A stretch of DNA of 64,000 bases, from positions 7,855,577 to 7,919,576 of the forward strand of contig NZ_LN831776.1 in the NCBI RefSeq assembly GCF_000981585.1, given 5' to 3'. The translations under genes were made by a program, and so were the position numbers. Numbering within the stretch: the stretch's first letter is position 1; each line of letters starts with the position of its first letter. The DNA is from Paenibacillus riograndensis SBR5 (GTDB taxonomy: Bacteria; Bacillota; Bacilli; Paenibacillales; Paenibacillaceae). Below are positions 1 to 64,000 of this stretch, piece by piece. The notes beneath the pieces were generated by a model. It ran no database searches, was not told the DNA's origin, and saw nothing but the letters and a program-made list of their open reading frames with translations.

Positions 1-526
1 ACCAATGGCCGTGGCGAAAGTCAATCGAGCTTGGCTCTACCGTTCGCTCCAGGTATTCCATATCCCTGTTGATATAGTCGAACACCAGCAGCCTGTTTTC
101 CGTGATGGCCTTGTTTATGATCCCAATGTACTCTTTAATTTCCTGCTCCATGCTGAAATGGGACATATCCAGAGTCAGTTTGTCCTTATTCGACTCCCGC
201 TTATAGGTATGTTCAACCTTTAACATGATGTCATTAAAAGCTTCGTTCCTGCCAAAATAGCAGTGTAAATTCTTCATTACAGCTACAAACGTATGAGCCT
301 CATCCCGGTTTAAAAAGAGGCTGCTTATATTATAGCTGTCCATAATATAGTATCCTCCGCCCTTGCCGCTGGACGATGCAACCGGTATGCCGGCTTCGCT
401 TATTTTTTCGATATCCCGGTAGATCGTCCGCAAGGATACCTCGAAATGCTCGGCAAGCTCCTTGCCCGTTACCGCACCTTTACCGGAGATGATCAGCAGC
501 ATGGAGAGCAATCGATCGACTCGCAT
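1..526 (-). CDS. YafY/DeoR-type HTH + WYL transcriptional regulator (partial, runs off the left edge)
   Basis: Reading from the ATG at 526, 175 codons are open to the window edge. The N-terminus (MRVDRLLSMLLIIS, then KELAEHFEVSLRTIYRDIEKI) is the winged-helix HTH of the YafY/DeoR group. It is followed by a GGGYYI turn and the start of a WYL-type sensor region (NRLLVFDYINRD). Such proteins bind DNA and often sense nucleic-acid or metabolite ligands; the target here is unknown. A GAGGAGG sequence lies about 24 bases upstream of the ATG, which is rather far. The gene sits outside the outermost rlmH-like att repeat (909), so it belongs to a further accessory segment or to older chromosome. The C-terminal half is not visible. 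Confidence 0.85.
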   Translation of the reverse strand, partial: MRVDRLLSMLLIISGKGAVTGKELAEHFEVSLRTIYRDIEKISEAGIPVASSSGKGGGYYIMDSYNISSLFLNRDEAHTFVAVMKNLHCYFGRNEAFNDIMLKVEHTYKRESNKDKLTLDMSHFSMEQEIKEYIGIINKAITENRLLVFDYINRDMEYLERTVEPSSIDFRHGHW

Positions 527-1000
527 GATTGTGTGTGACGTTGGATAACGTCTCCTCCTCTGGGTGGAATTTATTTTTGATACTACATATTTGCGAAACA
601 CCTTATCAATTACCTTTTCAGACATATTCGTCTGAGTGATCACTTTCTCCTTCATAAGCCCCTCCCGGCGAATATATAAATCCCCCTTGCAAAGCTCTGA
701 GCCGGATTATGCGCTGCCAGCCTGCGCTAACTTTGAGCACCGTCTTCAGGGTCAGATCCTAAGCACGTTTGGAAGAAATCTACGTTCAGATCAGACTCAA
801 AACTTAGTTCAGGTGCAATGTTGTTGGCATAAAATCACATGGAAAAACCCCGTGCAGGTGAAACCCACAAGGGATTAGTACTCTCTTTATATCTTTGAAA
901 GTTTCGTGCTACTTATGATACGGCTCATCGCGCTGTCTGTAACGGCAAGTTTAAGAACCATCCTTTGCAGGATGGCTCTTTCAGCAAATCAATGTATTTC
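527..1000. other. Intergenic stretch holding the outermost rlmH-type att copy
   Basis: No convincing gene is seen. The only recognisable element is the att-like repeat at 909-926 with its flanking GGCAAGTT arm at 944-951. A short dyad with arms CCATCC and GGATGG lies at about 958-976, just downstream of the VOC gene's stop, and may be a weak terminator for it. Confidence 0.5.
909..926 (-). repeat. att-like copy 1 of the rlmH 3' end
   Basis: On the minus strand this reads GAGCCGTATCATAAGTAG, which encodes E-P-Y-H-K-stop and matches the last codons of rlmH (8095-8112) at 16 of 18 bases. Beyond it the bases GACAGCGCG and a GGCAAGTT arm (plus strand 944-951) match the same positions next to copy 3 (4325). 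Established knowledge: SCC elements use the 3' end of rlmH as attB and duplicate it at each cassette boundary. I infer that this is a cassette-boundary site. Confidence 0.75.
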
Positions 1001-1420
1001 TTAGGCATTCTCCGGCGTAATGGGGTTAACTGCAAAAAGGGAATGAATGTTGCCTTCTGGATCTGCAAAGAAGCCCGTGGTGTGCCCCCAGGACGTCACC
1101 TTCGGCGCTGTTATCCCTGTAGCCCCTTTTGAAACAAAATCATCATACATAACATAGACATCCTCAGGAGAATCACATTCGAAGTTAAGCTCAAAAGCTT
1201 GCCCTCTACGCTCTTCTACAAAAGAATGGTGGCCGTTTGTGTTATCTGCCATTAAGGGTGCCGCGAAAATGGCCAGACGAACGCCATCATTCTCAAATTC
1301 AGTGTAATGTTCTTCTTCAATTAGAACCTTAAATCCCAGGGCATCCCGGTAAAATCTAGTCAATCTAGGAACATCAAGCGCCAAAACAGTGATTCCTTCT
1401 AATTTTACTCCCATGCCCAT
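1001..1420 (-). CDS. VOC-superfamily (glyoxalase/bleomycin-resistance-like) protein
   Basis: A 139-residue protein with one vicinal-oxygen-chelate fold unit. The N-terminal strand is GITVLALDVPRLTRFYRDALGF and the C-terminal strand is TGFFADPEGNIHSLF, the usual paired beta-alpha-beta-beta-beta modules. A conserved Glu (LNFECDSPEDV) could be a metal ligand. The substrate cannot be told; family members include lyases, dioxygenases and drug-binding proteins. GGAGGGG lies about 7 bases before the ATG at 1420, which supports this start over the second Met. It is the only intact gene in the segment between att copies 1 and 2. Confidence 0.85.
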   Translation of the reverse strand: MGMGVKLEGITVLALDVPRLTRFYRDALGFKVLIEEEHYTEFENDGVRLAIFAAPLMADNTNGHHSFVEERRGQAFELNFECDSPEDVYVMYDDFVSKGATGITAPKVTSWGHTTGFFADPEGNIHSLFAVNPITPENA

Positions 1421-1536
1421 ACCTGCACCCCTCCAACATCAAATTCTGTACTCATCGGATATCATTTCTATGAAATATTATATATCATCCCCATCCGCTC
1501 TTACATATTAAAATATACAAAGTATTCCTCAACCGG

Positions 1537-1555
1537 TACGGTTCTCCGTGCTGTC
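1537..1555 (-). repeat. Decayed att-like copy (cassette-end side only)
   Basis: The plus strand reads TACGGTTCTCCGTGCTGTC. This matches 17 of 19 bases of the corresponding stretch at copy 3 (4336-4354, TACGGTTCCCCGCGCTGTC). On the minus strand it still encodes G-E-P-Y, but the following H-K-stop is lost (R-L-R instead). I read it as the remnant of a fifth boundary whose other half was deleted. Confidence 0.5.
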
Positions 1556-1608
1556 CAATCTCCTTCCGGAATTGAATTCCTCCAGAATCATTTTTGATAC
1601 CTGCCGGC

Positions 1609-1845
1609 TTAACGGGGGGCAATTTTAATAGAATAGATCGTTCCTTTAGAGGTGAACAACGCAGTCACGTCTGGAGAACCCTCTTTTGTGAAGGTTAATG
1701 TATCAAACCGTGATACAAGTTTGAATACGTTATAATCAGCCAAGTCCAAATTCAGTTTTCTCATGAATCATGTCCAGCTCAATCGCTTTTGTTTTCTCAA
1801 CTAAATCATGATATTTATTTTTATCATCCAATTGATTAAGTTAAT
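1609..1845 (-). pseudogene. Frameshifted C-terminal remnant of an unrecognised protein
   Basis: Two minus-strand frames join into one protein-like tail. The first contains KNKYHDLVEKTKAIELDMIHEK. After a shift near 1760 the second continues KLNLDLADYNVFKLVSRF and ends FTSKGTIYSIKIAPR-stop at 1609. An in-frame stop near 1845 marks the truncated 5' end. The second frame alone has an ATG at 1764 (51 residues) but no ribosome-binding site. The composition (alternating hydrophobic strands) looks coding, but I do not recognise the family. Confidence 0.4.
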
Positions 1846-1978
1846 CCGACAGCGGAAAAGCTACAACCCTTGTGATCTGAATAAAGTTGTTAAATATTCA
1901 TTGACATTACGCCTCTAAACAGGCTGCCGAACGGCAGCCTTCAAATTCTTAATAACTATAAAGTCATAAAATACATTT

Positions 1979-2311
1979 TCACTTTGTAACGTGAAATATT
2001 TTCGTGCGAATAACATCGACCGCAGCCTTAGGGTCTGCTCTGGTCTCCGTTCTCCAACAATCAAGCAGCAGGCTGGAAAGCGGGGCTGGAACTTGTGCCC
2101 TTTGCGCCGCCAACAGCAAGAGGCCGACATCTTTCTGCGGAATTTTACTTTCGGATATGGATGACTTCTCGGCTATCATTTTGCCATAGTTTTGATAAAT
2201 TGGAGCGGTAAACAGTATGCTGGTAAGCATATTGACCGCTGCTGTGGGGTCAACCCCGCCGCGCTCAGCTATTCCTAGTGCTTCTTCCAGTGAGCGTGCC
2301 TTCCCGCTCGC
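1979..2311 (-). pseudogene. C-terminal fragment of a 3-hydroxyisobutyrate-dehydrogenase-like NAD(P) oxidoreductase
   Basis: The open frame runs from about 2311 to the stop at 1979 and has no usable start near its 5' end. Its residues (ARSLEEALGIAERGGVDP, then NMLTSILFTAPIYQNYG, then KDVGLLLLAAQRAQVPAPLS) match the all-helical C-terminal domain of the 6PGDH/HIBADH superfamily, including the Lys-Asp of the KD motif. The N-terminal Rossmann domain is absent. The fragment directly abuts and partly overlaps, in another frame, a MerR N-terminal stub, so the junction near 2300 looks like a recombination scar. An internal ATG at 2230 could allow a short product, but function is unlikely. Confidence 0.65.
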
Positions 2312-2396
2312 CTAAAGGAAGCAATCCGATGCTCTTGTAATAGCGAACCGTGCGCTGTGTTACCCCTGCCCGTTCTGTCAAATCGCCAATGCGCAT
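2265..2396 (-). pseudogene. MerR-family N-terminal HTH stub
   Basis: From the ATG at 2396 the frame reads MRIGDLTERAGVTQRTVRYY then KSIGLLP, the classic MerR winged-helix start. It then runs out of homology and stops at 2265 after 43 residues. The dimerisation helix and effector domain are missing and are replaced by the tail of an unrelated dehydrogenase. A normal MerR protein is 110-280 residues long. The upstream AAGGAG is about 17 bases from the ATG. Confidence 0.7.
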
Positions 2397-2433
2397 GCGG
2401 GTGATGATGTATCACTCCTTCCAAGATATCAAC

Positions 2434-2449
2434 ATGACGTTAACGTCAT
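2434..2449. promoter_or_regulatory. 16-bp perfect palindrome, probable MerR operator
   Basis: ATGACGTTAACGTCAT is a perfect palindrome about 40 bases upstream of the MerR stub. GACGTTAACGTC-type dyads between -35 and -10 are typical MerR-family operators, so this is probably the autoregulatory site left behind by the truncated regulator. Confidence 0.55.
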
Positions 2450-2501
2450 TTTTGCATGATAGCATTTGGATTGGTAAATGTAAAGGCACCTGAACTTCGC
2501 C

Positions 2502-2519
2502 CTACTTATGGTACGGTTC
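2502..2519 (-). repeat. att-like copy 2 of the rlmH 3' end
   Basis: The minus strand reads GAACCGTACCATAAGTAG, which is E-P-Y-H-K-stop with a synonymous TAC for Tyr; 16 of 18 bases match rlmH. On the cassette-start side GGGCGAAGTT resembles the GGGGCAAGTT found at copy 3. The other flank differs from copies 1 and 3 and holds a probable amidohydrolase tail. Confidence 0.65.
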
Positions 2520-2581
2520 AGCTTAACGGATCTATCGGCGAAATTGCTAAAGGAGCTGCCGCCGACATCTCCTTGTTTTAA
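2513..2581 (+). pseudogene. Possible amidohydrolase C-terminal tail
   Basis: The plus-strand codons give NGSIGEIAKGAAADISLF-stop, very like the C-terminal signature of amidohydrolase-superfamily enzymes (G-S-I-G-x-I-x-x-G-x-x-A-D-x-x-L-F). The fragment is only about 22 residues long and begins inside att copy 2. A rearrangement may therefore have cut the gene at the site. The match is short and could be chance. Confidence 0.35.
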
Positions 2582-2602
2582 TTCGATCTGGTGTGCGTAT
2601 TG

Positions 2603-2895
2603 TCATTTTCTGACCTGTTTACCCACTGGAATACTCTGAGCAAAATGAAACACATTATGAGGATCGTACTTTCGTTTCACCTGTTTCAATCTGCCAAAGT
2701 TCTCGTCATAATACGCCTTGGGCCAGTTCTTAATATGCAGATCGGGAAAATTCACATAATCACCTTTAACAAAGGGACTCAACGCTCTACGAAACCTTTC
2801 TACCCACTGTATATTCCGCTCCTGCTCCCTGTTGTTTCTCCACCGGGCTGACAGTTCGTAGATTGTCTCAGCCTTCCGATGGGGATAGGCCGTTT
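2603..2895 (-). pseudogene. C-terminal BBE-domain fragment of a FAD-linked (berberine-bridge-like) oxidoreductase
   Basis: The minus-strand frame ends at 2603 and runs about 97 residues back to an in-frame stop near 2895. It contains AYPHRKAETIYELSARW, YVNFPDLHIKNWPKAYY, DENFGRLKQVKRKYDPHNVF and HFAQSIP. These are the hallmarks of the BBE domain that closes the C-terminus of FAD-linked oxidases (usually about 450 residues). The FAD-binding N-terminal three quarters is absent and no start codon or Shine-Dalgarno sequence is present, so this is a truncated remnant. Confidence 0.75.
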
Positions 2896-3017
2896 AATCA
2901 CGTTTTTGCGCCAAGCGGTTGAAATTTCCGCAAGAAAAAAAAGGGCGCCAGCGAAGTTAACCCGGAAGGCGAGAGTACGGAGACGAAATGGTTATTTTTA
3001 TTCCTGCTTAAATCAAC

Positions 3018-3023
3018 TATAAT
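3018..3023 (+). promoter_or_regulatory. Probable -10 box for the PAP2 gene
   Basis: A consensus TATAAT hexamer lies 39 bases before the GTG start of the PAP2 phosphatase. The -35 region is AT-rich with no good TTGACA, so the call rests on the -10 alone. Confidence 0.4.
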
Positions 3024-3062
3024 GGGGGATAGCTTTATCATTCGTTGGAAGAAGGTTGAGAA

Positions 3063-3728
3063 GTGTCGCTACGCAATTGGAAATATACACCGCTGCTGTT
3101 GATGCTGATTTTCCCGGTGCTCGGGAAGATGTATGCATGGGTCAACAAGCCGAGAGGCAAAGTCTATCATTTGATGACCTCATGGGATAACGCCATCCCT
3201 TTCGTCAAATATTTTGCACTGCCTTATTCCGTTTGGATCTTTTATATTTATCTATGTCTTTACTATTTCTTCAAGAACGATTTGCGTGTGTATTACCGTG
3301 CTTTGTTGATTTATACCGTATGCGCCTGCATTTGTTACGGAATTTACTCTGTAGTTCAAACAACGGTGCCACGCCCCGAGTTGGTGGGCCATGACGTCTT
3401 TACCTTGATCGTGCGTTTTGTGTACCACCGGGACCAGCCGTTCAATTGTTTCCCCAGTATCCATGTGTTCTCCAGCTACATGGTGTTCCGCCTAACCGCC
3501 AGCAGCGGCTTCCGGAACAAATGGAACATGCTCCTGATCGGGGGGATGTCCGGGATGATTATATTGTCCACGCTGTTCATCAAGCAGCATGCGATTCTCG
3601 ACGGGCTTGCCGGTATTATGCTGGTTGAAATTGTATTGGCCGCCGTTCTGCTGGTGGAGCACTTCTTCACCCGCAGCAGCAGCACTCCCCAAGAGCGTTC
3701 TTACAAAGATAGGCCTCAAAGCTCCTGA
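3063..3728 (+). CDS. PAP2-family membrane phosphatase
   Basis: 221 residues with about five or six hydrophobic helices. The PAP2 catalytic motifs are present in reduced form: PSIH (131-134) is motif 2 with its His, and KQHAILD (174-180) is motif 3 with His and Asp. Motif 1 (KxxxxxxRP) is not clear in its usual place; RGKVYHLMTS near residue 31 and TVPRP near 101 are the nearest. Members dephosphorylate lipid phosphates such as phosphatidate or undecaprenyl pyrophosphate at the membrane outer face. Start GTG 3063 has GAAGG about 7 bases upstream. It is the only intact gene in the segment between att copies 2 and 3. Confidence 0.85.
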   Translation: MSLRNWKYTPLLLMLIFPVLGKMYAWVNKPRGKVYHLMTSWDNAIPFVKYFALPYSVWIFYIYLCLYYFFKNDLRVYYRALLIYTVCACICYGIYSVVQTTVPRPELVGHDVFTLIVRFVYHRDQPFNCFPSIHVFSSYMVFRLTASSGFRNKWNMLLIGGMSGMIILSTLFIKQHAILDGLAGIMLVEIVLAAVLLVEHFFTRSSSTPQERSYKDRPQSS

Positions 3729-3829
3729 AGCTCCTTCCGCAGATAAACGAAGGGGGCTTGTGATCACCAGGGCAGAAGTGCGTTAACTGATTCGTTCTAA
3801 TCACCCTTGGGTAACCGGACCAAACTCCG

Positions 3830-3912
3830 ATGCAATCGCTGGTTCAAGGCTACATCCATGCGTATAAAACGGGTGGTCTTTCTGCTTGGCAAATGAATTA
3901 TTCACCAGGTGC
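3830..3912 (+). mobile_element. Possible IS630-type transposase N-terminal remnant
   Basis: The frame beginning ATG 3830 reads MQSLVQGYIHAYKTGGLSAW then QMNYSPG, which resembles the helix-turn-helix entry of IS630-family transposases (YxxAYxxxGLxxL...SPG). After this point the similarity ends and no DDE region or terminal repeats are seen. The call rests on about 28 residues and is tentative. Confidence 0.3.
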
Positions 3913-4026
3913 GCTTTTCTTTTTCAACTTTTGTGCCATATACGTTACGCCAATGAAAGGGAGTTTAATGAAATTACCGTAGGTAAAGGCATCATATTCA
4001 TGAACGGAACGGCGAACCGCCTTGGG

Positions 4027-4280
4027 TCACCGTTCCTTAATCATCCCCTGAACCTCCAGCACCTGCTCTGCCGTCGCCCAATCCCGCAGCAATTCGAAGA
4101 GCGCCGATTGCCCTCATCCTCATATGTACCGAATTCAGCTGTCTGCTCCGCAAACGTCTCCAGCAACTCTTCCACATTCAGTCCATGCCGCAGCGCGGCA
4201 CGCAGAATTGTATCCAGCCCCGGTAGCACTTCTTCAGGATTCTCCCGCAAAAGCTCTCCTATACTCATGTTGCTCAACAT
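4027..4280 (-). pseudogene. Frameshifted small helical protein, family not recognised
   Basis: From ATG 4280 the frame reads MLSNMSIGELLRENPEEVLP, then GLDTILRAALRHGLNVEELL, then ETFAEQTAEFGTYEDEGN, and goes out of frame near 4105. The neighbouring frame continues naturally with ALFELLRDWATAEQVLEVQG then MIKER-stop at 4027. A one- or two-base indel therefore broke an amphipathic helical protein of about 84 residues. No Shine-Dalgarno sequence precedes the ATG, so the 5' end may be truncated too. It lies just inside att copy 3. Confidence 0.5.
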
Positions 4281-4324
4281 GTTTTAATAGGCTTTTTCAA
4301 GCTTCTAATTTAAAAAACTTGCCC

Positions 4325-4342
4325 CTACTTATGATACGGTTC
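4325..4342 (-). repeat. att-like copy 3 of the rlmH 3' end
   Basis: The minus strand reads GAACCGTATCATAAGTAG, 17 of 18 bases identical to rlmH 8095-8112, including E-P-Y-H-K and the same TAG stop. Identity extends into GGGGCAAGTTTTTT on one side (rlmH: GAGGCAAGTTTTTT). On the other side a GACAGCGCG block and a GGCAAGTT arm (4360-4367) match copy 1. This is the clearest boundary between two cassettes. Confidence 0.85.
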
Positions 4343-4381
4343 CCCGCGCTGTCTGTAACGGCAAGTTAAAAGGCCATCTCT

Positions 4382-4861
4382 TTATTGGATGGCCGCATGC
4401 ATCGCTTCCGCGATAGTAAAGAAATCTTCTTGGTTTATCTCAAAGTGGCCGGTACGGAACGGGTAGCCCCAATTCCGTTTGCCGCGGGTGAAGGACAGCC
4501 GATCAAGCAAGCCTTCGATTCTTGCTTCATGGCAGGGGACATATTCGATATTCCGCCGGTAAGGTACGAACGTCGCGGACATCGCATATTCGTACACATG
4601 GTCGTCCAAAACCCGGCCAATGGCGGTGAATGCTTGCAACGGCTCGCCGTCTCCTATCTCCGTTCGAGGAGAATAGTACACAAGCCAATCCCCAGGTTGC
4701 ATTCTGCGTAATGGTGCAGATTTACCGTGACACATTTGGGCGAAGCCGCCACTAACCCCGCGTTGTACATGCGATGCCGAGACGACGCCTATCCAATAGG
4801 AAGACGGATGGAGAACCGTGACCGTTTCCTCAAAATTACACAACGTTTCTTTCGTATTCAT
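4382..4861 (-). CDS. EVE-domain protein
   Basis: 159 residues with an EVE (PUA-like) fold. After a short lead come [21 protein letters not shown], a [12 protein letters not shown] core strand and [13 protein letters not shown] domains bind modified bases in DNA or RNA and are often found near restriction or toxin modules. The ligand of this one is unknown and no nuclease is fused. AAAAAGGAG about 12 bases upstream supports ATG 4861. It is the first gene inside the far end of the rlmH-proximal cassette and is transcribed out towards att copy 3. Confidence 0.85.
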
Positions 4862-4906
4862 TGCTGAACCCAGCTCCTTTTTCTTACGCTGAATCCAGCA
4901 TACAAC

Positions 4907-4951
4907 AACGCTACTGACAGCGGTTTGTCAGTAGCGTTCGAGCATTTTTTT
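4907..4951 (+). terminator. Strong hairpin with T-run
   Basis: Perfect 13-bp arms (AACGCTACTGACA and its complement, 4907-4919 and 4926-4938) enclose a 6-base loop. A run of seven T follows at 4945-4951 on the plus strand. The right arm contains the stop codon of the small minus-strand ORF at 4928. It could also act as a binding dyad upstream of the EVE gene. Confidence 0.6.
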
Positions 4952-5065
4952 GATATCCTGAACCCGGTCCGCAATGGCTTGGTATACCAACATGCGGGCC
5001 GTCACATTCCGATCGTCTATAGATCCGGCAACCGTCACTAACCCAACACCAGGCATAGTGATCAT
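4928..5065 (-). CDS. Short ORF of unknown function
   Basis: 45 codons from ATG 5065 (or ATG 5056). The product is MITMPGVGLVTVAGSIDDRN then VTARMLVYQAIADRVQDIKK then MLERY. It reads like the C-terminal piece of a larger protein ending in an amphipathic helix. There is no Shine-Dalgarno sequence, and its stop codon lies in the arm of the 4907 hairpin. It may be a remnant rather than an expressed gene. I do not recognise the family. Confidence 0.3.
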   Translation of the reverse strand: MITMPGVGLVTVAGSIDDRNVTARMLVYQAIADRVQDIKKMLERY

Positions 5066-5068
5066 TAA

Positions 5069-5097
5069 TTGATTTTAGTCTAATCAGACTATATAAT
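5069..5097 (+). promoter_or_regulatory. Sigma-A-type promoter for the SASA esterase
   Basis: TTGATT at 5069-5074 and TATAAT at 5092-5097 are separated by 17 bases. A second TATAAT follows at 5111-5116. The spacer holds the dyad AGTCTAATCAGACT, and TAGTCTA recurs just downstream, so a repressor may act here. Confidence 0.6.
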
Positions 5098-5141
5098 GAT
5101 TCAATTAGTCTATAATAGTTATGTAAAGGAATGAAGATTAA

Positions 5142-5984
5142 ATGATAAAATCATTTTTAATGTTGGGTCAATCTAATATGGCAGGCCGTGGATTTTTGCA
5201 TGAAGTCGACCCTATATATCATGAAAAAATAAAAATGCTGCGTAATGGACAGTGGCAGATGATGACAGAGCCGATTAATTATGACCGTCCGGTTTCCGGT
5301 GTAAGCCTGGCGGCGTCTTTCGCCGATGCCTGGTCGAAAGCCAATTCTGATGAAGAAATTGGTTTGATTCCTTGTGCAGAAGGTGGCAGTTCTTTGAATG
5401 ATTGGCATCCGGAGGGCATCCTTTTTCAGCATGCTTTGTCCGAAGCTCGCTTCGCCTTGCGGTCCAGTCAAATCTGCGGAATTCTTTGGCACCAGGGTGA
5501 GAGCGACAGTTATCATTCGCTGCATGAAACTTATTACGAGAAATTAACCCTTATCATCGAGACCCTAAGAAACGAATTGAATCTTGATGAGGTGCCGTTG
5601 ATCATTGGCGGACTTGGTGATTTCCTTGGGAAGACTGGTTTTGGACAGCAAGCGACAGAGTATAGACAGGTCAATGAACAATTGCAGCGCTTCGCTAACG
5701 AACAGCAAAATTGTTATTTTGTAACGGCGGCAGAGTTGACCGCGAATCCTGATGGCATTCATATAAACGCGGTTTCGCAACGCAAATTCGGCTACCGCTA
5801 TTTCGAAGCTTTTTCGAACAAGTGTCATGTCCTGGAGCCCCTCCCGGGGGAGGAGCAGTCGCTGAAAGTGGAGCGCGACTATTCGAAAACAGAACAGATA
5901 TACCTTCATAGCATGGATTTGGCTTTGGGTAAAATCACTTACGCGGAATTCGAGGCGCAGATGGTGAAGGTTATGCAGCCTTGA
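5142..5984 (+). CDS. SASA-type (sialate O-acetylesterase-like) SGNH esterase
   Basis: 280 residues. The three diagnostic blocks of the SASA/CE6 group are intact: GQSNMAG (9-15, nucleophile Ser11), WHQGESD (116-122) and DGIH (204-207, the Asp-His of the triad). The fold is an SGNH hydrolase that removes acetyl groups from sugars. There is no signal peptide, so a cytoplasmic carbohydrate or xylan oligomer substrate is likelier than sialic acid. AAAGGA lies about 11 bases before ATG 5142. The gene stands alone within the rlmH-proximal cassette. Confidence 0.85.
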   Translation: MIKSFLMLGQSNMAGRGFLHEVDPIYHEKIKMLRNGQWQMMTEPINYDRPVSGVSLAASFADAWSKANSDEEIGLIPCAEGGSSLNDWHPEGILFQHALSEARFALRSSQICGILWHQGESDSYHSLHETYYEKLTLIIETLRNELNLDEVPLIIGGLGDFLGKTGFGQQATEYRQVNEQLQRFANEQQNCYFVTAAELTANPDGIHINAVSQRKFGYRYFEAFSNKCHVLEPLPGEEQSLKVERDYSKTEQIYLHSMDLALGKITYAEFEAQMVKVMQP

Positions 5985-5989
5985 TCCCT

Positions 5990-6184
5990 TTACTCATTCT
6001 TGGCATACTTGTCCAAAACCCCGGCCCGATCTTCCATTAATTCATACTTCTCGGTCGAATATTGCTTTTCACGCAGACCTTCCTCTATATCTGTCAGAAT
6101 CCTTTCGTGATTCTCGGAACGCCTGAGATACATACAAACAGGGCTCCCTGCGTAACACACTGCGAATGATTGGCTATTTTCAGC
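5990..6184 (-). pseudogene. Open remnant of an unrecognised protein
   Basis: A minus-strand frame without stops runs from about 6184 to the stop at 5990. It reads AENSQSFAVCYAGSPVCMYL, then RRSENHERILTDIEEGLREK, then QYSTEKYELMEDRAGVLDKY and a short end. An ATG at 6133 would give 47 residues, but no Shine-Dalgarno sequence is seen and the upstream residues look coding. It is probably a C-terminal fragment; the family is unknown. Confidence 0.35.
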
Positions 6185-6282
6185 CTAAAACTTGCCTTAT
6201 TTGCCTTTGTGCTCCGTCCGACGTTCAAATATGATAAGGTTGGAGGGATTTACGGAAATCGTGAATAAAGGAGGCATCAGTA

Positions 6283-7137
6283 ATGGACAATCATCATACC
6301 TCCTCCGCATTGGGGGAATTCATCAAATCACGCCGCTATCGACTGCAGCCTGAAGAGGCGGGGATTAAGCCATTCCCTGGCCGCAGGCGCACCCCTGGAC
6401 TTCGCAGGGAAGAAGTCGCATTTCTCGCCAATGTTAGTGTTACCTACTATACCTGGCTAGAGCAGGGCCGTGAGAGAAATCCATCCCCAGAGGTTTTATC
6501 CCATATCAGCCAAGCGCTACAACTGGATGAGGACGAGCGGAAGCATTTATTCAACCTGGCTGCGCCGGAACCAGCCAATTCATATACAGCGCCGAAACCG
6601 GAACCACACAATACCGAATTTCTGCAAAACCTTGTAAATCAATTGCGTTATCCTTCCTTCATTGCAAATGAAGTTGCGGACGTGATCGTTTGGAATCAGG
6701 GAGCAAAGCTTGTTATCACCGATTTTGGCCGTCTGCCGGAAAAAGAACGAAACATGGCAACCCTGCTGTTTCTGGACCCGGAATACCCCAAAAGGCTGAT
6801 AAATTGGGAGGAATTCGCCCGTTACATGACGGGCCTGATTCGGGCAAGCTTCGACCAGAACAAAGAGAACCCGATGTTCATGAATCGATTCGACCGTTTG
6901 AAGAACAGCGAGGAATTCTTGCGTTTGTGGGAATGGCATGAAATTCGGCACAAAACTACCGCCGTCCCGGTACAATGCCGCCTTGCGGACGGACCGGAGC
7001 TGGCGTTCACTATCCATTGCGCCGCAGCGATCGACAACGATCCCGGGCTGCACTGGTGCTTTTTCGTTCCAATGCCTGGTTCTGGCACAGAAGAGAAGCT
7101 CTCCCTTCTGCTGTCCCAAGCCGCTGAGTTGTCCTAG
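6283..7137 (+). CDS. XRE-family regulator with MmyB-type ligand domain
   Basis: 284 residues. Residues about 8-85 form the XRE-type HTH (LGEFIKSRRYRL, TPGLRREEVAFLANVSVTYY, TWLEQGRERNPSPEVLSHIS). The rest is the PAS-like MmyB ligand-binding domain (NEVADVIVWNQGAK, RHKTTAVPVQCR) thought to bind fatty acids or similar. AAAGGAGG sits 8 bases before the ATG. Genes of this class very often control an adjacent short-chain dehydrogenase, and one follows 95 bases downstream behind a large inverted repeat, so it is probably the repressor of that gene. Confidence 0.9.
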   Translation: MDNHHTSSALGEFIKSRRYRLQPEEAGIKPFPGRRRTPGLRREEVAFLANVSVTYYTWLEQGRERNPSPEVLSHISQALQLDEDERKHLFNLAAPEPANSYTAPKPEPHNTEFLQNLVNQLRYPSFIANEVADVIVWNQGAKLVITDFGRLPEKERNMATLLFLDPEYPKRLINWEEFARYMTGLIRASFDQNKENPMFMNRFDRLKNSEEFLRLWEWHEIRHKTTAVPVQCRLADGPELAFTIHCAAAIDNDPGLHWCFFVPMPGSGTEEKLSLLLSQAAELS

Positions 7138-7179
7138 CCTGTTAGTCCTGTTAATAGTATAGAGACACTGTGGTTAACG

Positions 7180-7224
7180 CCCCTTTATCGTTGATATAAT
7201 CAACAAAACTCAACGTTAAAGGGG
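7180..7224 (+). promoter_or_regulatory. 15-bp inverted repeat overlapping the SDR promoter, probable operator
   Basis: Arms 7180-7194 (CCCCTTTATCGTTGA) and 7210-7224 (TCAACGTTAAAGGGG) are complementary at 14 of 15 bases. The TATAAT -10 box (7195-7200) lies between them. The right arm also carries the AAAGGGG Shine-Dalgarno sequence of the SDR gene. This placement suits repression by the MmyB-type regulator just upstream. Confidence 0.6.
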
Positions 7225-7232
7225 ATTCTTAT

Positions 7233-8030
7233 ATGAACTCATATCACTATCTTGGCAAAGTCGCTTTGATCACTGGCGCTTCCTCTGGAATTGGCGAAGT
7301 GTATGCCAAAGAACTGGCAGCGCGAGGCTGCCACGTCATTTTGACGGCACGCTCCAAAGATAAGCTGGAGGCGTTGGCCAGTGAAATTACACGCACGCAC
7401 GGCGTGCAGGCATATGCCCTTCCCATCGACTTGTCCAAGGCAGAGGCCCCGCGTCTACTAGCGAAATCGATCTCTGAACTCGGCGTTACAGTTGATATTC
7501 TTATCAATAACGCAGGATTTGGCACAACTGGCCGGTTTGAGGATATAAACCCGGAGCGCGAGCAGGAACAGATTATGCTGAATACCGCTGCGCTTGTCGA
7601 ACTGACACATCTTTTCCTGCCGGGCATGCTGGGACGTAAAGACGGGGTCGTTGTAAATGTGGCTTCAATGGCTGCGTTTGCACCTTGTGCCTATTTGGCC
7701 GTTTACGGGGCTACCAAGGCATTCGTATTATCCTTCTCCGAAGCACTGTGGGCGGAAACCCGCGAACGCGGTGTTCGTGTACTGGCCCTATGCCCGGGTG
7801 CGACTGATACTGGATTTTTCGATGCAGTTGGCAGCCGGGATATGGTGGAGAACAACACACTGTCCACACCAGAAAAAGTCGTCCAAGCCGGATTTCGCGG
7901 AGTCGACCGAAACAGCGGCTACATCATTGACGGGCGCATCAACTATATGACGACCCTGATTTGCCGTATTCTTCCGCGGCGCAGCTTAGCTTTAATCAAT
8001 GAACGCAATTCGCGCCCCAAAGCACAATGA
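7233..8030 (+). CDS. Short-chain dehydrogenase/reductase (SDR)
   Basis: 265 residues of the classical SDR family. Cofactor motif TGASSGIG is at 14-21, NNAG at 92-95, and the catalytic residues are Ser145 (VNVASMAAF), Tyr158 and Lys162 (YGATK). Arg40 after the second strand suggests NADP(H). C-terminal residues such as GRINYMTTLICRILPRRSL resemble the membrane-associated YqjQ/DltE-like subgroup. The substrate is unknown. AAAGGGG lies 8 bases before ATG 7233. It ends 65 bases before the rlmH stop, so it is the cassette gene nearest the putative attB. Confidence 0.9.
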   Translation: MNSYHYLGKVALITGASSGIGEVYAKELAARGCHVILTARSKDKLEALASEITRTHGVQAYALPIDLSKAEAPRLLAKSISELGVTVDILINNAGFGTTGRFEDINPEREQEQIMLNTAALVELTHLFLPGMLGRKDGVVVNVASMAAFAPCAYLAVYGATKAFVLSFSEALWAETRERGVRVLALCPGATDTGFFDAVGSRDMVENNTLSTPEKVVQAGFRGVDRNSGYIIDGRINYMTTLICRILPRRSLALINERNSRPKAQ

Positions 8031-8085
8031 TGGTTTACAGACGCTCGAGCGAAGTTATCTACACGTATCCTAATTAGTTCAAAAA

Positions 8086-8112
8086 AACTTGCCTCTATTT
8101 ATGATACGGTTC
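8086..8112 (-). repeat. rlmH 3'-end att site and cassette inner end
   Basis: The minus strand reads GAACCGTATCATAAATAG (8095-8112), the last codons and stop of rlmH, then AGGCAAGTT (8086-8094). This is the reference copy for repeats at 4325, 2502 and 909. The AACTTGCC (plus strand 8086-8093) is the inverted counterpart of GGCAAGTT at 4360-4367, so the 3.8-kb segment has inverted ends as SCC elements do. Confidence 0.8.
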
Positions 8113-8574
8113 CCCCCGATTGATCTTCACTGCACGATAAATCTGCTCGGTGAGCACCAGGCGCATGAGCTGGTGGGGCAGCGTCATGCGCCCGAAGCTC
8201 ATGCGCTGCTGGGCGCGGCGCATAACGTCATCGGAGAGCCCGTGGCTCCCTCCGATGACGAAGACGACATGGCTCGTCCCGTAGGTGCCGAGCCGGTCGA
8301 GCTCTGCGGCAAGCTCTTCCGAGCTCCAGAGCTTGCCGTCGATCGCGAGCGCAATGACATGCGCCTCGCTCTTAATGTGCGCGAGGATGCGTTCGCCCTC
8401 GCGCACCTTCACCTGAACAACCTCTGCCTCGCTGAGGTTGTCCGGTGCTTTCTCATCCGCCACCTCAATCATCTGAAATTTGAGGTAAGGCGTCAGCCGT
8501 TTGGCGTATTCTGCGATGCCGAGCGTCAAATATTTCTCCTTTAGTTTGCCTACGCTAATGATTTGAATGAACAT
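8095..8574 (-). CDS. rlmH: 23S rRNA (pseudouridine1915-N3)-methyltransferase RlmH
   Basis: 159 residues, the normal family length. This SPOUT methyltransferase methylates pseudouridine 1915 in helix 69 of 23S rRNA on the assembled ribosome. Visible signatures are [14 protein letters not shown], the SAM-binding knot region [13 protein letters not shown], and the C-terminal [20 protein letters not shown] followed by RGEPYHK-stop. In staphylococci this same 3' end is the insertion site of SCC elements. Here, repeats of it lie downstream at 4325, 2502 and 909, and the coding frame and stop are kept at the junction, so the enzyme should be unaffected. Confidence 0.97.
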
Positions 8575-8948
8575 AAATCCTCCATCTATCTGCTTCCGTC
8601 ATGGATACTGTAATTTCTTTCGGGACACTGCGAAGCCCGCCAGTGAATCTGTCCTTTGTAGTGTATCACATGCCTGTCCAAAACACGCAACGATCCAGCA
8701 TTGCTGCAAGATAGACTCCTCTTATATAAACTGAATATGTAATCTTTATTAGGGGGATATAACCGGTACTCGTGGAATATGTGGACTTTCGGCCGCTCCA
8801 GTCTCTCATGGCTTTGCTGCTCTCTGCCCGTTCTGGTTCATCCGAATGGCAGATGCTTTTCAAGCCCTGGTATAATTCCCACATTTGAACCGCAAGCCCT
8901 TTTACGTATATGATAGTTCTATCAATGTGTACAGGGAGGCTGCGTGGC
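8575..8948. other. Intergenic region with a dispersed-repeat half-copy
   Basis: No gene is visible between the divergent rlmH and the IF-3-like gene. Bases 8721-8800 resemble the left part of the fold-back element at 56350. A TATAAT at 8871-8876 could be the -10 of the IF-3-like gene, although its -35 is poor. Confidence 0.5.
8721..8800 (+). repeat. Partial copy of the 56-kb fold-back repeat
   Basis: It starts TATATAAACTGAATATGT and, exactly 59 bases after the first T, has TGGACTTTCGGCCGCT. The element at 56350 starts TATATAAATTGAACTTGT and has TGGACTTCCGGCCGCT at the same 59-base distance. The right-hand terminal repeat is not found here, so this copy is partial or more decayed. Confidence 0.55.
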
Positions 8949-9470
8949 ATGGCCGTATTGTTAAATGAGCAGATCAGAGCATCCGAGGTGGTGCTTACAG
9001 GACTTCGGGGCGAGCAGCTGGGGGTTGTCTCCAGAGCGGAAGCTTTGGCCAAGGCCAAGGCGGCAGGCGCAGATCTCGTCTGCACCTCGCTGATGAGCAG
9101 TCCCCCACCCTGCAGTTTGATGGCGAAGGGCAAAGCCAAAGCGGCTGCACAGAAGGAGACAACGACTGCGCGTAAGTCGGGTTCCGCTCAGGCAGCAAGT
9201 GCACACGGCAAGAAAGAGAAGGTCAAAGAGCTGCGCTTTACCGCTCATATCGAGGAGCATGATTACGACACCAAGCTGCGGCAGGCGGACAAGCATCTGC
9301 GCTCCGGCAAGCCGGTGCAGCTTGTCGTGAAGGCCTCCGGCGCAAAAGAGGCTGCTGCCGCCAAGGCGGTCATTGAGCGGCTGGTCGCCGACCTAAAAGA
9401 AGCCGGTGTCAAAGACACCGGAATTCAATCCGGCGGCAAGGGCTCGCAGGTGAAACTGAATCCCCGTTGA
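8949..9470 (+). CDS. Divergent translation initiation factor IF-3-like protein
   Basis: 173 residues from ATG 8949; AGGGAGG 9 bases upstream favours this over the ATG at 8910. Both IF-3 domains are recognisable. The N-domain is NEQIRASEVVLTGLRGEQLG then VVSRAEALAKAKAAGADLVC, with PPPCSLMAKGK in place of the usual PPVCR(I/L)MDYGK. The C-domain is ELRFTAHIEEHDYDTKLRQA then DKHLRSGKPVQLVV. The linker is Ala/Lys-rich and unusually long, and the C-terminal region has lost conserved Arg positions. True infC normally sits with rpmI-rplT, so this is probably a paralogue that binds the 30S subunit with altered properties. Confidence 0.8.
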   Translation: MAVLLNEQIRASEVVLTGLRGEQLGVVSRAEALAKAKAAGADLVCTSLMSSPPPCSLMAKGKAKAAAQKETTTARKSGSAQAASAHGKKEKVKELRFTAHIEEHDYDTKLRQADKHLRSGKPVQLVVKASGAKEAAAAKAVIERLVADLKEAGVKDTGIQSGGKGSQVKLNPR

Positions 9471-9511
9471 GCTTGGCCGTTTCACCGTCCTCGCCCTTGC
9501 CCTAAGAAACG

Positions 9512-9557
9512 GCCGAACGATCCTGACCGCAGGCTGCGGAGGATCGTTCGGCTTTTA
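9512..9557. terminator. Bidirectional terminator between convergent genes
   Basis: 13-bp perfect arms at 9512-9524 and 9540-9552 (GCCGAACGATCCT and its complement) are followed by TTTTA on the plus strand. A purine-rich flank gives a weaker T-run on the minus strand. It serves the IF-3-like gene and possibly the anti-sigma-like gene. Confidence 0.75.
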
Positions 9558-10520
9558 TCTTAGATATAGCTTGGCGATTTCGATCATGTCGGCTTTGCTG
9601 AGATATTGTCCGCTCATGTCGTCAATCTGATATTGATAAAGTTCTGTACTGCCCGGAACCTCAGCAGTCCAGACTATAGAATTTCCGCCTTTATATTTGG
9701 TATATATCATTTCTACCCCATCTACAACCACTTTTTCCGAGGTGAAATCGACTTTTTCATCTACGTATGCTGTAAACTCACCTTTGGATTTGACAATAGT
9801 CACAGCTATTTCATTCTTCCCTTGAGCGTAGACCGTTCTAATATTGAGAAGCTCATTGGATAACTCCACAGGCATCATTGCATATTCCTGCTTGGATGCC
9901 TCAGCCTGCTTGCGGAGCTTCTCTGCCGTAGCAGCCTCTTCTTCCGGAGTAGGCGGATTCACCATATTAACCGGTTTAAAGAATACCCTGGCGCTTTTGA
10001 AGGCATAGTTGCCTGTTAAGCTGTCTGCAATGACAACGGGCTGGCTGGACAGTTTGCTGCGGAGTACAGAGAGGTCGGTAAACGTCACCGGCTTAAACCG
10101 GGTGTCCATTTGCCTGTTGGGATTATGGGCAACGACATAAAAAACAGCTGCGGAACCCTCCTGTAGCAGTTTATCCCCTAAGTCACGGCTGATTTTCCAA
10201 CGTTGTAATTCTTCTTCCTGAGGAACAGAAGCTTCCTTGGCAGGCTTGACCTGATAAGTAACTTCCCCCTGTTTGTTCTTCAAGGATTGATATTGAACCG
10301 CCGCAAAACCCGAGGATGCTGTCAGCAGCATTCCCGCTATGACCATCACGCTGACCTTATATTTCACCAGGAATCGCTCCTTTCCGCTCTGTCCGGCATA
10401 CAACCTCTTCATCACTTTTCCGGACAAGTCTGTCTCACTGAACTGCGGGCTACGAAGAAGTTCCTTCAAATCCTGATCCTTGTCGAATCTCACAGCTTCC
10501 TTCTCCTTTCGCATAAGCAT
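9555..10520 (-). CDS. Membrane partner (probable anti-sigma factor) of the upstream ECF sigma factor
   Basis: About 321 residues from ATG 10520 (ATG 10514 equally possible; GGAGG lies 4 or 10 bases away). A cytoplasmic N-terminus of about 55 residues precedes one membrane helix (VSVMVIAGMLLTASSGFAAV). An extracytoplasmic domain follows, ending ADMIEIAKLYLR, with an acidic coiled segment EEEAATAEKLRKQAEASKQE. The layout is that of membrane anti-sigma factors with a DUF4367-like outer domain, but no zinc HxxxCxxC motif is seen. The start overlaps the 3' end of the sigma gene by about 70 bases, implying coupled translation. Confidence 0.7.
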   Translation of the reverse strand: MLMRKEKEAVRFDKDQDLKELLRSPQFSETDLSGKVMKRLYAGQSGKERFLVKYKVSVMVIAGMLLTASSGFAAVQYQSLKNKQGEVTYQVKPAKEASVPQEEELQRWKISRDLGDKLLQEGSAAVFYVVAHNPNRQMDTRFKPVTFTDLSVLRSKLSSQPVVIADSLTGNYAFKSARVFFKPVNMVNPPTPEEEAATAEKLRKQAEASKQEYAMMPVELSNELLNIRTVYAQGKNEIAVTIVKSKGEFTAYVDEKVDFTSEKVVVDGVEMIYTKYKGGNSIVWTAEVPGSTELYQYQIDDMSGQYLSKADMIEIAKLYLR

Positions 10521-11043
10521 AATACCTCCGGAATTTTTTGGCCGAACGCTCATATTTTTTACGCAGCTTGGATGTGCTGTGATGAAGAATCAGACTAATC
10601 TCCTGATAGCTCATTTCCTCCACACAGCGCAAAATCAACAAATTCCGCTCTTCTATCGATAATTTTGACAAGGCCTGCTGCACCGCTTCATCCAGATATT
10701 TGCCTTCAATCTGTTGATCTACGTGTCTATTGTCCCGCTCATCCCGGTGTAAGAGACGCAGATATTTGGTCAATTTCCGCTTGCGGATCACATCAATACA
10801 TTGATTGTAGGCAATCGTATACAACCATGCACCGAAGGGGATATCCGGGTTATATTTGCCCAAAGCACGAAAGGCCTTCAGAAACACCTCCTGCCCGCTG
10901 TCCTCAGCCTCCGAATAATGCCCCAGCATGTGATAACAATAGAGCAGGATCGCTTTTTGATAGGTTCGCATGATCTCCTCAAACCTTTCGATGTTCCCTT
11001 CCAGCACGTCAGCTATTATCCGGCGCAGCTCTGCATCATTCAA
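10450..11043 (-). CDS. ECF-type RNA polymerase sigma factor
   Basis: 197 residues from TTG 11043, preceded by AAGGGGGGAG. Region 2 is RTYQKAILLYCYHMLGHYSE, then AEDSGQEVFLKAFRALGKY. Region 4 is LSIEERNLLILRCVEEMSYQ, then EISLILHHSTSKLRKKYERS. These are the two DNA-binding modules of extracytoplasmic-function sigma factors. The longer frame upstream of 11043 is unlikely because it would cross the promoter and Shine-Dalgarno sequence. With the overlapping membrane gene it forms a signal-responsive sigma/anti-sigma pair; the signal is unknown. Confidence 0.88.
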   Translation of the reverse strand: MNDAELRRIIADVLEGNIERFEEIMRTYQKAILLYCYHMLGHYSEAEDSGQEVFLKAFRALGKYNPDIPFGAWLYTIAYNQCIDVIRKRKLTKYLRLLHRDERDNRHVDQQIEGKYLDEAVQQALSKLSIEERNLLILRCVEEMSYQEISLILHHSTSKLRKKYERSAKKFRRYYAYAKGEGSCEIRQGSGFEGTSS

Positions 11044-11066
11044 TTCTCTCCCCCCTTTCAACCTGT

Positions 11067-11095
11067 ACAACGAAGCATCCCTTGAAAATGTGACA
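11067..11095 (-). promoter_or_regulatory. Probable ECF autoregulatory promoter
   Basis: On the minus strand TGTCAC (11090-11095) and CGTTGT (11067-11072) are 17 bases apart and sit 24-52 bases before the sigma gene start. The form TGTnAC...CGT resembles autoregulated ECF promoters of Bacillus-type sigma factors. Confidence 0.45.
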
Positions 11096-11158
11096 TTGTT
11101 CAAAAAACAATTATTATTATATAAAGAAGTCATGAGATGAAGAAGGGAGCAATGCAGT

Positions 11159-11539
11159 GTGGAAAAGAATAGGATCCACAAGGTGGGGCAAATCGGGATA
11201 CCTGTGAAAGAAATAGGACGAGCGGTACATTTTTATCAAAACCTGCTGGGCCTTCCGCTGCTATTTCAGACGGACCGTATGGCCTTCTTTGAACTCGGCG
11301 GCCTGCGGCTGCTGTTGAGCCTTCCGGAGACAGCAGAGTTCGCCAATGCCAGCTCCGTTGTGTATTTTCAAGTTGGAGATATTCAGGCAATGTATACAGA
11401 GTTAATCGGTAAGGGAGTAGCTTTTACCGGCGAACCCCATATGGTGAACAAAATGGGCCAAACCGAGACCTGGATGGCGTTCTTCCGGGATTCTGAGGGA
11501 AATACTCATGCGTTGATGAGTGAAGTGAAGGGGGAATAA
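11159..11539 (+). CDS. VOC-superfamily protein
   Basis: 126 residues with two VOC half-modules: VGQIGIPVKEIGRAVHFYQN then LLGLPLLF, and VVYFQVGDIQAMYTELIGKG followed by MAFFRDSEGNTHALMSEV. His (8), Glu (ELGG) and Glu (DSEGNTH region) are candidate metal ligands, as in glyoxalase I-like enzymes. The substrate is unknown. The GTG start at 11159 has GGGAG about 9 bases upstream. It is monocistronic, divergent from the sigma operon, and ends at a strong terminator. Confidence 0.85.
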   Translation: MEKNRIHKVGQIGIPVKEIGRAVHFYQNLLGLPLLFQTDRMAFFELGGLRLLLSLPETAEFANASSVVYFQVGDIQAMYTELIGKGVAFTGEPHMVNKMGQTETWMAFFRDSEGNTHALMSEVKGE

Positions 11540-11631
11540 ACCTGATTGATGTTCAAACAGGCTTTTGGGGAACGGAACAAGGGCAGATTGAATTGAAATA
11601 ACACGCCAGCTATAAAAAAACTATCCTATGT

Positions 11632-11670
11632 AACCACCTAATTCGGAATGTCGAATCAGGTGGTTTTTTG
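11632..11670 (+). terminator. Terminator of the VOC gene
   Basis: Arms 11633-11645 and 11652-11664 (12 of 13 pairs, ACCACCTAATTCG side) with a 6-base loop are followed by TTTTTT. Confidence 0.8.
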
Positions 11671-11734
11671 GTGCAATTTAAATGTTCCACGTGGAAATTC
11701 CACTCAGATGTGCTGAACATGAAAAAGTTAACCC

Positions 11735-12085
11735 TCAGTTGCTGCTCTCCTCTGCCTCCGTCTCCAGCGCAGGCTGCCCATTGGCCTCATAAGCGCTCAG
11801 CACCGAATCCAGCAAGCCCGGAAACCGGGCATTCAAGTCCTCGGTACGCAAGGACAGTATACGCTGAGTGCCTTGAACACGGGTATGCACAACCCCCGCC
11901 TCGCGCAGTGTCCGGGCATGGTGGGACAGCGTCGATTTGGCGACCGGCACGTTGAAGCTGTTGCAGGCCTGTTCACCATTGTTCCTGATATCTGAAATGA
12001 TGGATAAGCGAATGGGATCACTGAGTGCATACAGTACGGAGGCAAGCTGAATGTCCTTGCGTTCCGGATGAAATAGTATCTTCAT
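11735..12085 (-). CDS. ArsR-family winged-helix repressor
   Basis: 116 residues. The core reads LASVLYALSDPIRLSIISDI, then VPVAKSTLSHHARTLREAGV then VHTRVQGTQRILSL, the ArsR helix-turn-helix and wing. There are no cysteine metal-binding motifs of the ArsR/SmtB type, so the inducer may be a small organic molecule. AAAAGGGG precedes ATG 12085. It is divergent from an MFS transporter, with a palindrome in the shared intergenic region, a typical repressor/efflux pair. Confidence 0.9.
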   Translation of the reverse strand: MKILFHPERKDIQLASVLYALSDPIRLSIISDIRNNGEQACNSFNVPVAKSTLSHHARTLREAGVVHTRVQGTQRILSLRTEDLNARFPGLLDSVLSAYEANGQPALETEAEESSN

Positions 12086-12174
12086 GGATAATATCCCCTT
12101 TTGTCATACAAATGGTTGCAAAAAATTTATCGTGCTCCTAATTGCATTTTATATCAACGCATGCTATATTTCAA

Positions 12175-12186
12175 ATGTTCGAACAT
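12175..12186. promoter_or_regulatory. Palindromic operator between arsR-like and MFS genes
   Basis: ATGTTCGAACAT is a perfect 12-bp palindrome 39 bases upstream of the MFS start. A half-site TCGAAC follows at 12189. It is probably bound by the ArsR-type regulator. Confidence 0.5.
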
Positions 12187-12224
12187 AATCGAACTATTAA
12201 ACATTAAAAAGGAGTGGCCATCAC

Positions 12225-13622
12225 ATGGACTCAGTAAATACAATCTCCGCTGCTGCGGAAGAAGATTCTTCAGTGGAAGCCACTCTTCCCAGGGAAGGGC
12301 TGCTGACGTTTCTATTCAGTGTTGCGGTTGTTCTGGTTATTATGAACACGGCCATGTTCAATCTGGCATTGCCTGATGTAACCGAGACCTTTGGCATCTC
12401 AGCCTCCGCCGCTTCCTGGATCGTGACCGGGTATTCCATTATGTTCTCCATTGCTTCGATTACCTACAGCAGACTTTCCGACTTTCTGCCAATCCGCAGA
12501 CTGTTGACGATTGGCCTGCTGACACTCGGCCTCGCGGCGGTTGCCGGATTCTTCAGCACGAACTTTATTGTGCTGCTGATTGTACGGATTGTGCAGGCAT
12601 CCGGTGCTGGTGCCGTTATGTCGCTGTCACTTGTCCTGTTCACCCGGTATGTCCCGCTGGGCCGCCGGGGCAAGGCAATGGCGACGATTATGTCCTCTGT
12701 TTCGCTTGGTTTGGGACTTGGTCCTGTTGCAGGCGGAGCGATTACCCAGTATTTTGGCTGGAACTGGCTGTTTGCCGTTACCGCTATTATCCTGCTGCTT
12801 GTGCCGCTGTTTCTGGTGCTGCTGCCGAAAGAACTGCCGAGCCGCGGCTCATTTGACGCACTTGGAGGGGTCTTCCTCGGCATCGGCACCACCGGGCTTC
12901 TGCTGTTCCTGACCAGCGGGCTGTGGATTGCGCTGGTTGCCGGAATAGCTGCTATTTTCTTGTTCGTGAGCCGTATCCGCACCATTTCTGATCCGTTTGT
13001 TATGCCCGCTCTTTTCAAGAACCGCCCGTACCTGGTACTCTCTTTGGTCGGAATCGCCTCCTATCTGTGCAGCTTTGCAACGCTGTTCCTGCTGCCGCAG
13101 ATTCTGGTTCACCGGTTCGGCTTCACTGCAAGCCATGCGGGGTTTGTCATTTTCCCCGGGTCCCTGCTTGCGATCTTTGTATCCCGGTCGGTAGGCCGGA
13201 TCATTGACCGCTTCGGCAATGGAGGCATCCTGCGCTTTGTGCCGCTGCTGGTGCTGACCGCTACCGTACTGTTTGCTCTATTTGCCGGGCATTCATGGAT
13301 AGCAGTGATGTTCGTGTATATGATTATGAGTCTGGCCTTCACCACGCTGTCCAGCAGTGTATCCAATGAAATCTCCCGCGTTCTGCCTTCCTCGCAGATT
13401 GGCTCAGGGATGGGATTATTTCAGCTGCTCCAGTTCTTCAGCGGTGCCTTCGGTGTTGCTATGGCCGCCAGTGCTCTGGAATGGCAGCACGGGCTGTCCC
13501 TGTCTGCAGCTTACTCCAACATTTACTGGGGACTCTCCATTGCTGCCGTCATCGCCATTGTCTCCGCCTTTGCATACCGCCGGAGCAGCGGGAGCCGGAT
13601 TGAAGAAATGGCTGAGGCGTAA
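12225..13622 (+). CDS. MFS drug-efflux transporter (DHA2/TetA(L)-like)
   Basis: 465 residues with about 14 hydrophobic helices. Motif A is present as SRLSDFLPIRRLL after the second helix. Motif C, the antiporter signature, is GLGLGPVAGGAI in helix 5. The family expels drugs in exchange for protons across the cytoplasmic membrane; substrates here may include tetracyclines or lipophilic cations but cannot be assigned. AAAAAGGAG precedes ATG 12225. It is paired with and divergent from the ArsR-type repressor. Confidence 0.88.
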   Translation: MDSVNTISAAAEEDSSVEATLPREGLLTFLFSVAVVLVIMNTAMFNLALPDVTETFGISASAASWIVTGYSIMFSIASITYSRLSDFLPIRRLLTIGLLTLGLAAVAGFFSTNFIVLLIVRIVQASGAGAVMSLSLVLFTRYVPLGRRGKAMATIMSSVSLGLGLGPVAGGAITQYFGWNWLFAVTAIILLLVPLFLVLLPKELPSRGSFDALGGVFLGIGTTGLLLFLTSGLWIALVAGIAAIFLFVSRIRTISDPFVMPALFKNRPYLVLSLVGIASYLCSFATLFLLPQILVHRFGFTASHAGFVIFPGSLLAIFVSRSVGRIIDRFGNGGILRFVPLLVLTATVLFALFAGHSWIAVMFVYMIMSLAFTTLSSSVSNEISRVLPSSQIGSGMGLFQLLQFFSGAFGVAMAASALEWQHGLSLSAAYSNIYWGLSIAAVIAIVSAFAYRRSSGSRIEEMAEA

Positions 13623-13659
13623 GCTTGAACGGACACCGTTCCGGCAAAATGCAAAATAC

Positions 13660-13687
13660 CCTGCAGCTCACTTTACAGCTGCAGGGC
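13660..13687 (+). terminator. GC-rich hairpin downstream of the MFS gene
   Basis: Perfect 10-bp arms (CCCTGCAGCT and complement) lie around an 8-base loop, 37 bases after the stop. No T-run follows, so efficiency is uncertain. Confidence 0.45.
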
Positions 13688-13788
13688 AAGCCTGATCAAG
13701 AGTGGCCGGATATCGCCGGATGAATGATCATCCAGGGACACGGCCCGCTTTTGAATAGTTGATCCCATTATCCTGAAGTAAGGCAGCT

Positions 13789-13956
13789 CTAAACTACCAG
13801 AACCTCAGCGTTCTTATCGCACTCCGCACATTTCGCTGGCGGGTCCCAATCCGAGAACTCCGTTTCTTTCAGATCCACAATATCCGGTGCATCCTCGTAT
13901 TCGTCCACAAATTTGTCGATAGCCAGCTCCACATGTTCCTTACATACTACATACAT
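13789..13956 (-). CDS. CxxH/CxxC zinc-ribbon-like small protein (YyzF-type)
   Basis: 55 residues, too short for most ORF callers. It begins MYVVCKEHVELAIDKFVDEY, giving CxxH at residues 5-8, and ends with CAECDKNAEVLVV, giving CxxC. This pairing defines the CxxH/CxxC protein family of Bacillales, probably one zinc site of unknown function. In Bacillus subtilis the homologue yyzF neighbours rlmH and htrC. Here rlmH lies 5 kb away with other genes between, so synteny is stretched. AAAGGGA is about 10 bases upstream. Confidence 0.8.
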   Translation of the reverse strand: MYVVCKEHVELAIDKFVDEYEDAPDIVDLKETEFSDWDPPAKCAECDKNAEVLVV

Positions 13957-14048
13957 CCATCAAGCATCCCTTTCTGTGCCCCGCGGGCATATACTTCTTC
14001 TACTGTTCTACCATACTTCCCCGCAAAAAGGAACTCCCGCAGCCGAGT

Positions 14049-15833
14049 TTACACACTCTCCACAAACTCCTGAATGTCCTCCGCAATCAACGCCAGCGCA
14101 TCACGCCAGAATTGTGGCGAATCCACATCGATATTCATCAGTCCTGCGGCATCCGCGATGGTATTTTTGCTGGTAGCTGCCAGAAAAGACCTGTAACGTT
14201 CTGCGAAATCTCCGCCCTGCTTCTTATACTGCGCATAGAGTCCCTTGGAGAACAGCAGCCCGAATGAATAGGGGAAGTTCAGAAATTCATTGCCTGCCAT
14301 ATAATATCCGGCTTTGCTGATCCACTGATAAGGATGGAAAGTCGCAGGGTCAACGCTGCCGCCATATGCAGCCACCATCGATTCATGCATCAGGTCATTC
14401 AGTTCATGGGCGGACAGAGGACCGGACTGTCTTCGTTCATACAGCCGGCTCTCAAACAGGTAACGGGCGTAGAAATCCACAATGTAATAACCCGCATCAG
14501 ACAGACTACGTTCCCGAATAGCCAAGGCTTCGCTTTCAGCTGCCATGTTCAGCAGTTCCTCATGAATGAGGCTTTCGCAAAAAATCGACGCCGTCTCGGC
14601 AACGGGTACCGGATAATCCGTATTCACCATAGTCTCGCCAGCAAGGCAGCTGCTGTGGTAGGCATGCCCGATCTCGTGAGCCAGCACACTGACATCGATA
14701 TAATTCCCCGTGAAGCTGGTGATGATCCGGCTTTCGCCAATCGGAAAAATATCGACGCACATCCCGAAATTGCCTTTACCTTCTCTTGGCTCGGCGTCAA
14801 TCCAGCGCTGCCGGAATACCTTGCGGGCGAATTCGCCCAGCTCCGGGCTGAATGCGCTGAAGCCGGAGACAATCACATCCCCCGCTTCCGGGTAGGTGAT
14901 TTTGGCTGAACTCTCTTCAGCTAACGGAGCAAAAACATCATAAAACGGCAGCGGTCCGGAATGACCGAGCAGCGCTGCTTTTTTCATATAATATTGATGG
15001 AAAAACGGCAGGCTCTCCTCTATGGCTTCCAACATTACCTCAAGCGTCTTCCGGTTCATTCTGGATGCCTTCAGCACTTTATGCAGCGGTGATGCATATC
15101 CTCTCAGCCCGTAGATTGCAAGCGCTTCTCCACTTACGGAATTCAGACAGGCGGCGCTCTGCTCCTCCACACTCCGGCATGCTTCGCGCTCAGCCTCATA
15201 GGCAGCCTTCCTTACCCCTGCGTCTCCGTCATAGGCCAGATTCTGCAATTCAGCCAGCGACAAACTCCGGGCTTGTCCCCCGATTTGTACGTCCATACGG
15301 AGCATGGATAGTGTCCGCATATACAGCCTCTCCCAGGCTTTGGAGCCGGTGCTCTGCATACGGGCAATGACCGACTCAGCCTCTTCGCCAAGCAAATGCT
15401 CTGACTGCCGCTGCAGCCCGTACAGATAGAACTCATGCCCGGCAAGATATGCGGACGAAGCTATTACCGCCTTTAGATCTGCTACACCTGCCAGCCATTT
15501 GCTGAAGCCTGCATGGGCCTCCCCGGCCGCCGCTGCGGCGTCCTCCAGCTCATCCATCCTGTTCATCGCTTCCGCATCGCTTCTGTCCAGGCTGAACCTT
15601 AGCTCCGCATAGCTGAATAGACAGTGGTAGACCCTTTTGTAGGCATTATATTGTTTTAAAAATTGCTCGATCGCTTGTGCCAATTCCTTCTCGTTCTGCG
15701 TTCGGTTCTGAAAGTGTCCTGCCGCCCATTCGATCAAACGCTCTGTATATTCTGTCAAAAGCCTTCGGTCCTGCCAGTATTTCTCCGACTGAAAAGACGG
15801 GTACAGGCTGTCCAGCTCCCACGTTAATTCCAT
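14049..15833 (-). CDS. M3-family oligoendopeptidase
   Basis: 594 residues, the usual PepF-type length. The zinc site HEIGH is at 386-390 (VLAHEIGHAYHSS). The third ligand Glu lies in the VAETASIFCESLIHEELL helix about 25 residues later. The N-terminal half is helical, as in oligoendopeptidase F. It cleaves short peptides in the cytoplasm. GAGGAGAG lies about 11 bases before ATG 15833. It is a monocistronic-looking gene between the CxxH/CxxC gene and the cyd cluster. Confidence 0.92.
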   Translation of the reverse strand: MELTWELDSLYPSFQSEKYWQDRRLLTEYTERLIEWAAGHFQNRTQNEKELAQAIEQFLKQYNAYKRVYHCLFSYAELRFSLDRSDAEAMNRMDELEDAAAAAGEAHAGFSKWLAGVADLKAVIASSAYLAGHEFYLYGLQRQSEHLLGEEAESVIARMQSTGSKAWERLYMRTLSMLRMDVQIGGQARSLSLAELQNLAYDGDAGVRKAAYEAEREACRSVEEQSAACLNSVSGEALAIYGLRGYASPLHKVLKASRMNRKTLEVMLEAIEESLPFFHQYYMKKAALLGHSGPLPFYDVFAPLAEESSAKITYPEAGDVIVSGFSAFSPELGEFARKVFRQRWIDAEPREGKGNFGMCVDIFPIGESRIITSFTGNYIDVSVLAHEIGHAYHSSCLAGETMVNTDYPVPVAETASIFCESLIHEELLNMAAESEALAIRERSLSDAGYYIVDFYARYLFESRLYERRQSGPLSAHELNDLMHESMVAAYGGSVDPATFHPYQWISKAGYYMAGNEFLNFPYSFGLLFSKGLYAQYKKQGGDFAERYRSFLAATSKNTIADAAGLMNIDVDSPQFWRDALALIAEDIQEFVESV

Positions 15834-16007
15834 ATTTCTGATCTCTCCTCATCTGAGACTCCGGGATGGTGATCTTATCTTATTTCTCAGACAGAGCTCA
15901 CATGCTTCCACCTCATCTTTGGTTATATATGTAATTACTCCATTGTATCACGCCTGTTATAAACAATTATATACGGCCGCAAGGAGCGAAGGTGAGATAT
16001 GCTCCGT

Positions 16008-16050
16008 GAAAAAAGGCCCCCTCCACCCAAGCCGGGCGAATGGAGCCTCT
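16008..16050 (-). terminator. Terminator of the cydABCD transcript
   Basis: On the minus strand an imperfect GC-rich hairpin (GGCTCCATTCGCCC paired with GGGTGGAGGGGGCC) is followed by TTTTTT, about 30 bases after the cydC stop. Confidence 0.65.
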
Positions 16051-16070
16051 CTAAAATGTGCAATATCCTT

Positions 16071-17849
16071 CTACTTCCCGTCCTGCTGTGCAAGGAACCC
16101 GGCCGGCCGGTCCAGCTCATATAGTCTGCGGTATCGGGCTTCACGCGCCAGCAGCTCAGCATGGGTGCCTCGCATCTCCACGGTCCCATTCTCCATAAAG
16201 ATCACTTCGTCCATCTGCTCCGCACCCACCAGATGATGGGTTACCCAGATCAGCGTCTTATCCGCCATTGCGGTGAACATCGTGGCCAGCAGCTCGCGTT
16301 CTGTGCGCGGATCAAGGCCGACGGTAGGCTCATCCAGAACTACGGCAGGGGTATTCTGCAGCAGTATGCGGGCCAGGGCGATCCGCTGGCGTTCCCCGCC
16401 GGAGAACCGTTGTCCGGCCTCACGCACCGGTGTATCGTACCCTTCAGGCAGCGAGGAGATCAGGTCATCCAATTGAGCAAGCTTTCCCGCTTGCTTAACC
16501 TCTTCGTCCGAAGCATCCGGCTTGCCCAGCCGGATATTGTTCGCCACTGTTGTGTCGAACAGATGCGGGCTCTGGTTAAGGACGGCAATCAGCTTCGGAA
16601 TGTCCTCCCCGTAGGCAGAAGCAGCGATGCCATTAATCACAGCAGACCCTACAGAAGGGGCAATCACTCCCTGGATCACCTTCAGCAGCGTGGACTTGCC
16701 CGCTCCGCTGCGGCCGATAATGGCAATCTTCCGTCCCTGCGGGATATCGAGATTCAGGTCCTGAATGGACCAGTCCTCCCCGGAGGCATAGCGGTATCCA
16801 GTGTTTTTCAACTGGATATGCACCTGCCGGGTTGACTGGATCTTCCCGGCAGCAGTCTTTGCAAGAGCTGCGGCCTCGGCTCCCGGCGTAGCCCCTTCTG
16901 CTTCTTCCACACCATTCAGCCGCTCCAGCGAATTACGGTACTGTGGAATCTTCTCTACCGCCTCCGAGACCGGAAGGAAGGCATCCGCCACCGGGAACAC
17001 CACCAGCACGAACGCGGCAATCAGCGTTCCGGCGATGGCACCGCTCTGATACTCTCCGGCGGCCCAATAGATGATCGACACGACGGCGATCCCCACAACG
17101 GCCTGCCCGATAAACATCCGGGCGCGCGCCCATCTGCGGAGGGCTCCGTCTGTGCGGGCGACCAGTCTCTCGTCCGCTTCATAGCTGGCCACGAACTGAC
17201 TCTGCCGTCCGCTGATGATCCAATCGCCCATGCCCAGCACGGCGTCAGTCAGCTTTTGATAGAGCCGGTTGCGCTCCTGCTTCACCATCCGCTGCCGCGA
17301 CTGCGTGAGCAGCAGGGAGATCAGCGGGAGGACAATTACAAGCACCAGCATGTAGAGCCCCATCAGCAGCGCAAACGCCACATCGAACGTGCCCAGCGAA
17401 ATGATGGCCGCAGCATAGATCAAAAGCGCGATAATACTCGGAAATACGGTACGCAGGTATACATTCTGCAAATATTCAATATCGTCAGCGAGCATACCGA
17501 GAATATCCCCGGTACGGAAGCGCGAAGACAGGAACAGCGCCTGCGGCTCGAGAATATTGTACAGCCGGATACGCATCTTCGAGAGAATCCGCAGAATCGT
17601 ATCATGCGAGACCAGCCGTTCCACATAGTGGATCACCGCCCGGCTGGTCCCGAAGGTCCGCACGCCGACGATCGGTACATAGATCATCAGAATATTTTCC
17701 GGCGGTATGGAAGCCTTGGAGATCAGGAACCCCGAGGTGTACATCAGGGAAGAGGCGGAGAAAATAGTCAGCGCGCCCAAGACAATAATGAGGAGAAACC
17801 GCCAGAAATAAGAGTTGAAATAGGGAGCAAACCATCCTTCACGTTTCAA
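16071..17849 (-). CDS. cydC: ABC exporter CydC, cytochrome bd biogenesis
   Basis: 592 residues. An N-terminal six-helix exporter membrane domain is followed by an ATPase domain with Walker A GRSGAGKST, signature FSGGERQRIALAR, Walker B VVLDEP and the H-loop HH (TLIWVTHHLVG). CydC pairs with CydD; the heterodimer exports thiols or haem-related compounds needed to assemble cytochrome bd. Its start overlaps the cydD stop by 4 bases (ATGA), so translation is coupled. It is the last gene of cydABCD. Confidence 0.93.
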   Translation of the reverse strand: MKREGWFAPYFNSYFWRFLLIIVLGALTIFSASSLMYTSGFLISKASIPPENILMIYVPIVGVRTFGTSRAVIHYVERLVSHDTILRILSKMRIRLYNILEPQALFLSSRFRTGDILGMLADDIEYLQNVYLRTVFPSIIALLIYAAAIISLGTFDVAFALLMGLYMLVLVIVLPLISLLLTQSRQRMVKQERNRLYQKLTDAVLGMGDWIISGRQSQFVASYEADERLVARTDGALRRWARARMFIGQAVVGIAVVSIIYWAAGEYQSGAIAGTLIAAFVLVVFPVADAFLPVSEAVEKIPQYRNSLERLNGVEEAEGATPGAEAAALAKTAAGKIQSTRQVHIQLKNTGYRYASGEDWSIQDLNLDIPQGRKIAIIGRSGAGKSTLLKVIQGVIAPSVGSAVINGIAASAYGEDIPKLIAVLNQSPHLFDTTVANNIRLGKPDASDEEVKQAGKLAQLDDLISSLPEGYDTPVREAGQRFSGGERQRIALARILLQNTPAVVLDEPTVGLDPRTERELLATMFTAMADKTLIWVTHHLVGAEQMDEVIFMENGTVEMRGTHAELLAREARYRRLYELDRPAGFLAQQDGK

Positions 17850-19615
17850 TGGATTCCCTCCAATTGGCTTTGAATAAGCTCATAATAAGCACCCTTGCGG
17901 GCTACAAGCTCTTGATGTGTGCCGACCTCAGCCACTTGCCCCTGCTGCATGACGACAATGAGATCCATATCGATCATCCAGTGCAGCCGGTGAGTAGCCA
18001 GGAATACCAGCTTCCCCTCAAAAAGCGGCAGCATCGTTTCCTTCAGCTCGTACTCCGTCTCGATATCCAAATGAGCGGTCGGCTCATCCAGCAGCATGAC
18101 CGGGCGGCTGCTCAGCAGGGCGCGGGCCAGCGCTACACGCTGCTCCTGCCCCCCGCTGAGCGAACGCCCGCCGCCGCCAATCCTTTCGTCCAATCCGTCG
18201 GGGAGTGCTGCCACCAGCTTGGATAAGCCCGCAGCAGCGACCACTCCGGCAACCGCTTCAGTGGTGGCTTCAGGATAATAAAAGCGCACATTATCTGCAA
18301 GCGTACCGCTGAAAATATAAGGGCGCTGCGGAATATAAGAGGTCTGCCGGCGCCATTCCTCATCTGTAAGCGCGGTGACCCTGTTGCCGTTCACCTCAAT
18401 CGTGCCGGAGGTGGGATGCAGGAACCCGCCCAGAATATCCACCAGCGTAGACTTCCCGGCACCGCTCTCGCCAATGATTCCAATCTTGGCGTTCCCTCTA
18501 AACTCCAGATCCACACCGGAGAGTGAGGCGATTCCGTCTGCTTCATATTTTATGCCCACTTGATGAAGGGCCAGCACGCTATCCTTCTGCCAGGTGAATA
18601 CAGCAGCTTTGACTTTGGCTGTATCTGTTGCTGCAGCCGCATCTCCAGCAGCATCCAGCAGCTTGGCTTCCACCGTTTCCCGGTCAATCATACTCTTCAT
18701 CGCTTCTCCTGCTTCCTTGCCGTCAAGTGTAGCATGGAAGTCGGCACCAACCAGCCGCACCGGCAGGAAATATTCCGGGGCCAGGATCAGAATCGTCAGT
18801 CCGGTAACCAGAGTCATCTGTTCATTCACCAACCGGAGCCCCAGGCTTACGGCTACCGAAGCCACAGACAGCATCGTGAAGAAGTCCATGGCGAACGAAG
18901 AGAGAAAAGCCACGCGCAGCGTACGCATGGTCGCCGAACGGTAGCGGTCACTGACCGCGGCGATGCTCCCGCTGTGGCTGCGGCTGCGGCCGAGGAACTT
19001 CAGCGTTTCCAGACCGCGCAGCGAATCCACAAAGTGATTGGACAAGGTGCGGTACGATTTCAATTGACGGTCCATCTGCTTGCGGGCCGTCATCCCGATT
19101 AGAATCATAAAGACAATAATGATCGGCATCGTCAAGGTAAGAATAACACCGCTTGATGTATCCTGGGTGTAGACATACACCAGCAGCAGTGCCGGTGTAA
19201 CCGCCATCCCCACCATCCGGGGGATAATCAGCTCCAGATAGGTCCGGAACTTCGTGACTCCTTCAAGCACAAGCGTGACCAGATCACCGGTTCCCCGGTT
19301 GCCTGCCAGCCTTGGCCCCAGCTGGAACAGCTTATCCATCATTTGTCTTCTCATGCTGCTGCCGGTTGCCTCCGCGAAGCGGTAAGATACACGGCTCATC
19401 AGCATGGCGCTGGCATGGCGCACCAGAAACGCAAGAAGGAACAAGAGCAATTTCGCCCCTTGTTCCTTCAGCGGTTCTCCCGCAAACAGCGCAGAGACCA
19501 CTTCTGCCAGCGACTTGGCCAGCAGAAGAATGGACAGGCTTTGCACCAGGGTAAGGAAACCGACGATCAGAAAGACCGGCTTAACTCCTTTGTACCCAAG
19601 CAAATTTTTATCCAT
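17846..19615 (-). CDS. cydD: ABC exporter CydD, cytochrome bd biogenesis
   Basis: 589 residues. It has a transmembrane domain (first 300 residues) and a C-terminal ATPase with Walker A GESGAGKSTLVDILGG, signature LSGGQEQRVALARALLS and Walker B VMLLDEPTAHLD. It shares the final base of its start with the cydB stop (1-base overlap) and overlaps cydC by 4 bases, a tight operon. It is the partner subunit of CydC. Confidence 0.93.
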   Translation of the reverse strand: MDKNLLGYKGVKPVFLIVGFLTLVQSLSILLLAKSLAEVVSALFAGEPLKEQGAKLLLFLLAFLVRHASAMLMSRVSYRFAEATGSSMRRQMMDKLFQLGPRLAGNRGTGDLVTLVLEGVTKFRTYLELIIPRMVGMAVTPALLLVYVYTQDTSSGVILTLTMPIIIVFMILIGMTARKQMDRQLKSYRTLSNHFVDSLRGLETLKFLGRSRSHSGSIAAVSDRYRSATMRTLRVAFLSSFAMDFFTMLSVASVAVSLGLRLVNEQMTLVTGLTILILAPEYFLPVRLVGADFHATLDGKEAGEAMKSMIDRETVEAKLLDAAGDAAAATDTAKVKAAVFTWQKDSVLALHQVGIKYEADGIASLSGVDLEFRGNAKIGIIGESGAGKSTLVDILGGFLHPTSGTIEVNGNRVTALTDEEWRRQTSYIPQRPYIFSGTLADNVRFYYPEATTEAVAGVVAAAGLSKLVAALPDGLDERIGGGGRSLSGGQEQRVALARALLSSRPVMLLDEPTAHLDIETEYELKETMLPLFEGKLVFLATHRLHWMIDMDLIVVMQQGQVAEVGTHQELVARKGAYYELIQSQLEGIH

Positions 19616-20631
19616 TAGTATTCAAGATGCTCCTTCTCGTGAACCCGTTTATGGAAGACGAAATAGCTCCAGATCTGATAACCCAGCACGAACGGCAGCA
19701 GCGACAGCGCTACAATCGTCATCACCTTCAGCGAATAATGGCCGGAAGCGGCGTTGGTAATCGTCAGGTTAAAGGCTTGGTCCAGCGAGCTGATCATCAC
19801 CCGCGGGAACAGTCCGACAAAGACAGAAACTACCGACAAGGCCATAACTGCACCGGTCATTCCGAAGGCCAGCCCGTCTTTCTTCTTGCTCATGAAGAAG
19901 CCAGACAGTACATACGCGGCAATGCCGAGAATAACGATGACGAGCAGCAGCCCTCCGCGTTGTTCAAATACATCCGTCATATAATACGTCATAACCACAA
20001 AAGCAACCAGCAGCGCGGCCAGCGGGAACAACAGCTTCTGCGCCAGCTTGCGTGCACGTTCCTGCAAATCACCAACCGTACGAAGCGTAGTGAACATCAG
20101 GCCGTGTACGAGGCAGAGCATCACTACTGTAATACCAGCAACTACAGTGTAAACATTCACTACATCGAAGAATCCGGCATACATCTGCATATCCCCGTCG
20201 ATCGGCAGCCCTTTGATGAAGCTGGCGAACACTACAGCAAGCAGGAACGGCGGCAGGAAGCTGCCTACAAAAATGCAGACATCCCAGGTTCTCTGCCAGG
20301 CCAGCGAATCCCTTTTGCCTCTGAATTCAAAAGCTACACCACGGGCAATCAGCGCCAGCAGCGCGAACACAAAAGGAATATAGAATCCGCTGAAAAGCGT
20401 AGCGTACCAGTGCGGAAAGGCGGCAAACATCGCCCCGGCGCCTGTAATCAGCCATACTTCGTTAGCATCCCAGAACGGCCCGATCGAGTTGATCAGCACC
20501 CGGCGCTCCGTATCATTCTTGGCCAGAATCTGGGTTTCCATCCCTACTCCGAAGTCAAAGCCTTCAAGGAAGAAGAAACCGACAAACAGCACGGCAATCA
20601 GCACAAACCATAATTCATTAAGAGAAAGCAT
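19615..20631 (-). CDS. cydB: Cytochrome bd ubiquinol oxidase subunit II
   Basis: 338 residues from ATG 20631, where AAGGAGG is 6 bases upstream; the longer frame lacks such a site. The start MLSLNELWFVLIAVLFVGFF then FLEGFDFGVG is the typical CydB N-terminus, with FDFGVG conserved. Eight or nine membrane helices follow. With CydA it forms the high-affinity quinol:O2 oxidoreductase of the cytoplasmic membrane. The start overlaps the cydA stop by 14 bases. Confidence 0.95.
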   Translation of the reverse strand: MLSLNELWFVLIAVLFVGFFFLEGFDFGVGMETQILAKNDTERRVLINSIGPFWDANEVWLITGAGAMFAAFPHWYATLFSGFYIPFVFALLALIARGVAFEFRGKRDSLAWQRTWDVCIFVGSFLPPFLLAVVFASFIKGLPIDGDMQMYAGFFDVVNVYTVVAGITVVMLCLVHGLMFTTLRTVGDLQERARKLAQKLLFPLAALLVAFVVMTYYMTDVFEQRGGLLLVIVILGIAAYVLSGFFMSKKKDGLAFGMTGAVMALSVVSVFVGLFPRVMISSLDQAFNLTITNAASGHYSLKVMTIVALSLLPFVLGYQIWSYFVFHKRVHEKEHLEY

Positions 20632-22021
20632 GGGATCCCTCCTTGTTATACGGATCATGGGATTCGCCGTGATCGTTATCCATGGCGTAAGGACCTTTTT
20701 TGATTACCTTGATAAATAAGCCAACCAGCACTAAACCAAGGATTGCATAGATTGCTGTAAAAGAAATCACCGAGAACAGTACCTGTCCGCTCGTAATATT
20801 AGGCGATACACTATCCTCTGTGGTCATTAATCCAAATACCGTCCACGGCTGACGCCCCATCTCTGTCATAATCCAGCCCGACGTATTGGCAATCGGCGGA
20901 AGCAGCAGCCCCCAGAACATAAAGCGCATGAACCAGGTATTCGGACGTTCCATCTTCTTGCGCCACATCAGGTAAATGGCATATACCCCCAGCAAAATCA
21001 TCAGCGAGCCTGCAGCAACCATGATCCGGAAACTCCAGAACGTCGTGCGGACCGGTGGAATATAATCACCAGGACCGTATGCCTGCTCATATTCAGCCTG
21101 CAGCGTATTCATGCCTTTAACAGATCCCGAAAACTTACTGTAGGAGAGAAAGCTCAGCATATATGGAATTTTCACTTCATGGGTGCTTATCTTATTATCA
21201 GGGTCAATATTTGCAATAACCGTCCAAGCCGCCGGGTCACCGCTGTCGTCCCACAGTCCTTCGGAAGCAGCCATCTTCATCGGTTGGGTCTCAACCAGAT
21301 ACTGTGCCTGAGCATGACCTGCAATGGCTACGCCAAATGAGGAAATGATGCCGACAATCGCAGCAATCTCAAACGATTTGCGGAAAAAGGAAACATCCTG
21401 CTTCTTCAGCAATTTATATGCACTAATTCCCGTTACCAGGAATGCCCCTGTCGCGTAAGCGGCCAGCACCGTATGGGGGAACTCGACCAGCAATTGTCCG
21501 TTCGTAACGAGTGCCCAGATATCATTCATTTCCGCCCGTCCATTATTGACAGCAAAACCTACCGGATGCTGCATAAACGAGTTAGCCAGCAGAATCCAGA
21601 AAGCCGACAGCATGGTTCCGAGCGCTACCAGCCAGATCGAGAGCAGGTGAACGCGTTTGGATACCTTATCCCAGCCAAAAATCCAGATTCCAATAAATGT
21701 AGACTCCAGAAAGAAAGCAAGCAGCGCTTCAATCGCCAGCGGAGCCCCAAAGACATCACCGACAAAACGCGAGTAATCCGACCAGTTCATCCCGAACTGA
21801 AACTCCTGCAAAATTCCTGTTACTACGCCCACAGCGAAGTTAATCAGGAAAAGCTTTCCCCAGAACTGCGCCATTCGTTTGTACTCATCATTGCCTTTTC
21901 TGACATACATCGTCTCCATAATTGCAATCAAGAGCGCGAGTCCAATTGATACCGGTACAAAGAAATAATGAAAAATTGTCGTCGACGCAAATTGTATACG
22001 CGACAGCATCACTGTATCCAT
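20618..22021 (-). CDS. cydA: Cytochrome bd ubiquinol oxidase subunit I
   Basis: 467 residues from ATG 22021 (MDTVMLSRIQFASTTIFHYF), with AAGGGGAG 6 bases upstream. The haem-ligand His of helix 1 is in FHYFFVPVSIGL. The quinol-site motif GRQPW and the GWIMTEMGRQPWTVFG segment are present. The short Q-loop is the Firmicute type. It oxidises menaquinol and reduces oxygen to water without pumping protons. First gene of cydABCD, behind Fnr-like and Rex-like dyads. Confidence 0.96.
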   Translation of the reverse strand: MDTVMLSRIQFASTTIFHYFFVPVSIGLALLIAIMETMYVRKGNDEYKRMAQFWGKLFLINFAVGVVTGILQEFQFGMNWSDYSRFVGDVFGAPLAIEALLAFFLESTFIGIWIFGWDKVSKRVHLLSIWLVALGTMLSAFWILLANSFMQHPVGFAVNNGRAEMNDIWALVTNGQLLVEFPHTVLAAYATGAFLVTGISAYKLLKKQDVSFFRKSFEIAAIVGIISSFGVAIAGHAQAQYLVETQPMKMAASEGLWDDSGDPAAWTVIANIDPDNKISTHEVKIPYMLSFLSYSKFSGSVKGMNTLQAEYEQAYGPGDYIPPVRTTFWSFRIMVAAGSLMILLGVYAIYLMWRKKMERPNTWFMRFMFWGLLLPPIANTSGWIMTEMGRQPWTVFGLMTTEDSVSPNITSGQVLFSVISFTAIYAILGLVLVGLFIKVIKKGPYAMDNDHGESHDPYNKEGSHAFS

Positions 22022-22083
22022 ATTTCTCCCCTTCCTTCTTCCCATTCGATATGTCTATTCTGTCAAAAATCCAAAGGGCAAAG

Positions 22084-22099
22084 TGTGATATTTATCACA
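22084..22099. promoter_or_regulatory. Fnr/Crp-type operator in the cydA promoter
   Basis: TGTGATATTTATCACA is a dyad matching TGTGA-N6-TCACA. It lies directly downstream of the minus-strand TATAAT (22099-22104) and sits where a bound protein would block transcription. Confidence 0.6.
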
Positions 22100-22134
22100 T
22101 TATACACCCTATTTGGGCTTAGAATTCAATAAAT

Positions 22135-22152
22135 TTGTGACAAATATCACAA
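22135..22152. promoter_or_regulatory. Rex-type operator upstream of cydABCD
   Basis: TTGTGACAAATATCACAA matches the Rex box TTGTGA-N6-TCACAA in both arms. Rex senses NADH/NAD+ and represses cyd genes in Firmicutes, so respiratory control by redox state is likely. Confidence 0.6.
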
Positions 22153-22244
22153 TATTACCTCCAGAAAGCAAAAAAAATAAGACGGTTTAACCGTCTTGGA
22201 TGTGTTCATTGTTCTATAGAAGTCTTGACTCATAAAGGCATTGG

Positions 22245-22475
22245 TCAGGTAATGGAAATACCCTTCTTCAGCGATTTCAGATCGCCATTGGAATTGAGCA
22301 GCTGCGGCAGCATCTTCATACTGCGCTCCATGGGGGAGTGACAGAGACGGCAAGAGGGCGCATGCTCGAATGCAAAATTATCCCTCATCCATCCATTACA
22401 TCCATCGTTGGTACAGGCCCAAATTGCGGTATTTTCCTCCGGTACTTCCTCCAAAGGTTTCTTCCGGTAGTTCAT
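22245..22475 (-). CDS. YdjO-like cold-inducible small zinc-ribbon protein
   Basis: 76 residues. Cysteines in CTNDGC and CRLCHSP form a CxxxxC/CxxC pair likely to hold one zinc. The N-terminus MNYRKKPLEEVPEENTAIWA and the MRDNFAFEHAP segment match the YdjO-like family, which is cold-induced in Bacillus; function is unknown. GGGAGG lies 6-7 bases before ATG 22475. It is downstream of the cold-shock gene csp, which fits a shared condition of use, although a terminator separates them. Confidence 0.75.
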   Translation of the reverse strand: MNYRKKPLEEVPEENTAIWACTNDGCNGWMRDNFAFEHAPSCRLCHSPMERSMKMLPQLLNSNGDLKSLKKGISIT

Positions 22476-22521
22476 TGCCGTTCCTCCCTTCCTTTATGTC
22501 ACAAGCCAGAGAATCCAGACA

Positions 22522-22567
22522 AGTAGAAACGACATTGCCGTCCTTGATAGTAAGGACGGCAACCGTT
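22522..22567. repeat. GAAAC-GCCGTCC dispersed repeat, copy a
   Basis: AGTAGAAACGACATTGCCGT is followed by CCTT and then an inverted AAGGACGGC (arms GCCGTCCTT/AAGGACGGC, 6-base loop). Similar sequences are at 23169, 56143 and 63368. Confidence 0.55.
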
Positions 22568-22627
22568 TCACGGGTAATATAAGGACCTTTATTGCACAAG
22601 GCATATCATTCCTTATATTGTAAAAAA

Positions 22628-22662
22628 AGACCGTCCCAACTCTCACAAGCGGGGACGGTAGC
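22628..22662 (-). terminator. Terminator of csp
   Basis: On the minus strand, CCGTCCCC and GGGACGG arms are followed by a run of seven T, starting about 10 bases after the cold-shock gene stop. Confidence 0.75.
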
Positions 22663-22670
22663 TTCTATTA

Positions 22671-22871
22671 TTACAGTTTTACAACGTTTTCGGCTTGTGG
22701 TCCACGGTTGCCTTGAACAACGTTGAATTCAACGCGTTGGCCTTCGTCCAAAGTTTTGAAGCCGTCGCCAGTAATAGCGCTGAAGTGAACGAATACGTCG
22801 CTTCCGCCTTCAACTTCGATGAAACCGAATCCTTTTTCTGCGTTGAACCATTTAACTGTACCTGTTTGCAT
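22671..22871 (-). CDS. Cold-shock protein (CspA/CspB family)
   Basis: 66 residues from ATG 22871, with GGAGG 8 bases upstream. RNP1 is KGFGFIEV and RNP2 is VFVHFSAI, the nucleic-acid-binding faces of the cold-shock beta barrel. It binds single-stranded RNA and prevents unwanted structure. The leader between it and the upstream gene is long and AT-rich (about 150 bases), as expected for a thermosensing csp 5' UTR, though I cannot define its fold. Confidence 0.95.
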
Positions 22872-23269
22872 GTGTGTTACCTCCACAAATTTAAATTAAT
22901 ATGTTCTTTTTATCTTCAAACAAAGAAAAAATTCACACATTGAAAAAGGTTGTACTCCACTTGACAGCCCTTTTCAATACGAGAATTAGGTATCAATTAT
23001 ATGATTAAGTTCATGTTACCACACCTCCATAACAAAGGCAAGCAGTCATATCCGAATATCTCCGTTTTTTCAGTTATTAGGTTAACTTTCCAATGTAAGG
23101 GCTGCCAGTGTACTAAATACATTTAATTATTGAATCTCTATGTTATCATTTACCCCATAATCACAGCTTAGAAACGGGTGCCGTCCTTAAAAAAATCTAA
23201 AATGATAAGGACGGCCTGACCGCTTCCTTTATGTGACTGCCTTTTTATTATATACTGCCCGACCGGCTT
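22872..23269. other. Intergenic: csp leader and a dispersed repeat copy
   Basis: Bases 22872-23020 are the probable csp leader. Bases 23169-23214 hold a copy of the GAAACGG/GCCGTCC repeat, with arms GCCGTCCTTA and TAAGGACGGC forming a hairpin downstream of htrC. Nothing else is recognised. Confidence 0.5.
23169..23214. repeat. GAAAC-GCCGTCC dispersed repeat, copy b
   Basis: TAGAAACGGGTGCCGTCCTT is followed, 16 bases on, by AAGGACGGC. It lies about 55 bases after the htrC stop. Confidence 0.5.
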
Positions 23270-24514
23270 TTATTCCTCCGGCTTCTCAAGAAGTTTTACC
23301 GTGACCTGCTTCACTTCTCCATTACGGTAAAAGGTAATCTTGAGCTCATCCCCGATCTTGGTGTGATCATAGAGATACTTGCGCAAGGATAGCGTAGAGG
23401 TAATGGACTGGTTATCGAATTTCGTGATTACATCATTCAACTGTAAACCGGCAACCTTCGCTGGTCCAACCGCATCCAGTACAACGACTCCGTCCTTTAC
23501 ACTGTCCGGAAGGTTCAGCTCCTTGCGTTGATCCTCCGCCAGCGGCACATAAGGATTGTTCAGATCAACCGAATAGACACCTAAGTAGGAGCGGGCGATT
23601 TTGCCTTTGGCTGCCAGCTCATCCGCCGTTTCCATCACATGGTTGGCCGGAATTGCGAAACCTAGCCCTTCCACGCCAGTGTCGGATATCTTCATGGTAT
23701 TGATACCGATCACCTTGCCATTCAGATCGACCAGCGCACCTCCGCTGTTGCCTTCGTTAATCGCAGCGTCAGTCTGAATGACCTCCTGCTCCCAGTCATA
23801 TACACCATCCTGGTTCAAGGATACAGGAATCGTCCGCTCTGTATAACTGACGATACCTGAGGTCAGCGTATCCCCCAGCCCCAGGGGATTGCCGATGGCA
23901 ATGACGGTCTCCCCCAGCCGGAGCTTGGAAGAATCACCGATTTGGGCAACCGTTTTAATGCCTTCCGCATCGATGGAGAGTACTGCAATATCGCTGACTT
24001 TATCCGCCCCAACAAGGGTTGCCTTGCGGGTCTCCCCGTTGACCGTAACCACTTCCAGCTTGCCGGCGCCTTCAATCACATGGTTGTTCGTAATGATAAA
24101 TGCCTTGCCGTCGTCCTTCTTATAGATAACTCCCGACCCGAGTGCGGATTCATCGAGAATATTAAGTTCCTTGTTATCTTCCTTATGATTAATGATACTT
24201 ACTACCGCAGGGCGTACAAGAGCGGCAGCCTGAATAATCCGGTCATAGGGATCACCGCTGCTCGCAGCAACCTTACCGATTACCGCCGGTGATTCGGCTT
24301 TTTCATGGGTCAGCTGTCCTGTCACCAGACTGAACAGAAGCACCGCCGTCACTGCACTGACTACAGAACAGATCATCGCTACCTGCCATGTAGCCAGCCC
24401 CCTCCGCGATCTGCGCGGCCATTTATGCCCGCCCGATCCGCTTGAGGCATCATGCATCCTGCTTCTGCGCCGTGATACTTTCGTGGAATAGAAATCATCA
24501 TCAAACAGTCCCAC
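23270..24514 (-). CDS. htrC: HtrA-type membrane-anchored serine protease
   Basis: 414 residues. One membrane helix lies near residues 45-67 (WQVAMICSVVSAVTAVLLFS). A trypsin-like domain follows with His145 (TNNHVIEG), Asp175 (SDIAVLS) and Ser257 (NEGNSGGAL). A C-terminal PDZ domain (VGPAKVAGLQLNDVITKFDN) completes it. It degrades misfolded proteins on the outer face of the membrane. As in B. subtilis (yyxA/htrC), it follows the walRKHIJ operon, and here it is separated from walJ by a small plus-strand gene. Confidence 0.93.
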   Translation of the reverse strand: MGLFDDDFYSTKVSRRRSRMHDASSGSGGHKWPRRSRRGLATWQVAMICSVVSAVTAVLLFSLVTGQLTHEKAESPAVIGKVAASSGDPYDRIIQAAALVRPAVVSIINHKEDNKELNILDESALGSGVIYKKDDGKAFIITNNHVIEGAGKLEVVTVNGETRKATLVGADKVSDIAVLSIDAEGIKTVAQIGDSSKLRLGETVIAIGNPLGLGDTLTSGIVSYTERTIPVSLNQDGVYDWEQEVIQTDAAINEGNSGGALVDLNGKVIGINTMKISDTGVEGLGFAIPANHVMETADELAAKGKIARSYLGVYSVDLNNPYVPLAEDQRKELNLPDSVKDGVVVLDAVGPAKVAGLQLNDVITKFDNQSITSTLSLRKYLYDHTKIGDELKITFYRNGEVKQVTVKLLEKPEE

Positions 24515-24892
24515 CGTTACATCCTCTCCCCTCTATTGCTATTGCATTCAAGACTTGAACGCCAAGCAACCACGCCCGAGTTAACCTCATCTTCTCTTAG
24601 ACTCCAGGAAGCGCTAAAAGGTTTCATCTTATTTATTCACCATATAAGTACAGGGGTAGAGCAACACATCTGTCTTCCGACTCTTGCAACCTAGCGATTT
24701 ATTATTACTGTTTTTCAGGAATATTTTGCAGCCTAAAAGACTACAATAATAGAAGCGAGGGAGCTGAACACCTATCCCATTCTTACTATTTGATTGTATC
24801 ACACACAGATGTCGTACCGTATTTTTTCTGACGTAAAATCCATGTAAATTATTTCATGCTTTGACCCGTTTACAGCTTAAGGAGGAGTACTA
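24515..24892. other. Divergent intergenic region
   Basis: Between htrC (minus) and the small plus-strand gene at 24893. AT-rich; a TACAAT on the minus strand near 24793 may be the htrC -10. No repeat or RNA element is recognised. Confidence 0.4.
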
Positions 24893-25099
24893 ATGGAATC
24901 TTTTTCGGCCAGTATGGATCTGGTGCAATTTATCGGCAAGCTGGGCGATCTTAAAGATGAGCACTATCATCTCATTCTTGTCCAGAGCGCCATCATCGAG
25001 CTGCTGATTGACAAGGGCTTCTTCTCACGCCAGGAGCTGGAACGCAAGATTACGGATATGGATCAGCTTATGACTGACTCACCTTATCCCATGGCGTAG
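24893..25099 (+). CDS. Small helical protein, unknown function
   Basis: 68 residues: MESFSASMDLVQFIGKLGDL, then KDEHYHLILVQSAIIELLID, then KGFFSRQELERKITDMDQLM and a short tail. AAGGAGGAG 7-8 bases before the ATG is an excellent Shine-Dalgarno sequence, so it is probably translated. It is mostly helical and soluble, with no family I can name. Its 3' end overlaps the 3' end of walJ by 32 bases on the opposite strand, giving convergent, antisense ends. Confidence 0.7.
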   Translation: MESFSASMDLVQFIGKLGDLKDEHYHLILVQSAIIELLIDKGFFSRQELERKITDMDQLMTDSPYPMA

Positions 25100-25874
25100 G
25101 CCGGTCATAGTAGGTGTCGCAGAGTCTGAACTCGCTGTCTTTGAAAAAACAGCCCCGGTCTTCCATCGCTCCGCGCACAGACATTTTGGCCAAGTCCATC
25201 ATATTGTGGTCCCGGCTCAGGTGTGCCAGATACGTGCGTTTGGTCCGCCCTGTAAGGATTTCACTCAGCGCCGCACCAGCCGCCTCATTGGACAGATGGC
25301 CCAAATCGCCGAGAATCCGCCGCTTCGTGTTCCAGGGATAACGTCCCATCCGCAGCATCTCGATATCATGATTGGCTTCAAGTACAAGGACATCGGCATC
25401 CGAGATCGCCGTACGCACTTTGTCGCTCACATATCCCAGATCTGTCGCCACACACAGCTTCTCTTTGCCATCATAAAAGTTATACCCCACCGGCTCAGCC
25501 GCATCATGCGAGATCGCGAACGACTCTACCCGCAGACTGCCGAAATCCCTATACTGCCCCGTCTCCAGAACAACCCGGTTCTGCTCGGCAATATTGCCGA
25601 TTCCCTTCTCAATCGCCCCCCAGGTGTTCGTGTTGGCATAGATCGGAAGATCATATTTGCGCGCCATCGCCCCGAGTCCCTTAATATGATCCGAATGCTC
25701 ATGCGTAACCAGAATTCCATCGATATCCTGTCCGGTCAGCTCGCGCATGGCCAGCAGCTCGTCAATCCGCTTCGCGCTGAGGCCTGCGTCGATCATTAGT
25801 GTCGTTTCGCCGTTGCGCACCACCGTCACATTCCCGGTAGAACCGCTGGACAGCACTGTAAAAGATATTCCCAT
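25068..25874 (-). CDS. walJ: WalJ/YycJ metallo-beta-lactamase-fold hydrolase
   Basis: 268 residues. The metal motif is THEHSDHIKGL (His58, His60, Asp62, His63). Further ligands are in SHDA and LAHLSRDHN. WalJ homologues are exonuclease-like MBL proteins linked to cell division and DNA repair, encoded at the end of wal operons. It begins 18 bases after walI. The C-terminus overlaps a convergent small gene. Confidence 0.92.
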   Translation of the reverse strand: MGISFTVLSSGSTGNVTVVRNGETTLMIDAGLSAKRIDELLAMRELTGQDIDGILVTHEHSDHIKGLGAMARKYDLPIYANTNTWGAIEKGIGNIAEQNRVVLETGQYRDFGSLRVESFAISHDAAEPVGYNFYDGKEKLCVATDLGYVSDKVRTAISDADVLVLEANHDIEMLRMGRYPWNTKRRILGDLGHLSNEAAGAALSEILTGRTKRTYLAHLSRDHNMMDLAKMSVRGAMEDRGCFFKDSEFRLCDTYYDRPTPWDKVSQS

Positions 25875-25892
25875 TTCTCTCCCCTGCTCCTT

Positions 25893-26633
25893 CTACTCTG
25901 TTGTCTTGGGACTGATAATGTCCGCACTTATGGCATCTACGTAGTAGGCATTGCCATTCTCCAGCATGAACCGCCACATGGGCGAAGCTACCTGGCTCTC
26001 GGAATTGAACAGTTCCCCGTAATATCCGAGCTCAATTTCCTTCACCACTGAATTTTCCGGAAAATATTTCTCAATCAGACTGCTGAGCGCCTGGGAGGCC
26101 GGAAGCACCTTCTGCACATTATCACTGCTGCCGGCTCCAATCTCAATCTTCGGCCAGCGGTAGGCGATTATTTTTTGATCACTGTTAATCAGCTCCAGCC
26201 TAACCCTGAACAGCGACCACTTCTTGTCTACCAGCGGATGAAGCACGAACTTGCCGACCTCGCTTTCCTGTGAATCGAAGCGGTAATTGGCGATGTCCGG
26301 GATCTGTCCCTGCAATGCAGTGCTAAGCTCGGTGAATGAGGAATAGATCAGCTTGCTGTCTACCGGCTCCTTAAGCTCAACGGGCGGTTCGTTCTGCTCC
26401 TCACCAGAATAATGGTACGTAATGTCCGGCAGCTGCGGTGTGGCGGCCGGGATGGGACACAGAACCCGGATGTCTTTCTGTTCCATGACAGCTTGCGTGT
26501 CCTGGGACAAGGAGGTGAAATCAAGGTTGGCGCTGGCCTGATCCCGCAGATCAATCCAGAGCTGGTAGCACAGCAGCAGATTCAGCACCAGAAAGGCGTA
26601 TATCAGCACATTTTTTGCTCTTCCCCAGTCCAT
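25893..26633 (-). CDS. walI: WalI (YycI), negative regulator of WalK
   Basis: 246 residues with one N-terminal membrane helix (KNVLIYAFLVLNLLLCYQLW) and an extracytoplasmic domain ending SADIISPKTTE, typical of the YycI fold. WalI and WalH form a membrane complex with the WalK kinase and dampen it. GAGGAGG lies a few bases before ATG 26633. It is in the wal operon between walH and walJ. Confidence 0.9.
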   Translation of the reverse strand: MDWGRAKNVLIYAFLVLNLLLCYQLWIDLRDQASANLDFTSLSQDTQAVMEQKDIRVLCPIPAATPQLPDITYHYSGEEQNEPPVELKEPVDSKLIYSSFTELSTALQGQIPDIANYRFDSQESEVGKFVLHPLVDKKWSLFRVRLELINSDQKIIAYRWPKIEIGAGSSDNVQKVLPASQALSSLIEKYFPENSVVKEIELGYYGELFNSESQVASPMWRFMLENGNAYYVDAISADIISPKTTE

Positions 26634-26670
26634 ACCTTGTCCTCCTCAAATGTTTTTGTTAGCTGCACGC

Positions 26671-27963
26671 TTAATTCAGCGTGAGCACAGTGCCGTCGTT
26701 AAGCGTGACCCGCCATACCGGAATCAGCCGAAGCTTCTCTCCCTGTACTTCGGGGACATAGGCTGGGGTAAGCTCCTTCACCACTGATGCCTGACTGAGC
26801 CGCGCTAACTGGTTCTCCAGCCTTTCTCCAAACGACAGGTCCACAATTCTCTTAACCGCTTTGGTCTCATCTACAAACATTAGCGAACGCTCATAAGAGG
26901 ATACAGTTCCCTGCTGCAGTTCCAGATTAATTACCCCGTACTGCAGCTGCGGCTGGCTGATAATCGGATATGAGCCATAAGGTGAAGAGCCATAGAACTG
27001 CTGAAAGGAGACTTTGCGCTCCTGCCTGCCTTCTTCCGTTGCCGCCAGCCGGTAGGTTCCATTCCAGCCCCCGTGCTCATTGACAAAATCAACGGCCTCC
27101 AGCGCATCCTTGGCCGGTGTGCTCTCTCCGGCTGGAAGAGCAGCCGGATCGCTGTAGCTCATCCAGTTCTGCTCTTGGTCCACCTGGAGACTGCGTTTGC
27201 TGTCCGTATAAATCTCAGAGCCGTCTTTTTCCGGAATATATCGGGTACTTCCCGCATCAAAAAAAAGATTGCTCTGCATCTGCTGAATGGTATACATGCC
27301 CAGCGGCATTTCAACTTCAACCATGGATACCTTCGCTGCCGGCACATAATAATCACCGTTCACAGCCTTATAATTCGTCAGGTCGCTGCCGAAGTCCACA
27401 TGCTGCTGCACATCCTGCACTGTGAGATCGGCCTTGGCCGCTTCATACACGATATCGCCCCGGGTACTGAAGAAGACAGCATGCGCTTTGGAATCATTCT
27501 TGATATTGTAAATCCAAATCCGGTCAATGCTCTCCCCTTCAAACAGCGAATCCGGCGACAGCTGCATTACACGCTGCAGCAGGGTTACGGGAATGCCTGA
27601 ACCGAACGACAGCTCGATGCCCGGATTTTCATTCCGGATTTTGTTCCAGTCGAAGTCCTGCACCGACCGCCGTTGGAAGCTCTCAAAGCCCCGGCCTTTC
27701 AGGCGGTTGAGAATCAGATTATAGAAGGTAGTATTGGGATAGAAAAGCGTATGCTTGCTCTGCCCCATATGAATAATCATTTTGTCGGGATATAGCAGGT
27801 TCTCTACCTTTTCCTCCGGCCCCATATTGTCAGTCTTTACATACAAATTCTCTGACATGACCGCAGAATCACTGCCCGGCAGCCGGTAAATCAGATAATA
27901 GCTCTCTACAAGGCTTCCAAATACGAGCAGTGTAAGAATCCAGGATTTTACTTTTTCTTTCAT
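26671..27963 (-). CDS. walH: WalH (YycH), negative regulator of WalK
   Basis: 430 residues. One N-terminal membrane helix (SWILTLLVFGSLVESYYLIY) anchors a large outer domain (LPGSDSAVMSENLY, then repeats of beta sheet, ending VTLNDGTVLTLN). It works with WalI to restrain WalK. The start overlaps the walK stop by 4 bases, so synthesis is coupled to the kinase. Confidence 0.9.
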   Translation of the reverse strand: MKEKVKSWILTLLVFGSLVESYYLIYRLPGSDSAVMSENLYVKTDNMGPEEKVENLLYPDKMIIHMGQSKHTLFYPNTTFYNLILNRLKGRGFESFQRRSVQDFDWNKIRNENPGIELSFGSGIPVTLLQRVMQLSPDSLFEGESIDRIWIYNIKNDSKAHAVFFSTRGDIVYEAAKADLTVQDVQQHVDFGSDLTNYKAVNGDYYVPAAKVSMVEVEMPLGMYTIQQMQSNLFFDAGSTRYIPEKDGSEIYTDSKRSLQVDQEQNWMSYSDPAALPAGESTPAKDALEAVDFVNEHGGWNGTYRLAATEEGRQERKVSFQQFYGSSPYGSYPIISQPQLQYGVINLELQQGTVSSYERSLMFVDETKAVKRIVDLSFGERLENQLARLSQASVVKELTPAYVPEVQGEKLRLIPVWRVTLNDGTVLTLN

Positions 27964-29795
27964 GACGCACTCCCCCCTTCCTGCTTCAAAGGCAAGGTAA
28001 AGATAACGAGTGAGCCCTCATTCAATTCGGATTGGAGGGATATGGAGCCGCCATGCGCTTTGACAATTTCCCGGGCAATGGACAACCCGAGGCCTGTGCC
28101 CCCCATATTGCGGGAGCGGGCTTTGTCCACCCGGTAAAACCGCTCAAAGATCCGTTCGATATCCTTCTTGGGAATACCTATACCGGAATCCCGGACGGAT
28201 ATCGCCAGCATTCCCTCTTCATTCTTCAAGGCTTCCAATTGAATCATCCCGCCTTCCGGCGTATACTTCAGCGCATTGGAAACAAGATTGCCCAGTACCT
28301 GGTCGATTTGATCCCGGTCAAGCCAGGCACTCGCCACATCCTCACGGACTCTGGTACTGATATGAATCCGCTTCTGGCGGATTTGAAAGGAGAAGCGGTC
28401 GGCCACATCCTCCAGCATTTCGGAGATATCCGTCTGCTGAATGCGCAGGCTGGATTCCTTCGAATCCAGGCGTGAGAGATGCAGCAGATCTGTCACAAGA
28501 CGGATCATGCGCTCTGTTTCATTGCGGATGACGCCAACGAACCGCACAGCAAGCTGCGGATCTTCAAGTGCGCCGTCATCCAGGGCTTCAGCATAGCTTT
28601 TGATGGTCGTCAGCGGCGTCCGCAACTCATGGGACACATTCGCCACGAACTCGCGGCGGGACTCTTCCAGATTTTCCTGCTCAGTAACATCCTGCAGAAC
28701 CGCAATCGTCCCCGCAATCCCTCCGCCTTCCCGGCGGTGAATCGGCGTGAAGGTCACCCGCACAATGTTAGGATCCTCTCCGCCCATTGGGGACAGATGA
28801 AGCATGGCTGACTGGGCATTGCCCTGGGCAAGCGAGCCGGACTGCTCATGATCCAGGCCCAGCAGCTCATCCAAGGGAGCGCCTTCGGGAAGCGGACCCT
28901 CCGAACCCAGCATATGTGCTGCCCGGGTGTTCATCAGAATCACTCCGCCGCTCTCATCGGTGGCAACAACGCCGTCACTCATATTGGCAAGGATGGAGGC
29001 CAGCTTCTCCTTTTCCTCTTCATTCTGGGACAGGGCATCCCGCAGTCTGCCTGTCATATAATTAAAGGCCTGGCTTAGCTGGCCAATCTCGTCGTTGCCG
29101 AACACCGGCATCTTGCGGTTATAGCGTCCTTCCGCCACAGCGGTGGCATGACGGGTCATTTCCTTGATCGGATGGGTGATCGTATGCGCCAGAATAACAC
29201 CAAGAACGGCTGTCAGCGCCAGCGCCAGCAGCAGCCCGGAGAGAAATACACTGTTGATCCGGCTGATGGTGGCATACAGATCCTTCATATCGGCAGCAAT
29301 ATAAATCGCCCCAACCACCTTGTCACCGGATAGCACCGGCTTGGCGACTACCTTCTTGCGCACATTATCATCCGCGATAATATATTCCTCGTTGTCGCTG
29401 ATTCCCTGCAGGGCACGGCTGACTACCGTCTGTGTATTGCGCTGGCCCACATAGTCATTTTGCGAAGGCACCGAAGTGGTGATAATCTTGCCGCTTGCAT
29501 CCAGCACCTGAATTTCGGCACCATTGATATACAGATTGTTGACCATTCCGCGCAGACTCTCCACAGCGGTCTCTTCATCTGCCGTTCCGGCTTCGCTGCC
29601 GAACTTATCGGCGGTCAGAATGGACAGCATCTCCGCCCGTGCCTTCAGATCCTTGGTGAAATTATCGGTTAGTGAATTCTTCATCGAGCTGACAAAATAC
29701 ACACCGATCAGCTGCATGGCAATCAGAATCAGCAGCACATAAATAATAATAAGCTTGGCCTGTATCGTCCGGAAAAAGGACAGTCCCTTCATCAC
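27960..29795 (-). CDS. walK: Sensor histidine kinase WalK
   Basis: 611 residues. Two membrane helices flank an extracytoplasmic Cache-like loop. HAMP ([20 protein letters not shown]), PAS, HisKA with phospho-acceptor His389 ([20 protein letters not shown]) and an HATPase domain (N-box [31 protein letters not shown]) follow. It controls peptidoglycan hydrolases through WalR and is essential in most Firmicutes. It overlaps walR by 4 bases and walH by 4 bases. Confidence 0.96.
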
Positions 29796-30523
29796 AGCCC
29801 TCCGCTTTTGGGGCTATGCATCAAATAACCAAGTCCGCGCCGGGTAAAAATATACTCCGGTTTGCTGGGATTCTCCTCAATCTTCTCTCTCAGACGGCGA
29901 ATCGTCACATCGACGGTCCGCACATCCCCGAAATACTCGAAGCCCCATACGGCCTGCAGCAAATGCTCCCGGGTCATTACCTTGCCGGCGTGGCGGATCA
30001 TATAATAGAGCAGCTCATACTCGCGGTGTGTCAGATCGAGCGGTTCGCCCTCCTTGTAGACCATATACATATCGGTATCCACAAAAAGGCCGAAATGATG
30101 TATCCCCTGCTTGCTTTCCAGCGGTTCACTGAGAGCTTCCGAGGGAGCCGGCTTATGCTGGCGCCGCATTTGGGCTTTGACTCTGGCCAGCAGCTCCCGC
30201 GTGCTGAACGGCTTGGTCACATAATCATCTGCGCCAAGCTCCAGTCCCAGTACTTTGTCTATCTCCCCGTCTTTGGCGGTAAGCATAATAATCGGGATAT
30301 CCAGATGCGCTGAACGCACCTCACGGCAGACATCCATGCCGTCCTTGCCGGGAAGCATGAGATCGAGCAGCATCAGATCGGGCCGTTTGGACAATGCCAG
30401 CTCTACTGCACTGTTGCCGTCAAAGGCGCAGATCACCTCATAGCCCTCTTTTTCCAAATTGAATTTCAATATATCAGCAATAGGCTGTTCATCGTCTACT
30501 ACCAGAATCGTCCCCATCTGCAT
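29792..30523 (-). CDS. walR: Response regulator WalR
   Basis: 243 residues from ATG 30523; ATG 30517 is 9 bases from GGAG and may be the real start, removing two residues. The receiver domain carries Asp10-Asp11 and phospho-acceptor Asp54 ([13 protein letters not shown]), with Thr and Lys of ITMLTAKD and YVTKPFS. The C-terminal OmpR-type DNA-binding domain has [20 protein letters not shown]. First gene of walRKHIJ. Confidence 0.96.
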
Positions 30524-30651
30524 ATGCTCCGCTTCACCTTTCTAACCAAACTTATCATTGATGCTCCTATTTTAACATACCTGTCCTGGCGTCACACCCT
30601 ACGATAAGCAATCTTGCCCTGGCGTGAAACATATAAACGCTTGAATTTTTA

Positions 30652-30674
30652 AAAGCCGCCCGAAATCGGACGGC
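30652..30674 (-). terminator. Terminator of the M23 peptidase gene
   Basis: On the minus strand the hairpin GCCGTCC-GATTTC-GGGCGGC is followed by TTTT. It separates this gene from the walR promoter. Confidence 0.65.
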
Positions 30675-30693
30675 CCTGAGCTTAAGATATGAA

Positions 30694-32244
30694 TTATTGC
30701 AGATACTTCATAGGATTGATCGCGGTCCCGTTCTTGCGGATTTCAAAATGCAGATGTGTTCCGGTTGAACGTCCGGTGCTGCCCATGATTCCGATGGGTG
30801 AACCCTGCTCAAGCCGCTGTCCCTGAGAGACTGAAATTCTGCTAAGATGTCCATAATACGTGATATAACCGTTATGATGATCCACAATAACCACGTTGCC
30901 ATACCCGTTTTGAACGCCAGCGAAGCTGACCGTCCCAGCATCGGCTGCTTTGATTGTACGGTTGCCGGATACCAGATCGACGCCCTTATGTACGCGGCCC
31001 CAACGTTCGCCGTAGCTACTGGAAATCGTCGCCCCGCTAACGGGCCAGGCGAACATCCCTGTACCTTCTCCGACCACCTTCGTTCCACGGTACACCACTT
31101 CCGGCAGTGATGCTTGCACCACGGTCTGCCCCAGCCATTCTTCCTTGACGACCTGTCCATTTTCTTTGGTCAAGCGGTATTGCATGGTTTTGAGACCGGT
31201 CTGTCCGGGACGGACCACTTTGCTCTTGCCGGCGGTGAGCTGATCGCTCGTGCGGACAATCACTTCCGGCTCGGTCACCACCTGTTCCGCCACCTGCTCT
31301 ACGGTAACAACCGTAAGGGGGGGCTGTGGTACCGTCAATTGCAGAGTATCCCCAATTTGCAGTGTCAGTTCTTTAACCGTAGGATTGTTCTTGAAAATCT
31401 CAGCCTGTGTCGTATCGTACAGCTTGGCGATTCCCGAGATCGTATCGCCTTCCTGGACCGTATACGTCAACGGCTCTTCTTTTCCCTCTGTAAGCGCCTT
31501 GACCGCTTCATCTACACTTAAAACCTTGTTCGGATCGGCTTTGACCGGCACAATGGACACTTTCTCCCGGATCGCCGCGGATTCTATGGTGTCAGCGCCT
31601 GTATTCGATGCCTTGGCCGAACTTGCAGCCGCCGTTTTCTTGAGCCGGGCTCCTGTGGATGCTTCAGCTTGCGGCAGATAGTGCTCCTTCACACCTTTTA
31701 ATACCGCCGCTGCAGTCTCCTGGTCCTTTACGGTTCCAAGCACCTCACCGTCTACCGTTAATTGGACGCCTACAGCATAAGCTTTGAGCATACCGTCCAG
31801 CTTATCCAGTGTTTTACGGCTGTCAATCTGGGGTTTAAAAGCTCTTTCCGCTTCTGTTGTAATCCCGTCCGTTTGCAGTACCATCACCGACTCGGGATAC
31901 TTTACTTGGTATTCCTTCCGCTTCTGTTCAAACAGCTGATCGAGCTCAGTCTCCTGGCTAATTTTGCCGATTTCCTCGCCCTTCACCAGAACCTTGTAAT
32001 AAGTTACCGTATTGGCGGTCACATATCTTTTTTCGGCTCCGACCAGAAAGGCACCCAGCAGCACCAGACCAGCGGAGGCCGCAATCCAGGAGCGCCGTAA
32101 TCTCCGGGGTTTGGTTTCTTGATGAAAGACATCAGTATCGCTAGCGGCATCGCTGCCCTGTTGACTTGCTGCACCGGGTTCTACGGAACGCGCGTCCTCG
32201 TTTCGCAGCTTCCCCACCTGGCGCATGAACTTAAATCCCTTCAT
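30694..32244 (-). CDS. Membrane-anchored LysM-G5-M23 peptidoglycan hydrolase
   Basis: 516 residues from ATG 32244 (MKGFKFMRQVGKLRNED), with AGGGAG 6 bases upstream. The order is a membrane helix (WIAASAGLVLLGAFLVGA), a spacer, LysM (YTVQEGDTISGIAKLYDTTQ), G5 domain (TVEQVAEQVVTEPEVIVRTS) and a C-terminal M23 domain. Zinc ligands are seen as HKGVD, YGH and HLHFE. It cleaves peptidoglycan cross-bridges; WalR-dependent control is plausible because it lies beside walR, but no WalR box is claimed. Confidence 0.92.
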   Translation of the reverse strand: MKGFKFMRQVGKLRNEDARSVEPGAASQQGSDAASDTDVFHQETKPRRLRRSWIAASAGLVLLGAFLVGAEKRYVTANTVTYYKVLVKGEEIGKISQETELDQLFEQKRKEYQVKYPESVMVLQTDGITTEAERAFKPQIDSRKTLDKLDGMLKAYAVGVQLTVDGEVLGTVKDQETAAAVLKGVKEHYLPQAEASTGARLKKTAAASSAKASNTGADTIESAAIREKVSIVPVKADPNKVLSVDEAVKALTEGKEEPLTYTVQEGDTISGIAKLYDTTQAEIFKNNPTVKELTLQIGDTLQLTVPQPPLTVVTVEQVAEQVVTEPEVIVRTSDQLTAGKSKVVRPGQTGLKTMQYRLTKENGQVVKEEWLGQTVVQASLPEVVYRGTKVVGEGTGMFAWPVSGATISSSYGERWGRVHKGVDLVSGNRTIKAADAGTVSFAGVQNGYGNVVIVDHHNGYITYYGHLSRISVSQGQRLEQGSPIGIMGSTGRSTGTHLHFEIRKNGTAINPMKYLQ

Positions 32245-32464
32245 GAAACTCTCCCTTTCAGTCCGCCCATTCCCACTGCAAAGAGCGGTCAAGCTTTGTT
32301 TTACGTCCCCTTTTATATATGCTGGAGCATTTATTTTTCTATTTGCGTTAGTGTGAATAATCAAGTTGTAAGGCACATGAAAAAGGTTACAAAAAATTAA
32401 CCCTTTGTAGTCCTTTTTTACTGTACCACAGCCGGGAGAAATATTTCAACTTTACACACACGAC

Positions 32465-32490
32465 AAAACCCGCCAATTTAGCGGGTTTTT
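32465..32490. terminator. Bidirectional terminator between the M23 gene and the upstream ORF
   Basis: 9-bp arms AAAACCCGC and GCGGGTTTT (32465-32473, 32481-32489) enclose a 7-base loop. T-runs exist on both strands. Confidence 0.75.
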
Positions 32491-32541
32491 CCCAAAAGTA
32501 TGACGATTAAACAGCGTGCCCGTGTCCAAAAAGTGACAGTT

Positions 32542-33198
32542 TTAATTTTGCGAAGGGCCAGCAGTTTCCGGTGTAAGCATTTTCATTAGGGTATCGTATT
32601 CTTCTTGATCTACGTACTTCGCTATGACCTGCTGCAGATCCTTGACTTCACTCTCCGTCAGGCCATCCTCCATTGCCTTGGATATTTTTTGCATTTCCTC
32701 CTGCGGCAGCTTTGCCATTAAAATATTGAAAATATTGGTTTTTTCATCGGCGGGCAAATTATTCTTCAAGTCCTTCATCGCCTCTGGTGTCATTACCAAT
32801 TTCTGATCAAGGGCACTTCCGCTCTGCTCCTCATTAATGGACGCTTCCCCCATCACAGGCAGAGCATCCTCAGGGGCATCTTCCTCCCCTGCTTTCTTGC
32901 CGCTGCCGTTTACATCGCTGCTGACGGTACCGTCCGCCCCGCTTGTATCCTTCTCTTGATCACGGGGGGCTGTAACTTTCTGCTCCTCTGTTTGGTCTGA
33001 GGCAGGCTTTGAGTTCATCCCAGTCAGACTTTTCATGAATCCGCCGATACCCGGCTCTGGCCCGTCCAGCTTGATATCAAAGCTTGCCAGTACGGATTGA
33101 ATATACGTATTGACGACAAAGGCTGTGGTCAAAATGGATAGCGCACTCGCCAGCACCATAATCAGGCAGACGGCAAGCGCATGTTTTACGATTTTCAT
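32542..33198 (-). CDS. Single-pass membrane protein, unknown function
   Basis: 218 residues from ATG 33198 (ATG 33204 is too close to GGGAG). One membrane helix (VKHALAVCLIMVLASALSIL then TTAFVVNTYIQ) is followed by an acidic linker rich in Asp, Glu and Ser. A helical C-terminus (PADEKTNIFNILMAKLPQEE, MQKISKAMEDGLTESEVKDL) completes it. The organisation (anchor, disordered linker, helical head) resembles small sporulation-associated or envelope proteins of Paenibacillus, but I cannot name a family. It is followed by the terminator at 32465. Confidence 0.7.
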   Translation of the reverse strand: MKIVKHALAVCLIMVLASALSILTTAFVVNTYIQSVLASFDIKLDGPEPGIGGFMKSLTGMNSKPASDQTEEQKVTAPRDQEKDTSGADGTVSSDVNGSGKKAGEEDAPEDALPVMGEASINEEQSGSALDQKLVMTPEAMKDLKNNLPADEKTNIFNILMAKLPQEEMQKISKAMEDGLTESEVKDLQQVIAKYVDQEEYDTLMKMLTPETAGPSQN

Positions 33199-34049
33199 CT
33201 TCATCTCTCCCTTGCTTCTTCTGTTCATTGCCAATCTCCGGAGAATCAGGCCTTTGGTTCTTCTATTCTTCCAGTATTGACTAGAACAGAGACTGGGAAA
33301 CGTCTGGGCGGATAAAGAGACTGTCTGAATAACATAACCAAAACGGCTGTGCGTCCTCTCACGGGACAGCGCAGCCGTCTTGGTTCTAGCGTTACCGGGA
33401 GAACGACTCCCCATGAATTCTACGGCAACTTTTTAAGTGGAAAAAGGTTAACTAATTTGCCGAAGTACCCTATCCTCGGGCAGATGAAGTGGAAAAAGGG
33501 ACACTAATTCAGCCCATTTCGCCATTGGACCAGAAATGTGGCCCAATTAGTTTTACTTTTTCCACTTAAATCTCAGAATTTCTTGATTTTCGGAAAAATA
33601 AGTTCCCTTTTTCCAACTAGCACCTGCGAGGAAGCCGGTGAAGACGGATCGCTCTATTCCTTCGCGATTGATCCGCAGCCGTTACGGACAGGAGAGCCTT
33701 TATGGAGAGAAGATTCGGCTATTCCGCAGGACTAACGGACAGAGATGCCTTTATTTCTCCCTTTCCCCTTTATTCCAGGCTCCATCGAACGTTATAACGG
33801 CTCCTGAGTCCGTAACTACTGAAAAAGTAAGATTTTTGGCAAAATAAGGGCTCCTCTGTCCGCTGCAGTCCGCGGATGGAGCCCTATCCTCCTGCATCGC
33901 GGATATTCCTGTGAGGCTTCCAAGATATCCACATTTTTTCACACTGTATTACAGTTAAAGGGGAAGTCAGTTTCCCCAAAACATAAAAATATATTTTGAA
34001 AAAGGAGCCTCAACTGAGGCCCCTCAAAGGATAAAACGGATATTCAAGC
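33199..34049. other. 850-bp intergenic region rich in short repeats
   Basis: No gene. 33433-33457 and 33545-33569 are inverted copies (22 of 25 bases) built round TTAAGTGGAAAAAG. A direct copy of this motif starts near 33488. Two direct copies of a motif near ACGGACAGRRRNGCCTTTAT lie at about 33682 and 33731, with an inverted relative (AAGGGCTCCTCTGTCCG) near 33846. The purA terminator is at 34004-34023. Confidence 0.6.
34004..34023 (-). terminator. Terminator of purA
   Basis: Arms GGAGCCTCA and TGAGGCCCC lie round a 2-base loop, followed on the minus strand by TTTTT. Confidence 0.7.
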
Positions 34050-35549
<1,500 letters not shown>

Positions 35550-36911
35550 CTAACCTGCAAACGGTTCGTTATGAGCACGCTCGTAGTTGACGAACTTGTT
35601 GAAATTTTTCAGAAACACAAGCTCTACGGTGCCCACGGGACCATTACGCTGTTTGGCAATAATAATTTCGATGATATTTTTCTTCTCGGTATCCTGGTTA
35701 TAATAATCGTCACGGTATAAGAAGGCCACGATATCGGCATCCTGCTCGATCGAACCGGATTCACGAAGGTCACTCATCATCGGACGTTTATCCTGACGCT
35801 GTTCTACCCCACGGCTGAGCTGGGACAGGGCAATGACCGGAACATCGAGCTCACGGGCAATCTGCTTCAAGGTACGGGAGATTTCCGATACTTCCTGCTG
35901 GCGGTTCTCGCCGGCCTTGCCGCGCCCTTGAATGAGCTGCAAATAGTCGATAACGATCATGCCGAGGCCCTTTTCCTTCTTCAGTCTGCGGCATTTGGCC
36001 CGGATATCCGTAACCGTAACACCGGGAGTATCATCAATATAGATTTCTGATTCGGATAACGACTGAATGCCCATCGTCAGCTTCGACCAGTCATCATCGC
36101 TTTTGAAGTCACCGGTACGCATAATATTGGCATCCAGATTGGCTTCAGCGCAGATCATACGCTGTACCAGCTGCGGCGCCGACATTTCCAGGCTAAAGAT
36201 AGCTACAGTCTCTTTGGCCCGCACCGCTACATTCTGGGCAATATTCAGCGCAAACGCTGTTTTTCCTACAGAAGGCCGGGCAGCCACAATAATCAGATCA
36301 TTGCGCTGAAAGCCGTTGGTCATATGATCGAGATCCACAAAGCCGGTAGGGATCCCTGAAGTGCCGCCCTTATTCTGATGAAGCAATTCTACACGGTCAA
36401 ACACCTGCATGAGTACATCACGGATCGCAATAAACCCGCTGCCGCTGCGCCGGTTGGAGATTTCCAGAATCCGCCGCTCGGCATCGCTCAGCATATTAGC
36501 TACATCTTCCCCGCCGGTATAACCTTCGCTGACAATCTGAGTTGCTGTACGGATGAGACGGCGCAGCATCGCCTTCTCTTCAATGATCTGGGCATAATAA
36601 TCGACGTTGGCCGCAGTCGGTACCGCATGTGCCAGCTTCGCCAGATAGCTCACTCCGCCGATATCCTCAAGCTGTCCCTTGTCCTGCAGTCTGGACGTCA
36701 GTGTAACCAGGTCAATCGGCTGGCTCTCTTCTCCGAGCTGCACCATCGCTTCAAATATCATCTGATGCGGTTTATCGTAGAAGTCTTCGGTATTCACCCG
36801 CTCCATCGCGGTAATCAGCGCTTCATCCTGCAGGAGCACAGCACCGATTACGGCCTGCTCCGCCTCCAGGTTCTGCGGGGGAATCCGATCGAAAAAGAGA
36901 TCTCCACCCAT
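35550..36911 (-). CDS. dnaB: Replicative DNA helicase DnaB (DnaC in Bacillus nomenclature)
   Basis: 453 residues. The N-terminal helical domain is FDRIPPQNLEAEQAVIGAVL, then the RecA-like core with Walker A (VAARPSVGKTAFALN), Walker B (GMIVIDYLQLI) and the H4 motif (SRTLKQIARELDVPVIALSQ). It unwinds the fork as a hexamer. It is the last gene of a run mazG-like, yybS, gdpP, rplI, dnaB; rplI ends 1 base before its ATG. Confidence 0.97.
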   Translation of the reverse strand: MGGDLFFDRIPPQNLEAEQAVIGAVLLQDEALITAMERVNTEDFYDKPHQMIFEAMVQLGEESQPIDLVTLTSRLQDKGQLEDIGGVSYLAKLAHAVPTAANVDYYAQIIEEKAMLRRLIRTATQIVSEGYTGGEDVANMLSDAERRILEISNRRSGSGFIAIRDVLMQVFDRVELLHQNKGGTSGIPTGFVDLDHMTNGFQRNDLIIVAARPSVGKTAFALNIAQNVAVRAKETVAIFSLEMSAPQLVQRMICAEANLDANIMRTGDFKSDDDWSKLTMGIQSLSESEIYIDDTPGVTVTDIRAKCRRLKKEKGLGMIVIDYLQLIQGRGKAGENRQQEVSEISRTLKQIARELDVPVIALSQLSRGVEQRQDKRPMMSDLRESGSIEQDADIVAFLYRDDYYNQDTEKKNIIEIIIAKQRNGPVGTVELVFLKNFNKFVNYERAHNEPFAG

Positions 36912-36912
36912 C

Positions 36913-37359
36913 TTACTCCTCCGTTACCTGAACCGTGAGGTTAGCCTTTACTTCAGTATGCAGCTTCACCGTTACCTGAAATGTGCCCACATGGCGGATT
37001 GGATCACTCAGTTCGATTTTGCGTTTGTCAATGGTAATGCCGTGGGCAGCTGTCAGCGTTTCACCGATCTGTTTGCTGGTAATGGCACCGAACAGCCGGC
37101 CGCCTTCGCCTGCTTTGGCCTTCAGCGTCAGCGTCAGTTCATCAAGCTTCTTCCCCAGCTGAACAGCTTCCTCTTTCTCCTGATCCTTGCGGCGCTTTTC
37201 TGCAGCCGCCTGATTCTCCAGCGTCTTTACGTTGCCTTCAGTAGCCGGGCGAACCAAACCCCGCGGCAGCAGGAAGTTGGATGCATAGCCCTCTGATACC
37301 TCTTTAACCTGTCCTTTTTTTCCTTGACCCTTAACATCTTTTATGAAAATGACCTTCAT
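36913..37359 (-). CDS. rplI: 50S ribosomal protein L9
   Basis: 148 residues: [20 protein letters not shown] is the conserved N-domain that binds 23S rRNA, joined by a long helix ([20 protein letters not shown]) to the C-domain ([20 protein letters not shown]). Full family length. It starts 4 bases inside the gdpP 3' end, the usual Firmicute gdpP-rplI coupling. Confidence 0.97.
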
Positions 37360-39362
37360 TCGAACAGCCCCTCTTTCGCTTCAATTTCGGCCAGCACTGC
37401 AAGCAGTCTGGCTTCTGCTTCCTTGCTTGTTCCTTCAAGCTGTACGGCAGCATTGGACAAGTGGCCGCCGCCCCCCAGCTTTTCCATAACAACCTGCACG
37501 TTCATCCGTCCCAGCGACCGGGCGCTGATGCCAATAAGGCCGTCAGGCCGCTCGCTGATGACAAATGAAGCCACCACGTTCGTCATGCCCAGCAGTGTAT
37601 CCGCCGTCTGGGCAATCAGCAGCTGCGGAATCTTCATCCCCGGCTCCGTCACAACCAGCGCTATATGATCATACACCATCCGGGCATGTTTGATAATTTC
37701 CGCTTTGGAAATATACTCTTGCAGATCCTCCTTCAGCATCCGCTGAATCAGAATCGTATCCGCCCCGACCCGGCGCAGAAACCCTGCGGCTTCAAAGGTT
37801 CTGGAGCCGGTGTGGAGCGCAAAATGCTTGGTGTCCACTGTAATTCCGGCGAGCAGCATCGTAGCTTCCAGCGGACTGAGCTTGATCTTGTCATGAATGT
37901 ACTGCAGCAGCTCTGTTACCAGTTCGCAGGTAGACGAGGCATAAGGCTCCAGGTAGACCAGCACAGCATCATTTATGAATTCCTCACCTCTGCGGTGATG
38001 GTCAACGACAACAATGCGGCTGGCATACTGCACCAGGCGCGGCTCCATTGTCATGGATGCCTTATGGGTATCCACCACAATCAGCAGGGTGTGCTCCGTC
38101 ATGACCTGAAGAGCTTGTTCCGTAGAAATAAAGGACTTGTTCAGCCCCTCATCCCGGCGGATCTGCTCCATCATCCGGGTGATGGACGGATTCGGTGTCT
38201 CCATCACAATGTTAGCTTCCACATTGTACATCTGAGCCGCCTTCAGCAGACCGATTGAAGCCCCTACCGCATCGATATCAGGCGTCCGGTGGCCCATGAT
38301 CAGCACGCGGTCGCTTTCCTGCATCAGATCGCGCAGGGCATGCGCAATCACACGGGCCCGCACTCTCGTGCGCTTCTCCGCTGCATTGCTCTTGCCGCCA
38401 TAGAAGGACAGCCGCTGGCCTGCCTTCACGGCCGCCTGGTCTCCGCCCCGGCCGAGGGCCATATCCAGGCTTGACTGTGCCAGCGCCCCGAGCTCACTGG
38501 CAGACTCCGAACCATAGGCGAGTCCGATGGACAGCGTCATCGGCACCTTGAGATCTGCGGTCATTTCCCGCACCTCATCCAGAATCACGAACCGGCTTTC
38601 TTCGAGCGCCTGCAGGCTGCGGTGATTGAGCAGCATGAGATACCGCTCCGAAGACAGCCGGCGCAGGTACACTTCAAACTGCTTGCTCCACTCCGTAATC
38701 TCGCTGGCCACCTTGGCGATCAGGGACGTGCGCTGCTGATCGTCCATGCCTTGGGCCGCTTCATCGAGATTATCCATCATCACAATGCCGATTGCGAGCC
38801 TTTCCTCCTCATAGCGTTCGCGCAGCACTACAAGCTCAGTGATATCATACAGATACAGCAGGCGCTCACTGGGGATGATTACCACCTGGTAATGGCTTTC
38901 ATCCACTGCTATTTCCTTCCGGATCTCCTTCAGTGCATTTTCTTTGGAAGCTTCCCGTTTGGCCGGTACATGTCCAGCCGCGGAAGGCATAACGTCAGGC
39001 AGCAGTTCCTCAATTTCTTCTCCAACCAAAGACTTCCGTGAAAAAATATCACCAGCGCTGCGGTTGTTCCATTCCACCTTACGGTCCTCACTGTACAGGA
39101 TAATGCCCAGCGGAAGCATACTGACCGCTTCACCCTCAACCCGCTTAATTCGAAAGGATAGCCCATTGATATATTCCACCAGATTCCGCCGGAACGAGAG
39201 CTCTGCCTGCAGCATGGAGAAGCAGAGGGTCCCGGCCAGAAACAGACTGGCGACACCAATAACCCAGTTATAGAAACTGACTACTATAATTAGCAGCAGC
39301 AGCAGCATAAACGCCCATACGGTATGATAGCCGTGCCAGCGTCTTTGCAGAAATTTTGGCAT
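37356..39362 (-). CDS. gdpP: Cyclic-di-AMP phosphodiesterase GdpP
   Basis: 668 residues. Two membrane helices are followed by a PAS domain (haem-binding in homologues), a degenerate GGDEF domain ([20 protein letters not shown]) and a DHH/DHHA1 phosphodiesterase. The catalytic motifs [13 protein letters not shown] and [11 protein letters not shown] are intact, as is [13 protein letters not shown]. It hydrolyses c-di-AMP to pApA and so lowers c-di-AMP signalling on potassium and cell-wall control. It overlaps rplI by 4 bases. Confidence 0.96.
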
Positions 39363-39373
39363 GAGCTCTCACC

Positions 39374-40291
39374 CTATCGTTTCGATTTCGTCACAAGCTC
39401 GCGCAGCGGGAACGCCAGGTCGACTATACCGATAATCCACAGCCCCGGCATCAAAATTACGGGGATTGCCAGCAGGAGCGCCACAACCTTGCTCCATTTC
39501 CGCTCATAGACCAGGAAGAACAGGAACCCGATGGTCTGAATGATAAAAGCAATCCTTAGCAGCGGCAGCAGATTATCCGATATCATCGGCATGAATCCGC
39601 TGTCTGCCCCCCCAAACACGAGGCTGAGCACGACACCCAGCAGATAATACCAGATGAACGATCTCGGCAGTCTCCACTCACGGGCCGGCTTCATTCGCGG
39701 AACGGCATATTCCATGCTGTTCAGAATCGGACGGACAATGGAGTGCGTGATCACAGCTATCATAAACGAGCTGATGATCAGTGTCATTGGAATGATCTGG
39801 ACAGTCATATGGCTAATTGTACTTACGTCCTCCGAGGAGAGCTTCAATTCGGACATCAGCGGATTGCCGGCCCCCAGCTCCGATAGCGGTGAATTCACCA
39901 TTTGCAGCACATCATTCACATAGGTGGTGAGGTCAAAATTGAACAATGCTGTCCCGAGCAGCAGCAGCAGCAGGAATTCGCCAAGGATGGTAATCATTCC
40001 GGCAAGCAGAGTGGACATCGCTGAAGAGCGTTTCTTATACCACCGTCCCATCACCAAGGCGGGGATTAAGAAATAGACCGCTATTAAGACATAGACGGGT
40101 GTGATCAGACCGACAATCAGCAATACAGGCAGAATATGAATAATAAACTGCTTTGTATTCAGAGTAGTGAACAATACTACTGCCGGTATAATCATAAATA
40201 GTGTAGTGATAATGAGCAGTGGGGTTGATAACGAGAGCAGCAACAGAAGATACGCTATGCTCCATGCCACCGATGTCCAACGAAATTTCAA
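39374..40291 (-). CDS. YybS-like DUF2232 membrane protein
   Basis: 305 residues with about eight hydrophobic helices (IAYLLLLLSLSTPLLIITTL, then LPVLLIVGLITPVYVLIAVY). It matches the DUF2232/YybS family, which precedes gdpP in Bacillales. Its function is unknown; a link to the c-di-AMP or ribosome neighbours is only positional. 11 bases separate it from gdpP and 6 bases from the MazG-like gene. Confidence 0.85.
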   Translation of the reverse strand: MKFRWTSVAWSIAYLLLLLSLSTPLLIITTLFMIIPAVVLFTTLNTKQFIIHILPVLLIVGLITPVYVLIAVYFLIPALVMGRWYKKRSSAMSTLLAGMITILGEFLLLLLLGTALFNFDLTTYVNDVLQMVNSPLSELGAGNPLMSELKLSSEDVSTISHMTVQIIPMTLIISSFMIAVITHSIVRPILNSMEYAVPRMKPAREWRLPRSFIWYYLLGVVLSLVFGGADSGFMPMISDNLLPLLRIAFIIQTIGFLFFLVYERKWSKVVALLLAIPVILMPGLWIIGIVDLAFPLRELVTKSKR

Positions 40292-40297
40292 CAGTAT

Positions 40298-40609
40298 TCA
40301 CCTCTTACGCATATGATCTTCTAATGCAGATATATCCTGGTACCACTCTTCCAGTTGATGCCCTTCCTGCCTGTGCTTTCTAAGCTTCTCCATCAGAAGA
40401 TCGTCAAGCTCGCGATACGGGATGCCCAGTCTGCGTCCCAGAATGTAGGAGCTCATGATCAGGCTGGCCAGACTGTCTCCTACACGCGCGGTGCTGCCTT
40501 CCCAGAGCGCTTTAAACAACCGTGAGACTTGATCAATTACTTCAGTCTTCAACCATTCAATTACTTTGGCGCGTTTCGCCACATCCAGGTCCTTCGGCAC
40601 ATTGGGCAC
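40298..40609 (-). CDS. MazG-like small protein
   Basis: 103 residues from GTG 40609, with GGAGG about 10 bases upstream. The ATGs at 40636 and 40645 lie on top of the extended -10 (TGCTATAAT), so they are unlikely starts. The core VIDQVSRLFKALWEGSTARV then GDSLASLIMSSYILGRRLGI is the helical MazG-like fold. The ExxE metal cluster of true MazG pyrophosphatases is not complete, so activity is uncertain. It heads the yybS-gdpP-rplI-dnaB run. Confidence 0.75.
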   Translation of the reverse strand: MPNVPKDLDVAKRAKVIEWLKTEVIDQVSRLFKALWEGSTARVGDSLASLIMSSYILGRRLGIPYRELDDLLMEKLRKHRQEGHQLEEWYQDISALEDHMRKR

Positions 40610-40644
40610 AGTCTCTCTACCTCCGGCAAAAAACATTATTCTCA

Positions 40645-40653
40645 ATTATAGCA
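40645..40653 (-). promoter_or_regulatory. Extended -10 promoter of the mazG-like/gdpP operon
   Basis: TGCTATAAT on the minus strand is 36-44 bases before the GTG start. The -35 is weak, as is common for extended -10 promoters. Confidence 0.55.
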
Positions 40654-40712
40654 TAAATATTTCCCAGCTACACGGGACGTCCACCGTCCGGAAATTCAAG
40701 GGCTGCGCTTTC

Positions 40713-40757
40713 AAAAAAGGCCCGCATTCCGTGACCGCCGGAAATACAGGCCTTGGT
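40713..40757 (-). terminator. Terminator of the CBS-domain gene
   Basis: On the minus strand GGCCTGTATTTCCG and CGGAATGCGGGCC form an imperfect hairpin followed by TTTTTT. Confidence 0.65.
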
Positions 40758-40787
40758 ACATCTTACTCAACTGCCGGTAATAAAAGT

Positions 40788-41213
40788 TTATAACGATTCC
40801 TGCGACTGGCGGGAAACCACCTTCTCGCAATACTCAATAATCTGACTCCGGCGGACAATGCCGATAAACCGGTTCATGTCATCGACCACGGGCACAAAGT
40901 TCTGCACCTTGGCCAGATTAATCAAATCCTCCATATCCGCATCAATGGACACCGGCAGATTATTCATCCGCAGCGGAACATCCTTCAACAGATATTTTGA
41001 AGCATTTTCGAAAGTCACCGCTCCACCTGAATCCTTCATATACCACAGCAGATCGCCTTCCGTTACCGTCCCGGCATATTCTCCATTCCGGTTCAGAATC
41101 GGTACTGCCGTATAGCGGTGAAATTCCATCCGTTCGAGAGTCTGGCGCAGCGTTGAATCCAGGGTTACGCAGGCGACCTCTTGTTTCGGAAGTAAAAAAA
41201 ACGCAATATTCAT
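40788..41213 (-). CDS. CBS-domain pair protein
   Basis: 141 residues from ATG 41213, where AGGAGG is 8 bases upstream (the longer frame is unsupported). It has two CBS repeats: MEFHRYTAVPILNRNGEYAG then TVTEGDLLWYM, and LAKVQNFVPVVDDMNRFIGI then VRRSQIIEYCEK. CBS pairs bind adenosine nucleotides and act as energy sensors. With no attached enzyme, its partner is unknown. Monocistronic. Confidence 0.88.
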   Translation of the reverse strand: MNIAFFLLPKQEVACVTLDSTLRQTLERMEFHRYTAVPILNRNGEYAGTVTEGDLLWYMKDSGGAVTFENASKYLLKDVPLRMNNLPVSIDADMEDLINLAKVQNFVPVVDDMNRFIGIVRRSQIIEYCEKVVSRQSQESL

Positions 41214-41378
41214 CTCTTGATCCTCCTCAAAGAGTTCCGAAGGCATTATTATTCATCCGTACTTATACGTCTTAGCCAATTTATCCGTTCCAATCCATTA
41301 TACCATGAGAACAGCAAGCAGCAGCCATTAAGATTGTATATGGCTGCTGCAGTTCCTGCTTATTCTTTTTAGGGGGGA

Positions 41379-42422
41379 TTACTGTGCTGCGGCTGTAGCC
41401 GCAGGCTCCAGCGCGTTTTGCGCTTTTCCCGGCTCGATTAATTGGTCTACCGGCGTGCTGGCGTTCATCCAATTGTCAATCATGGCCTTAGCTTCAGTGA
41501 GGTCCTCTTCATCTACAATATCATAATAAATTCCGCCGATACGTTCGCCCTCACCCATCACAGTGAAGCTGGAGATGTCCATATCCTTGCCGCCCATAAA
41601 CTTTTTGGCCAGGCTGATAATCATCGATGGCTGAATGTCCGTCTTAAAGTTATCGCCCATAATGTCCAGCAGCTCCGGGATGTTTCCAATTTGGCTGATG
41701 GACAGCATTTTGTTCGCAACGACATCAATGAAAACCTGCTGCCGTTTGGTGCGGTTGAAGTCGCTGTCCTCACGGTAACGGGTATAATTAAGCGCCTCTT
41801 CCCCATTATAGTTGGACTTGCCGCCTTTGATGGTGAATTTTTCATGATCCTTGCCTTTGTTCACAATATCTTTTTTGATCGGCAGCGGAACGCCGCCAAT
41901 TGCATCCACCGCATCTTTCAAGCCTTGAAAATTAATGGTGGCATAATATTGAATATCGTGTCCGAGCAGGTTTTCCAGAGTGTCCTTGGCCATCTGCTGC
42001 CCGCCAAAAGCATAGGCATGCGTAATTTTATCCTTTTTATTGTCGTCATGGCCAATGATCTCGGTGTAGGTATCCCGCGGTATGGAGATGAGCAGAATCT
42101 TGTAATCCTCCGGACGAATAACCGCGTAGATCATCGTATCCGAACGGGCAGTCTCATTCTCGCGCTGGTCTGTCCCCAGCAGCATTAGAGAGAACGGGTC
42201 GCTTTTGTAAACAACCGGTTCGGGTTTGACCGTAGTAGTGCCGTCATTAACGAGAGGCTGGTAGGATTCCTGCTTCAGCTTATCCTCGACCCGATCCGAC
42301 AGAAAAAGATCAAAGGCCAGTACGGCCAGCGGTTTTTGGAACAGGAAGCCGCCGCCAATGATTACCACCAGCGCAGCAATCAGGATGATATATCTTTTTT
42401 TCATTTTTTTGAATTTTTTCAT
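41379..42422 (-). CDS. LytR-CpsA-Psr (LCP) family wall-polymer ligase
   Basis: 347 residues from ATG 42422, with AAGGA about 10 bases upstream. One N-terminal membrane helix (KRYIILIAALVVIIGGGFLF) is followed by the LCP domain. Key residues are Asp and Arg in GTDQRENETARSDTMI, and SIPRDTYTEI and RYREDSDFNRTKRQQ. LCP enzymes move teichoic acid or other anionic polymers from lipid carrier to peptidoglycan on the outer face. The C-terminal tail is Ala-rich. Confidence 0.92.
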   Translation of the reverse strand: MKKFKKMKKRYIILIAALVVIIGGGFLFQKPLAVLAFDLFLSDRVEDKLKQESYQPLVNDGTTTVKPEPVVYKSDPFSLMLLGTDQRENETARSDTMIYAVIRPEDYKILLISIPRDTYTEIIGHDDNKKDKITHAYAFGGQQMAKDTLENLLGHDIQYYATINFQGLKDAVDAIGGVPLPIKKDIVNKGKDHEKFTIKGGKSNYNGEEALNYTRYREDSDFNRTKRQQVFIDVVANKMLSISQIGNIPELLDIMGDNFKTDIQPSMIISLAKKFMGGKDMDISSFTVMGEGERIGGIYYDIVDEEDLTEAKAMIDNWMNASTPVDQLIEPGKAQNALEPAATAAAQ

Positions 42423-42822
42423 GATTTTTGATTCCTTCTTTATGGTGGAATGTATATATGATTGCTCGCGATCTATTTTCAATGCTTGCCGGGAGGGTTC
42501 CAGGCAGTCATGGTTGGGCTTTTCTTGGCTGTTATGGGTTGCCCCGATTCAGTGTTATGATTCCCCCCTTTCAGGAATTCGGGTCATTCTAATTGTAGAA
42601 TAAACTTGGAAACACCCCTTTGACACATAAACAATATTTCTATTGTAATCACTTGGCGCCCAAAAAGAAACAACAAATAACGACAAGTTTAGTACTGGAG
42701 CTACTTGTATTCTATAAAGTATATGACGCACAAAACTTGATTTTGATTCGTATTTTGCAAAAAAAACAGCAAAGCTGCAGTATCCGCCTGCACCAGGCGG
42801 CGGCTCCAGAGCTTCGCTGTTG
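42423..42822. other. AT-rich intergenic region
   Basis: Contains the terminator of the upstream SBP gene (42759-42823) and a TTGACA-like box on the plus strand near 42620 with no gene to serve. Otherwise nothing recognised. Confidence 0.4.
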
Positions 42823-42823
42823 T
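42759..42823 (-). terminator. Terminator of the SBP gene
   Basis: On the minus strand AACAGCGAAGCT pairs with AGCTTTGCTGTT (with an inner GCCGCC/GGCGG stem) and is followed by eight T. Confidence 0.75.
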
Positions 42824-44538
42824 TAATTTTCTTCCTGTATCCACCATGTCTGCGGGTCAATAATGTTGCTCATCGAATTAACCTTTACGTTCTGCAGACG
42901 TTTGTTGACGGCCGTTATATTTATGCGCTCAGCAAAAAAGATCATCGGCACTTCCTCATTCACTAATTTTTGCCATTCGTAATAGACCTGCTTGCGGTGC
43001 TCTTTATCATAAGATTTGATTCCCACGCCTTCCCGGATCAATTCTTCATTGCGTTTTGAACTGAAGCGCGGATAATTCCACAGATCAATTTCCCTCCATA
43101 ACCCGGACGGGTCCGGGTCGCTGGCCAGCCCCCATACTCCGTTGAAAAGCTCGACTGAGGGATCATCATTCTCTACAGCTTCATAAAAAGTATTAAGATC
43201 CTTAAGCTGCCCGCCATTTAACCGTACATCCAGTCCAACATCACGCCAATTCTGCAGAATAGCGCGCGTCCGTGCTTCTGCAGTTGTGCTTCCCGTCATT
43301 GCATCATAATGAATAACAAATGGAGCGCCTTTCGGGTCCTCCCGCAATCCGTCGCCATCCCTGTCCACATATCCCGCTTCATTCAGCAGCGCCTTAGCCC
43401 TCTCCGGACTGTAGGGATATGTATTGATTTCTGAATCAGGAATCTTCGCCCAGCTTGAGCTGGGGACCGGTGTTTCAATCAGACTGCCGAGACCGTAGGA
43501 ATATTGGTTAATGATCCCTTCACGATCCAGCGCATAATACATAGCCTGCCGCAGACGTTTATCCGCGAATTTCGGGTTATCCATGACAATCTTCTGGGAC
43601 TCATGATCCCAAGATCCAAATTTAAATCCTATGTATTCATAAGACAGCTCTGGCGATTGCAGAATATTCACCTGGTCCAGCTGCTTCAGCGAGGCATACG
43701 CATCACGCGGGGCAGTAGCCATATCAATGACATTCTCATCGAGAAGATTCACGATGTCCTTATCATCGAACACTTTATACGTCACACCGTCCAAAAGCGG
43801 TTTTCCCTGATAGTAATCCTCAAAGGCCTTCATCTCCACCAGCTGTCCAGGCTGGATATTGGTCACCTCAAACGGGCCAATGCCGATGGGATGCTTTCTC
43901 ACCGGATCACTGTCCGGCATATCCTTAACCGCGATCCCGCTGTACACCCTTTTGTTCATCGGGTACGGCCAAAGATTATCCAGCGCATTTACCCTTACAC
44001 TATTCATGGTTATTCTCAGGGTGTAGGGATCGATTACCTTAATACCGCTGATTTCCTTGGCTTTTCCCTTATGGAAGGCTTCGGCGCCTGAAATCATTTC
44101 TACACTATAATACCGTGACCCTGTATACTCTGGACTGGCAATGGTTTCTAGCGCGAATTTCCAATCCTCTACCGTTAATTCATCGCCATTGTGCCACCGG
44201 ACGCCTGGCCTTATTCTGAACGTGAACACGGTATGATCGTCTGACTCCTGCCAGGAAGCGATGCCCGGAACCGTGGTTAAGTCATCTTTTACCCGAAACA
44301 TAGCTTCTGTAATGAACTCCAGTACCTGGTAGTCATCCTCGCCTTCATAAAAAGCAGGTTCAAACAGCCCTTGAAACGGAGAGGAATATCCGTATGTAAC
44401 CGTTCCTCCAGCTGCAGGCACCTCCGCCTCCTTATTCGAAAGAACTCCATAGGAAAGCCGCTCCGAGCCTATCCCGCTGCAAGCCGATAGCATTAACGCC
44501 ATCGCCAGCACCAGCCCGCAATATCTGCGCTTCATCAT
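42823..44538 (-). CDS. Oligopeptide-type ABC substrate-binding lipoprotein
   Basis: 571 residues from ATG 44538 (GGGAAG 6 bases upstream). A lipobox LMLSACSG places the mature Cys near residue 19, so it is anchored outside the membrane. The rest is the SBP_bac_5 fold: TFRIRPGVRWHNGDELTVED and IGPFEVTNIQPGQLVEMKAF. Such proteins deliver oligopeptides or nickel to Opp/Dpp permeases. No permease or ATPase gene is adjacent, so it is an orphan that must use a distant transporter or act as a receptor. Confidence 0.9.
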   Translation of the reverse strand: MMKRRYCGLVLAMALMLSACSGIGSERLSYGVLSNKEAEVPAAGGTVTYGYSSPFQGLFEPAFYEGEDDYQVLEFITEAMFRVKDDLTTVPGIASWQESDDHTVFTFRIRPGVRWHNGDELTVEDWKFALETIASPEYTGSRYYSVEMISGAEAFHKGKAKEISGIKVIDPYTLRITMNSVRVNALDNLWPYPMNKRVYSGIAVKDMPDSDPVRKHPIGIGPFEVTNIQPGQLVEMKAFEDYYQGKPLLDGVTYKVFDDKDIVNLLDENVIDMATAPRDAYASLKQLDQVNILQSPELSYEYIGFKFGSWDHESQKIVMDNPKFADKRLRQAMYYALDREGIINQYSYGLGSLIETPVPSSSWAKIPDSEINTYPYSPERAKALLNEAGYVDRDGDGLREDPKGAPFVIHYDAMTGSTTAEARTRAILQNWRDVGLDVRLNGGQLKDLNTFYEAVENDDPSVELFNGVWGLASDPDPSGLWREIDLWNYPRFSSKRNEELIREGVGIKSYDKEHRKQVYYEWQKLVNEEVPMIFFAERINITAVNKRLQNVKVNSMSNIIDPQTWWIQEEN

Positions 44539-44673
44539 ATTATTCTTCCCTTCCACCATGTAAGCGTTATCCAAAAAAGTTTTCTTTATATTCTTAAAGT
44601 TTCATTGTCATAATATTTAAGACTACATTATTGAGAATATACAATTTTCGTCCTAAAGTGAAGCTTTTAGAGA

Positions 44674-44700
44674 AAAAAGCCCGCCCTTACAGGCAGGCCT
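44674..44700 (-). terminator. Terminator of the MutS2-like gene
   Basis: GCCTGCCTGTAAGGGCGGGC hairpin (minus strand) followed by TTTTTT, about 20 bases after the stop. Confidence 0.7.
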
Positions 44701-44718
44701 CAAGCTTTTTCGCAGCCA

Positions 44719-46716
44719 TTATTTTTCTTCTTCCTCGTGGATAATGCTTAGTCCCTCCACATGCCTTTTCCGCATCAGCTTGCGCTTTTTCCGTGTTTCC
44801 TTGCTTTCGAAAATGATGTCAAAATCGTATTCTTCAGGGTACAGCTCCTCCTTCGAGAGGTATGGCTTAAGGCGCTTGTGGTTGAATCTCATTTTTTGCT
44901 TTTGGACCATGACACCTACCATTCCCACTGCATCCCTTGTCTCGTAGACAATCCCCATCCTGTCCAGCGGATTCACATACACAGCATCACCGATTTCAAA
45001 ATCCTTTTTCGGCGCCTTGCCATCACCTTCTTCTTCGGCAGGCCTCTGTTCAGCTGCTGGAGCTTTGACCGGCCCTGCTGCTTCGGTTGGGTGCCTTTCT
45101 GTACGCTGCATCTCCTGCTTGGCTCTTTCACCGGGTCTGTGGTGTCCTGTACGGTTCAGGCTGTTCCAGTGACTTCTGTCCCCATCCATTTCGCGCTGCT
45201 GCTCTACAAGCTGCTGCGAGCGCCGGATAACGGTCTCCGGAATACCCAGCTTTTCGGCAATCTGAAGTGCATAGCTTTCACCTGCTTCCCCAATCGTCAA
45301 CCGGTACAATGGCTGCAGGGTGTCCTTGTCAAACTCCATCCGTGCATTTTGGAATCCGCTGGTAGAGGCTGCAAAAACCTTAAGCTCATTAAAATGGGTA
45401 GTCACTATGATATTTGCGCCTTTACGGTTCAATTCCTCAAGTATGGCAATGGATAGCGCAAAACCCTCCCCCGGGTCCGTACCCGCCGCCAGCTCATCGA
45501 TCAGCAGCAGTACGCCCCTGCCCGCATCTCTAAGCATTCCCTCAATACTCCTCATCTGTGCCGAAAAGGTGCTCAGGGACTGAGTCAGGCTCTGCCCGTC
45601 GCCGATTACACTGATTACATCCGTGAACACTGTAAAGTCGCTGCCTTCCTCTACAGGCACCAGCAGACCGGACTGCACCATCAAGGTTAATAGTCCCAGC
45701 GTCTTGAGCACAACGGTTTTGCCGCCTGTATTGGGGCCGGTGACTATTAGTGATTTGTATCCGTTGCCGAACTCCAGACTGATGGGGATCATTCCCTCCA
45801 GCTTGGGATGCCTGCCCCCATTCATTCTCAGATAGCCGCGGTCGTTCAGAGCCACACTTCTCGCCCCCATCGTCCGGGCGTATTTGGCTTTGGCAAAGAT
45901 AAAATCGTAATTGCCCGTGATCTCAATATTCAGCCGCAGCGCCGCCTGTTCCTGCTCCAGCAGGCCAGTCAGCATGCTTAGAATCAGCATCTCCTCCCTG
46001 GCCTCTTCAGCAGCCAGCGATTCAAGCTCCCCTTGCAGCGAAGCTATCTCATAAGGCTCTACAAAAACAGTTTGCCCGCTGGTGGACTGATCCAGCACCG
46101 CTCCTTTTACCTGCTTGTGATATTCCCGTTTCACTGGAATCACATACCGCCCGCCACGCATACTAACCAGATTCTCCTGCAGGATTCCCTGGTGTTTGGC
46201 CATTACAGCTTCAATCTTTCGCTGCAGCCGGTCCTTAGCCACAGTCAACCGTTTCCGGACCCGTTCCAGCCCCTTGCTGGCGTGGTCGTCAATGGTCCCT
46301 AACCGGATGCAGCGTTCAATCTCCTCCCGCACTCCGCTCAGCTCCACCAGAGACGCCGCATAGGATGCAATTCGCGGGGCACTCTGCTCTTTGGCCTGCA
46401 TGTATTTACGGAGCTGGCTGCAGCTTTGCAGAAACACTGAGACCGCCATAAAATCCTTCTCGCTGTACAAATACCCGGTTCCCAGCAGAGACATCAGCCA
46501 CTCCATTCCCTCCAGAGAAGGAATCGGTACGCTTGCCCCTTTCTCCAGAAGCTCTTTTGCCTCAGCCGTTTCATCCAGCGCCCGGTGAACCGCTGGCAGA
46601 TAGGTCATAGGCGCAAGTCCGCTCACCGCCTTCCTCCCCTCATAAGATACTGCATAACGTCCAAGATCCTGCTTCATTTCCTCGTATTGCAGTGTGATTT
46701 GGCTGTCTGTATTCAT
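44719..46716 (-). CDS. MutS2-like ATPase lacking the Smr nuclease domain
   Basis: 665 residues. The MutS core (lever helices QRKIEAVMAKHQGILQENLV; clamp) leads to the ATPase: Walker A GPNTGGKTVVLK, Walker B LLLIDELAAGTDPGEGFALS and THFNELK. After it a KOW-like segment (DAVYVNPLDRMGIVYETRDA) and a basic tail (ESKETRKKRKLMRKRHVEGL) replace the Smr domain of true MutS2 (usually about 785 residues). It may act on DNA or, as shown for B. subtilis MutS2, on stalled ribosomes. AGGAGG is a few bases before the ATG. The long upstream leader is unusual. Confidence 0.85.
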   Translation of the reverse strand: MNTDSQITLQYEEMKQDLGRYAVSYEGRKAVSGLAPMTYLPAVHRALDETAEAKELLEKGASVPIPSLEGMEWLMSLLGTGYLYSEKDFMAVSVFLQSCSQLRKYMQAKEQSAPRIASYAASLVELSGVREEIERCIRLGTIDDHASKGLERVRKRLTVAKDRLQRKIEAVMAKHQGILQENLVSMRGGRYVIPVKREYHKQVKGAVLDQSTSGQTVFVEPYEIASLQGELESLAAEEAREEMLILSMLTGLLEQEQAALRLNIEITGNYDFIFAKAKYARTMGARSVALNDRGYLRMNGGRHPKLEGMIPISLEFGNGYKSLIVTGPNTGGKTVVLKTLGLLTLMVQSGLLVPVEEGSDFTVFTDVISVIGDGQSLTQSLSTFSAQMRSIEGMLRDAGRGVLLLIDELAAGTDPGEGFALSIAILEELNRKGANIIVTTHFNELKVFAASTSGFQNARMEFDKDTLQPLYRLTIGEAGESYALQIAEKLGIPETVIRRSQQLVEQQREMDGDRSHWNSLNRTGHHRPGERAKQEMQRTERHPTEAAGPVKAPAAEQRPAEEEGDGKAPKKDFEIGDAVYVNPLDRMGIVYETRDAVGMVGVMVQKQKMRFNHKRLKPYLSKEELYPEEYDFDIIFESKETRKKRKLMRKRHVEGLSIIHEEEEK

Positions 46717-46782
46717 GGGTACCTTTCCTCCTTATACCCCGCCTGGCTCCCAGGGCGGGCTTCTGTTCTGCCCCAACGCAAA

Positions 46783-46819
46783 AAGGGCAAAGACTGCCAC
46801 TACGGCGGTCCTTGCCCTC
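46783..46819 (-). terminator. Leader terminator T2
   Basis: On the minus strand AGGGCAAGGACCGCC pairs with GGCAGTCTTTGCCCT (13 of 15) and TTTTTG follows. It lies about 67 bases before the MutS2-like ATG. Confidence 0.65.
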
Positions 46820-46885
46820 AATCTGCTGCTGCCATTCTCTTTGTGTTTCAGTCAGTTTCCACTTAGGGGAAATTCAGCCTGAAAA

Positions 46886-46912
46886 CAGAAAAAACCGTGC
46901 TGCAAGAGCACG
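46886..46912 (-). terminator. Leader terminator T1
   Basis: AACCGTGC and GCACGGTT arms with a 7-base loop; TTTTTT follows on the minus strand. Confidence 0.7.
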
Positions 46913-47093
46913 GTTAAATTCACAAAGAGAACAACAGCCGTAAAGAGGCCATATGACGCTTCGCGTGTGTCCTTAACTAATTCATCCATCCTGCCGAAAC
47001 TGGAATACATCCTGCCGGACATACCCAAACACAACCCGCCTTGTGGATAAAGCGAGCCCTGTGCAGCTTACGGGTCAGACGATATGAAATTGC

Positions 47094-47117
47094 TTAGTTA
47101 AGAACGCTCACCAACAT
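47094..47117 (-). CDS. Seven-codon leader ORF (candidate leader peptide)
   Basis: ATG TTG GTG AGC GTT CTT AAC TAA encodes MLVSVLN. AAAGGGGA is 8 bases upstream, a better Shine-Dalgarno sequence than many full genes here have. The start lies about 26 bases after the expected transcription start of the promoter at 47150-47178. Its position before two terminators and a ribosome-linked ATPase suggests that ribosome stalling on it could control read-through. This is inference from position and signals only. Confidence 0.4.
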   Translation of the reverse strand: MLVSVLN

Positions 47118-47149
47118 CAAAATTTCCCCTTTAGTTATAGGATACCTGT

Positions 47150-47178
47150 AATTTACTACATTCCGCTGTCTGCGTCAA
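47150..47178 (-). promoter_or_regulatory. Sigma-A promoter of the MutS2-like leader
   Basis: On the minus strand TTGACG (47173-47178) and TAAATT (47150-47155) are separated by exactly 17 bases. Confidence 0.6.
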
Positions 47179-47215
47179 ATGTCTGATCTGCAAACTGCAG
47201 ATTTCTGAAATTTAA

Positions 47216-47243
47216 AAAAGCAGCCGAGTGGTCGGCTGCTTCG
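47216..47243 (-). terminator. Terminator of rpsF-ssb-rpsR
   Basis: GCAGCCGACCACTCGGCTGC hairpin on the minus strand followed by TTTTTT, about 10 bases after the rpsR stop. Confidence 0.8.
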
Positions 47244-47252
47244 TAAAACGTC

Positions 47253-47525
47253 CTATTCCGTTGTGTAAGGCAGCAGCGCGATTTGACGCGAGCGTTTTAC
47301 AGCAATGGTCAGAGCGCGTTGGTATTTTGCACTTGTACCTGTTACACGACGCGGCAAGATCTTTCCGCGTTCGCTGATGAACTTCTTCAGAAGCTCAGTG
47401 TCTTTGTAATCAATGTGAGTAATCTTGTTCACAGTGAAGTAGCACACTTTTTTGCGCTTGTTGCGTCCACCACGACGTGCCGGTCTTTTGTCGTTTTCTC
47501 CGCCTTCTCTTTGTTTGAAAGCCAT
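47253..47525 (-). CDS. rpsR: 30S ribosomal protein S18
   Basis: 90 residues. The conserved core is [20 protein letters not shown] then [20 protein letters not shown] then [20 protein letters not shown]. The N-terminus is basic ([13 protein letters not shown]). It contains Cys after the basic tail, as in one class of S18, but not a full zinc set. It binds S6 on the platform of the 30S subunit. Third gene of the rpsF operon. Confidence 0.97.
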
Positions 47526-47546
47526 GTCAGTTCAGTCCTTTCCTAA

Positions 47547-48047
47547 TTAAAATGGCAAATCATCGTCCGATATATCGATCGGTTTTCCATCGCCCGAAAA
47601 AGGATCTTGATTATTGTTGTTACGCGAGAAATTATTGTTATTTCCGCGTCCACTGTTACCGCCGCCACCATAAGATGGTTCTTCAGGTACATTCCCGCTG
47701 CTTGGCGCATTGCCGCCTTCACGATTCTGCGAGGATTCCAGAAAACGGACATTATCGGCAATAACTTCAGTAACGTATACACGTTTGCCTTCGTTATTCT
47801 CGTAATTCCGTACTTGGATGCGGCCTTCCACCGCTGTCAGACGTCCTTTGCGCAAGTAATTGGCACAGGTCTCAGCCAGCTGTCTCCAGGTTACCACCGG
47901 GATGAAGTCCGCTTCGCGTTCACCGTTCTGGCCCGTAAAGTTGCGGTCTACGGCGAGCGTAAACTGCGTTACAGCAACACCAGCAGGAGTATAACGAAGT
48001 TCCGGGTCACGGGTCAACCGACCGATCAGAATGATACGGTTCAACAA
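47547..48047 (-). CDS. ssb: Single-stranded DNA-binding protein
   Basis: 166 residues. The OB fold ([40 protein letters not shown]) is followed by a Gly/Asn-rich linker ([20 protein letters not shown]) and the acidic tip DISDDDLPF that recruits replication partners. It coats single-stranded DNA at forks. It lies between rpsF and rpsR, as in most Firmicutes. Confidence 0.97.
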
Positions 48048-48094
48048 TTCTGTCCCCTCCTTATAAGCGATTCGCTACAAAGCTTGTTCAGATC

Positions 48095-48379
48095 TTAGGC
48101 AACGTCGTTCGTAATGAGATAACGAATGACTTCGTCGGAAATCTTCATGATACGTTCCAATTCAGTAACTACTGCAGGTTCTGCAGTGAAGTTAACCAAA
48201 ACATAAACGCCATCACGGAATTTCTTGATCTCATACGCAAGACGGCGTTTACCTTGCACTTCGTGCTTTGTAATTTCTCCGCCGTTGGAGATGATGCCTT
48301 GGAATTTTTCGACTGCTGCTTGAACGGCTTCTTGTTCAATGTCAGGACGAATAATGTACATGACTTCATATTTGCGCAT
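48095..48379 (-). CDS. rpsF: 30S ribosomal protein S6
   Basis: 94 residues from ATG 48379 (MRKYEVMYIIRPDIEQEAVQ); AAGGAGGTGA just upstream is a perfect Shine-Dalgarno sequence. The motif GKRRLAYEIKKFRDGVYVLV is the S18-binding strand set. S6 and S18 form a heterodimer on the 30S platform. First gene of rpsF-ssb-rpsR; the leader probably binds the S6:S18 pair. Confidence 0.97.
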   Translation of the reverse strand: MRKYEVMYIIRPDIEQEAVQAAVEKFQGIISNGGEITKHEVQGKRRLAYEIKKFRDGVYVLVNFTAEPAVVTELERIMKISDEVIRYLITNDVA

Positions 48380-48387
48380 AATTTTCA

Positions 48388-48430
48388 CCTCCTTATGGTC
48401 TGCGGCCCCTGATCACGTCAGGAGCAAGGA
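48388..48430 (-). ncRNA. Candidate S6:S18-binding leader motif of rpsF
   Basis: On the minus strand TCCTT (48426-48430) pairs with AAGGA of the Shine-Dalgarno sequence (48390-48394). Inside, CCTGACGTGATCAGG forms a hairpin, and the unpaired stretch GCCGCAGACC carries a CCG. This arrangement (hairpin plus CCG-containing bulge closed by a helix that can hide the Shine-Dalgarno sequence) is the known S6:S18 autoregulatory motif. The fold was drawn by eye. Confidence 0.5.
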
Positions 48431-48460
48431 ACGAGCACAAACATAGACTCGCACCAAAAT

Positions 48461-48489
48461 AATATACCAAATTGTCCAGAAGAGTGCAA
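48461..48489 (-). promoter_or_regulatory. Sigma-A promoter of rpsF-ssb-rpsR
   Basis: TTGCAC (48484-48489) and TATATT (48461-48466) on the minus strand with a 17-base spacer. Transcription would start near 48454, giving a leader of about 75 nt. Confidence 0.75.
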
Positions 48490-48598
48490 GTAGTATTTAT
48501 GAAGAAAGCTTCACGGGTACTTTTTGGTTACATGAAGAGCGGGCCGCACGCACACAATAACACAGCAATACTCACTTTTGTTAAGGAGGAATGGTTCG

Positions 48599-48796
48599 AT
48601 GGGCGAGCAAACCGAATACGAAAAAGGCGACAAAGCCCCCAATCCTGGCATCTATACGGAGGTAGGCGAAGCACGCAGCTTTCACACCCAAATTCAGCAC
48701 CCCAAACGAATTGAAATGAAGAAGGGTGACACCTTCCCCGAAACCTCTAACAAAAACCGCAAGTGGAAAAAAGCTGAAAAGGCGCGGGTTCATTAA
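48599..48796 (+). CDS. YjzC-family small protein
   Basis: 65 residues from ATG 48599, with AAGGAGG 9 bases upstream. MGEQTEYEKGDKAPNPGIYT then EVGEARSFHTQIQHPKRIEM then KKGDTFPETSNKNRKWKKA is the YjzC-like family of Bacillales, highly charged and without a membrane helix. Function is unknown. It is monocistronic and divergent from the rpsF operon. Confidence 0.8.
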   Translation: MGEQTEYEKGDKAPNPGIYTEVGEARSFHTQIQHPKRIEMKKGDTFPETSNKNRKWKKAEKARVH

Positions 48797-48875
48797 TTTT
48801 TTTACGCTGCATGTATAAAAAAAGCATCATGGCACATACTATTCCCAGGCAGTACAAAAGAGAGGTGTGGTTCCG

Positions 48876-48944
48876 TTGGACGTCGTAGACGAACACAATC
48901 ACAAGGATTCTGAATCAGCATCTATTGTAAGTCGGGGAGAGTAA
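48876..48944 (+). CDS. Possible 22-residue small protein
   Basis: TTG 48876 is preceded by GAGAGGTG at about 8 bases. The product is MDVVDEHNHKDSESASIVSR-GE. It is acidic and without a membrane helix. Nothing else supports it, so it may be chance. Confidence 0.25.
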   Translation: MDVVDEHNHKDSESASIVSRGE

Positions 48945-49044
48945 AGGCTGCCCCTTAAAAAAGGGTTAAGCCTGGCAAAACCTGCATCACTTTAGCGGCT
49001 ATAGACAGATAAAATCCGAACATCATTGATGTACTGCCTCTTAA

Positions 49045-49075
49045 GGGGGACCCGAAAAGGTCCCTCTTTTGTTTT
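49045..49075 (+). terminator. Plus-strand terminator
   Basis: GGGGACC and GGTCCCT arms round CGAAAA, followed by CTTTTGTTTTTT. Confidence 0.65.
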
Positions 49076-49109
49076 TTCTTAAATTTTACATTGCATAATT
49101 TCCTCAACA

Positions 49110-49143
49110 ATAAAAAAATCCTCCGTAATTTCAACGAAGGATT
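49110..49143 (-). terminator. Terminator of tRNA-Ser
   Basis: On the minus strand AATCCTTCGT pairs with ACGGAGGATT, followed by seven T (49110-49116). Confidence 0.75.
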
Positions 49144-49170
49144 CATAAGTGAATGTATGTAGAACTGAAA

Positions 49171-49261
49171 TGGCGGAGAGGGTGGGATTCGAACCCACGC
49201 ACGCTGTGACACGCCTAACTGATTTCGAGTCAGCCCCCTTGGGCCTCTTGGGTACCTCTCC
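49171..49261 (-). tRNA. tRNA-Ser (anticodon CGA)
   Basis: 91 nt with the CCA encoded (49171-49173). Acceptor GGAGAGG pairs with CCTCTCC, discriminator is G. The anticodon stem-loop CTGA-CTCGAAA-TCAG gives anticodon CGA, reading UCG. A long variable arm (GGCGTGTCACAGCGTGC) marks a class II serine tRNA. The T-loop is GGTTCGAATCC. Confidence 0.95.
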
Positions 49262-49308
49262 GCAGCAAGATTTATTGTACCATGCCAGTTTTACTTTTGC
49301 AAGGTTAA

Positions 49309-49518
49309 TTATTCGTGGTTTTCACCCCCGGCGGAACGCAGCACTTTTTTCATATTTTTTTCGAACTTAGCCCGGGGAATGAGCACACTGTGATGACAGC
49401 CGGTACATTTAATCCGGATATCCATCCCCATCCGGATGATCTCCATTTCATTGGTGCCGCAAGGATGCGGCTTTTTCATGAGAACAATATCGCCAAGCCC
49501 AAAAATCTTCCGTTCCAT
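49309..49518 (-). CDS. DUF951-family small protein (YyzM-like)
   Basis: 69 residues. GLGDIVLMKKPHPCGTNEME then IIRMGMDIRIKCTGCHHSVL IPRAKF fits DUF951: a KKPHPCG motif and CxxC, probably one zinc site with a beta-barrel fold. Function is unknown, but it is conserved in this origin-proximal position in Bacillales. It starts on the last base of the mechanosensitive-channel stop codon. Confidence 0.85.
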   Translation of the reverse strand: MERKIFGLGDIVLMKKPHPCGTNEMEIIRMGMDIRIKCTGCHHSVLIPRAKFEKNMKKVLRSAGGENHE

Positions 49519-50546
49519 TACTTCTCCCCCTTTTCACCCTCATGCGTGGCGGCAACCTGTCTGTCAGGTCTGACCCCCGATGATTCGCGCCCGCTCTGCG
49601 ACGCCTCCAAGGCCTCCATTTCCCTCGCGGCCCTTTCAGCCTGTTCCGCTTGTTCACGCGCCTCCTGCTCGGCCTTAGCCGCCTCCAGCGCCGTCTGTTT
49701 CTCCAATGCCCGCTTGATATCGCTCTGAATTTGCCGCTCTGCTGCATCCCTGGCATTCGGGAGACAATTAGCCGCTACGCGAATCACATATTCCGAGGTG
49801 CTCATCGACTGAATCCCCAGAATATTCGGATAGGCTATGACATTTGAGTTCCGCTCTTCTATCCCCTTTAGCGCTTCTCCGATCAGAGCGAGCGTAGCCT
49901 CCAGCCCCCGTTCGATCTTTACAGGAACATCCACTACCGCGAGCGCATTGGCCAGCGAATAATTTGTTACGTTGATAATGGTGCCATTGGGGATAATATG
50001 CACCTCACCGGTGCTGCTGAGCAGTCTCGTCGTTCTGAGGCCAATCATTTCTACCGTCCCTTTGTAGGTCCCGGTCTGAATCACATCGCCAACTGCGAAC
50101 TGATCCTCAAAGATAATAAAAAAGCCTGTAATGACATCTTTGACCAAACTTTGCGCGCCAAACCCGATGGCAAGTCCGACTACTCCGGCTCCCGCCAATA
50201 AGGGTCCCAAATCGAAATGGAACTCAGAAAGAACCAGCATGATCATTACAAAGTTGCAAATGAACGTAACCACATTTTTCAGCAGCCCGCCAACAGTTGA
50301 GAATCTGCGGCTATCTCCCAATAGTCTTCCACGGCTCTCCTTTTCCATTGAACGGTCAATCACCTTATATACGACCTTTATAATGATCCGGGTCAAAATA
50401 AAGATTAAAAGAATACGCAGTCCTGCAAATAGTACATCCGCCCACATTTCAGCATCTGTTACCCAGTTCCATACCCTATCCTTGAACCGCACCGCTTCTT
50501 TTACCGCATCACCGGCAGTCAAGGTCTCAAGCATCCACCTATTCAT
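49518..50546 (-). CDS. MscS-family mechanosensitive ion channel
   Basis: 342 residues. Three or so N-terminal helices, then the pore-lining helix and beta domain: FHFDLGPLLAGAGVVGLAIG then FGAQSLVKDVITGFFIIFED and FAVGDVIQTGTYKGTVEMIG. The C-terminus is a long Glu/Ala/Arg coiled coil (KQTALEAAKAEQEAREQAEQ). It opens under membrane tension to release solutes. AAGGAGGGG precedes ATG 50546, inside the end of the DUF3343 gene (8-base overlap). Confidence 0.9.
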   Translation of the reverse strand: MNRWMLETLTAGDAVKEAVRFKDRVWNWVTDAEMWADVLFAGLRILLIFILTRIIIKVVYKVIDRSMEKESRGRLLGDSRRFSTVGGLLKNVVTFICNFVMIMLVLSEFHFDLGPLLAGAGVVGLAIGFGAQSLVKDVITGFFIIFEDQFAVGDVIQTGTYKGTVEMIGLRTTRLLSSTGEVHIIPNGTIINVTNYSLANALAVVDVPVKIERGLEATLALIGEALKGIEERNSNVIAYPNILGIQSMSTSEYVIRVAANCLPNARDAAERQIQSDIKRALEKQTALEAAKAEQEAREQAEQAERAAREMEALEASQSGRESSGVRPDRQVAATHEGEKGEK

Positions 50547-50811
50547 CTAACCCCTCCTTTTCCCCAATTAATGCGTATCCGCCTTCTTCCGCCTCTCTAA
50601 ATATTCCGCGGATTTCAACATGCTGCTCTGCTACAATCTTCCGGACCTCTCCCAGTGCTCCGCGAAAAAATTGGATCGACATTGCACACCCGGCCGTAAT
50701 CTCCTTCGGAGTAGGAAAAATATCAATTTCGATCTCTGCGTATTCAAGCAGCATCTCTGCGCGCAGCGCCTGCTGGGTCGAGTCAAAAGCAATCAGGAGT
50801 TCCTCATCCAT
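50539..50811 (-). CDS. DUF3343 protein (putative Se/S carrier-like)
   Basis: 90 residues from ATG 50811, with GGAGA 7 bases upstream. LLIAFDSTQQALRAEMLLEY and the Cys-containing ITAGCAMSIQFF are the DUF3343 signatures. In other Firmicutes this family sits with selenium-dependent hydroxylase genes and an EF2568-type cysteine desulfurase. Such a desulfurase gene is present 1.4 kb away (52184). Role in sulfur or selenium delivery is inferred from that association. It overlaps the MscS gene by 8 bases. Confidence 0.75.
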   Translation of the reverse strand: MDEELLIAFDSTQQALRAEMLLEYAEIEIDIFPTPKEITAGCAMSIQFFRGALGEVRKIVAEQHVEIRGIFREAEEGGYALIGEKEGLDE

Positions 50812-50976
50812 GTGCAAGTCTCCTTCTGGGTTTATCGTCCTATCTCTTTTCCGCGAAGTATAAAAAACATTTTTCATCCATATACTAGGAACATTAGCAG
50901 GCTATCAAGCTGATAGGCCAATTGCTAACCTTGCTGGTATTTTTACATCTGCTCCGCCTAGAAAGGAAGATCATAT

Positions 50977-51585
50977 ATGAATTCTTCTTCGAAAGCTGTC
51001 CCTTTGCCGGAACCGTCTTGCTTAAAAATATCACATGCTGATCCCAATATCTATTCCGCCATTACGCACCGGCTGCTGTTTCATTTCTCCCGCACCAATG
51101 CGGACACACCCATCATTATCGTCTGTGTGGGCACAGACCGTTCTACAGGCGATTCGCTCGGGCCCCTTGTCGGGACTGCACTGGCCCGCTTCCACAGCCC
51201 CCTATTTCATTTATACGGGACATTAGACGAGCCTGTGCACGCTGTAAATTTAGAAGAAACCCTTACCCTTATTCACGAAAAGCACAACAACCCATTCATC
51301 ATCGGCATCGATGCCTGCCTGGGCCATTCCGCCAGTGTCGGCTGCATTCAGGTAGTTGATGGTCCGCTGAGGCCCGGAGCCGGGGTGAATAAGCAGCTTC
51401 CCCCTGTCGGAGATATTCATCTCACCGGAATTGTAAATGTCGGCGGGTTTATGGAGTACTTCGTCCTGCAGAATACAAGGTTAAGTCTGGTCATGCGATT
51501 GTCGGATATCATTGCTTCCAGTCTCTATTCCGCCTTAAAACAATGGAATCTCCATGCTAGTTCTGCTGCGACGCAAGAGCGATAA
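50977..51585 (+). CDS. yyaC: Spore-germination-linked protease YyaC
   Basis: 202 residues of the GPR-related DUF1256 family: PIIIVCVGTDRSTGDSLGPL then VGTAL, then HAVNLEETLTLIHEKHNNPF and IGIDACLGHSASVGCIQVVD. Acidic residues D, D and the GIDACLG motif fit a protease of the spore family. It marks an endospore former. Its 3' end overlaps the DUF4446 gene by 29 bases on the opposite strand. Confidence 0.9.
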   Translation: MNSSSKAVPLPEPSCLKISHADPNIYSAITHRLLFHFSRTNADTPIIIVCVGTDRSTGDSLGPLVGTALARFHSPLFHLYGTLDEPVHAVNLEETLTLIHEKHNNPFIIGIDACLGHSASVGCIQVVDGPLRPGAGVNKQLPPVGDIHLTGIVNVGGFMEYFVLQNTRLSLVMRLSDIIASSLYSALKQWNLHASSAATQER

Positions 51586-52057
51586 CTTCCTTTTCCTCGG
51601 GTGACAGCGGGTACTGCGATTCCCCGCCCTCCAGCGGTTTAGAGTAGATATACGAATTTTCGCGGTTATGCAGACTGGTCAAGACTACACCGCTGCGGTT
51701 GTCGTCAATGATAGCAAGCGAGAAGCTCAGGTCATTCCCCCGCTCTCCAAAAGCATTGTACCGTTTCACCGCAACCTTTGACTTCATGCCGCGGAGTTTG
51801 ACCTGTGCTGCCTCGATTATTGTTTTTTGCTCGCGTTGAACTTCTTCCAGCATATCCCCCTGATTTTTGAGATCGATCAATAAACTCTCCAGATTTTCAA
51901 TTCCATTGCCGTTCATCATAGCTTCATATTTCCGCCGCATTTTGCGGATCTTCGTTCCCTGTATCATCAATACAATTGCCAGCACGACGATGATCAGCGC
52001 AAAACCCATGATAAACATTGACAGCTGCTCACTAATAATTTCATTTAACTCCGACAT
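51557..52057 (-). CDS. DUF4446 membrane protein
   Basis: 166 residues from ATG 52057 (MSELNEIISEQLSMFIMGFA), with AAGGAT 9 bases upstream. One N-terminal membrane helix (MFIMGFALIIVVLAIVLMIQ) is followed by a coiled coil and the conserved globular end KVAVKRYNAFGERGNDLSFS then LAIIDDNRSGVVLTSLHNRE. Function unknown; it is often near parAB in Firmicutes, as here. Confidence 0.85.
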   Translation of the reverse strand: MSELNEIISEQLSMFIMGFALIIVVLAIVLMIQGTKIRKMRRKYEAMMNGNGIENLESLLIDLKNQGDMLEEVQREQKTIIEAAQVKLRGMKSKVAVKRYNAFGERGNDLSFSLAIIDDNRSGVVLTSLHNRENSYIYSKPLEGGESQYPLSPEEKEVIALASQQN

Positions 52058-52183
52058 GGTTGAACCATCCTTCTGTATAGATATAAGAACCCACCTGTTT
52101 GCACGCACTACATCATCCATCTTCTATTTAATAATAATGCTTTACTTTTCTTAACAAAGGACAGTCCAGTTTTCCACTGCATC

Positions 52184-53347
52184 TCATCTTACACTTGTGT
52201 GGCCGTACATTTCCAGCATGGCAGCTATCATCCGGTCAACTTCCTCTTCTGTCGAAGTAACGCCCACACTTGCTCTCACGGCTCCACTTTCTAATGTATA
52301 TGCGGCTTTATGAGCTAGCGGAGTACAATGCATGCCTGCCCGCACCGCAATATTATATCTACGGTCCAGACGGTGAGCGATATCAGCCGAATCCTGCCCC
52401 TCAACCACGAAGGATACGATCCCGCTCCGCTCTGAACCCATTTTAGGCCCGAGCAGCCGGATTCCAGGAATAACGGACAGTCCCTCCATCAATTTCTGAG
52501 TTAACTCCCATTCTTGGCGGTGAATATTTTCCGGTCCGAGCGACATTATTTTGGTCACTCCCGCCAGCAGTCCGGCTATGCCCACCCCGTTTTGGGTCCC
52601 AGCCTCATAGCGGTCAGGACGGACAGTGGGCTGTCCGCTATTTTCCGACTGGCTCCCGGTTCCTCCCTGCATCAGCGGGATCAAATCCAGTTCAGGCGCG
52701 ATGTACAGTCCTCCTGTCCCCTGCGGACCCAGCAGACCTTTATGCCCAGGAAAGGCAAGCAGATCTATATTCATTTTTTTTACATCAATGGTTAAAGAAC
52801 CGGCGCTTTGAGCCGCATCCACCAGAAACAAGGCACCCTTAGATTGGGCAATATCACCGATCTCCCCAATTGGCAGAATACTCCCCAGCAGATTTGAACT
52901 ATGATTGCATATCATCATTTTGGTGTTAGCTCTAAAGGTTCTCTGCAGTTCAAGCAGGTCCACCTGCCCTTCAGGGTCTACCTGCACATAATCAATAGAA
53001 ATGCCCAACGTCTGGCGTAAAAATTCTAAAGGCCTGCGCACGGAGTTATGTTCCGTCATTGTAGTAATCACGTGATCCCCTGGTTGAAGTGTACCCTGTA
53101 TAGCCATATTTAGCCCCATTGTGGTGTTTTGGGTAAAGGCAATATCCTGGGCATTGGAGACAGAAAATAGTTCAGCGAGTTTGTTCCGCGCTCTCACCAT
53201 CACCCGTCCTGCCCCAATCGCCAGCGAATGATTTCCACGTCCGGCATTTGCACCGGAGTTTTGCAACGCATCCATCATGGCCGCGGCAACTTCAGGCGGT
53301 TTCGGCCATGATGTTGCCGCATGATCCAAATAAACGAGCTCCTCCAT
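52184..53347 (-). CDS. Cysteine desulfurase family protein (EF2568 type)
   Basis: 387 residues, fold type I PLP enzyme. The start is VYLDHAATSWPKPPEVAAAM; His in GNHSLA, Asp in LVDAAQSAG, and PLP Lys in AFPGHKGLLGPQGTGGLY are present. A Cys in AGMHCTPLAHK is in the place of the active-site Cys in this subgroup. It mobilises sulfur or selenium from cysteine. Relatives of this subgroup are encoded beside selD and selenium-dependent molybdenum hydroxylases, none of which is visible here. Confidence 0.85.
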   Translation of the reverse strand: MEELVYLDHAATSWPKPPEVAAAMMDALQNSGANAGRGNHSLAIGAGRVMVRARNKLAELFSVSNAQDIAFTQNTTMGLNMAIQGTLQPGDHVITTMTEHNSVRRPLEFLRQTLGISIDYVQVDPEGQVDLLELQRTFRANTKMMICNHSSNLLGSILPIGEIGDIAQSKGALFLVDAAQSAGSLTIDVKKMNIDLLAFPGHKGLLGPQGTGGLYIAPELDLIPLMQGGTGSQSENSGQPTVRPDRYEAGTQNGVGIAGLLAGVTKIMSLGPENIHRQEWELTQKLMEGLSVIPGIRLLGPKMGSERSGIVSFVVEGQDSADIAHRLDRRYNIAVRAGMHCTPLAHKAAYTLESGAVRASVGVTSTEEEVDRMIAAMLEMYGHTSVR

Positions 53348-53443
53348 CTCCTCACCCTTACCTTATAATTTTAAAAAACATACCCCTCCATATCCGTTTT
53401 AAGGGATATCTCAGGATATGTTTTTCAGACAAAGATATCCATA

Positions 53444-54286
53444 TCAATTACCCAATAACTCCAACAGCCTTTCCAGGTCTTGGGCACTGTAATAGTTCAA
53501 TTCAATTTTCCCTTTTTCCTTGCCCTGTTTTATTTTTACTGTCGTCTTAAATCTTTCACGCAATTGTTCTTCTACATTATCAATGTATGGATCACGTTTC
53601 ACAACTTTCGCTTTAATCGCTCCGGCGGGTTTGCGGTCAAGGTTCTTCACAACCTCTTCCAGTTCTCTAACACTCCATTGTTGTTCCACGCATTGCTCTG
53701 CCAGTTGTTTAACCGTTTCAGGATCTTTCAGCGCTACAATAGCTCTAGCATGCCCCATAGAAATTGTTCCACGTGAAACATATTCCTTCACTTCTTCTGG
53801 CAAGGACAGCAGACGTAAAAAGTTAGCAATATGCGATCTGGATTTTCCCACCTTTAGTGAAAGCTCTTCCTGGGTAAGCGCAAATTGATCCATCAGCCCT
53901 TGATAAGCTACGGCAATTTCCATCGCATTAAGATTTTCGCGCTGCAGGTTCTCAATTAGTGCGATTTCCATAACCTGCTGATCGCTGAGACTTCGTACAA
54001 CAGCAGGAATTGTTGCTTTTCCACAATACTGCGATGCCCTGAATCTGCGTTCACCGGCGATAATTTCATAACCCTTCAGAACACTCCGGACGATGATCGG
54101 CTGGATCACTCCATGTTGTCTTATCGATTCAGCCAGCTCTTGGATCGCATCCTCATTGAAATCCTTCCGCGGTTGATAGGGGTTCGCCCGCAACTGCCCT
54201 AAAGGTATCTCCACAACCTTATCATCTTCGTTGATTGACAAGGATGGTATTAATGCATCTAGACCTTTCCCTAAACGCTTACTCAT
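53444..54286 (-). CDS. parB: Chromosome-partitioning protein ParB (Spo0J)
   Basis: 280 residues. CTP-binding N-domain with GERRFRAS; HTH LTQEELSLKVGKSRSHIANF; C-terminal dimer domain (KGKIELNYYSAQDLERLLEL). It loads on parS and spreads as a CTP-gated clamp. The gene itself contains a parS site (53766-53781). Its start overlaps the parA stop by 8 bases. Confidence 0.96.
   Translation of the reverse strand: MSKRLGKGLDALIPSLSINEDDKVVEIPLGQLRANPYQPRKDFNEDAIQELAESIRQHGVIQPIIVRSVLKGYEIIAGERRFRASQYCGKATIPAVVRSLSDQQVMEIALIENLQRENLNAMEIAVAYQGLMDQFALTQEELSLKVGKSRSHIANFLRLLSLPEEVKEYVSRGTISMGHARAIVALKDPETVKQLAEQCVEQQWSVRELEEVVKNLDRKPAGAIKAKVVKRDPYIDNVEEQLRERFKTTVKIKQGKEKGKIELNYYSAQDLERLLELLGN
53766..53781. 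promoter_or_regulatory. parS site inside parB
   Basis: TGTTCCACGTGAAACA differs from the consensus TGTTTCACGTGAAACA at one base. A parS site within spo0J is also known in B. subtilis. Confidence 0.9.
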
Positions 54287-55040
54287 AAGAGATCACTTCC
54301 TTTGCCAACTCTAGGTACACTTCCGCTCCTTTAGAGCGATTGTCATACGTAATTATCGATTGTCCATGTGATGGGGCTTCACTTAATCTCACATTACGAG
54401 GAATAATCGTTCTATAGACCTTCTCCTGGAAATACTTTTTCACTTCTTCGATAACTTGAATCCCCAGATTCGTTCTGGCATCCAGCATCGTCAATAGAAC
54501 TCCCTCTATCTTCAGATGAGGATTGAGATTTTTCTGAACCAGCCGTACAGTATTCAATAGTTGACTTAGACCCTCCAGGGCGTAATACTCACATTGAATT
54601 GGAATAATCACAGAATCTGCAGCTGTAAGTGAATTAATGGTAAGAATGCCCAATGAAGGTGGACAATCGATAATAATATAATCGTAATTCGACTTGACCG
54701 CATTCAATGCTTTCTTCAGCTTCAGCTCTCTGGAAATGGTAGACACCAATTCAATCTCTGCACCTGCCAATTGAATCGTTGCCGGAATAATATGCAGACC
54801 TTCGATCTGGGTCTCCAATATCGTTTCCTGTGGATTTGCTTCATTAATAAGAATATCATAAATGCAATTTGCTACATCCGCTTTGTTGATGCCAACGCCG
54901 CTAGTAGTGTTTCCTTGTGGATCGATATCAACCAGAAGCACTCTTTTTCCTAAGGTAGCCATTCCGGCACCCAGGTTGACAGAGGTCGTTGTTTTACCGA
55001 CACCACCTTTTTGATTTGCTATGGCAATAATCTTGGACAC
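54279..55040 (-). CDS. parA: Chromosome-partitioning ATPase ParA (Soj)
   Basis: 253 residues from GTG 55040, with GAGGTGA 5 bases upstream; the GTG at 55049 lies on that site. Deviant Walker A KGGVGKTTTSVNLGA, Walker B DCPPSLG and the sandwich-dimer Lys are present. It works with ParB on origin segregation and DnaA control. It lies downstream of noc with a terminator between. Confidence 0.96.
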   Translation of the reverse strand: MSKIIAIANQKGGVGKTTTSVNLGAGMATLGKRVLLVDIDPQGNTTSGVGINKADVANCIYDILINEANPQETILETQIEGLHIIPATIQLAGAEIELVSTISRELKLKKALNAVKSNYDYIIIDCPPSLGILTINSLTAADSVIIPIQCEYYALEGLSQLLNTVRLVQKNLNPHLKIEGVLLTMLDARTNLGIQVIEEVKKYFQEKVYRTIIPRNVRLSEAPSHGQSIITYDNRSKGAEVYLELAKEVISYE

Positions 55041-55205
55041 TAATTTCACCTCGAATTGTTAGAAAGAATCATCTTGTAGGTCATGAGTTGTAACGGCGCA
55101 ATCGCCTGTTGAATTGTGGCATCAATTTACGAGAAATATAGGCAAATTTACAGGATTAGCTTCATGTTTGATCTTTTGGCAAGAGGCGCCGGTTCAGGTC
55201 ACAGA

Positions 55206-55234
55206 AAAGGCGGCCAATCACCTCAGGGCCGCCT
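55206..55234 (-). terminator. Terminator of noc
   Basis: AAGGCGGCC and GGCCGCCTT arms; TTTTC follows on the minus strand, about 20 bases after the noc stop. Confidence 0.75.
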
Positions 55235-55251
55235 TCAGCTTTTTAAACCAT

Positions 55252-56067
55252 TTATCTCTTTGGAATTTGAATAACAATCTCGTAATGGTCGCCGCGGTCA
55301 TTTTCGGAGGTTTTAATCTCCATTCCCGAACCAGTAACCATATCTATGGATTGGCGAATTGTATTAAGAGCGAGACGAACATCCTTCGTGTAGGAAACCC
55401 GTTTTGACTTTTTAGTCTTTGAAACTTCTTTATAAAAGGCAATGCGGGCTTCTGTCTGTTTCACATTCAGCCCTTTGGCAATGATTTCACCCAGCACCTT
55501 CAGTTGCATTTCTACACTGTCCAGCGACAACAGTGAACGCGCATGCCGTTCCGTGATTTGTCTTTCCATCAATGCTGTTTTCACTTGTTCAGGGAGCTGC
55601 AGCAAGCGAATTTTGTTGGCAATCGTTGATTGGCTTTTGCCAAGCCGCTGTGCCAGGCTTTCTTGAGTCAACTGATGAAGATCGATTAACTTTTGATAAG
55701 CGATAGCCTCTTCGATTGAGGTCAAACCCTCACGCTGCAAATTTTCGATTAGAGCAATAGAAGCAGCCTGGGAATCATTGAACTCACGAACAATGGCCGG
55801 GATTGTTTCCATGCCCAGCTTTTTAACTGCCCGCCAACGGCGTTCTCCGGCAATAATCTCATACAGGGAATCACGCACGCGAACAACTATTGGCTGAATA
55901 ACCCCATGAGTTTTGATAGTCTGACATAACTCGTCTATCTTTTCGTCATCAAAAATCGTCCTTGGCTGATATGGACTGCTGATGACCTCATGAACCGGGA
56001 TCTGTTTGACCTCTTCTCCGCTGCTCCGCTCGGTAAATCCAAAAAGCTTGGTGAATTGTTCTTTCAT
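55252..56067 (-). CDS. noc: Nucleoid occlusion protein Noc
   Basis: 271 residues from ATG 56067, whose start [16 protein letters not shown] resembles the Noc amphipathic membrane-binding N-terminus. The ParB-like core has GERRWRAV and [23 protein letters not shown]. It binds NBS sites and the membrane to block division over the nucleoid. GTG 56082 and ATG 56076 are nearer the GGTGG but too close to it. It is a paralogue of the adjacent parB, with the order rsmG-noc-parA-parB. Confidence 0.93.
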
Positions 56068-56142
56068 TCCGTTCATAACCACCTAATTTCGTTATAGTAC
56101 GATCTTCTTGACCTTGCCTAGCGAAAAGCTTATCGTACAGCA

Positions 56143-56180
56143 AGTAGAAACGGCTATGCCGTCCTCAAAAGGAGCATATG
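56143..56180. repeat. GAAAC-GCCGTCC dispersed repeat, copy c
   Basis: AGTAGAAACGGCTATGCCGT then CCTCAAAAGGAG; similar to copies at 22522, 23169 and 63368. Confidence 0.5.
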
Positions 56181-56349
56181 CTTCCGAAGCAGCGATACCC
56201 GTATCGCCTCAGGTATGTTGGAGATTCTCCAGCGCTTCATTCACCTTCGCATGAAAAGTCTTACTATATTATTCTATCACTTTTTAGTCCATAATCCTAT
56301 TCTCCAAAGAGACCTATTTTTCCTGCATTTTCTGTTGTTTACATTTCAA

Positions 56350-56569
56350 CTATATAAATTGAACTTGTGATTTTTCTAATTGGGATTGGTCGTGACTCCA
56401 GAGAATGTTTGGACTTCCGGCCGCTGTTGTCTACAGATTTCTTGATTGTATTCCGTTATTAACGGTGGAAATCTGCAGACAAAGGCGGACGCTACCGCTC
56501 CTACAGTTCCAAACTTCTCCTCCGCCACTTTTCCCTTCATTGTAATGTTTTCAAGTTCAATTTATATAG
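56350..56569. repeat. 220-bp fold-back, MITE-like element
   Basis: Perfect 18-bp terminal inverted repeats: CTATATAAATTGAACTTG at 56350-56367 and its complement at 56552-56569. Inside, TGTCTACAGATTTC and GAAATCTGCAGACA are a further 13-of-14 inverted pair, so the element folds almost end to end. It carries no ORF. A half-copy is at 8721. Confidence 0.8.
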
Positions 56570-56641
56570 GTGGAAAAACAAAAAAACAAGCCCCCAAGGA
56601 TGGGAAGCTTGATTTTGTAGACACCAGATATGAATGGTAAA

Positions 56642-56657
56642 TGTTTCACGTGAAACA
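56642..56657. promoter_or_regulatory. Perfect parS site next to rsmG
   Basis: TGTTTCACGTGAAACA, the full ParB-binding consensus, directly abuts the rsmG stop codon (56658-56660). Confidence 0.97.
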
Positions 56658-57380
56658 TCAGATCAGCGGAGCTTTGGCAGGCGTTCCTGCTTTGCGCGGA
56701 TATTTTGCCGGTGTAGCTCCTGTCTTACGGATGAAAACAATATGCCTTGCCGACTCTTCAACAGGAAGTGTGAATGACTCCACCTTCTGTAATTCAGCAC
56801 GCAACTCTTTGAAGCTGCGCTTAGCTTCTGTTAACTCCTCCGACGGATCATTACCCTTCATCGCCGCAAACAAGCCATCTTTACGTGTGAACGGAAGACA
56901 AAATTCATTCAGCAGCGCCAGGCGTGCAACTGCACGCGCTGTAACCAAGTCATAAGCATCGCGGTGAATGAACTGGCGTGCAACATCCTCTGCCCTGCCA
57001 TGGATCAACTGCACATTCTTTAATTGCAGCGTGTCACAGACATGCTGTAAAAAAGAAATGCGTTTGCTGAGAGAATCCACGATCGTTAGCTTTAAATGCG
57101 GAAAACAGATTTTTAAGGGAATTCCGGGAAATCCGGCACCGGAGCCGATATCTGCCAGTGTGTTGACCTCCCCCATATTCATGAAGAACGCCAGGGAAAG
57201 TGAATCATAAAAATGTTTCATGTACACCTGCTCGCGTTCGGTTATGCCTGTCAGATTCATTTTTTCATTCCATGAAACAAGCTCTGAAAAGTATAGCTCG
57301 AACTGCTCCAGCTGCTTTGGTGATAATGTGATTCCTTGTGCTTGCAATAAAGCGGTAAACTGCACTGCAGTGTTATCCAT
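56658..57380 (-). CDS. rsmG: 16S rRNA (guanine527-N7)-methyltransferase RsmG
   Basis: 240 residues. SAM-binding motif LADIGSGAGFPGIPLKICFP and ITERE, then VTARAVARLALLNEF. It methylates G527 of 16S rRNA; loss gives low-level streptomycin resistance in other bacteria. The C-terminal tail (KYPRKAGTPAKAPLI) is typical. It lies 3 bases downstream of mnmG. Confidence 0.96.
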   Translation of the reverse strand: MDNTAVQFTALLQAQGITLSPKQLEQFELYFSELVSWNEKMNLTGITEREQVYMKHFYDSLSLAFFMNMGEVNTLADIGSGAGFPGIPLKICFPHLKLTIVDSLSKRISFLQHVCDTLQLKNVQLIHGRAEDVARQFIHRDAYDLVTARAVARLALLNEFCLPFTRKDGLFAAMKGNDPSEELTEAKRSFKELRAELQKVESFTLPVEESARHIVFIRKTGATPAKYPRKAGTPAKAPLI

Positions 57381-57383
57381 AGA

Positions 57384-59270
57384 TTATCCTTTCGCTGCCG
57401 TTACACGGTTATAGTGCTCCAAATGCACAAGAAGAATGGAAATATCCGCCGGTGTTACACCGGCAATGCGCGATGCCTGGCCGATTGATATAGGCGCGAT
57501 TTTGGTCAGCTTTTGCCGTGCTTCCATTGCCAATCCGTGAATCTCGTTATAGTTGATATCATCTGGAATCTTCTTTTTTTCCATCTTCTGCAGCTTCTCA
57601 ACATGCAGTAGCTGTTTTTCGATGTAACCAGCATATTTAATCTGGATCTCCACTTGTTCCTTCATCTCCTCATCAAGTCCTTCAGGAGAAGGAGAAACAA
57701 GGTCAACAAAGCTATAGGCAACTTCCGGACGCCGCATTAGGGTCAGTAAGTTGCTTCCATCCACAATAGGTGCAGATTCATATTCGGCAAGTGCGGCATT
57801 AACCTCCACAGGTTTGACCTTTGTCTCCCGGAGACGTACAATTTCACGCTCAACCCGTTCTTTTTTATCCAGAAAAGCTTCATAACGCTGTTTGGGAATT
57901 AGACCGATTTCATAACCAATAGGTGTCAAGCGCAGATCCGCATTGTCATGGCGAAGCAGTAAGCGGTATTCCGCACGTGAGGTCAGCAGACGATATGGCT
58001 CATTGGTTCCTTTGGTAACCAGATCATCAATCAGTACGCCAATGTACCCTTGCGAGCGGTCAAGCACAACAGGCTCCTTCTCCTGAACCTTGCGTGCCGC
58101 ATTAATCCCGGCGATTATACCTTGTCCTGCCGCTTCCTCATAACCGGAGGTACCATTGATCTGTCCAGCTGTGAACAGCCCGGGCAGACGTTTGGTTTCC
58201 AGTGAAGGCCAGAGCTGGGTTGGAACCATTGCATCATATTCAATAGCATAACCATTGCGCATCATTTCAACCTTTTCCATTCCCGGAATAGAGCGTAGGA
58301 TGGCTAATTGAACATCTTCCGGAAGACTGGTGGACAACCCTTGGACGTAATATTCCGCAGTGTTTTTTCCTTCCGGCTCCAGGAATATCTGATGCTGTGA
58401 TTTATCGCTGAAACGGACCACCTTATCTTCAATAGAAGGACAATATCTTGGACCTGTTCCTTCAATAATACCTGTGAACATCGGAGCCCGGTGCAGGTTG
58501 TCATTTATAATCTGATGGGTAACCTCGGAAGTATAAGTCAGCCAGCAGGGAAGCTGTTCATTATCGGATGATTTGGTTTCAAAAGAAAAGAACTTCGGTT
58601 TCTCGTCCCCCGGCTGGATCTCGGTCTTGGAGAAATCAATGGTATCCTTATGCACCCGTGGCGGTGTGCCTGTCTTAAAACGTACAAGGTCAAAACCAAG
58701 CTCACGCAGATTCTCGGAAAGTCTCACCGAAGGCTGCTGATTGTTCGGGCCGCTCTCATAAGTCAGCTCACCCATGATTACTTTGCCGCGCAAATAGGTT
58801 CCTGTTGTCAGGATGACCGTTTTACTGTGGTACACTGTACCTGTCTTCGTAATTACACCCGCACATCTGCCATTCTCTACAATCAGCTCTTCCACCATTC
58901 CCTGACGAAGGGTCAGATTCGGTGTGTTCTCCATCGTTTCCTTCATCGCATGCTGATACAGGAATTTGTCGGCTTGTGCACGCAATGCATGTACAGCTGG
59001 ACCTTTGCCCGTATTAAGCATCCGCAGCTGAATAAAGGTTTTATCAATATTGCGGCCCATTTCGCCGCCCAGCGCATCAATTTCGCGCACCACATGCCCT
59101 TTGGCAGGACCGCCAATGGACGGATTGCAAGGCATGAAGGCCACCATATCCAGGTTAATTGTAATCATCAGCGTACGGCAGCCCATCCGTGCTGCGGCAA
59201 GGGCTGCCTCGCAGCCGGCATGGCCTGCGCCAATGACCACTACGTCATAGCTGCCTCCATCATAACTCAT
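57384..59270 (-). CDS. mnmG: tRNA uridine-34 carboxymethylaminomethyl enzyme MnmG (GidA)
   Basis: 628 residues. FAD-binding [20 protein letters not shown]; conserved [20 protein letters not shown] and GTYLRGKV; the C-terminal helical region ends [20 protein letters not shown]. With MnmE it makes the cmnm5 modification at wobble U34. Full length. It follows mnmE with a 54-base gap. Confidence 0.97.
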
Positions 59271-59324
59271 ATGTGATACCTCCCAGGTCTTCTATTTATA
59301 GTAGCTGCACTTTAGCTAGCACAG

Positions 59325-60701
59325 TTATTTCCCCAAACAAAATTGCGAAAAGATTTGATCCAGCAGTGAATCAGCAGCCGTGTCACCAATAATCTCTCCG
59401 AGCTGTTCCCATGCCAGACGCACATCAATCTGAATCATATCAATGGGAATAAGCATATCCGCAGCCTCATAGGCGTCTTGCAGCGATTTGTATGCTTTTT
59501 TGAGCAGAGCGATATGTCTAACGTTGCTTACATAAGTCAGGTCGCCCGATTCCAGTTTGCCTCCAAAAAAGAGTCCGGAAATGGCTTCCTCCAGCTTATC
59601 CAAACCTTCCTCCTCCAGCACAGACATCGGAACAATGCTCGATTCACTGAAATAAGAGAGCAGCTTGTCCTTTTCCAGCCGGGAAGGTAAGTCCATTTTA
59701 TTCATGATTACCAGTGCTTGTCTACCTTGGATTTGTTCCATTAATGCCAATTCATCCTCATGCAGTTCATCGGCAGCGTTCAGAACGAGCAGAATCAGAT
59801 CTGCATCGCTAAACGCTGCTTTGGAGCGTTCGACTCCTATTTTCTCCACCACATCCATGGTTTCGCGAATCCCGGCGGTATCCAGCAGTTTAAGCGGGAT
59901 ATTGTTAATGGTTACGTACTCTTCTATAACATCACGCGTTGTACCGGGAATATCAGTCACAATCGCTTTGTTATCACGGGCAAGCGCATTGAGCAAAGAG
60001 GATTTGCCTACATTGGGGCGGCCGACGATAGCCGTCGTGATGCCTTCGCGCAGTATTTTTCCTTCATTTGCTGTTTTGAGCAGTTGGTTAATCCCCTCCA
60101 TAACCTCACTGCTTTTGTCTTTAATAAATTCGGCAGTCAAGGATTCCACATCATGCTCAGGGTAATCAATATTCACTTCGATATGAGCCAGCATTTCAAT
60201 AAGGGTATGGCGCAGCTTATGAATTTTGTCGGATAAGGAGCCGCTAACCTGCTTGAGGGCAACCGAAAAAGCCCGGTCCGATTTGGAACGGATCAGATCA
60301 ATTACCGCCTCCGCTTGGGAAAGGTCAATACGTCCACCCAAAAATGCGCGTTTTGTGAACTCTCCGGGTTCCGCCAGTCTAATATCGCGCTGCAACAGCA
60401 AGTCCATTACTCTGCGTACCGAGATTACTCCGCCATGGGCGCTAATTTCTACTACATCCTCGGTTGTAAAAGAACGCGGCCCCTTCATTACAGTTACCAG
60501 CACTTCTTCCATTCGCTCTCCATCACCGGGACTAATGATATGCCCGTAATGAACGGTATGCGATTCCACTTCTGTCAGCGGTGTCTTGCTGCGGAACAGT
60601 GGGGCCACCTCCGCTATCGCCTGCGGGCCGCTAACCCGGATAATTGCAATTCCTCCCTCGCCTAATGCCGTCGATACGGCAGCAATGGTGTCACTATGCA
60701 T
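59325..60701 (-). CDS. mnmE: tRNA modification GTPase MnmE (TrmE)
   Basis: 458 residues. N-domain binds formyl-THF (HSDTIAAVSTALGEGGIAII). The inserted G domain has G1 GRPNVGKSSLLN, G2 TDIPGTTRD, G3 DTAG and G4 NKMD. The catalytic C-terminus is IFSQFCLGK. It partners MnmG on U34. It is about 108 bases after khpB. Confidence 0.97.
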   Translation of the reverse strand: MHSDTIAAVSTALGEGGIAIIRVSGPQAIAEVAPLFRSKTPLTEVESHTVHYGHIISPGDGERMEEVLVTVMKGPRSFTTEDVVEISAHGGVISVRRVMDLLLQRDIRLAEPGEFTKRAFLGGRIDLSQAEAVIDLIRSKSDRAFSVALKQVSGSLSDKIHKLRHTLIEMLAHIEVNIDYPEHDVESLTAEFIKDKSSEVMEGINQLLKTANEGKILREGITTAIVGRPNVGKSSLLNALARDNKAIVTDIPGTTRDVIEEYVTINNIPLKLLDTAGIRETMDVVEKIGVERSKAAFSDADLILLVLNAADELHEDELALMEQIQGRQALVIMNKMDLPSRLEKDKLLSYFSESSIVPMSVLEEEGLDKLEEAISGLFFGGKLESGDLTYVSNVRHIALLKKAYKSLQDAYEAADMLIPIDMIQIDVRLAWEQLGEIIGDTAADSLLDQIFSQFCLGK

Positions 60702-60755
60702 TCTCTATTCACCTCAATTTTATCTGCTTCAGCTTAGCTGACAAGTTCTTTATTC

Positions 60756-60796
60756 TAAAAAAACAATGACCCCTTACATTGGTCAAGGAGTCATTG
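60756..60796 (-). terminator. Terminator of the rnpA-yidC-khpB transcript
   Basis: CAATGACTCCTT and AAGGGGTCATTG (11 of 12 pairs) on the minus strand, followed by TTTTTTT. Confidence 0.75.
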
Positions 60797-60809
60797 CGGC
60801 ATATATTCT

Positions 60810-61544
60810 CTACTTCAAGGTGATAACGACACGGCGGTTCGGTTCCTCGCCCTTGCTTAGCGTGTTCACTTGCTTGTGATCCTGCAATCTGGAGTGGATA
60901 ATCTTCCGCTCCTGCGGTGACATCGGCTCCAGCACAACCTCTTTGCGGGTGCGGACAACCCGCCCTGCCAGACGGTCAGCCAGCTCCTCCAGTGTCTTCT
61001 TACGGCGTTCGCGGAAGTTCTCCGCATCCAGCACAAGACGGATAAAACTATCGGAATAACGGTTGGCCACAATATTGGCCAGATACTGCAGAGCATCAAG
61101 AGTTTGTCCTCTTCTGCCGATCAGCAGCCCCAGATCCGGACCAGCAATCTGCAGAACTGTCGATTCCTTGGCATGAACGATTTCCACTTCCACCTCGAGC
61201 CCCATGCTCTTGGCGACATCCACAATGAAATGAACGGCCTCTTGGTAAGCTTCCTCCACCGGGTGTCCGGTATCTTGGCGCGGTACACCGCCGGCAGCCT
61301 CCTGTTTGCTCTCTCTTGTTGACTGCTGAGGCAGAGACGGAGCACTCGCCGCTGATGCCGGTGCCGCTTCGGCAATCAAGGTCAATTCCACCTTGGCACC
61401 TTTCGCACCGATCAATCCCAGGAATCCTCTTGATGGCTGTTCAAGTACGTTGACCGTTACCCGGTCCTTGTGAACTCCAAGCTGACTCAGTCCCCGTTCT
61501 ACAGCTTCTTCAATGGTTTTCCCTGTCGCGACGACTTTGCTCAT
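60810..61544 (-). CDS. khpB: RNA-binding protein KhpB (Jag)
   Basis: 244 residues. Jag-N domain (VVATGKTIEEAVERGLSQLG and PSRGFLGLIGAKGAKVEL), an Ala/Ser/Gln linker, a KH domain (LLIGRRGQTLDALQYLANIV) and an R3H domain ending GEEPNRRVVITLK. It binds RNA with KhpA and links to cell elongation and division. It overlaps yidC by 4 bases, the typical spoIIIJ-jag pairing. Confidence 0.95.
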   Translation of the reverse strand: MSKVVATGKTIEEAVERGLSQLGVHKDRVTVNVLEQPSRGFLGLIGAKGAKVELTLIAEAAPASAASAPSLPQQSTRESKQEAAGGVPRQDTGHPVEEAYQEAVHFIVDVAKSMGLEVEVEIVHAKESTVLQIAGPDLGLLIGRRGQTLDALQYLANIVANRYSDSFIRLVLDAENFRERRKKTLEELADRLAGRVVRTRKEVVLEPMSPQERKIIHSRLQDHKQVNTLSKGEEPNRRVVITLK

Positions 61545-62458
61545 TTTGACTTTTTGGCCTCCTTCTTTCCTTTGCTGCTATTGCCTTTCGCAGCTGGAGT
61601 GACATCCTTGCGCGCGTTAGTGTTCTTGCTTTTTACCAGATTGACTTCTTTGGCACTACCTGCACCGGCACCGGCAGTGGCGACAGCCAGTTTGGTCTTG
61701 TCGTTGTTGCGGTATAAGAAGTAGTTCTGAATAATGGTATAGAGGTTACTATAGAACCAGTACAGCGGAAGCGCTGACGGGAAGTTGTAGGACATGATGA
61801 AGATCAGAACCGGATACACCATCATCATGAACTGCATTGGCCCCTGCTGCTGTACGGGGTTCATCTTGGTCATCATCCGGGTCTGCAGGAAGGTGGTGGC
61901 TGCTGCAAGGAGAGGCAGGATGAACAGATGATCGGGCTTGCCGAGTTGCAGCCATAGGAACGAGTGCTCTCGCAGAGACGGGTTATAATAAATCGAGTTG
62001 TAAAGCGCGATAAAAATCGGCATTTGCACAATCAGCGGCAGACAGCCGGCCATTGGGTTAACCTTGTTCTCCTGGAACAGGCGCATCGTTTCCTGCTGCA
62101 CCTTTTCAGGTGTATCTTTATATTTTTTCTTGATTTTTTCGAGTTCTGGTTGAATGGCCTGCATTGCACGCGAGCTCTTCACCTGTTTCATCGTTAGCGG
62201 CAGGATAAGCGTACGGACAATGATAACCATTACAAGGACGGCGAAACCATACTGTCCATTAAACCATTCGGCGAATGTATCCAGCGCAATGGCAAAATAA
62301 TAAACAACGTTACTCTGCCAGAAGCCTCCATTCTTCAAATCCTCCGTAGTGTGCGTCACGGTTGACGCCGGAGCGCACCCCGACAGAACAGCAATCATCA
62401 ATACCATTACACCGAGGAGAAGAAACCATTTTCCTCGTCTAGTCTTCATTAGAGACAC
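61541..62458 (-). CDS. yidC: Membrane protein insertase YidC (SpoIIIJ/OxaA1)
   Basis: 305 residues from GTG 62458, where GAGGGG is 7 bases upstream. A lipoprotein signal (VLMIAVLSGCAP) precedes five membrane helices. The hydrophilic-groove Arg lies in FAVLVMVIIVRTLILPLTMK. It inserts proteins into the membrane alone or with Sec. The tail is Lys-rich and binds ribosomes. It is between rnpA and khpB. Confidence 0.96.
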   Translation of the reverse strand: MSLMKTRRGKWFLLLGVMVLMIAVLSGCAPASTVTHTTEDLKNGGFWQSNVVYYFAIALDTFAEWFNGQYGFAVLVMVIIVRTLILPLTMKQVKSSRAMQAIQPELEKIKKKYKDTPEKVQQETMRLFQENKVNPMAGCLPLIVQMPIFIALYNSIYYNPSLREHSFLWLQLGKPDHLFILPLLAAATTFLQTRMMTKMNPVQQQGPMQFMMMVYPVLIFIMSYNFPSALPLYWFYSNLYTIIQNYFLYRNNDKTKLAVATAGAGAGSAKEVNLVKSKNTNARKDVTPAAKGNSSKGKKEAKKSK

Positions 62459-62544
62459 TTCAAAACCCCTCTCTTAAACATTCCATTGCACCGTAAATCA
62501 TACCATATTTATGAATACAAATAAACAAGCCCCTTATGACCCCA

Positions 62545-62895
62545 TTACGTGCGTGAAGCCTTGAGCAGCTTGGCTTTGCGAAGCACATGCAGCACGCTTT
62601 TCTCCAGCTCGGCATAATCCTTGGAGAGCGCTCCTTTTCTTACGATGAACACCATATCAAGCCCCCCGGCAATTTCCGGTTCATGATGCCTGACGATCTC
62701 TTTTACCAGCCGTCTCATCCGGTTGCGGACAACCGCATTTCCGACCTTCTTGCTGACCGACACCCCCAGCCGGAACCGCTCCACCTCTTTTCGGTTGAAC
62801 CAGTACACTACAAACTGATGATTGGCAAATGACTTCCCATGGCGGTATACGCGGCTGAAGTCGGCACGGTTTCGTAATCGTAAACTTTTGTGCAC
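62545..62895 (-). CDS. rnpA: Ribonuclease P protein component
   Basis: 116 residues with the RNR motif VGNAVVRNRMRRLVKEIVRH and the N-terminal SLRLRNRADFSRVYRHGKSF. It helps the RNase P RNA bind pre-tRNA. Family length. It sits between rpmH and yidC. Confidence 0.97.
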   Translation of the reverse strand: MHKSLRLRNRADFSRVYRHGKSFANHQFVVYWFNRKEVERFRLGVSVSKKVGNAVVRNRMRRLVKEIVRHHEPEIAGGLDMVFIVRKGALSKDYAELEKSVLHVLRKAKLLKASRT

Positions 62896-63158
62896 GGGAA
62901 TCTCCTATTCAAAGACCGGATTCACAGCGCTCCGGAAATTTTATCTTCTAATTAGTATAGTCATCGGGGAGCCGGCATAAACAGCTCTTGCTGCATACCT
63001 CTTGCAGGCCACACCCGATACATGCATATATTAAAAAGCCCCGCAAAGTATAGCCAACACTGACTTAGGCGTATTCCTCTGCAGAGCCAAATCATATCAT
63101 ATAAGGAAGCAATTGATTTGCAGGTGCAGATAAATTGCCTCCCTATGCATTTAAAAAA

Positions 63159-63176
63159 GGACCACCGCAGTGGTCC
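63159..63176 (-). terminator. Terminator of rpmH
   Basis: GGACCACCGCAGTGGTCC hairpin, with TTTTTT on the minus strand, 15 bases after the rpmH stop. Separate rnpA transcription is likely. Confidence 0.75.
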
Positions 63177-63190
63177 CTAAGTGGTCTAAC

Positions 63191-63325
63191 TTACGCACTC
63201 AAAACTTTTCTGCCTTTCAAGCGGCGGGCTGCCAGCACTTTACGGCCGTTTTTCGTGCTCATTCTTTTGCGGAAACCATGTACCTTCTTGCGTTTGCTCA
63301 CATTCGGTTTGAACGTCGGTCTCAT
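63191..63325 (-). CDS. rpmH: 50S ribosomal protein L34
   Basis: 44 residues from ATG 63325 with the complete family sequence, [20 protein letters not shown] then [20 protein letters not shown] then VLSA. It is basic and mostly helical, located in the 50S subunit. GGAGGTGC lies about 7 bases upstream of the ATG. It is divergent from dnaA across oriC, a universal Bacillales arrangement. Confidence 0.96.
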
Positions 63326-63367
63326 GTATTGCACCTCCCTTACAGGATCATAATTACTGTCATATAA

Positions 63368-63410
63368 GCAGAAACGGACTAAGCCGTCCTTGAAGTAGGG
63401 ACAGTATCTA
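63368..63410. repeat. GAAAC-GCCGTCC dispersed repeat, copy d
   Basis: AGCAGAAACGGACTAAGCCG then TCCTTGAAGTAGGGAC; resembles copies at 22522, 23169 and 56143. Confidence 0.45.
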
Positions 63411-63529
63411 CAAGTATTATCATTTTAATATGGAGACATATCCTCACAGAAAACACCTTTATACATTTAAACACATAATCGCTGCAAAAGTCAACCTTGT
63501 CCGCCCACATGCAAGTCCCCTCTTTATCA

Positions 63530-64000
63530 TGGCGATTATCCACAGTCCTGATTCCCCAAAAAAATAATCCACAGCGTTTTACAGTTATCCACCTGTGACC
63601 AAAATTAAAATGAACTACTCACAGCTGCGCACAACCTGTGTATAAAAAAAGTCGAGCTTCGATGAGATATGTCGAATCGTGAACAAATTATCAACAATAT
63701 GTAGTGTTGTTCTTAAAATTTATACACAAGTGATTGAATTTGTGGATAAATTGGCCCTGCTCATTGAAAAACAAGGGTGGTTTTGCTATGATGGTATTAC
63801 TTTTGAATGTGAATAGATTTGTTTGTTCTCTATATTATCAACAAGCTGTGGATAAAGTTGTGAACAATTCAAATTTATCCATATTTTTTTGTCTCTATAT
63901 ATTGCCTATTGGGGATAAGATTTCGCAACAACCCATTTTCTTCGACATTTCCACTTCATGGCTGACGCCACATTTGGAAGATTTAAAGGAGTGACAGTCT
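63530..64000. other. oriC / dnaA upstream region with DnaA boxes
   Basis: DnaA boxes (TTATCCACA or complement): 63536-63544 and the reverse boxes 63741-63749 and 63847-63855 are perfect. Near matches are 63565-63573 (TAATCCACA), 63585-63593 (TTATCCACC), 63637-63645, 63720-63728 and 63875-63883. AT-rich tracts follow. The last bases AAAGGAGTGACAGTCT look like the dnaA Shine-Dalgarno sequence, so dnaA should start just past 64000. Confidence 0.85.

Follow-up and report, generated by a model that had tools for sequence, protein, structure and literature searches.

SCC elements of the staphylococci insert at the last codons of rlmH, and a stretch of Paenibacillus riograndensis SBR5 in which the end of this gene recurs raises the question of whether mobile cassettes use the same target outside the staphylococci. 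We analysed this window, 64,000 nucleotides starting at genome position 7855577, together with the array to its left and the corresponding loci of congeneric genomes.

Copies of the rlmH end and the units between them

The target gene, rlmH, encodes a SPOUT methyltransferase of 159 aa (8095..8574, minus strand; open reading frame with a Pfam SPOUT_MTase match of 193.6 bits) that ends in E-P-Y-H-K-stop. Its own end, GAACCGTATCATAAATAG (copy 0, 8095..8112), recurs at copy 1 (GAACCGTATCATAAGTAG, 4325..4342), copy 2 (GAACCGTACCATAAGTAG, 2502..2519) and copy 3 (GAGCCGTATCATAAGTAG, 909..926), with 0, 1, 2 and 2 mismatches respectively. All four lie on the minus strand like rlmH and encode E-P-Y-H-K-stop, confirming the positions, orientation and coding given in the preliminary description. 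The window repeats are real: four matches to the 18-bp rlmH end with at most three mismatches were found against 0.04 expected, and 0 of 100 shuffles reached four. Likeness among the distal copies exceeds 18 bp and extends into shared arms on both sides of the core, AAATTTGCCGNTANAGACGTTACGGT (consensus) to its left and GGGCAAATTTT to its right. On the same strand, the rlmH-proximal cassette has a right (P′) arm of the GGCAAGTT type (8082..8094) and the left (P) arm of cassette 1, AACTTGCCGTTACAGACAGCGCGGG (4343..4367), is an inverted repeat of 8082–8094; the alternative left-arm type, AATTTCGCCGATAGATCCGTTAAGCT (2520..2546), adjoins copy 2, and AAACTTGCCGTTACAGACAGCGCGAT (927..952) is the left arm at copy 3.

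Three tandem cassettes of about 3.8, 1.8 and 1.6 kb had been proposed, and the spacings found are 3,770 bp for cassette 1 (4341..8110, from the GA of copy 0 to the GA of copy 1), 1,823 bp for cassette 2 (2518..4340) and 1,593 bp for cassette 3 (925..2517). Cassette 1 carries a short-chain dehydrogenase (7233..8030, plus strand; Pfam adh_short) with relatives in rlmH arrays of other species, an MmyB-like HTH transcription regulator (6283..7137, plus; Pfam MLTR_LBD and cross-species comparison of rlmH arrays), a SASA-type carbohydrate esterase (5142..5984, plus; Pfam SASA) whose 93.6–98.2% identical counterparts lie downstream of rlmH at five other loci, and, beside the cassette end, an EVE-domain protein (4382..4861, minus; Pfam EVE); the EVE gene and cassette end recur in another genome (G026), finishing at that genome's att copy. 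Cassette 2 contains a PAP2-like phosphatase (3063..3728, plus; below the Pfam cut-off) and cassette 3 a glyoxalase/dioxygenase-fold protein (1001..1420, minus; Pfam Glyoxalase), while an HTH_11 and WYL regulator (2..655, minus), cut by the window edge, belongs to the next cassette, which ends at the copy at genome position 7853826. This cargo of dehydrogenases, regulators, an esterase and an EVE protein, with no mec, bears out the suggestion that it is unlike that of staphylococcal SCC, and the inserts are mosaics with mosaic joints and some broken genes. Cargo was sampled by family searches of 10 open reading frames from the window, 10 from its left and 10 from ccr-bearing or related loci; six of the last group matched a defence model and four did not, and no phage or conjugation genes were named among the Pfam matches of sampled insert reading frames.

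Beyond the left edge, where a further copy had been predicted, copies lie at genome positions 7853826, 7845231, 7834904, 7833270 and 7810665, all on the minus strand, bringing the number behind rlmH to nine in 53 kb, each oriented like the gene and each encoding E-P-Y-H-K-stop; a decayed copy with three mismatches lies at 7789200. A pattern allowing two mismatches was unspecific genome-wide (16 matches versus 13 for the reversed control), and we therefore adopted the exact coding pattern for genome scans (13 versus 0 in this genome). A scan of 100 congeneric genomes gave 648 copies of this motif and 6 of the reversed control, with at least two copies in 95 of the genomes and a maximum of 18. 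After removal of duplicate loci (L060, taken to be G030, and L063, L124 and L138), 130 rlmH loci held 269 forward copies and no reverse one; in none of 80 named loci did a copy lie upstream of the gene, and the median closed unit measures 3.5 kb.

Homology breaks, shared cassettes and a proposed exchange point

Sequence similarity between species breaks off at the rlmH copy. Of 10,604 ordered pairs, which are not independent of one another, 10,339 have an rlmH-containing match whose end falls no more than 40 bp from the copy, as do 44 of the 48 pairs that are at least 97% identical. In the two closest relatives examined (G052 and G030) rlmH is 97.4 and 97.5% identical and the match stops at the rlmH copy, with no match of at least 200 bp to G052 in the first ~21.5 kb, or to G030 in the first ~30.6 kb, of our array, a stretch that covers all window cassettes. 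The comparison of 3′ flanks proposed in the preliminary description thus found none of the window's cassettes in the closest relatives, rather than shared cargo in the same order; empty/occupied-type matches numbered 10 in total. The second cassette of G030, by contrast with the rlmH ends of the two genomes (only 89.1% identical), matches the first of G093 at 99.98% identity, with 6,834 of its 6,836 bp aligned. Att copies bound this cassette at both ends to the base, its array positions differ and its neighbours are unlike, and no large serine recombinase was found inside it. A whole-cassette match between L107 and L108 was dropped as transfer evidence because their rlmH ends are identical, which makes it uninformative. 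At the level of sequence, these comparisons show that the copies delimit units which vary from species to species, appear to pass between species whole and lie in one orientation behind rlmH. The homology breaks and the genus-wide single orientation support the claim of tandem mobile cassettes at the rlmH last codons outside the staphylococci.

The modelled circular junctions have their symmetry axis at GA (0.504; no more than 0.298 at any of 32 other axes), which is the central dinucleotide reported for staphylococcal Ccr (PMC10581047); comparison of these modelled junctions thus places a central GA on the symmetry axis, as in SCC, and the proposed exchange point in copy 0 is the GA at 8112–8111. 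Each insertion should therefore replace the last codons of rlmH. The direct repeats that flank the cassettes come with inverted-repeat arms as well: at least 9 of 13 arm positions are complementary in 81 of 143 cassettes, against at most three cassettes when the left arm was shuffled; cassette 1 of the window has 10 of 13 scored positions complementary, and cassettes 2 and 3, with only 8 of 13 each, are among the 62 of 143 junctions under the criterion. Arms match better within a cassette (0.504) than between cassettes (0.473, sd 0.005; largest of 300, 0.491). Kinship of cassettes in one genome could raise the within-cassette value.

The rlmH tail varies accordingly more than the rest of the gene: at the E, Y, H and K codons, 44 close pairs, again not independent of one another, differ at 47 of 176 tail positions (27%), versus 67 of 1,451 upstream (5%). 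Copies with one mismatch keep EPYHK-stop in 30 of 37 cases, where 8 of 54 would be expected; this silent-site test assumed no genetic code, and one of the seven non-silent rows (L121) is an rlmH copy that was kept in. Near copies with up to three mismatches do not encode EPYHK-stop in 38 of 166 cases. In E. coli RlmH, the tail residues Y152, H153 and R154 are described as essential (PMC5430550). Two named genomes in which a recombinase adjoins rlmH have the tail altered to EPYRF-stop, which fits badly with a strict YHK requirement.

The strongest rival holds that a few large ccr-bearing islands shrank as DNA between att copies was deleted, leaving eroded SCC remnants whose small cassettes were never self-mobile. 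The broken genes, the decayed att copy, the 62 junctions under the arm criterion and the lack of any remaining ccr agree with such erosion, as does a duplicated block inside the array, 98–99% identical, in which the indels that set its versions apart fall on att copies or close to them. It fares less well with the 6.8-kb unit that has moved from one species to another with precise ends and no large serine recombinase, with the matched arms kept in 81 units, and with the better arm match within cassettes, to which kinship possibly contributes; we regard it as possible but somewhat doubtful.

Homologous rather than site-specific recombination, acting through rlmH and shared cassettes on DNA from other Paenibacillus, could also move the region with the att copies as passengers. 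Natural transformation is among the routes reported for SCC, and shared modules (the SASA esterase and the dehydrogenase–MmyB pair) sit in arrays of several species. Such exchange would not, however, be expected to yield 53 distinct break positions at non-rlmH copies, versus 10.0 (sd 3.5; maximum 23 in 500 draws), a G030/G093 cassette ending exactly at copies in different array positions among unlike neighbours, or 269 copies without a reversed one, and we consider it unlikely.

Recombinases and a proposed mechanism

A search left of the window for CcrA/B/C-like recombinases had been suggested; Ccr-type proteins were found in relatives but not in this genome. No recombinase was found in or near the array, no Ccr-type recombinase or Cch helicase in the genome, and the nearest serine recombinases are at 197 kb, 936 kb and 2.83 Mb. 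As neither ccrAB nor ccrC is on the element, we do not file the window array as SCC proper, although it sits at the rlmH last codons. Behind rlmH in relatives, the CcrB model matches eight proteins at six loci with 245–431 bits, short of its 900-bit cut-off; the main proteins score 364–431 bits and second partners 245–250, with pairs at L109 of Paenibacillus sp. OK003 and at L114 of P. rhizophilus. Across the 100 genomes, none exceeds the NCBIfam 900-bit equivalog cut-off and 19 have matches at E ≤ 1e-60. The 17 matches above 360 bits fall in 13 genomes; 14 of them are found downstream of rlmH at a distance of up to 38.3 kb, with 12 of the 14 pointing at the gene, and the remaining three do not lie downstream of an rlmH on their own contig. 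L109 also encodes a Cch1 match (210 bits), DUF927 and a Cch HTH_56 domain, and Cch matches at E ≤ 1e-30 occur in only 3 of 100 genomes, two of them downstream of rlmH. The near-identical cassette in two species and these candidate Ccr-type recombinases support the earlier suggestion of an rlmH-targeting mobile family outside the staphylococci.

As vehicles, viral contigs gave 0 matches to the narrow att pattern, and the phage recombinases among the matches listed are only 26.9–31.1% identical to the L109 protein. A search for transfer plasmids returned eight plasmid records, all below 60% identity, with the best-covered Paenibacillus one at 38% and the staphylococcal ones at 47% over 70%.

A different integrase using the rlmH end, either a tyrosine recombinase or a prophage-type serine integrase, is very unlikely to have built the array. 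Two loci (L126 and L131) do have a serine recombinase of 691–702 aa abutting rlmH, with a changed tail, and the window's genome has six tyrosine recombinase matches. All six, however, lie away from rlmH and the array, by which a prophage-like tyrosine integrase was rejected; the genome's two full-length serine recombinases score only 148 and 81 bits with CcrB, against the values above behind rlmH, and were rejected too; and the symmetry axis is the Ccr dinucleotide. That the copies are unrelated chance matches or a coding repeat can be dismissed on the window and genus counts above, no point in its favour having been found.

We conclude that the window very probably holds the rlmH-proximal end of an SCC-like cassette array without its own recombinase, mobilized, to judge from sequence, as follows. 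A Ccr-type large serine recombinase pair, brought in by a ccr-bearing visitor from the same cassette family, would exchange strands at the GA opening the GAACCG core. The attP of the circular cassette would be an inverted repeat about this GA, with arms AAATTTGCC and GGCAAATTT. Because PYHK-stop lies in the right half of this attP, integration would swap the last rlmH codons for the cassette's copy. Insertion at rlmH would push older cassettes outward and leave an att copy at each joint. Since RlmH would need this tail for catalysis, only cassettes with a working tail would be tolerated, and this would account for the largely silent variation among copies. The ccr-bearing unit may then depart or decay, and a ccr-less array such as the window's would remain; that no recombinase was found near the array and no Ccr-type one in the genome counts against this scheme, in which mobilization in trans is inferred.

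Relation to known cassette systems

SCC is mainly known for carrying methicillin resistance. SCC/SCCmec and composite and pseudo-SCC elements of Staphylococcus, Mammaliicoccus and Macrococcus share with the Paenibacillus arrays the rlmH last-codon target, direct and inverted repeats and a central GA, as well as tandem (composite) and ccr-less (pseudo-SCC) forms, and apparently also Ccr-type pairs in ccr-bearing relatives and, in some, a Cch-like helicase. The Paenibacillus side differs in having no mec, Ccr proteins far under the CcrA/B/C equivalog cut-offs, and up to 18 motif copies per genome, with copies in almost every sampled genome. Chromosomal integrons, in which an integron integrase and attC sites maintain tandem gene cassettes at one anchored site, are alike in their same-orientation cassettes, mostly without a recombinase of their own, whereas the Paenibacillus arrays have no integron integrase or attC, no tyrosine integrase beside the window array, serine-recombinase-type sites and multi-gene kilobase units.

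Cassettes targeting rlmH are already published for Enterococcus, Bacillus and one Paenibacillus species. The Enterococcus cassette chromosome resembles the present arrays in its rlmH 3′ end site, ccrAB, TATCATAA core and multiple attR sites (several in 16 of 32 elements), and its circular form has been demonstrated; it differs in its large size, averaging 42 ORFs, in having under five att matches per genome, and in occurring in 69 of 516 E. faecium genomes rather than near-universally (PMC6222049). Pol-SSB/LSR islands of Bacillota sit behind rlmH, among them that of Paenibacillus pinistramenti, the one Paenibacillus example of a primase study whose available text does not survey arrays, ccr-less cassettes, the exchange point or replacement of the rlmH tail (PMC10061031). 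What is apparently new here is the near-universal, order-wide arrays of cassettes that mostly lack a recombinase.

We lean towards the view that Paenibacillales hold a standing, integron-like platform of SCC-type recombination, in which open-ended rows of mostly non-autonomous cassettes behind rlmH are supplied in trans by the occasional ccr-bearing member and pass from species to species. Each insertion would overwrite the catalytic tail of this ribosomal methyltransferase with a copy brought by the cassette, so that the end of rlmH would serve the mobile element as attachment site and as quality control alike. The prediction of a functional RlmH tail carried and exchanged by cassettes can be tested directly. 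The arrays are long enough for insertion history to be read, and they offer a non-pathogenic setting for asking how ccr-less cassettes move, why rlmH is targeted and how harm to it is avoided. The SCC-type site and recombinase would then look like an ordinary means of gene sharing in a large genus of soil bacteria and throughout its order.

Copies of the rlmH end in the window's genome and across the class

The window forms the final 64 kb of a single-contig genome of 7.92 Mb. In it rlmH occupies window 8095-8574 on the minus strand, and its product matches the RlmH protein of Paenibacillus jilunlii at 100% identity. The 18-bp rlmH-end repeats lie at 4325, 2502 and 909, precisely as the preliminary description had them, and the further cassette it proposed past the left edge is borne out by five more E-P-Y-H-K-stop copies left of the window plus one decayed copy, giving nine E-P-Y-H-K-stop copies over 53 kb. 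Genome-wide, the exact coding pattern has 13 matches (9 reverse, 4 forward) versus 0 for a reversed control. Four further E-P-Y-H-K-stop 18-mers are distant from rlmH, at genome positions 332763 and 335458 (plus strand), 3323652 and 4102884; that at 335458 has a complete left arm, and a short rlmH-like tail precedes those at 332763 and 3323652. They are possibly secondary sites or displaced pieces of the array. Array segments at genome 7843111-7847487 and 7854192-7860399 (the latter reaching window position 4823) are duplicated, mostly at 98-99% identity, and differ through inserts at or near the att copies at 4325 and 2502, a pattern that gain or loss of cassettes in one of the two would produce.

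Extra copies in 80 named rlmH loci all lie downstream and in rlmH orientation, and rlmH itself ends in the motif in 77 of the 80 (exceptions L121, L126 and L131). Across 130 rlmH loci (duplicates removed, 2.02 Mb in total), none of 269 copies is reversed, 79 loci hold at least two, and the 143 closed units run from 0.18 to 22.6 kb in length (median 3.5 kb). Five genomes (G007, G023, G050, G060 and G097) have pieces of the rlmH 3' end at places other than the intact gene, and at least in G007 the piece terminates in an att copy. Another reading frame resembling RlmH, at no more than 36-39% identity, is present in G020 (close to the array), G093 (elsewhere) and G099. Genome G017 differs from the other genomes compared in having both a strong recombinase of CcrB type and an att copy upstream of rlmH (genome 7005791 and 7002161).

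All 100 genus genomes sampled have the motif, with at least two copies in 95, at least five in 54, at least ten in 26 and a maximum of 18; the total of 648 matches (reversed control: 6) is a whole-genome count that includes matches away from rlmH. A slightly looser pattern matches 238 of the 246 order genomes sampled and, at the level of the class, 250 of 299, with mostly one to three copies per genome, and up to eight, outside the order. Class genomes outside the order with 5-8 such copies include G320, G400, G565 and G577.

Exchange of units between genomes

Of 10,604 ordered pairs, 10,339 have an rlmH-containing BLAST match that stops within 40 bp of the rlmH copy, as do 44 of the 48 pairs at 97% identity or higher. 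Homology breakpoints at distal copies numbered 53 against 10.0 expected, and ten matches are of the empty/occupied type, an rlmH-adjacent segment of one genome sitting behind an outer copy in another. The clearest of the ten involves a unit of 6,836 bp that is the first cassette in G093 and the second one in the P. jilunlii genome G030; it is 99.98% identical with exact ends between loci whose rlmH is only 89.1% identical over 450 bp. Its ORFs, inspected by eye, resemble a two-component system and ABC transporters; a scan of both loci found no large serine recombinase. Four pairs of units align over their full length with att at both sides; one of them, L107/L108, is uninformative because its rlmH ends are identical.

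The two nearest relatives examined, G052 and G030, have rlmH 97.4 and 97.5% identical to that of the window's genome, and no match of at least 200 bp to its array appears until ~21.5 kb (G052) or ~30.6 kb (G030) past rlmH. Because the array is unmatched that far, the window's own cassettes are lineage-specific. Sharing of all cargo in the same order, the pattern that the preliminary description set against its own reading, was not seen in these two relatives. The cargo of these cassettes comes from a shared pool. The SASA-type esterase has counterparts of 93.6-98.2% protein identity in five other regions downstream of rlmH, the EVE-domain gene with its cassette end is also in G026, stopping at the GA of the G026 copy, and relatives of the short-chain dehydrogenase and MmyB-regulator genes lie side by side within the arrays of G093, G070 and L110.

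The proposed exchange point and the RlmH tail

We modelled the attP of circular cassettes with a script joining the right end of each unit to its own left end. Judged from sequence alone, complementarity around the GA that opens the core was 0.504, versus at most 0.298 across 32 shifted axes. This axis agrees with the central dinucleotide reported for staphylococcal CcrAB, GA (PMC10581047, which cites Misiura 2013). Were exchange to occur at GA, the sequence to its right, coding P-Y-H-K-stop, would therefore be cassette-derived. Among 44 close rlmH pairs, tail codons for E, Y, H and K differ in 47 of 176 cases, and the same codons upstream in rlmH in 67 of 1,451. Near copies, found without assuming the code, vary silently in 30 of the 37 that have one mismatch and in 128 of the 166 that have no more than three; the reverse strand gave 2 hits at up to three mismatches. 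Tail-codon divergence and silent bias both fit a cassette-derived rlmH tail. The last residues of E. coli RlmH are described as catalytically essential (PMC5430550), a need that would give a reason why near copies vary mainly silently.

Against a strict tail rule count the E-P-Y-R-F endings of rlmH, with an abutting recombinase, in P. terrae PIC167 and P. barcinonensis CECT 7022. At loci L126 and L131 this naturally altered tail is encoded by GAACCGTATCGCTTTTAA and GAACCGTATCGCCTTTAA at the rlmH end (E-P-Y-R-F-stop, locus ~10462-10480), beside an abutting serine recombinase of 691-702 aa.

Recombinases and relation to SCC elements

Large serine recombinases with Resolvase, Recombinase and zinc-ribbon domains lie behind rlmH in named relatives, as abutting or overlapping pairs in two loci (L109 and L114), and eight of these proteins score 245-431 bits with the NCBIfam CcrB model, under its 900-bit equivalog cut-off. 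L109 additionally carries RadC and a helicase of the Cch1 type (DUF927 together with the Cch HTH) matching PDB 5dgk, which we take to be SCCmec Cch, at 2.9e-41. A scan of the 130 loci, with seeds taken from these same loci, found a recombinase-like ORF in 21 (at least 400 aa in 13 of them), with 32 of 33 ORFs directed toward rlmH. The CcrB model was matched at 1e-60 in 19 of 100 genus genomes, 0 above cut-off, and in none of 14 control genomes; 14 of the 17 hits exceeding 360 bits, which fall in 13 genomes, lie downstream of rlmH at up to 38.3 kb. In L078, L106, L114 and L130, units downstream of rlmH and close to recombinase genes hold defence-like genes, with matches (6 of 10 proteins) to DndB, TIR, DNA-methylase, helicase, RmrA and DUF262 (Orf5/SspE).

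The CcrB-model search found no Ccr-type recombinase in the window's genome. Its three serine recombinase matches are at 197 kb, 936 kb and 2.83 Mb, and the two full-length ones among them, at only 148 and 81 bits with CcrB, were rejected as the enzymes responsible.

Searches of the open-licence literature returned no survey of such arrays for Paenibacillus. A direct precedent is the P. pinistramenti element, which according to PMC10061031 resembles tandem islands with several rlmH-end repeats, the species being listed with two large serine recombinases. An Enterococcus element is described in PMC6222049, other genera are given in PMC10581047, and PMC8407400 treats an SCCmec that lacks ccr and has imperfect att sites in its interior. 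SCC proper has ccr in the element, whereas the window's array itself is without it, and we therefore keep this array out of SCC proper; it works like a ccr-less (pseudo-) SCC composite. Its cassettes could be mobilised in trans, the array would grow outward, and tail replacement would lead to silent variation of the copies. For the wider genus set, the most fitting name is a divergent family of SCC-like elements.
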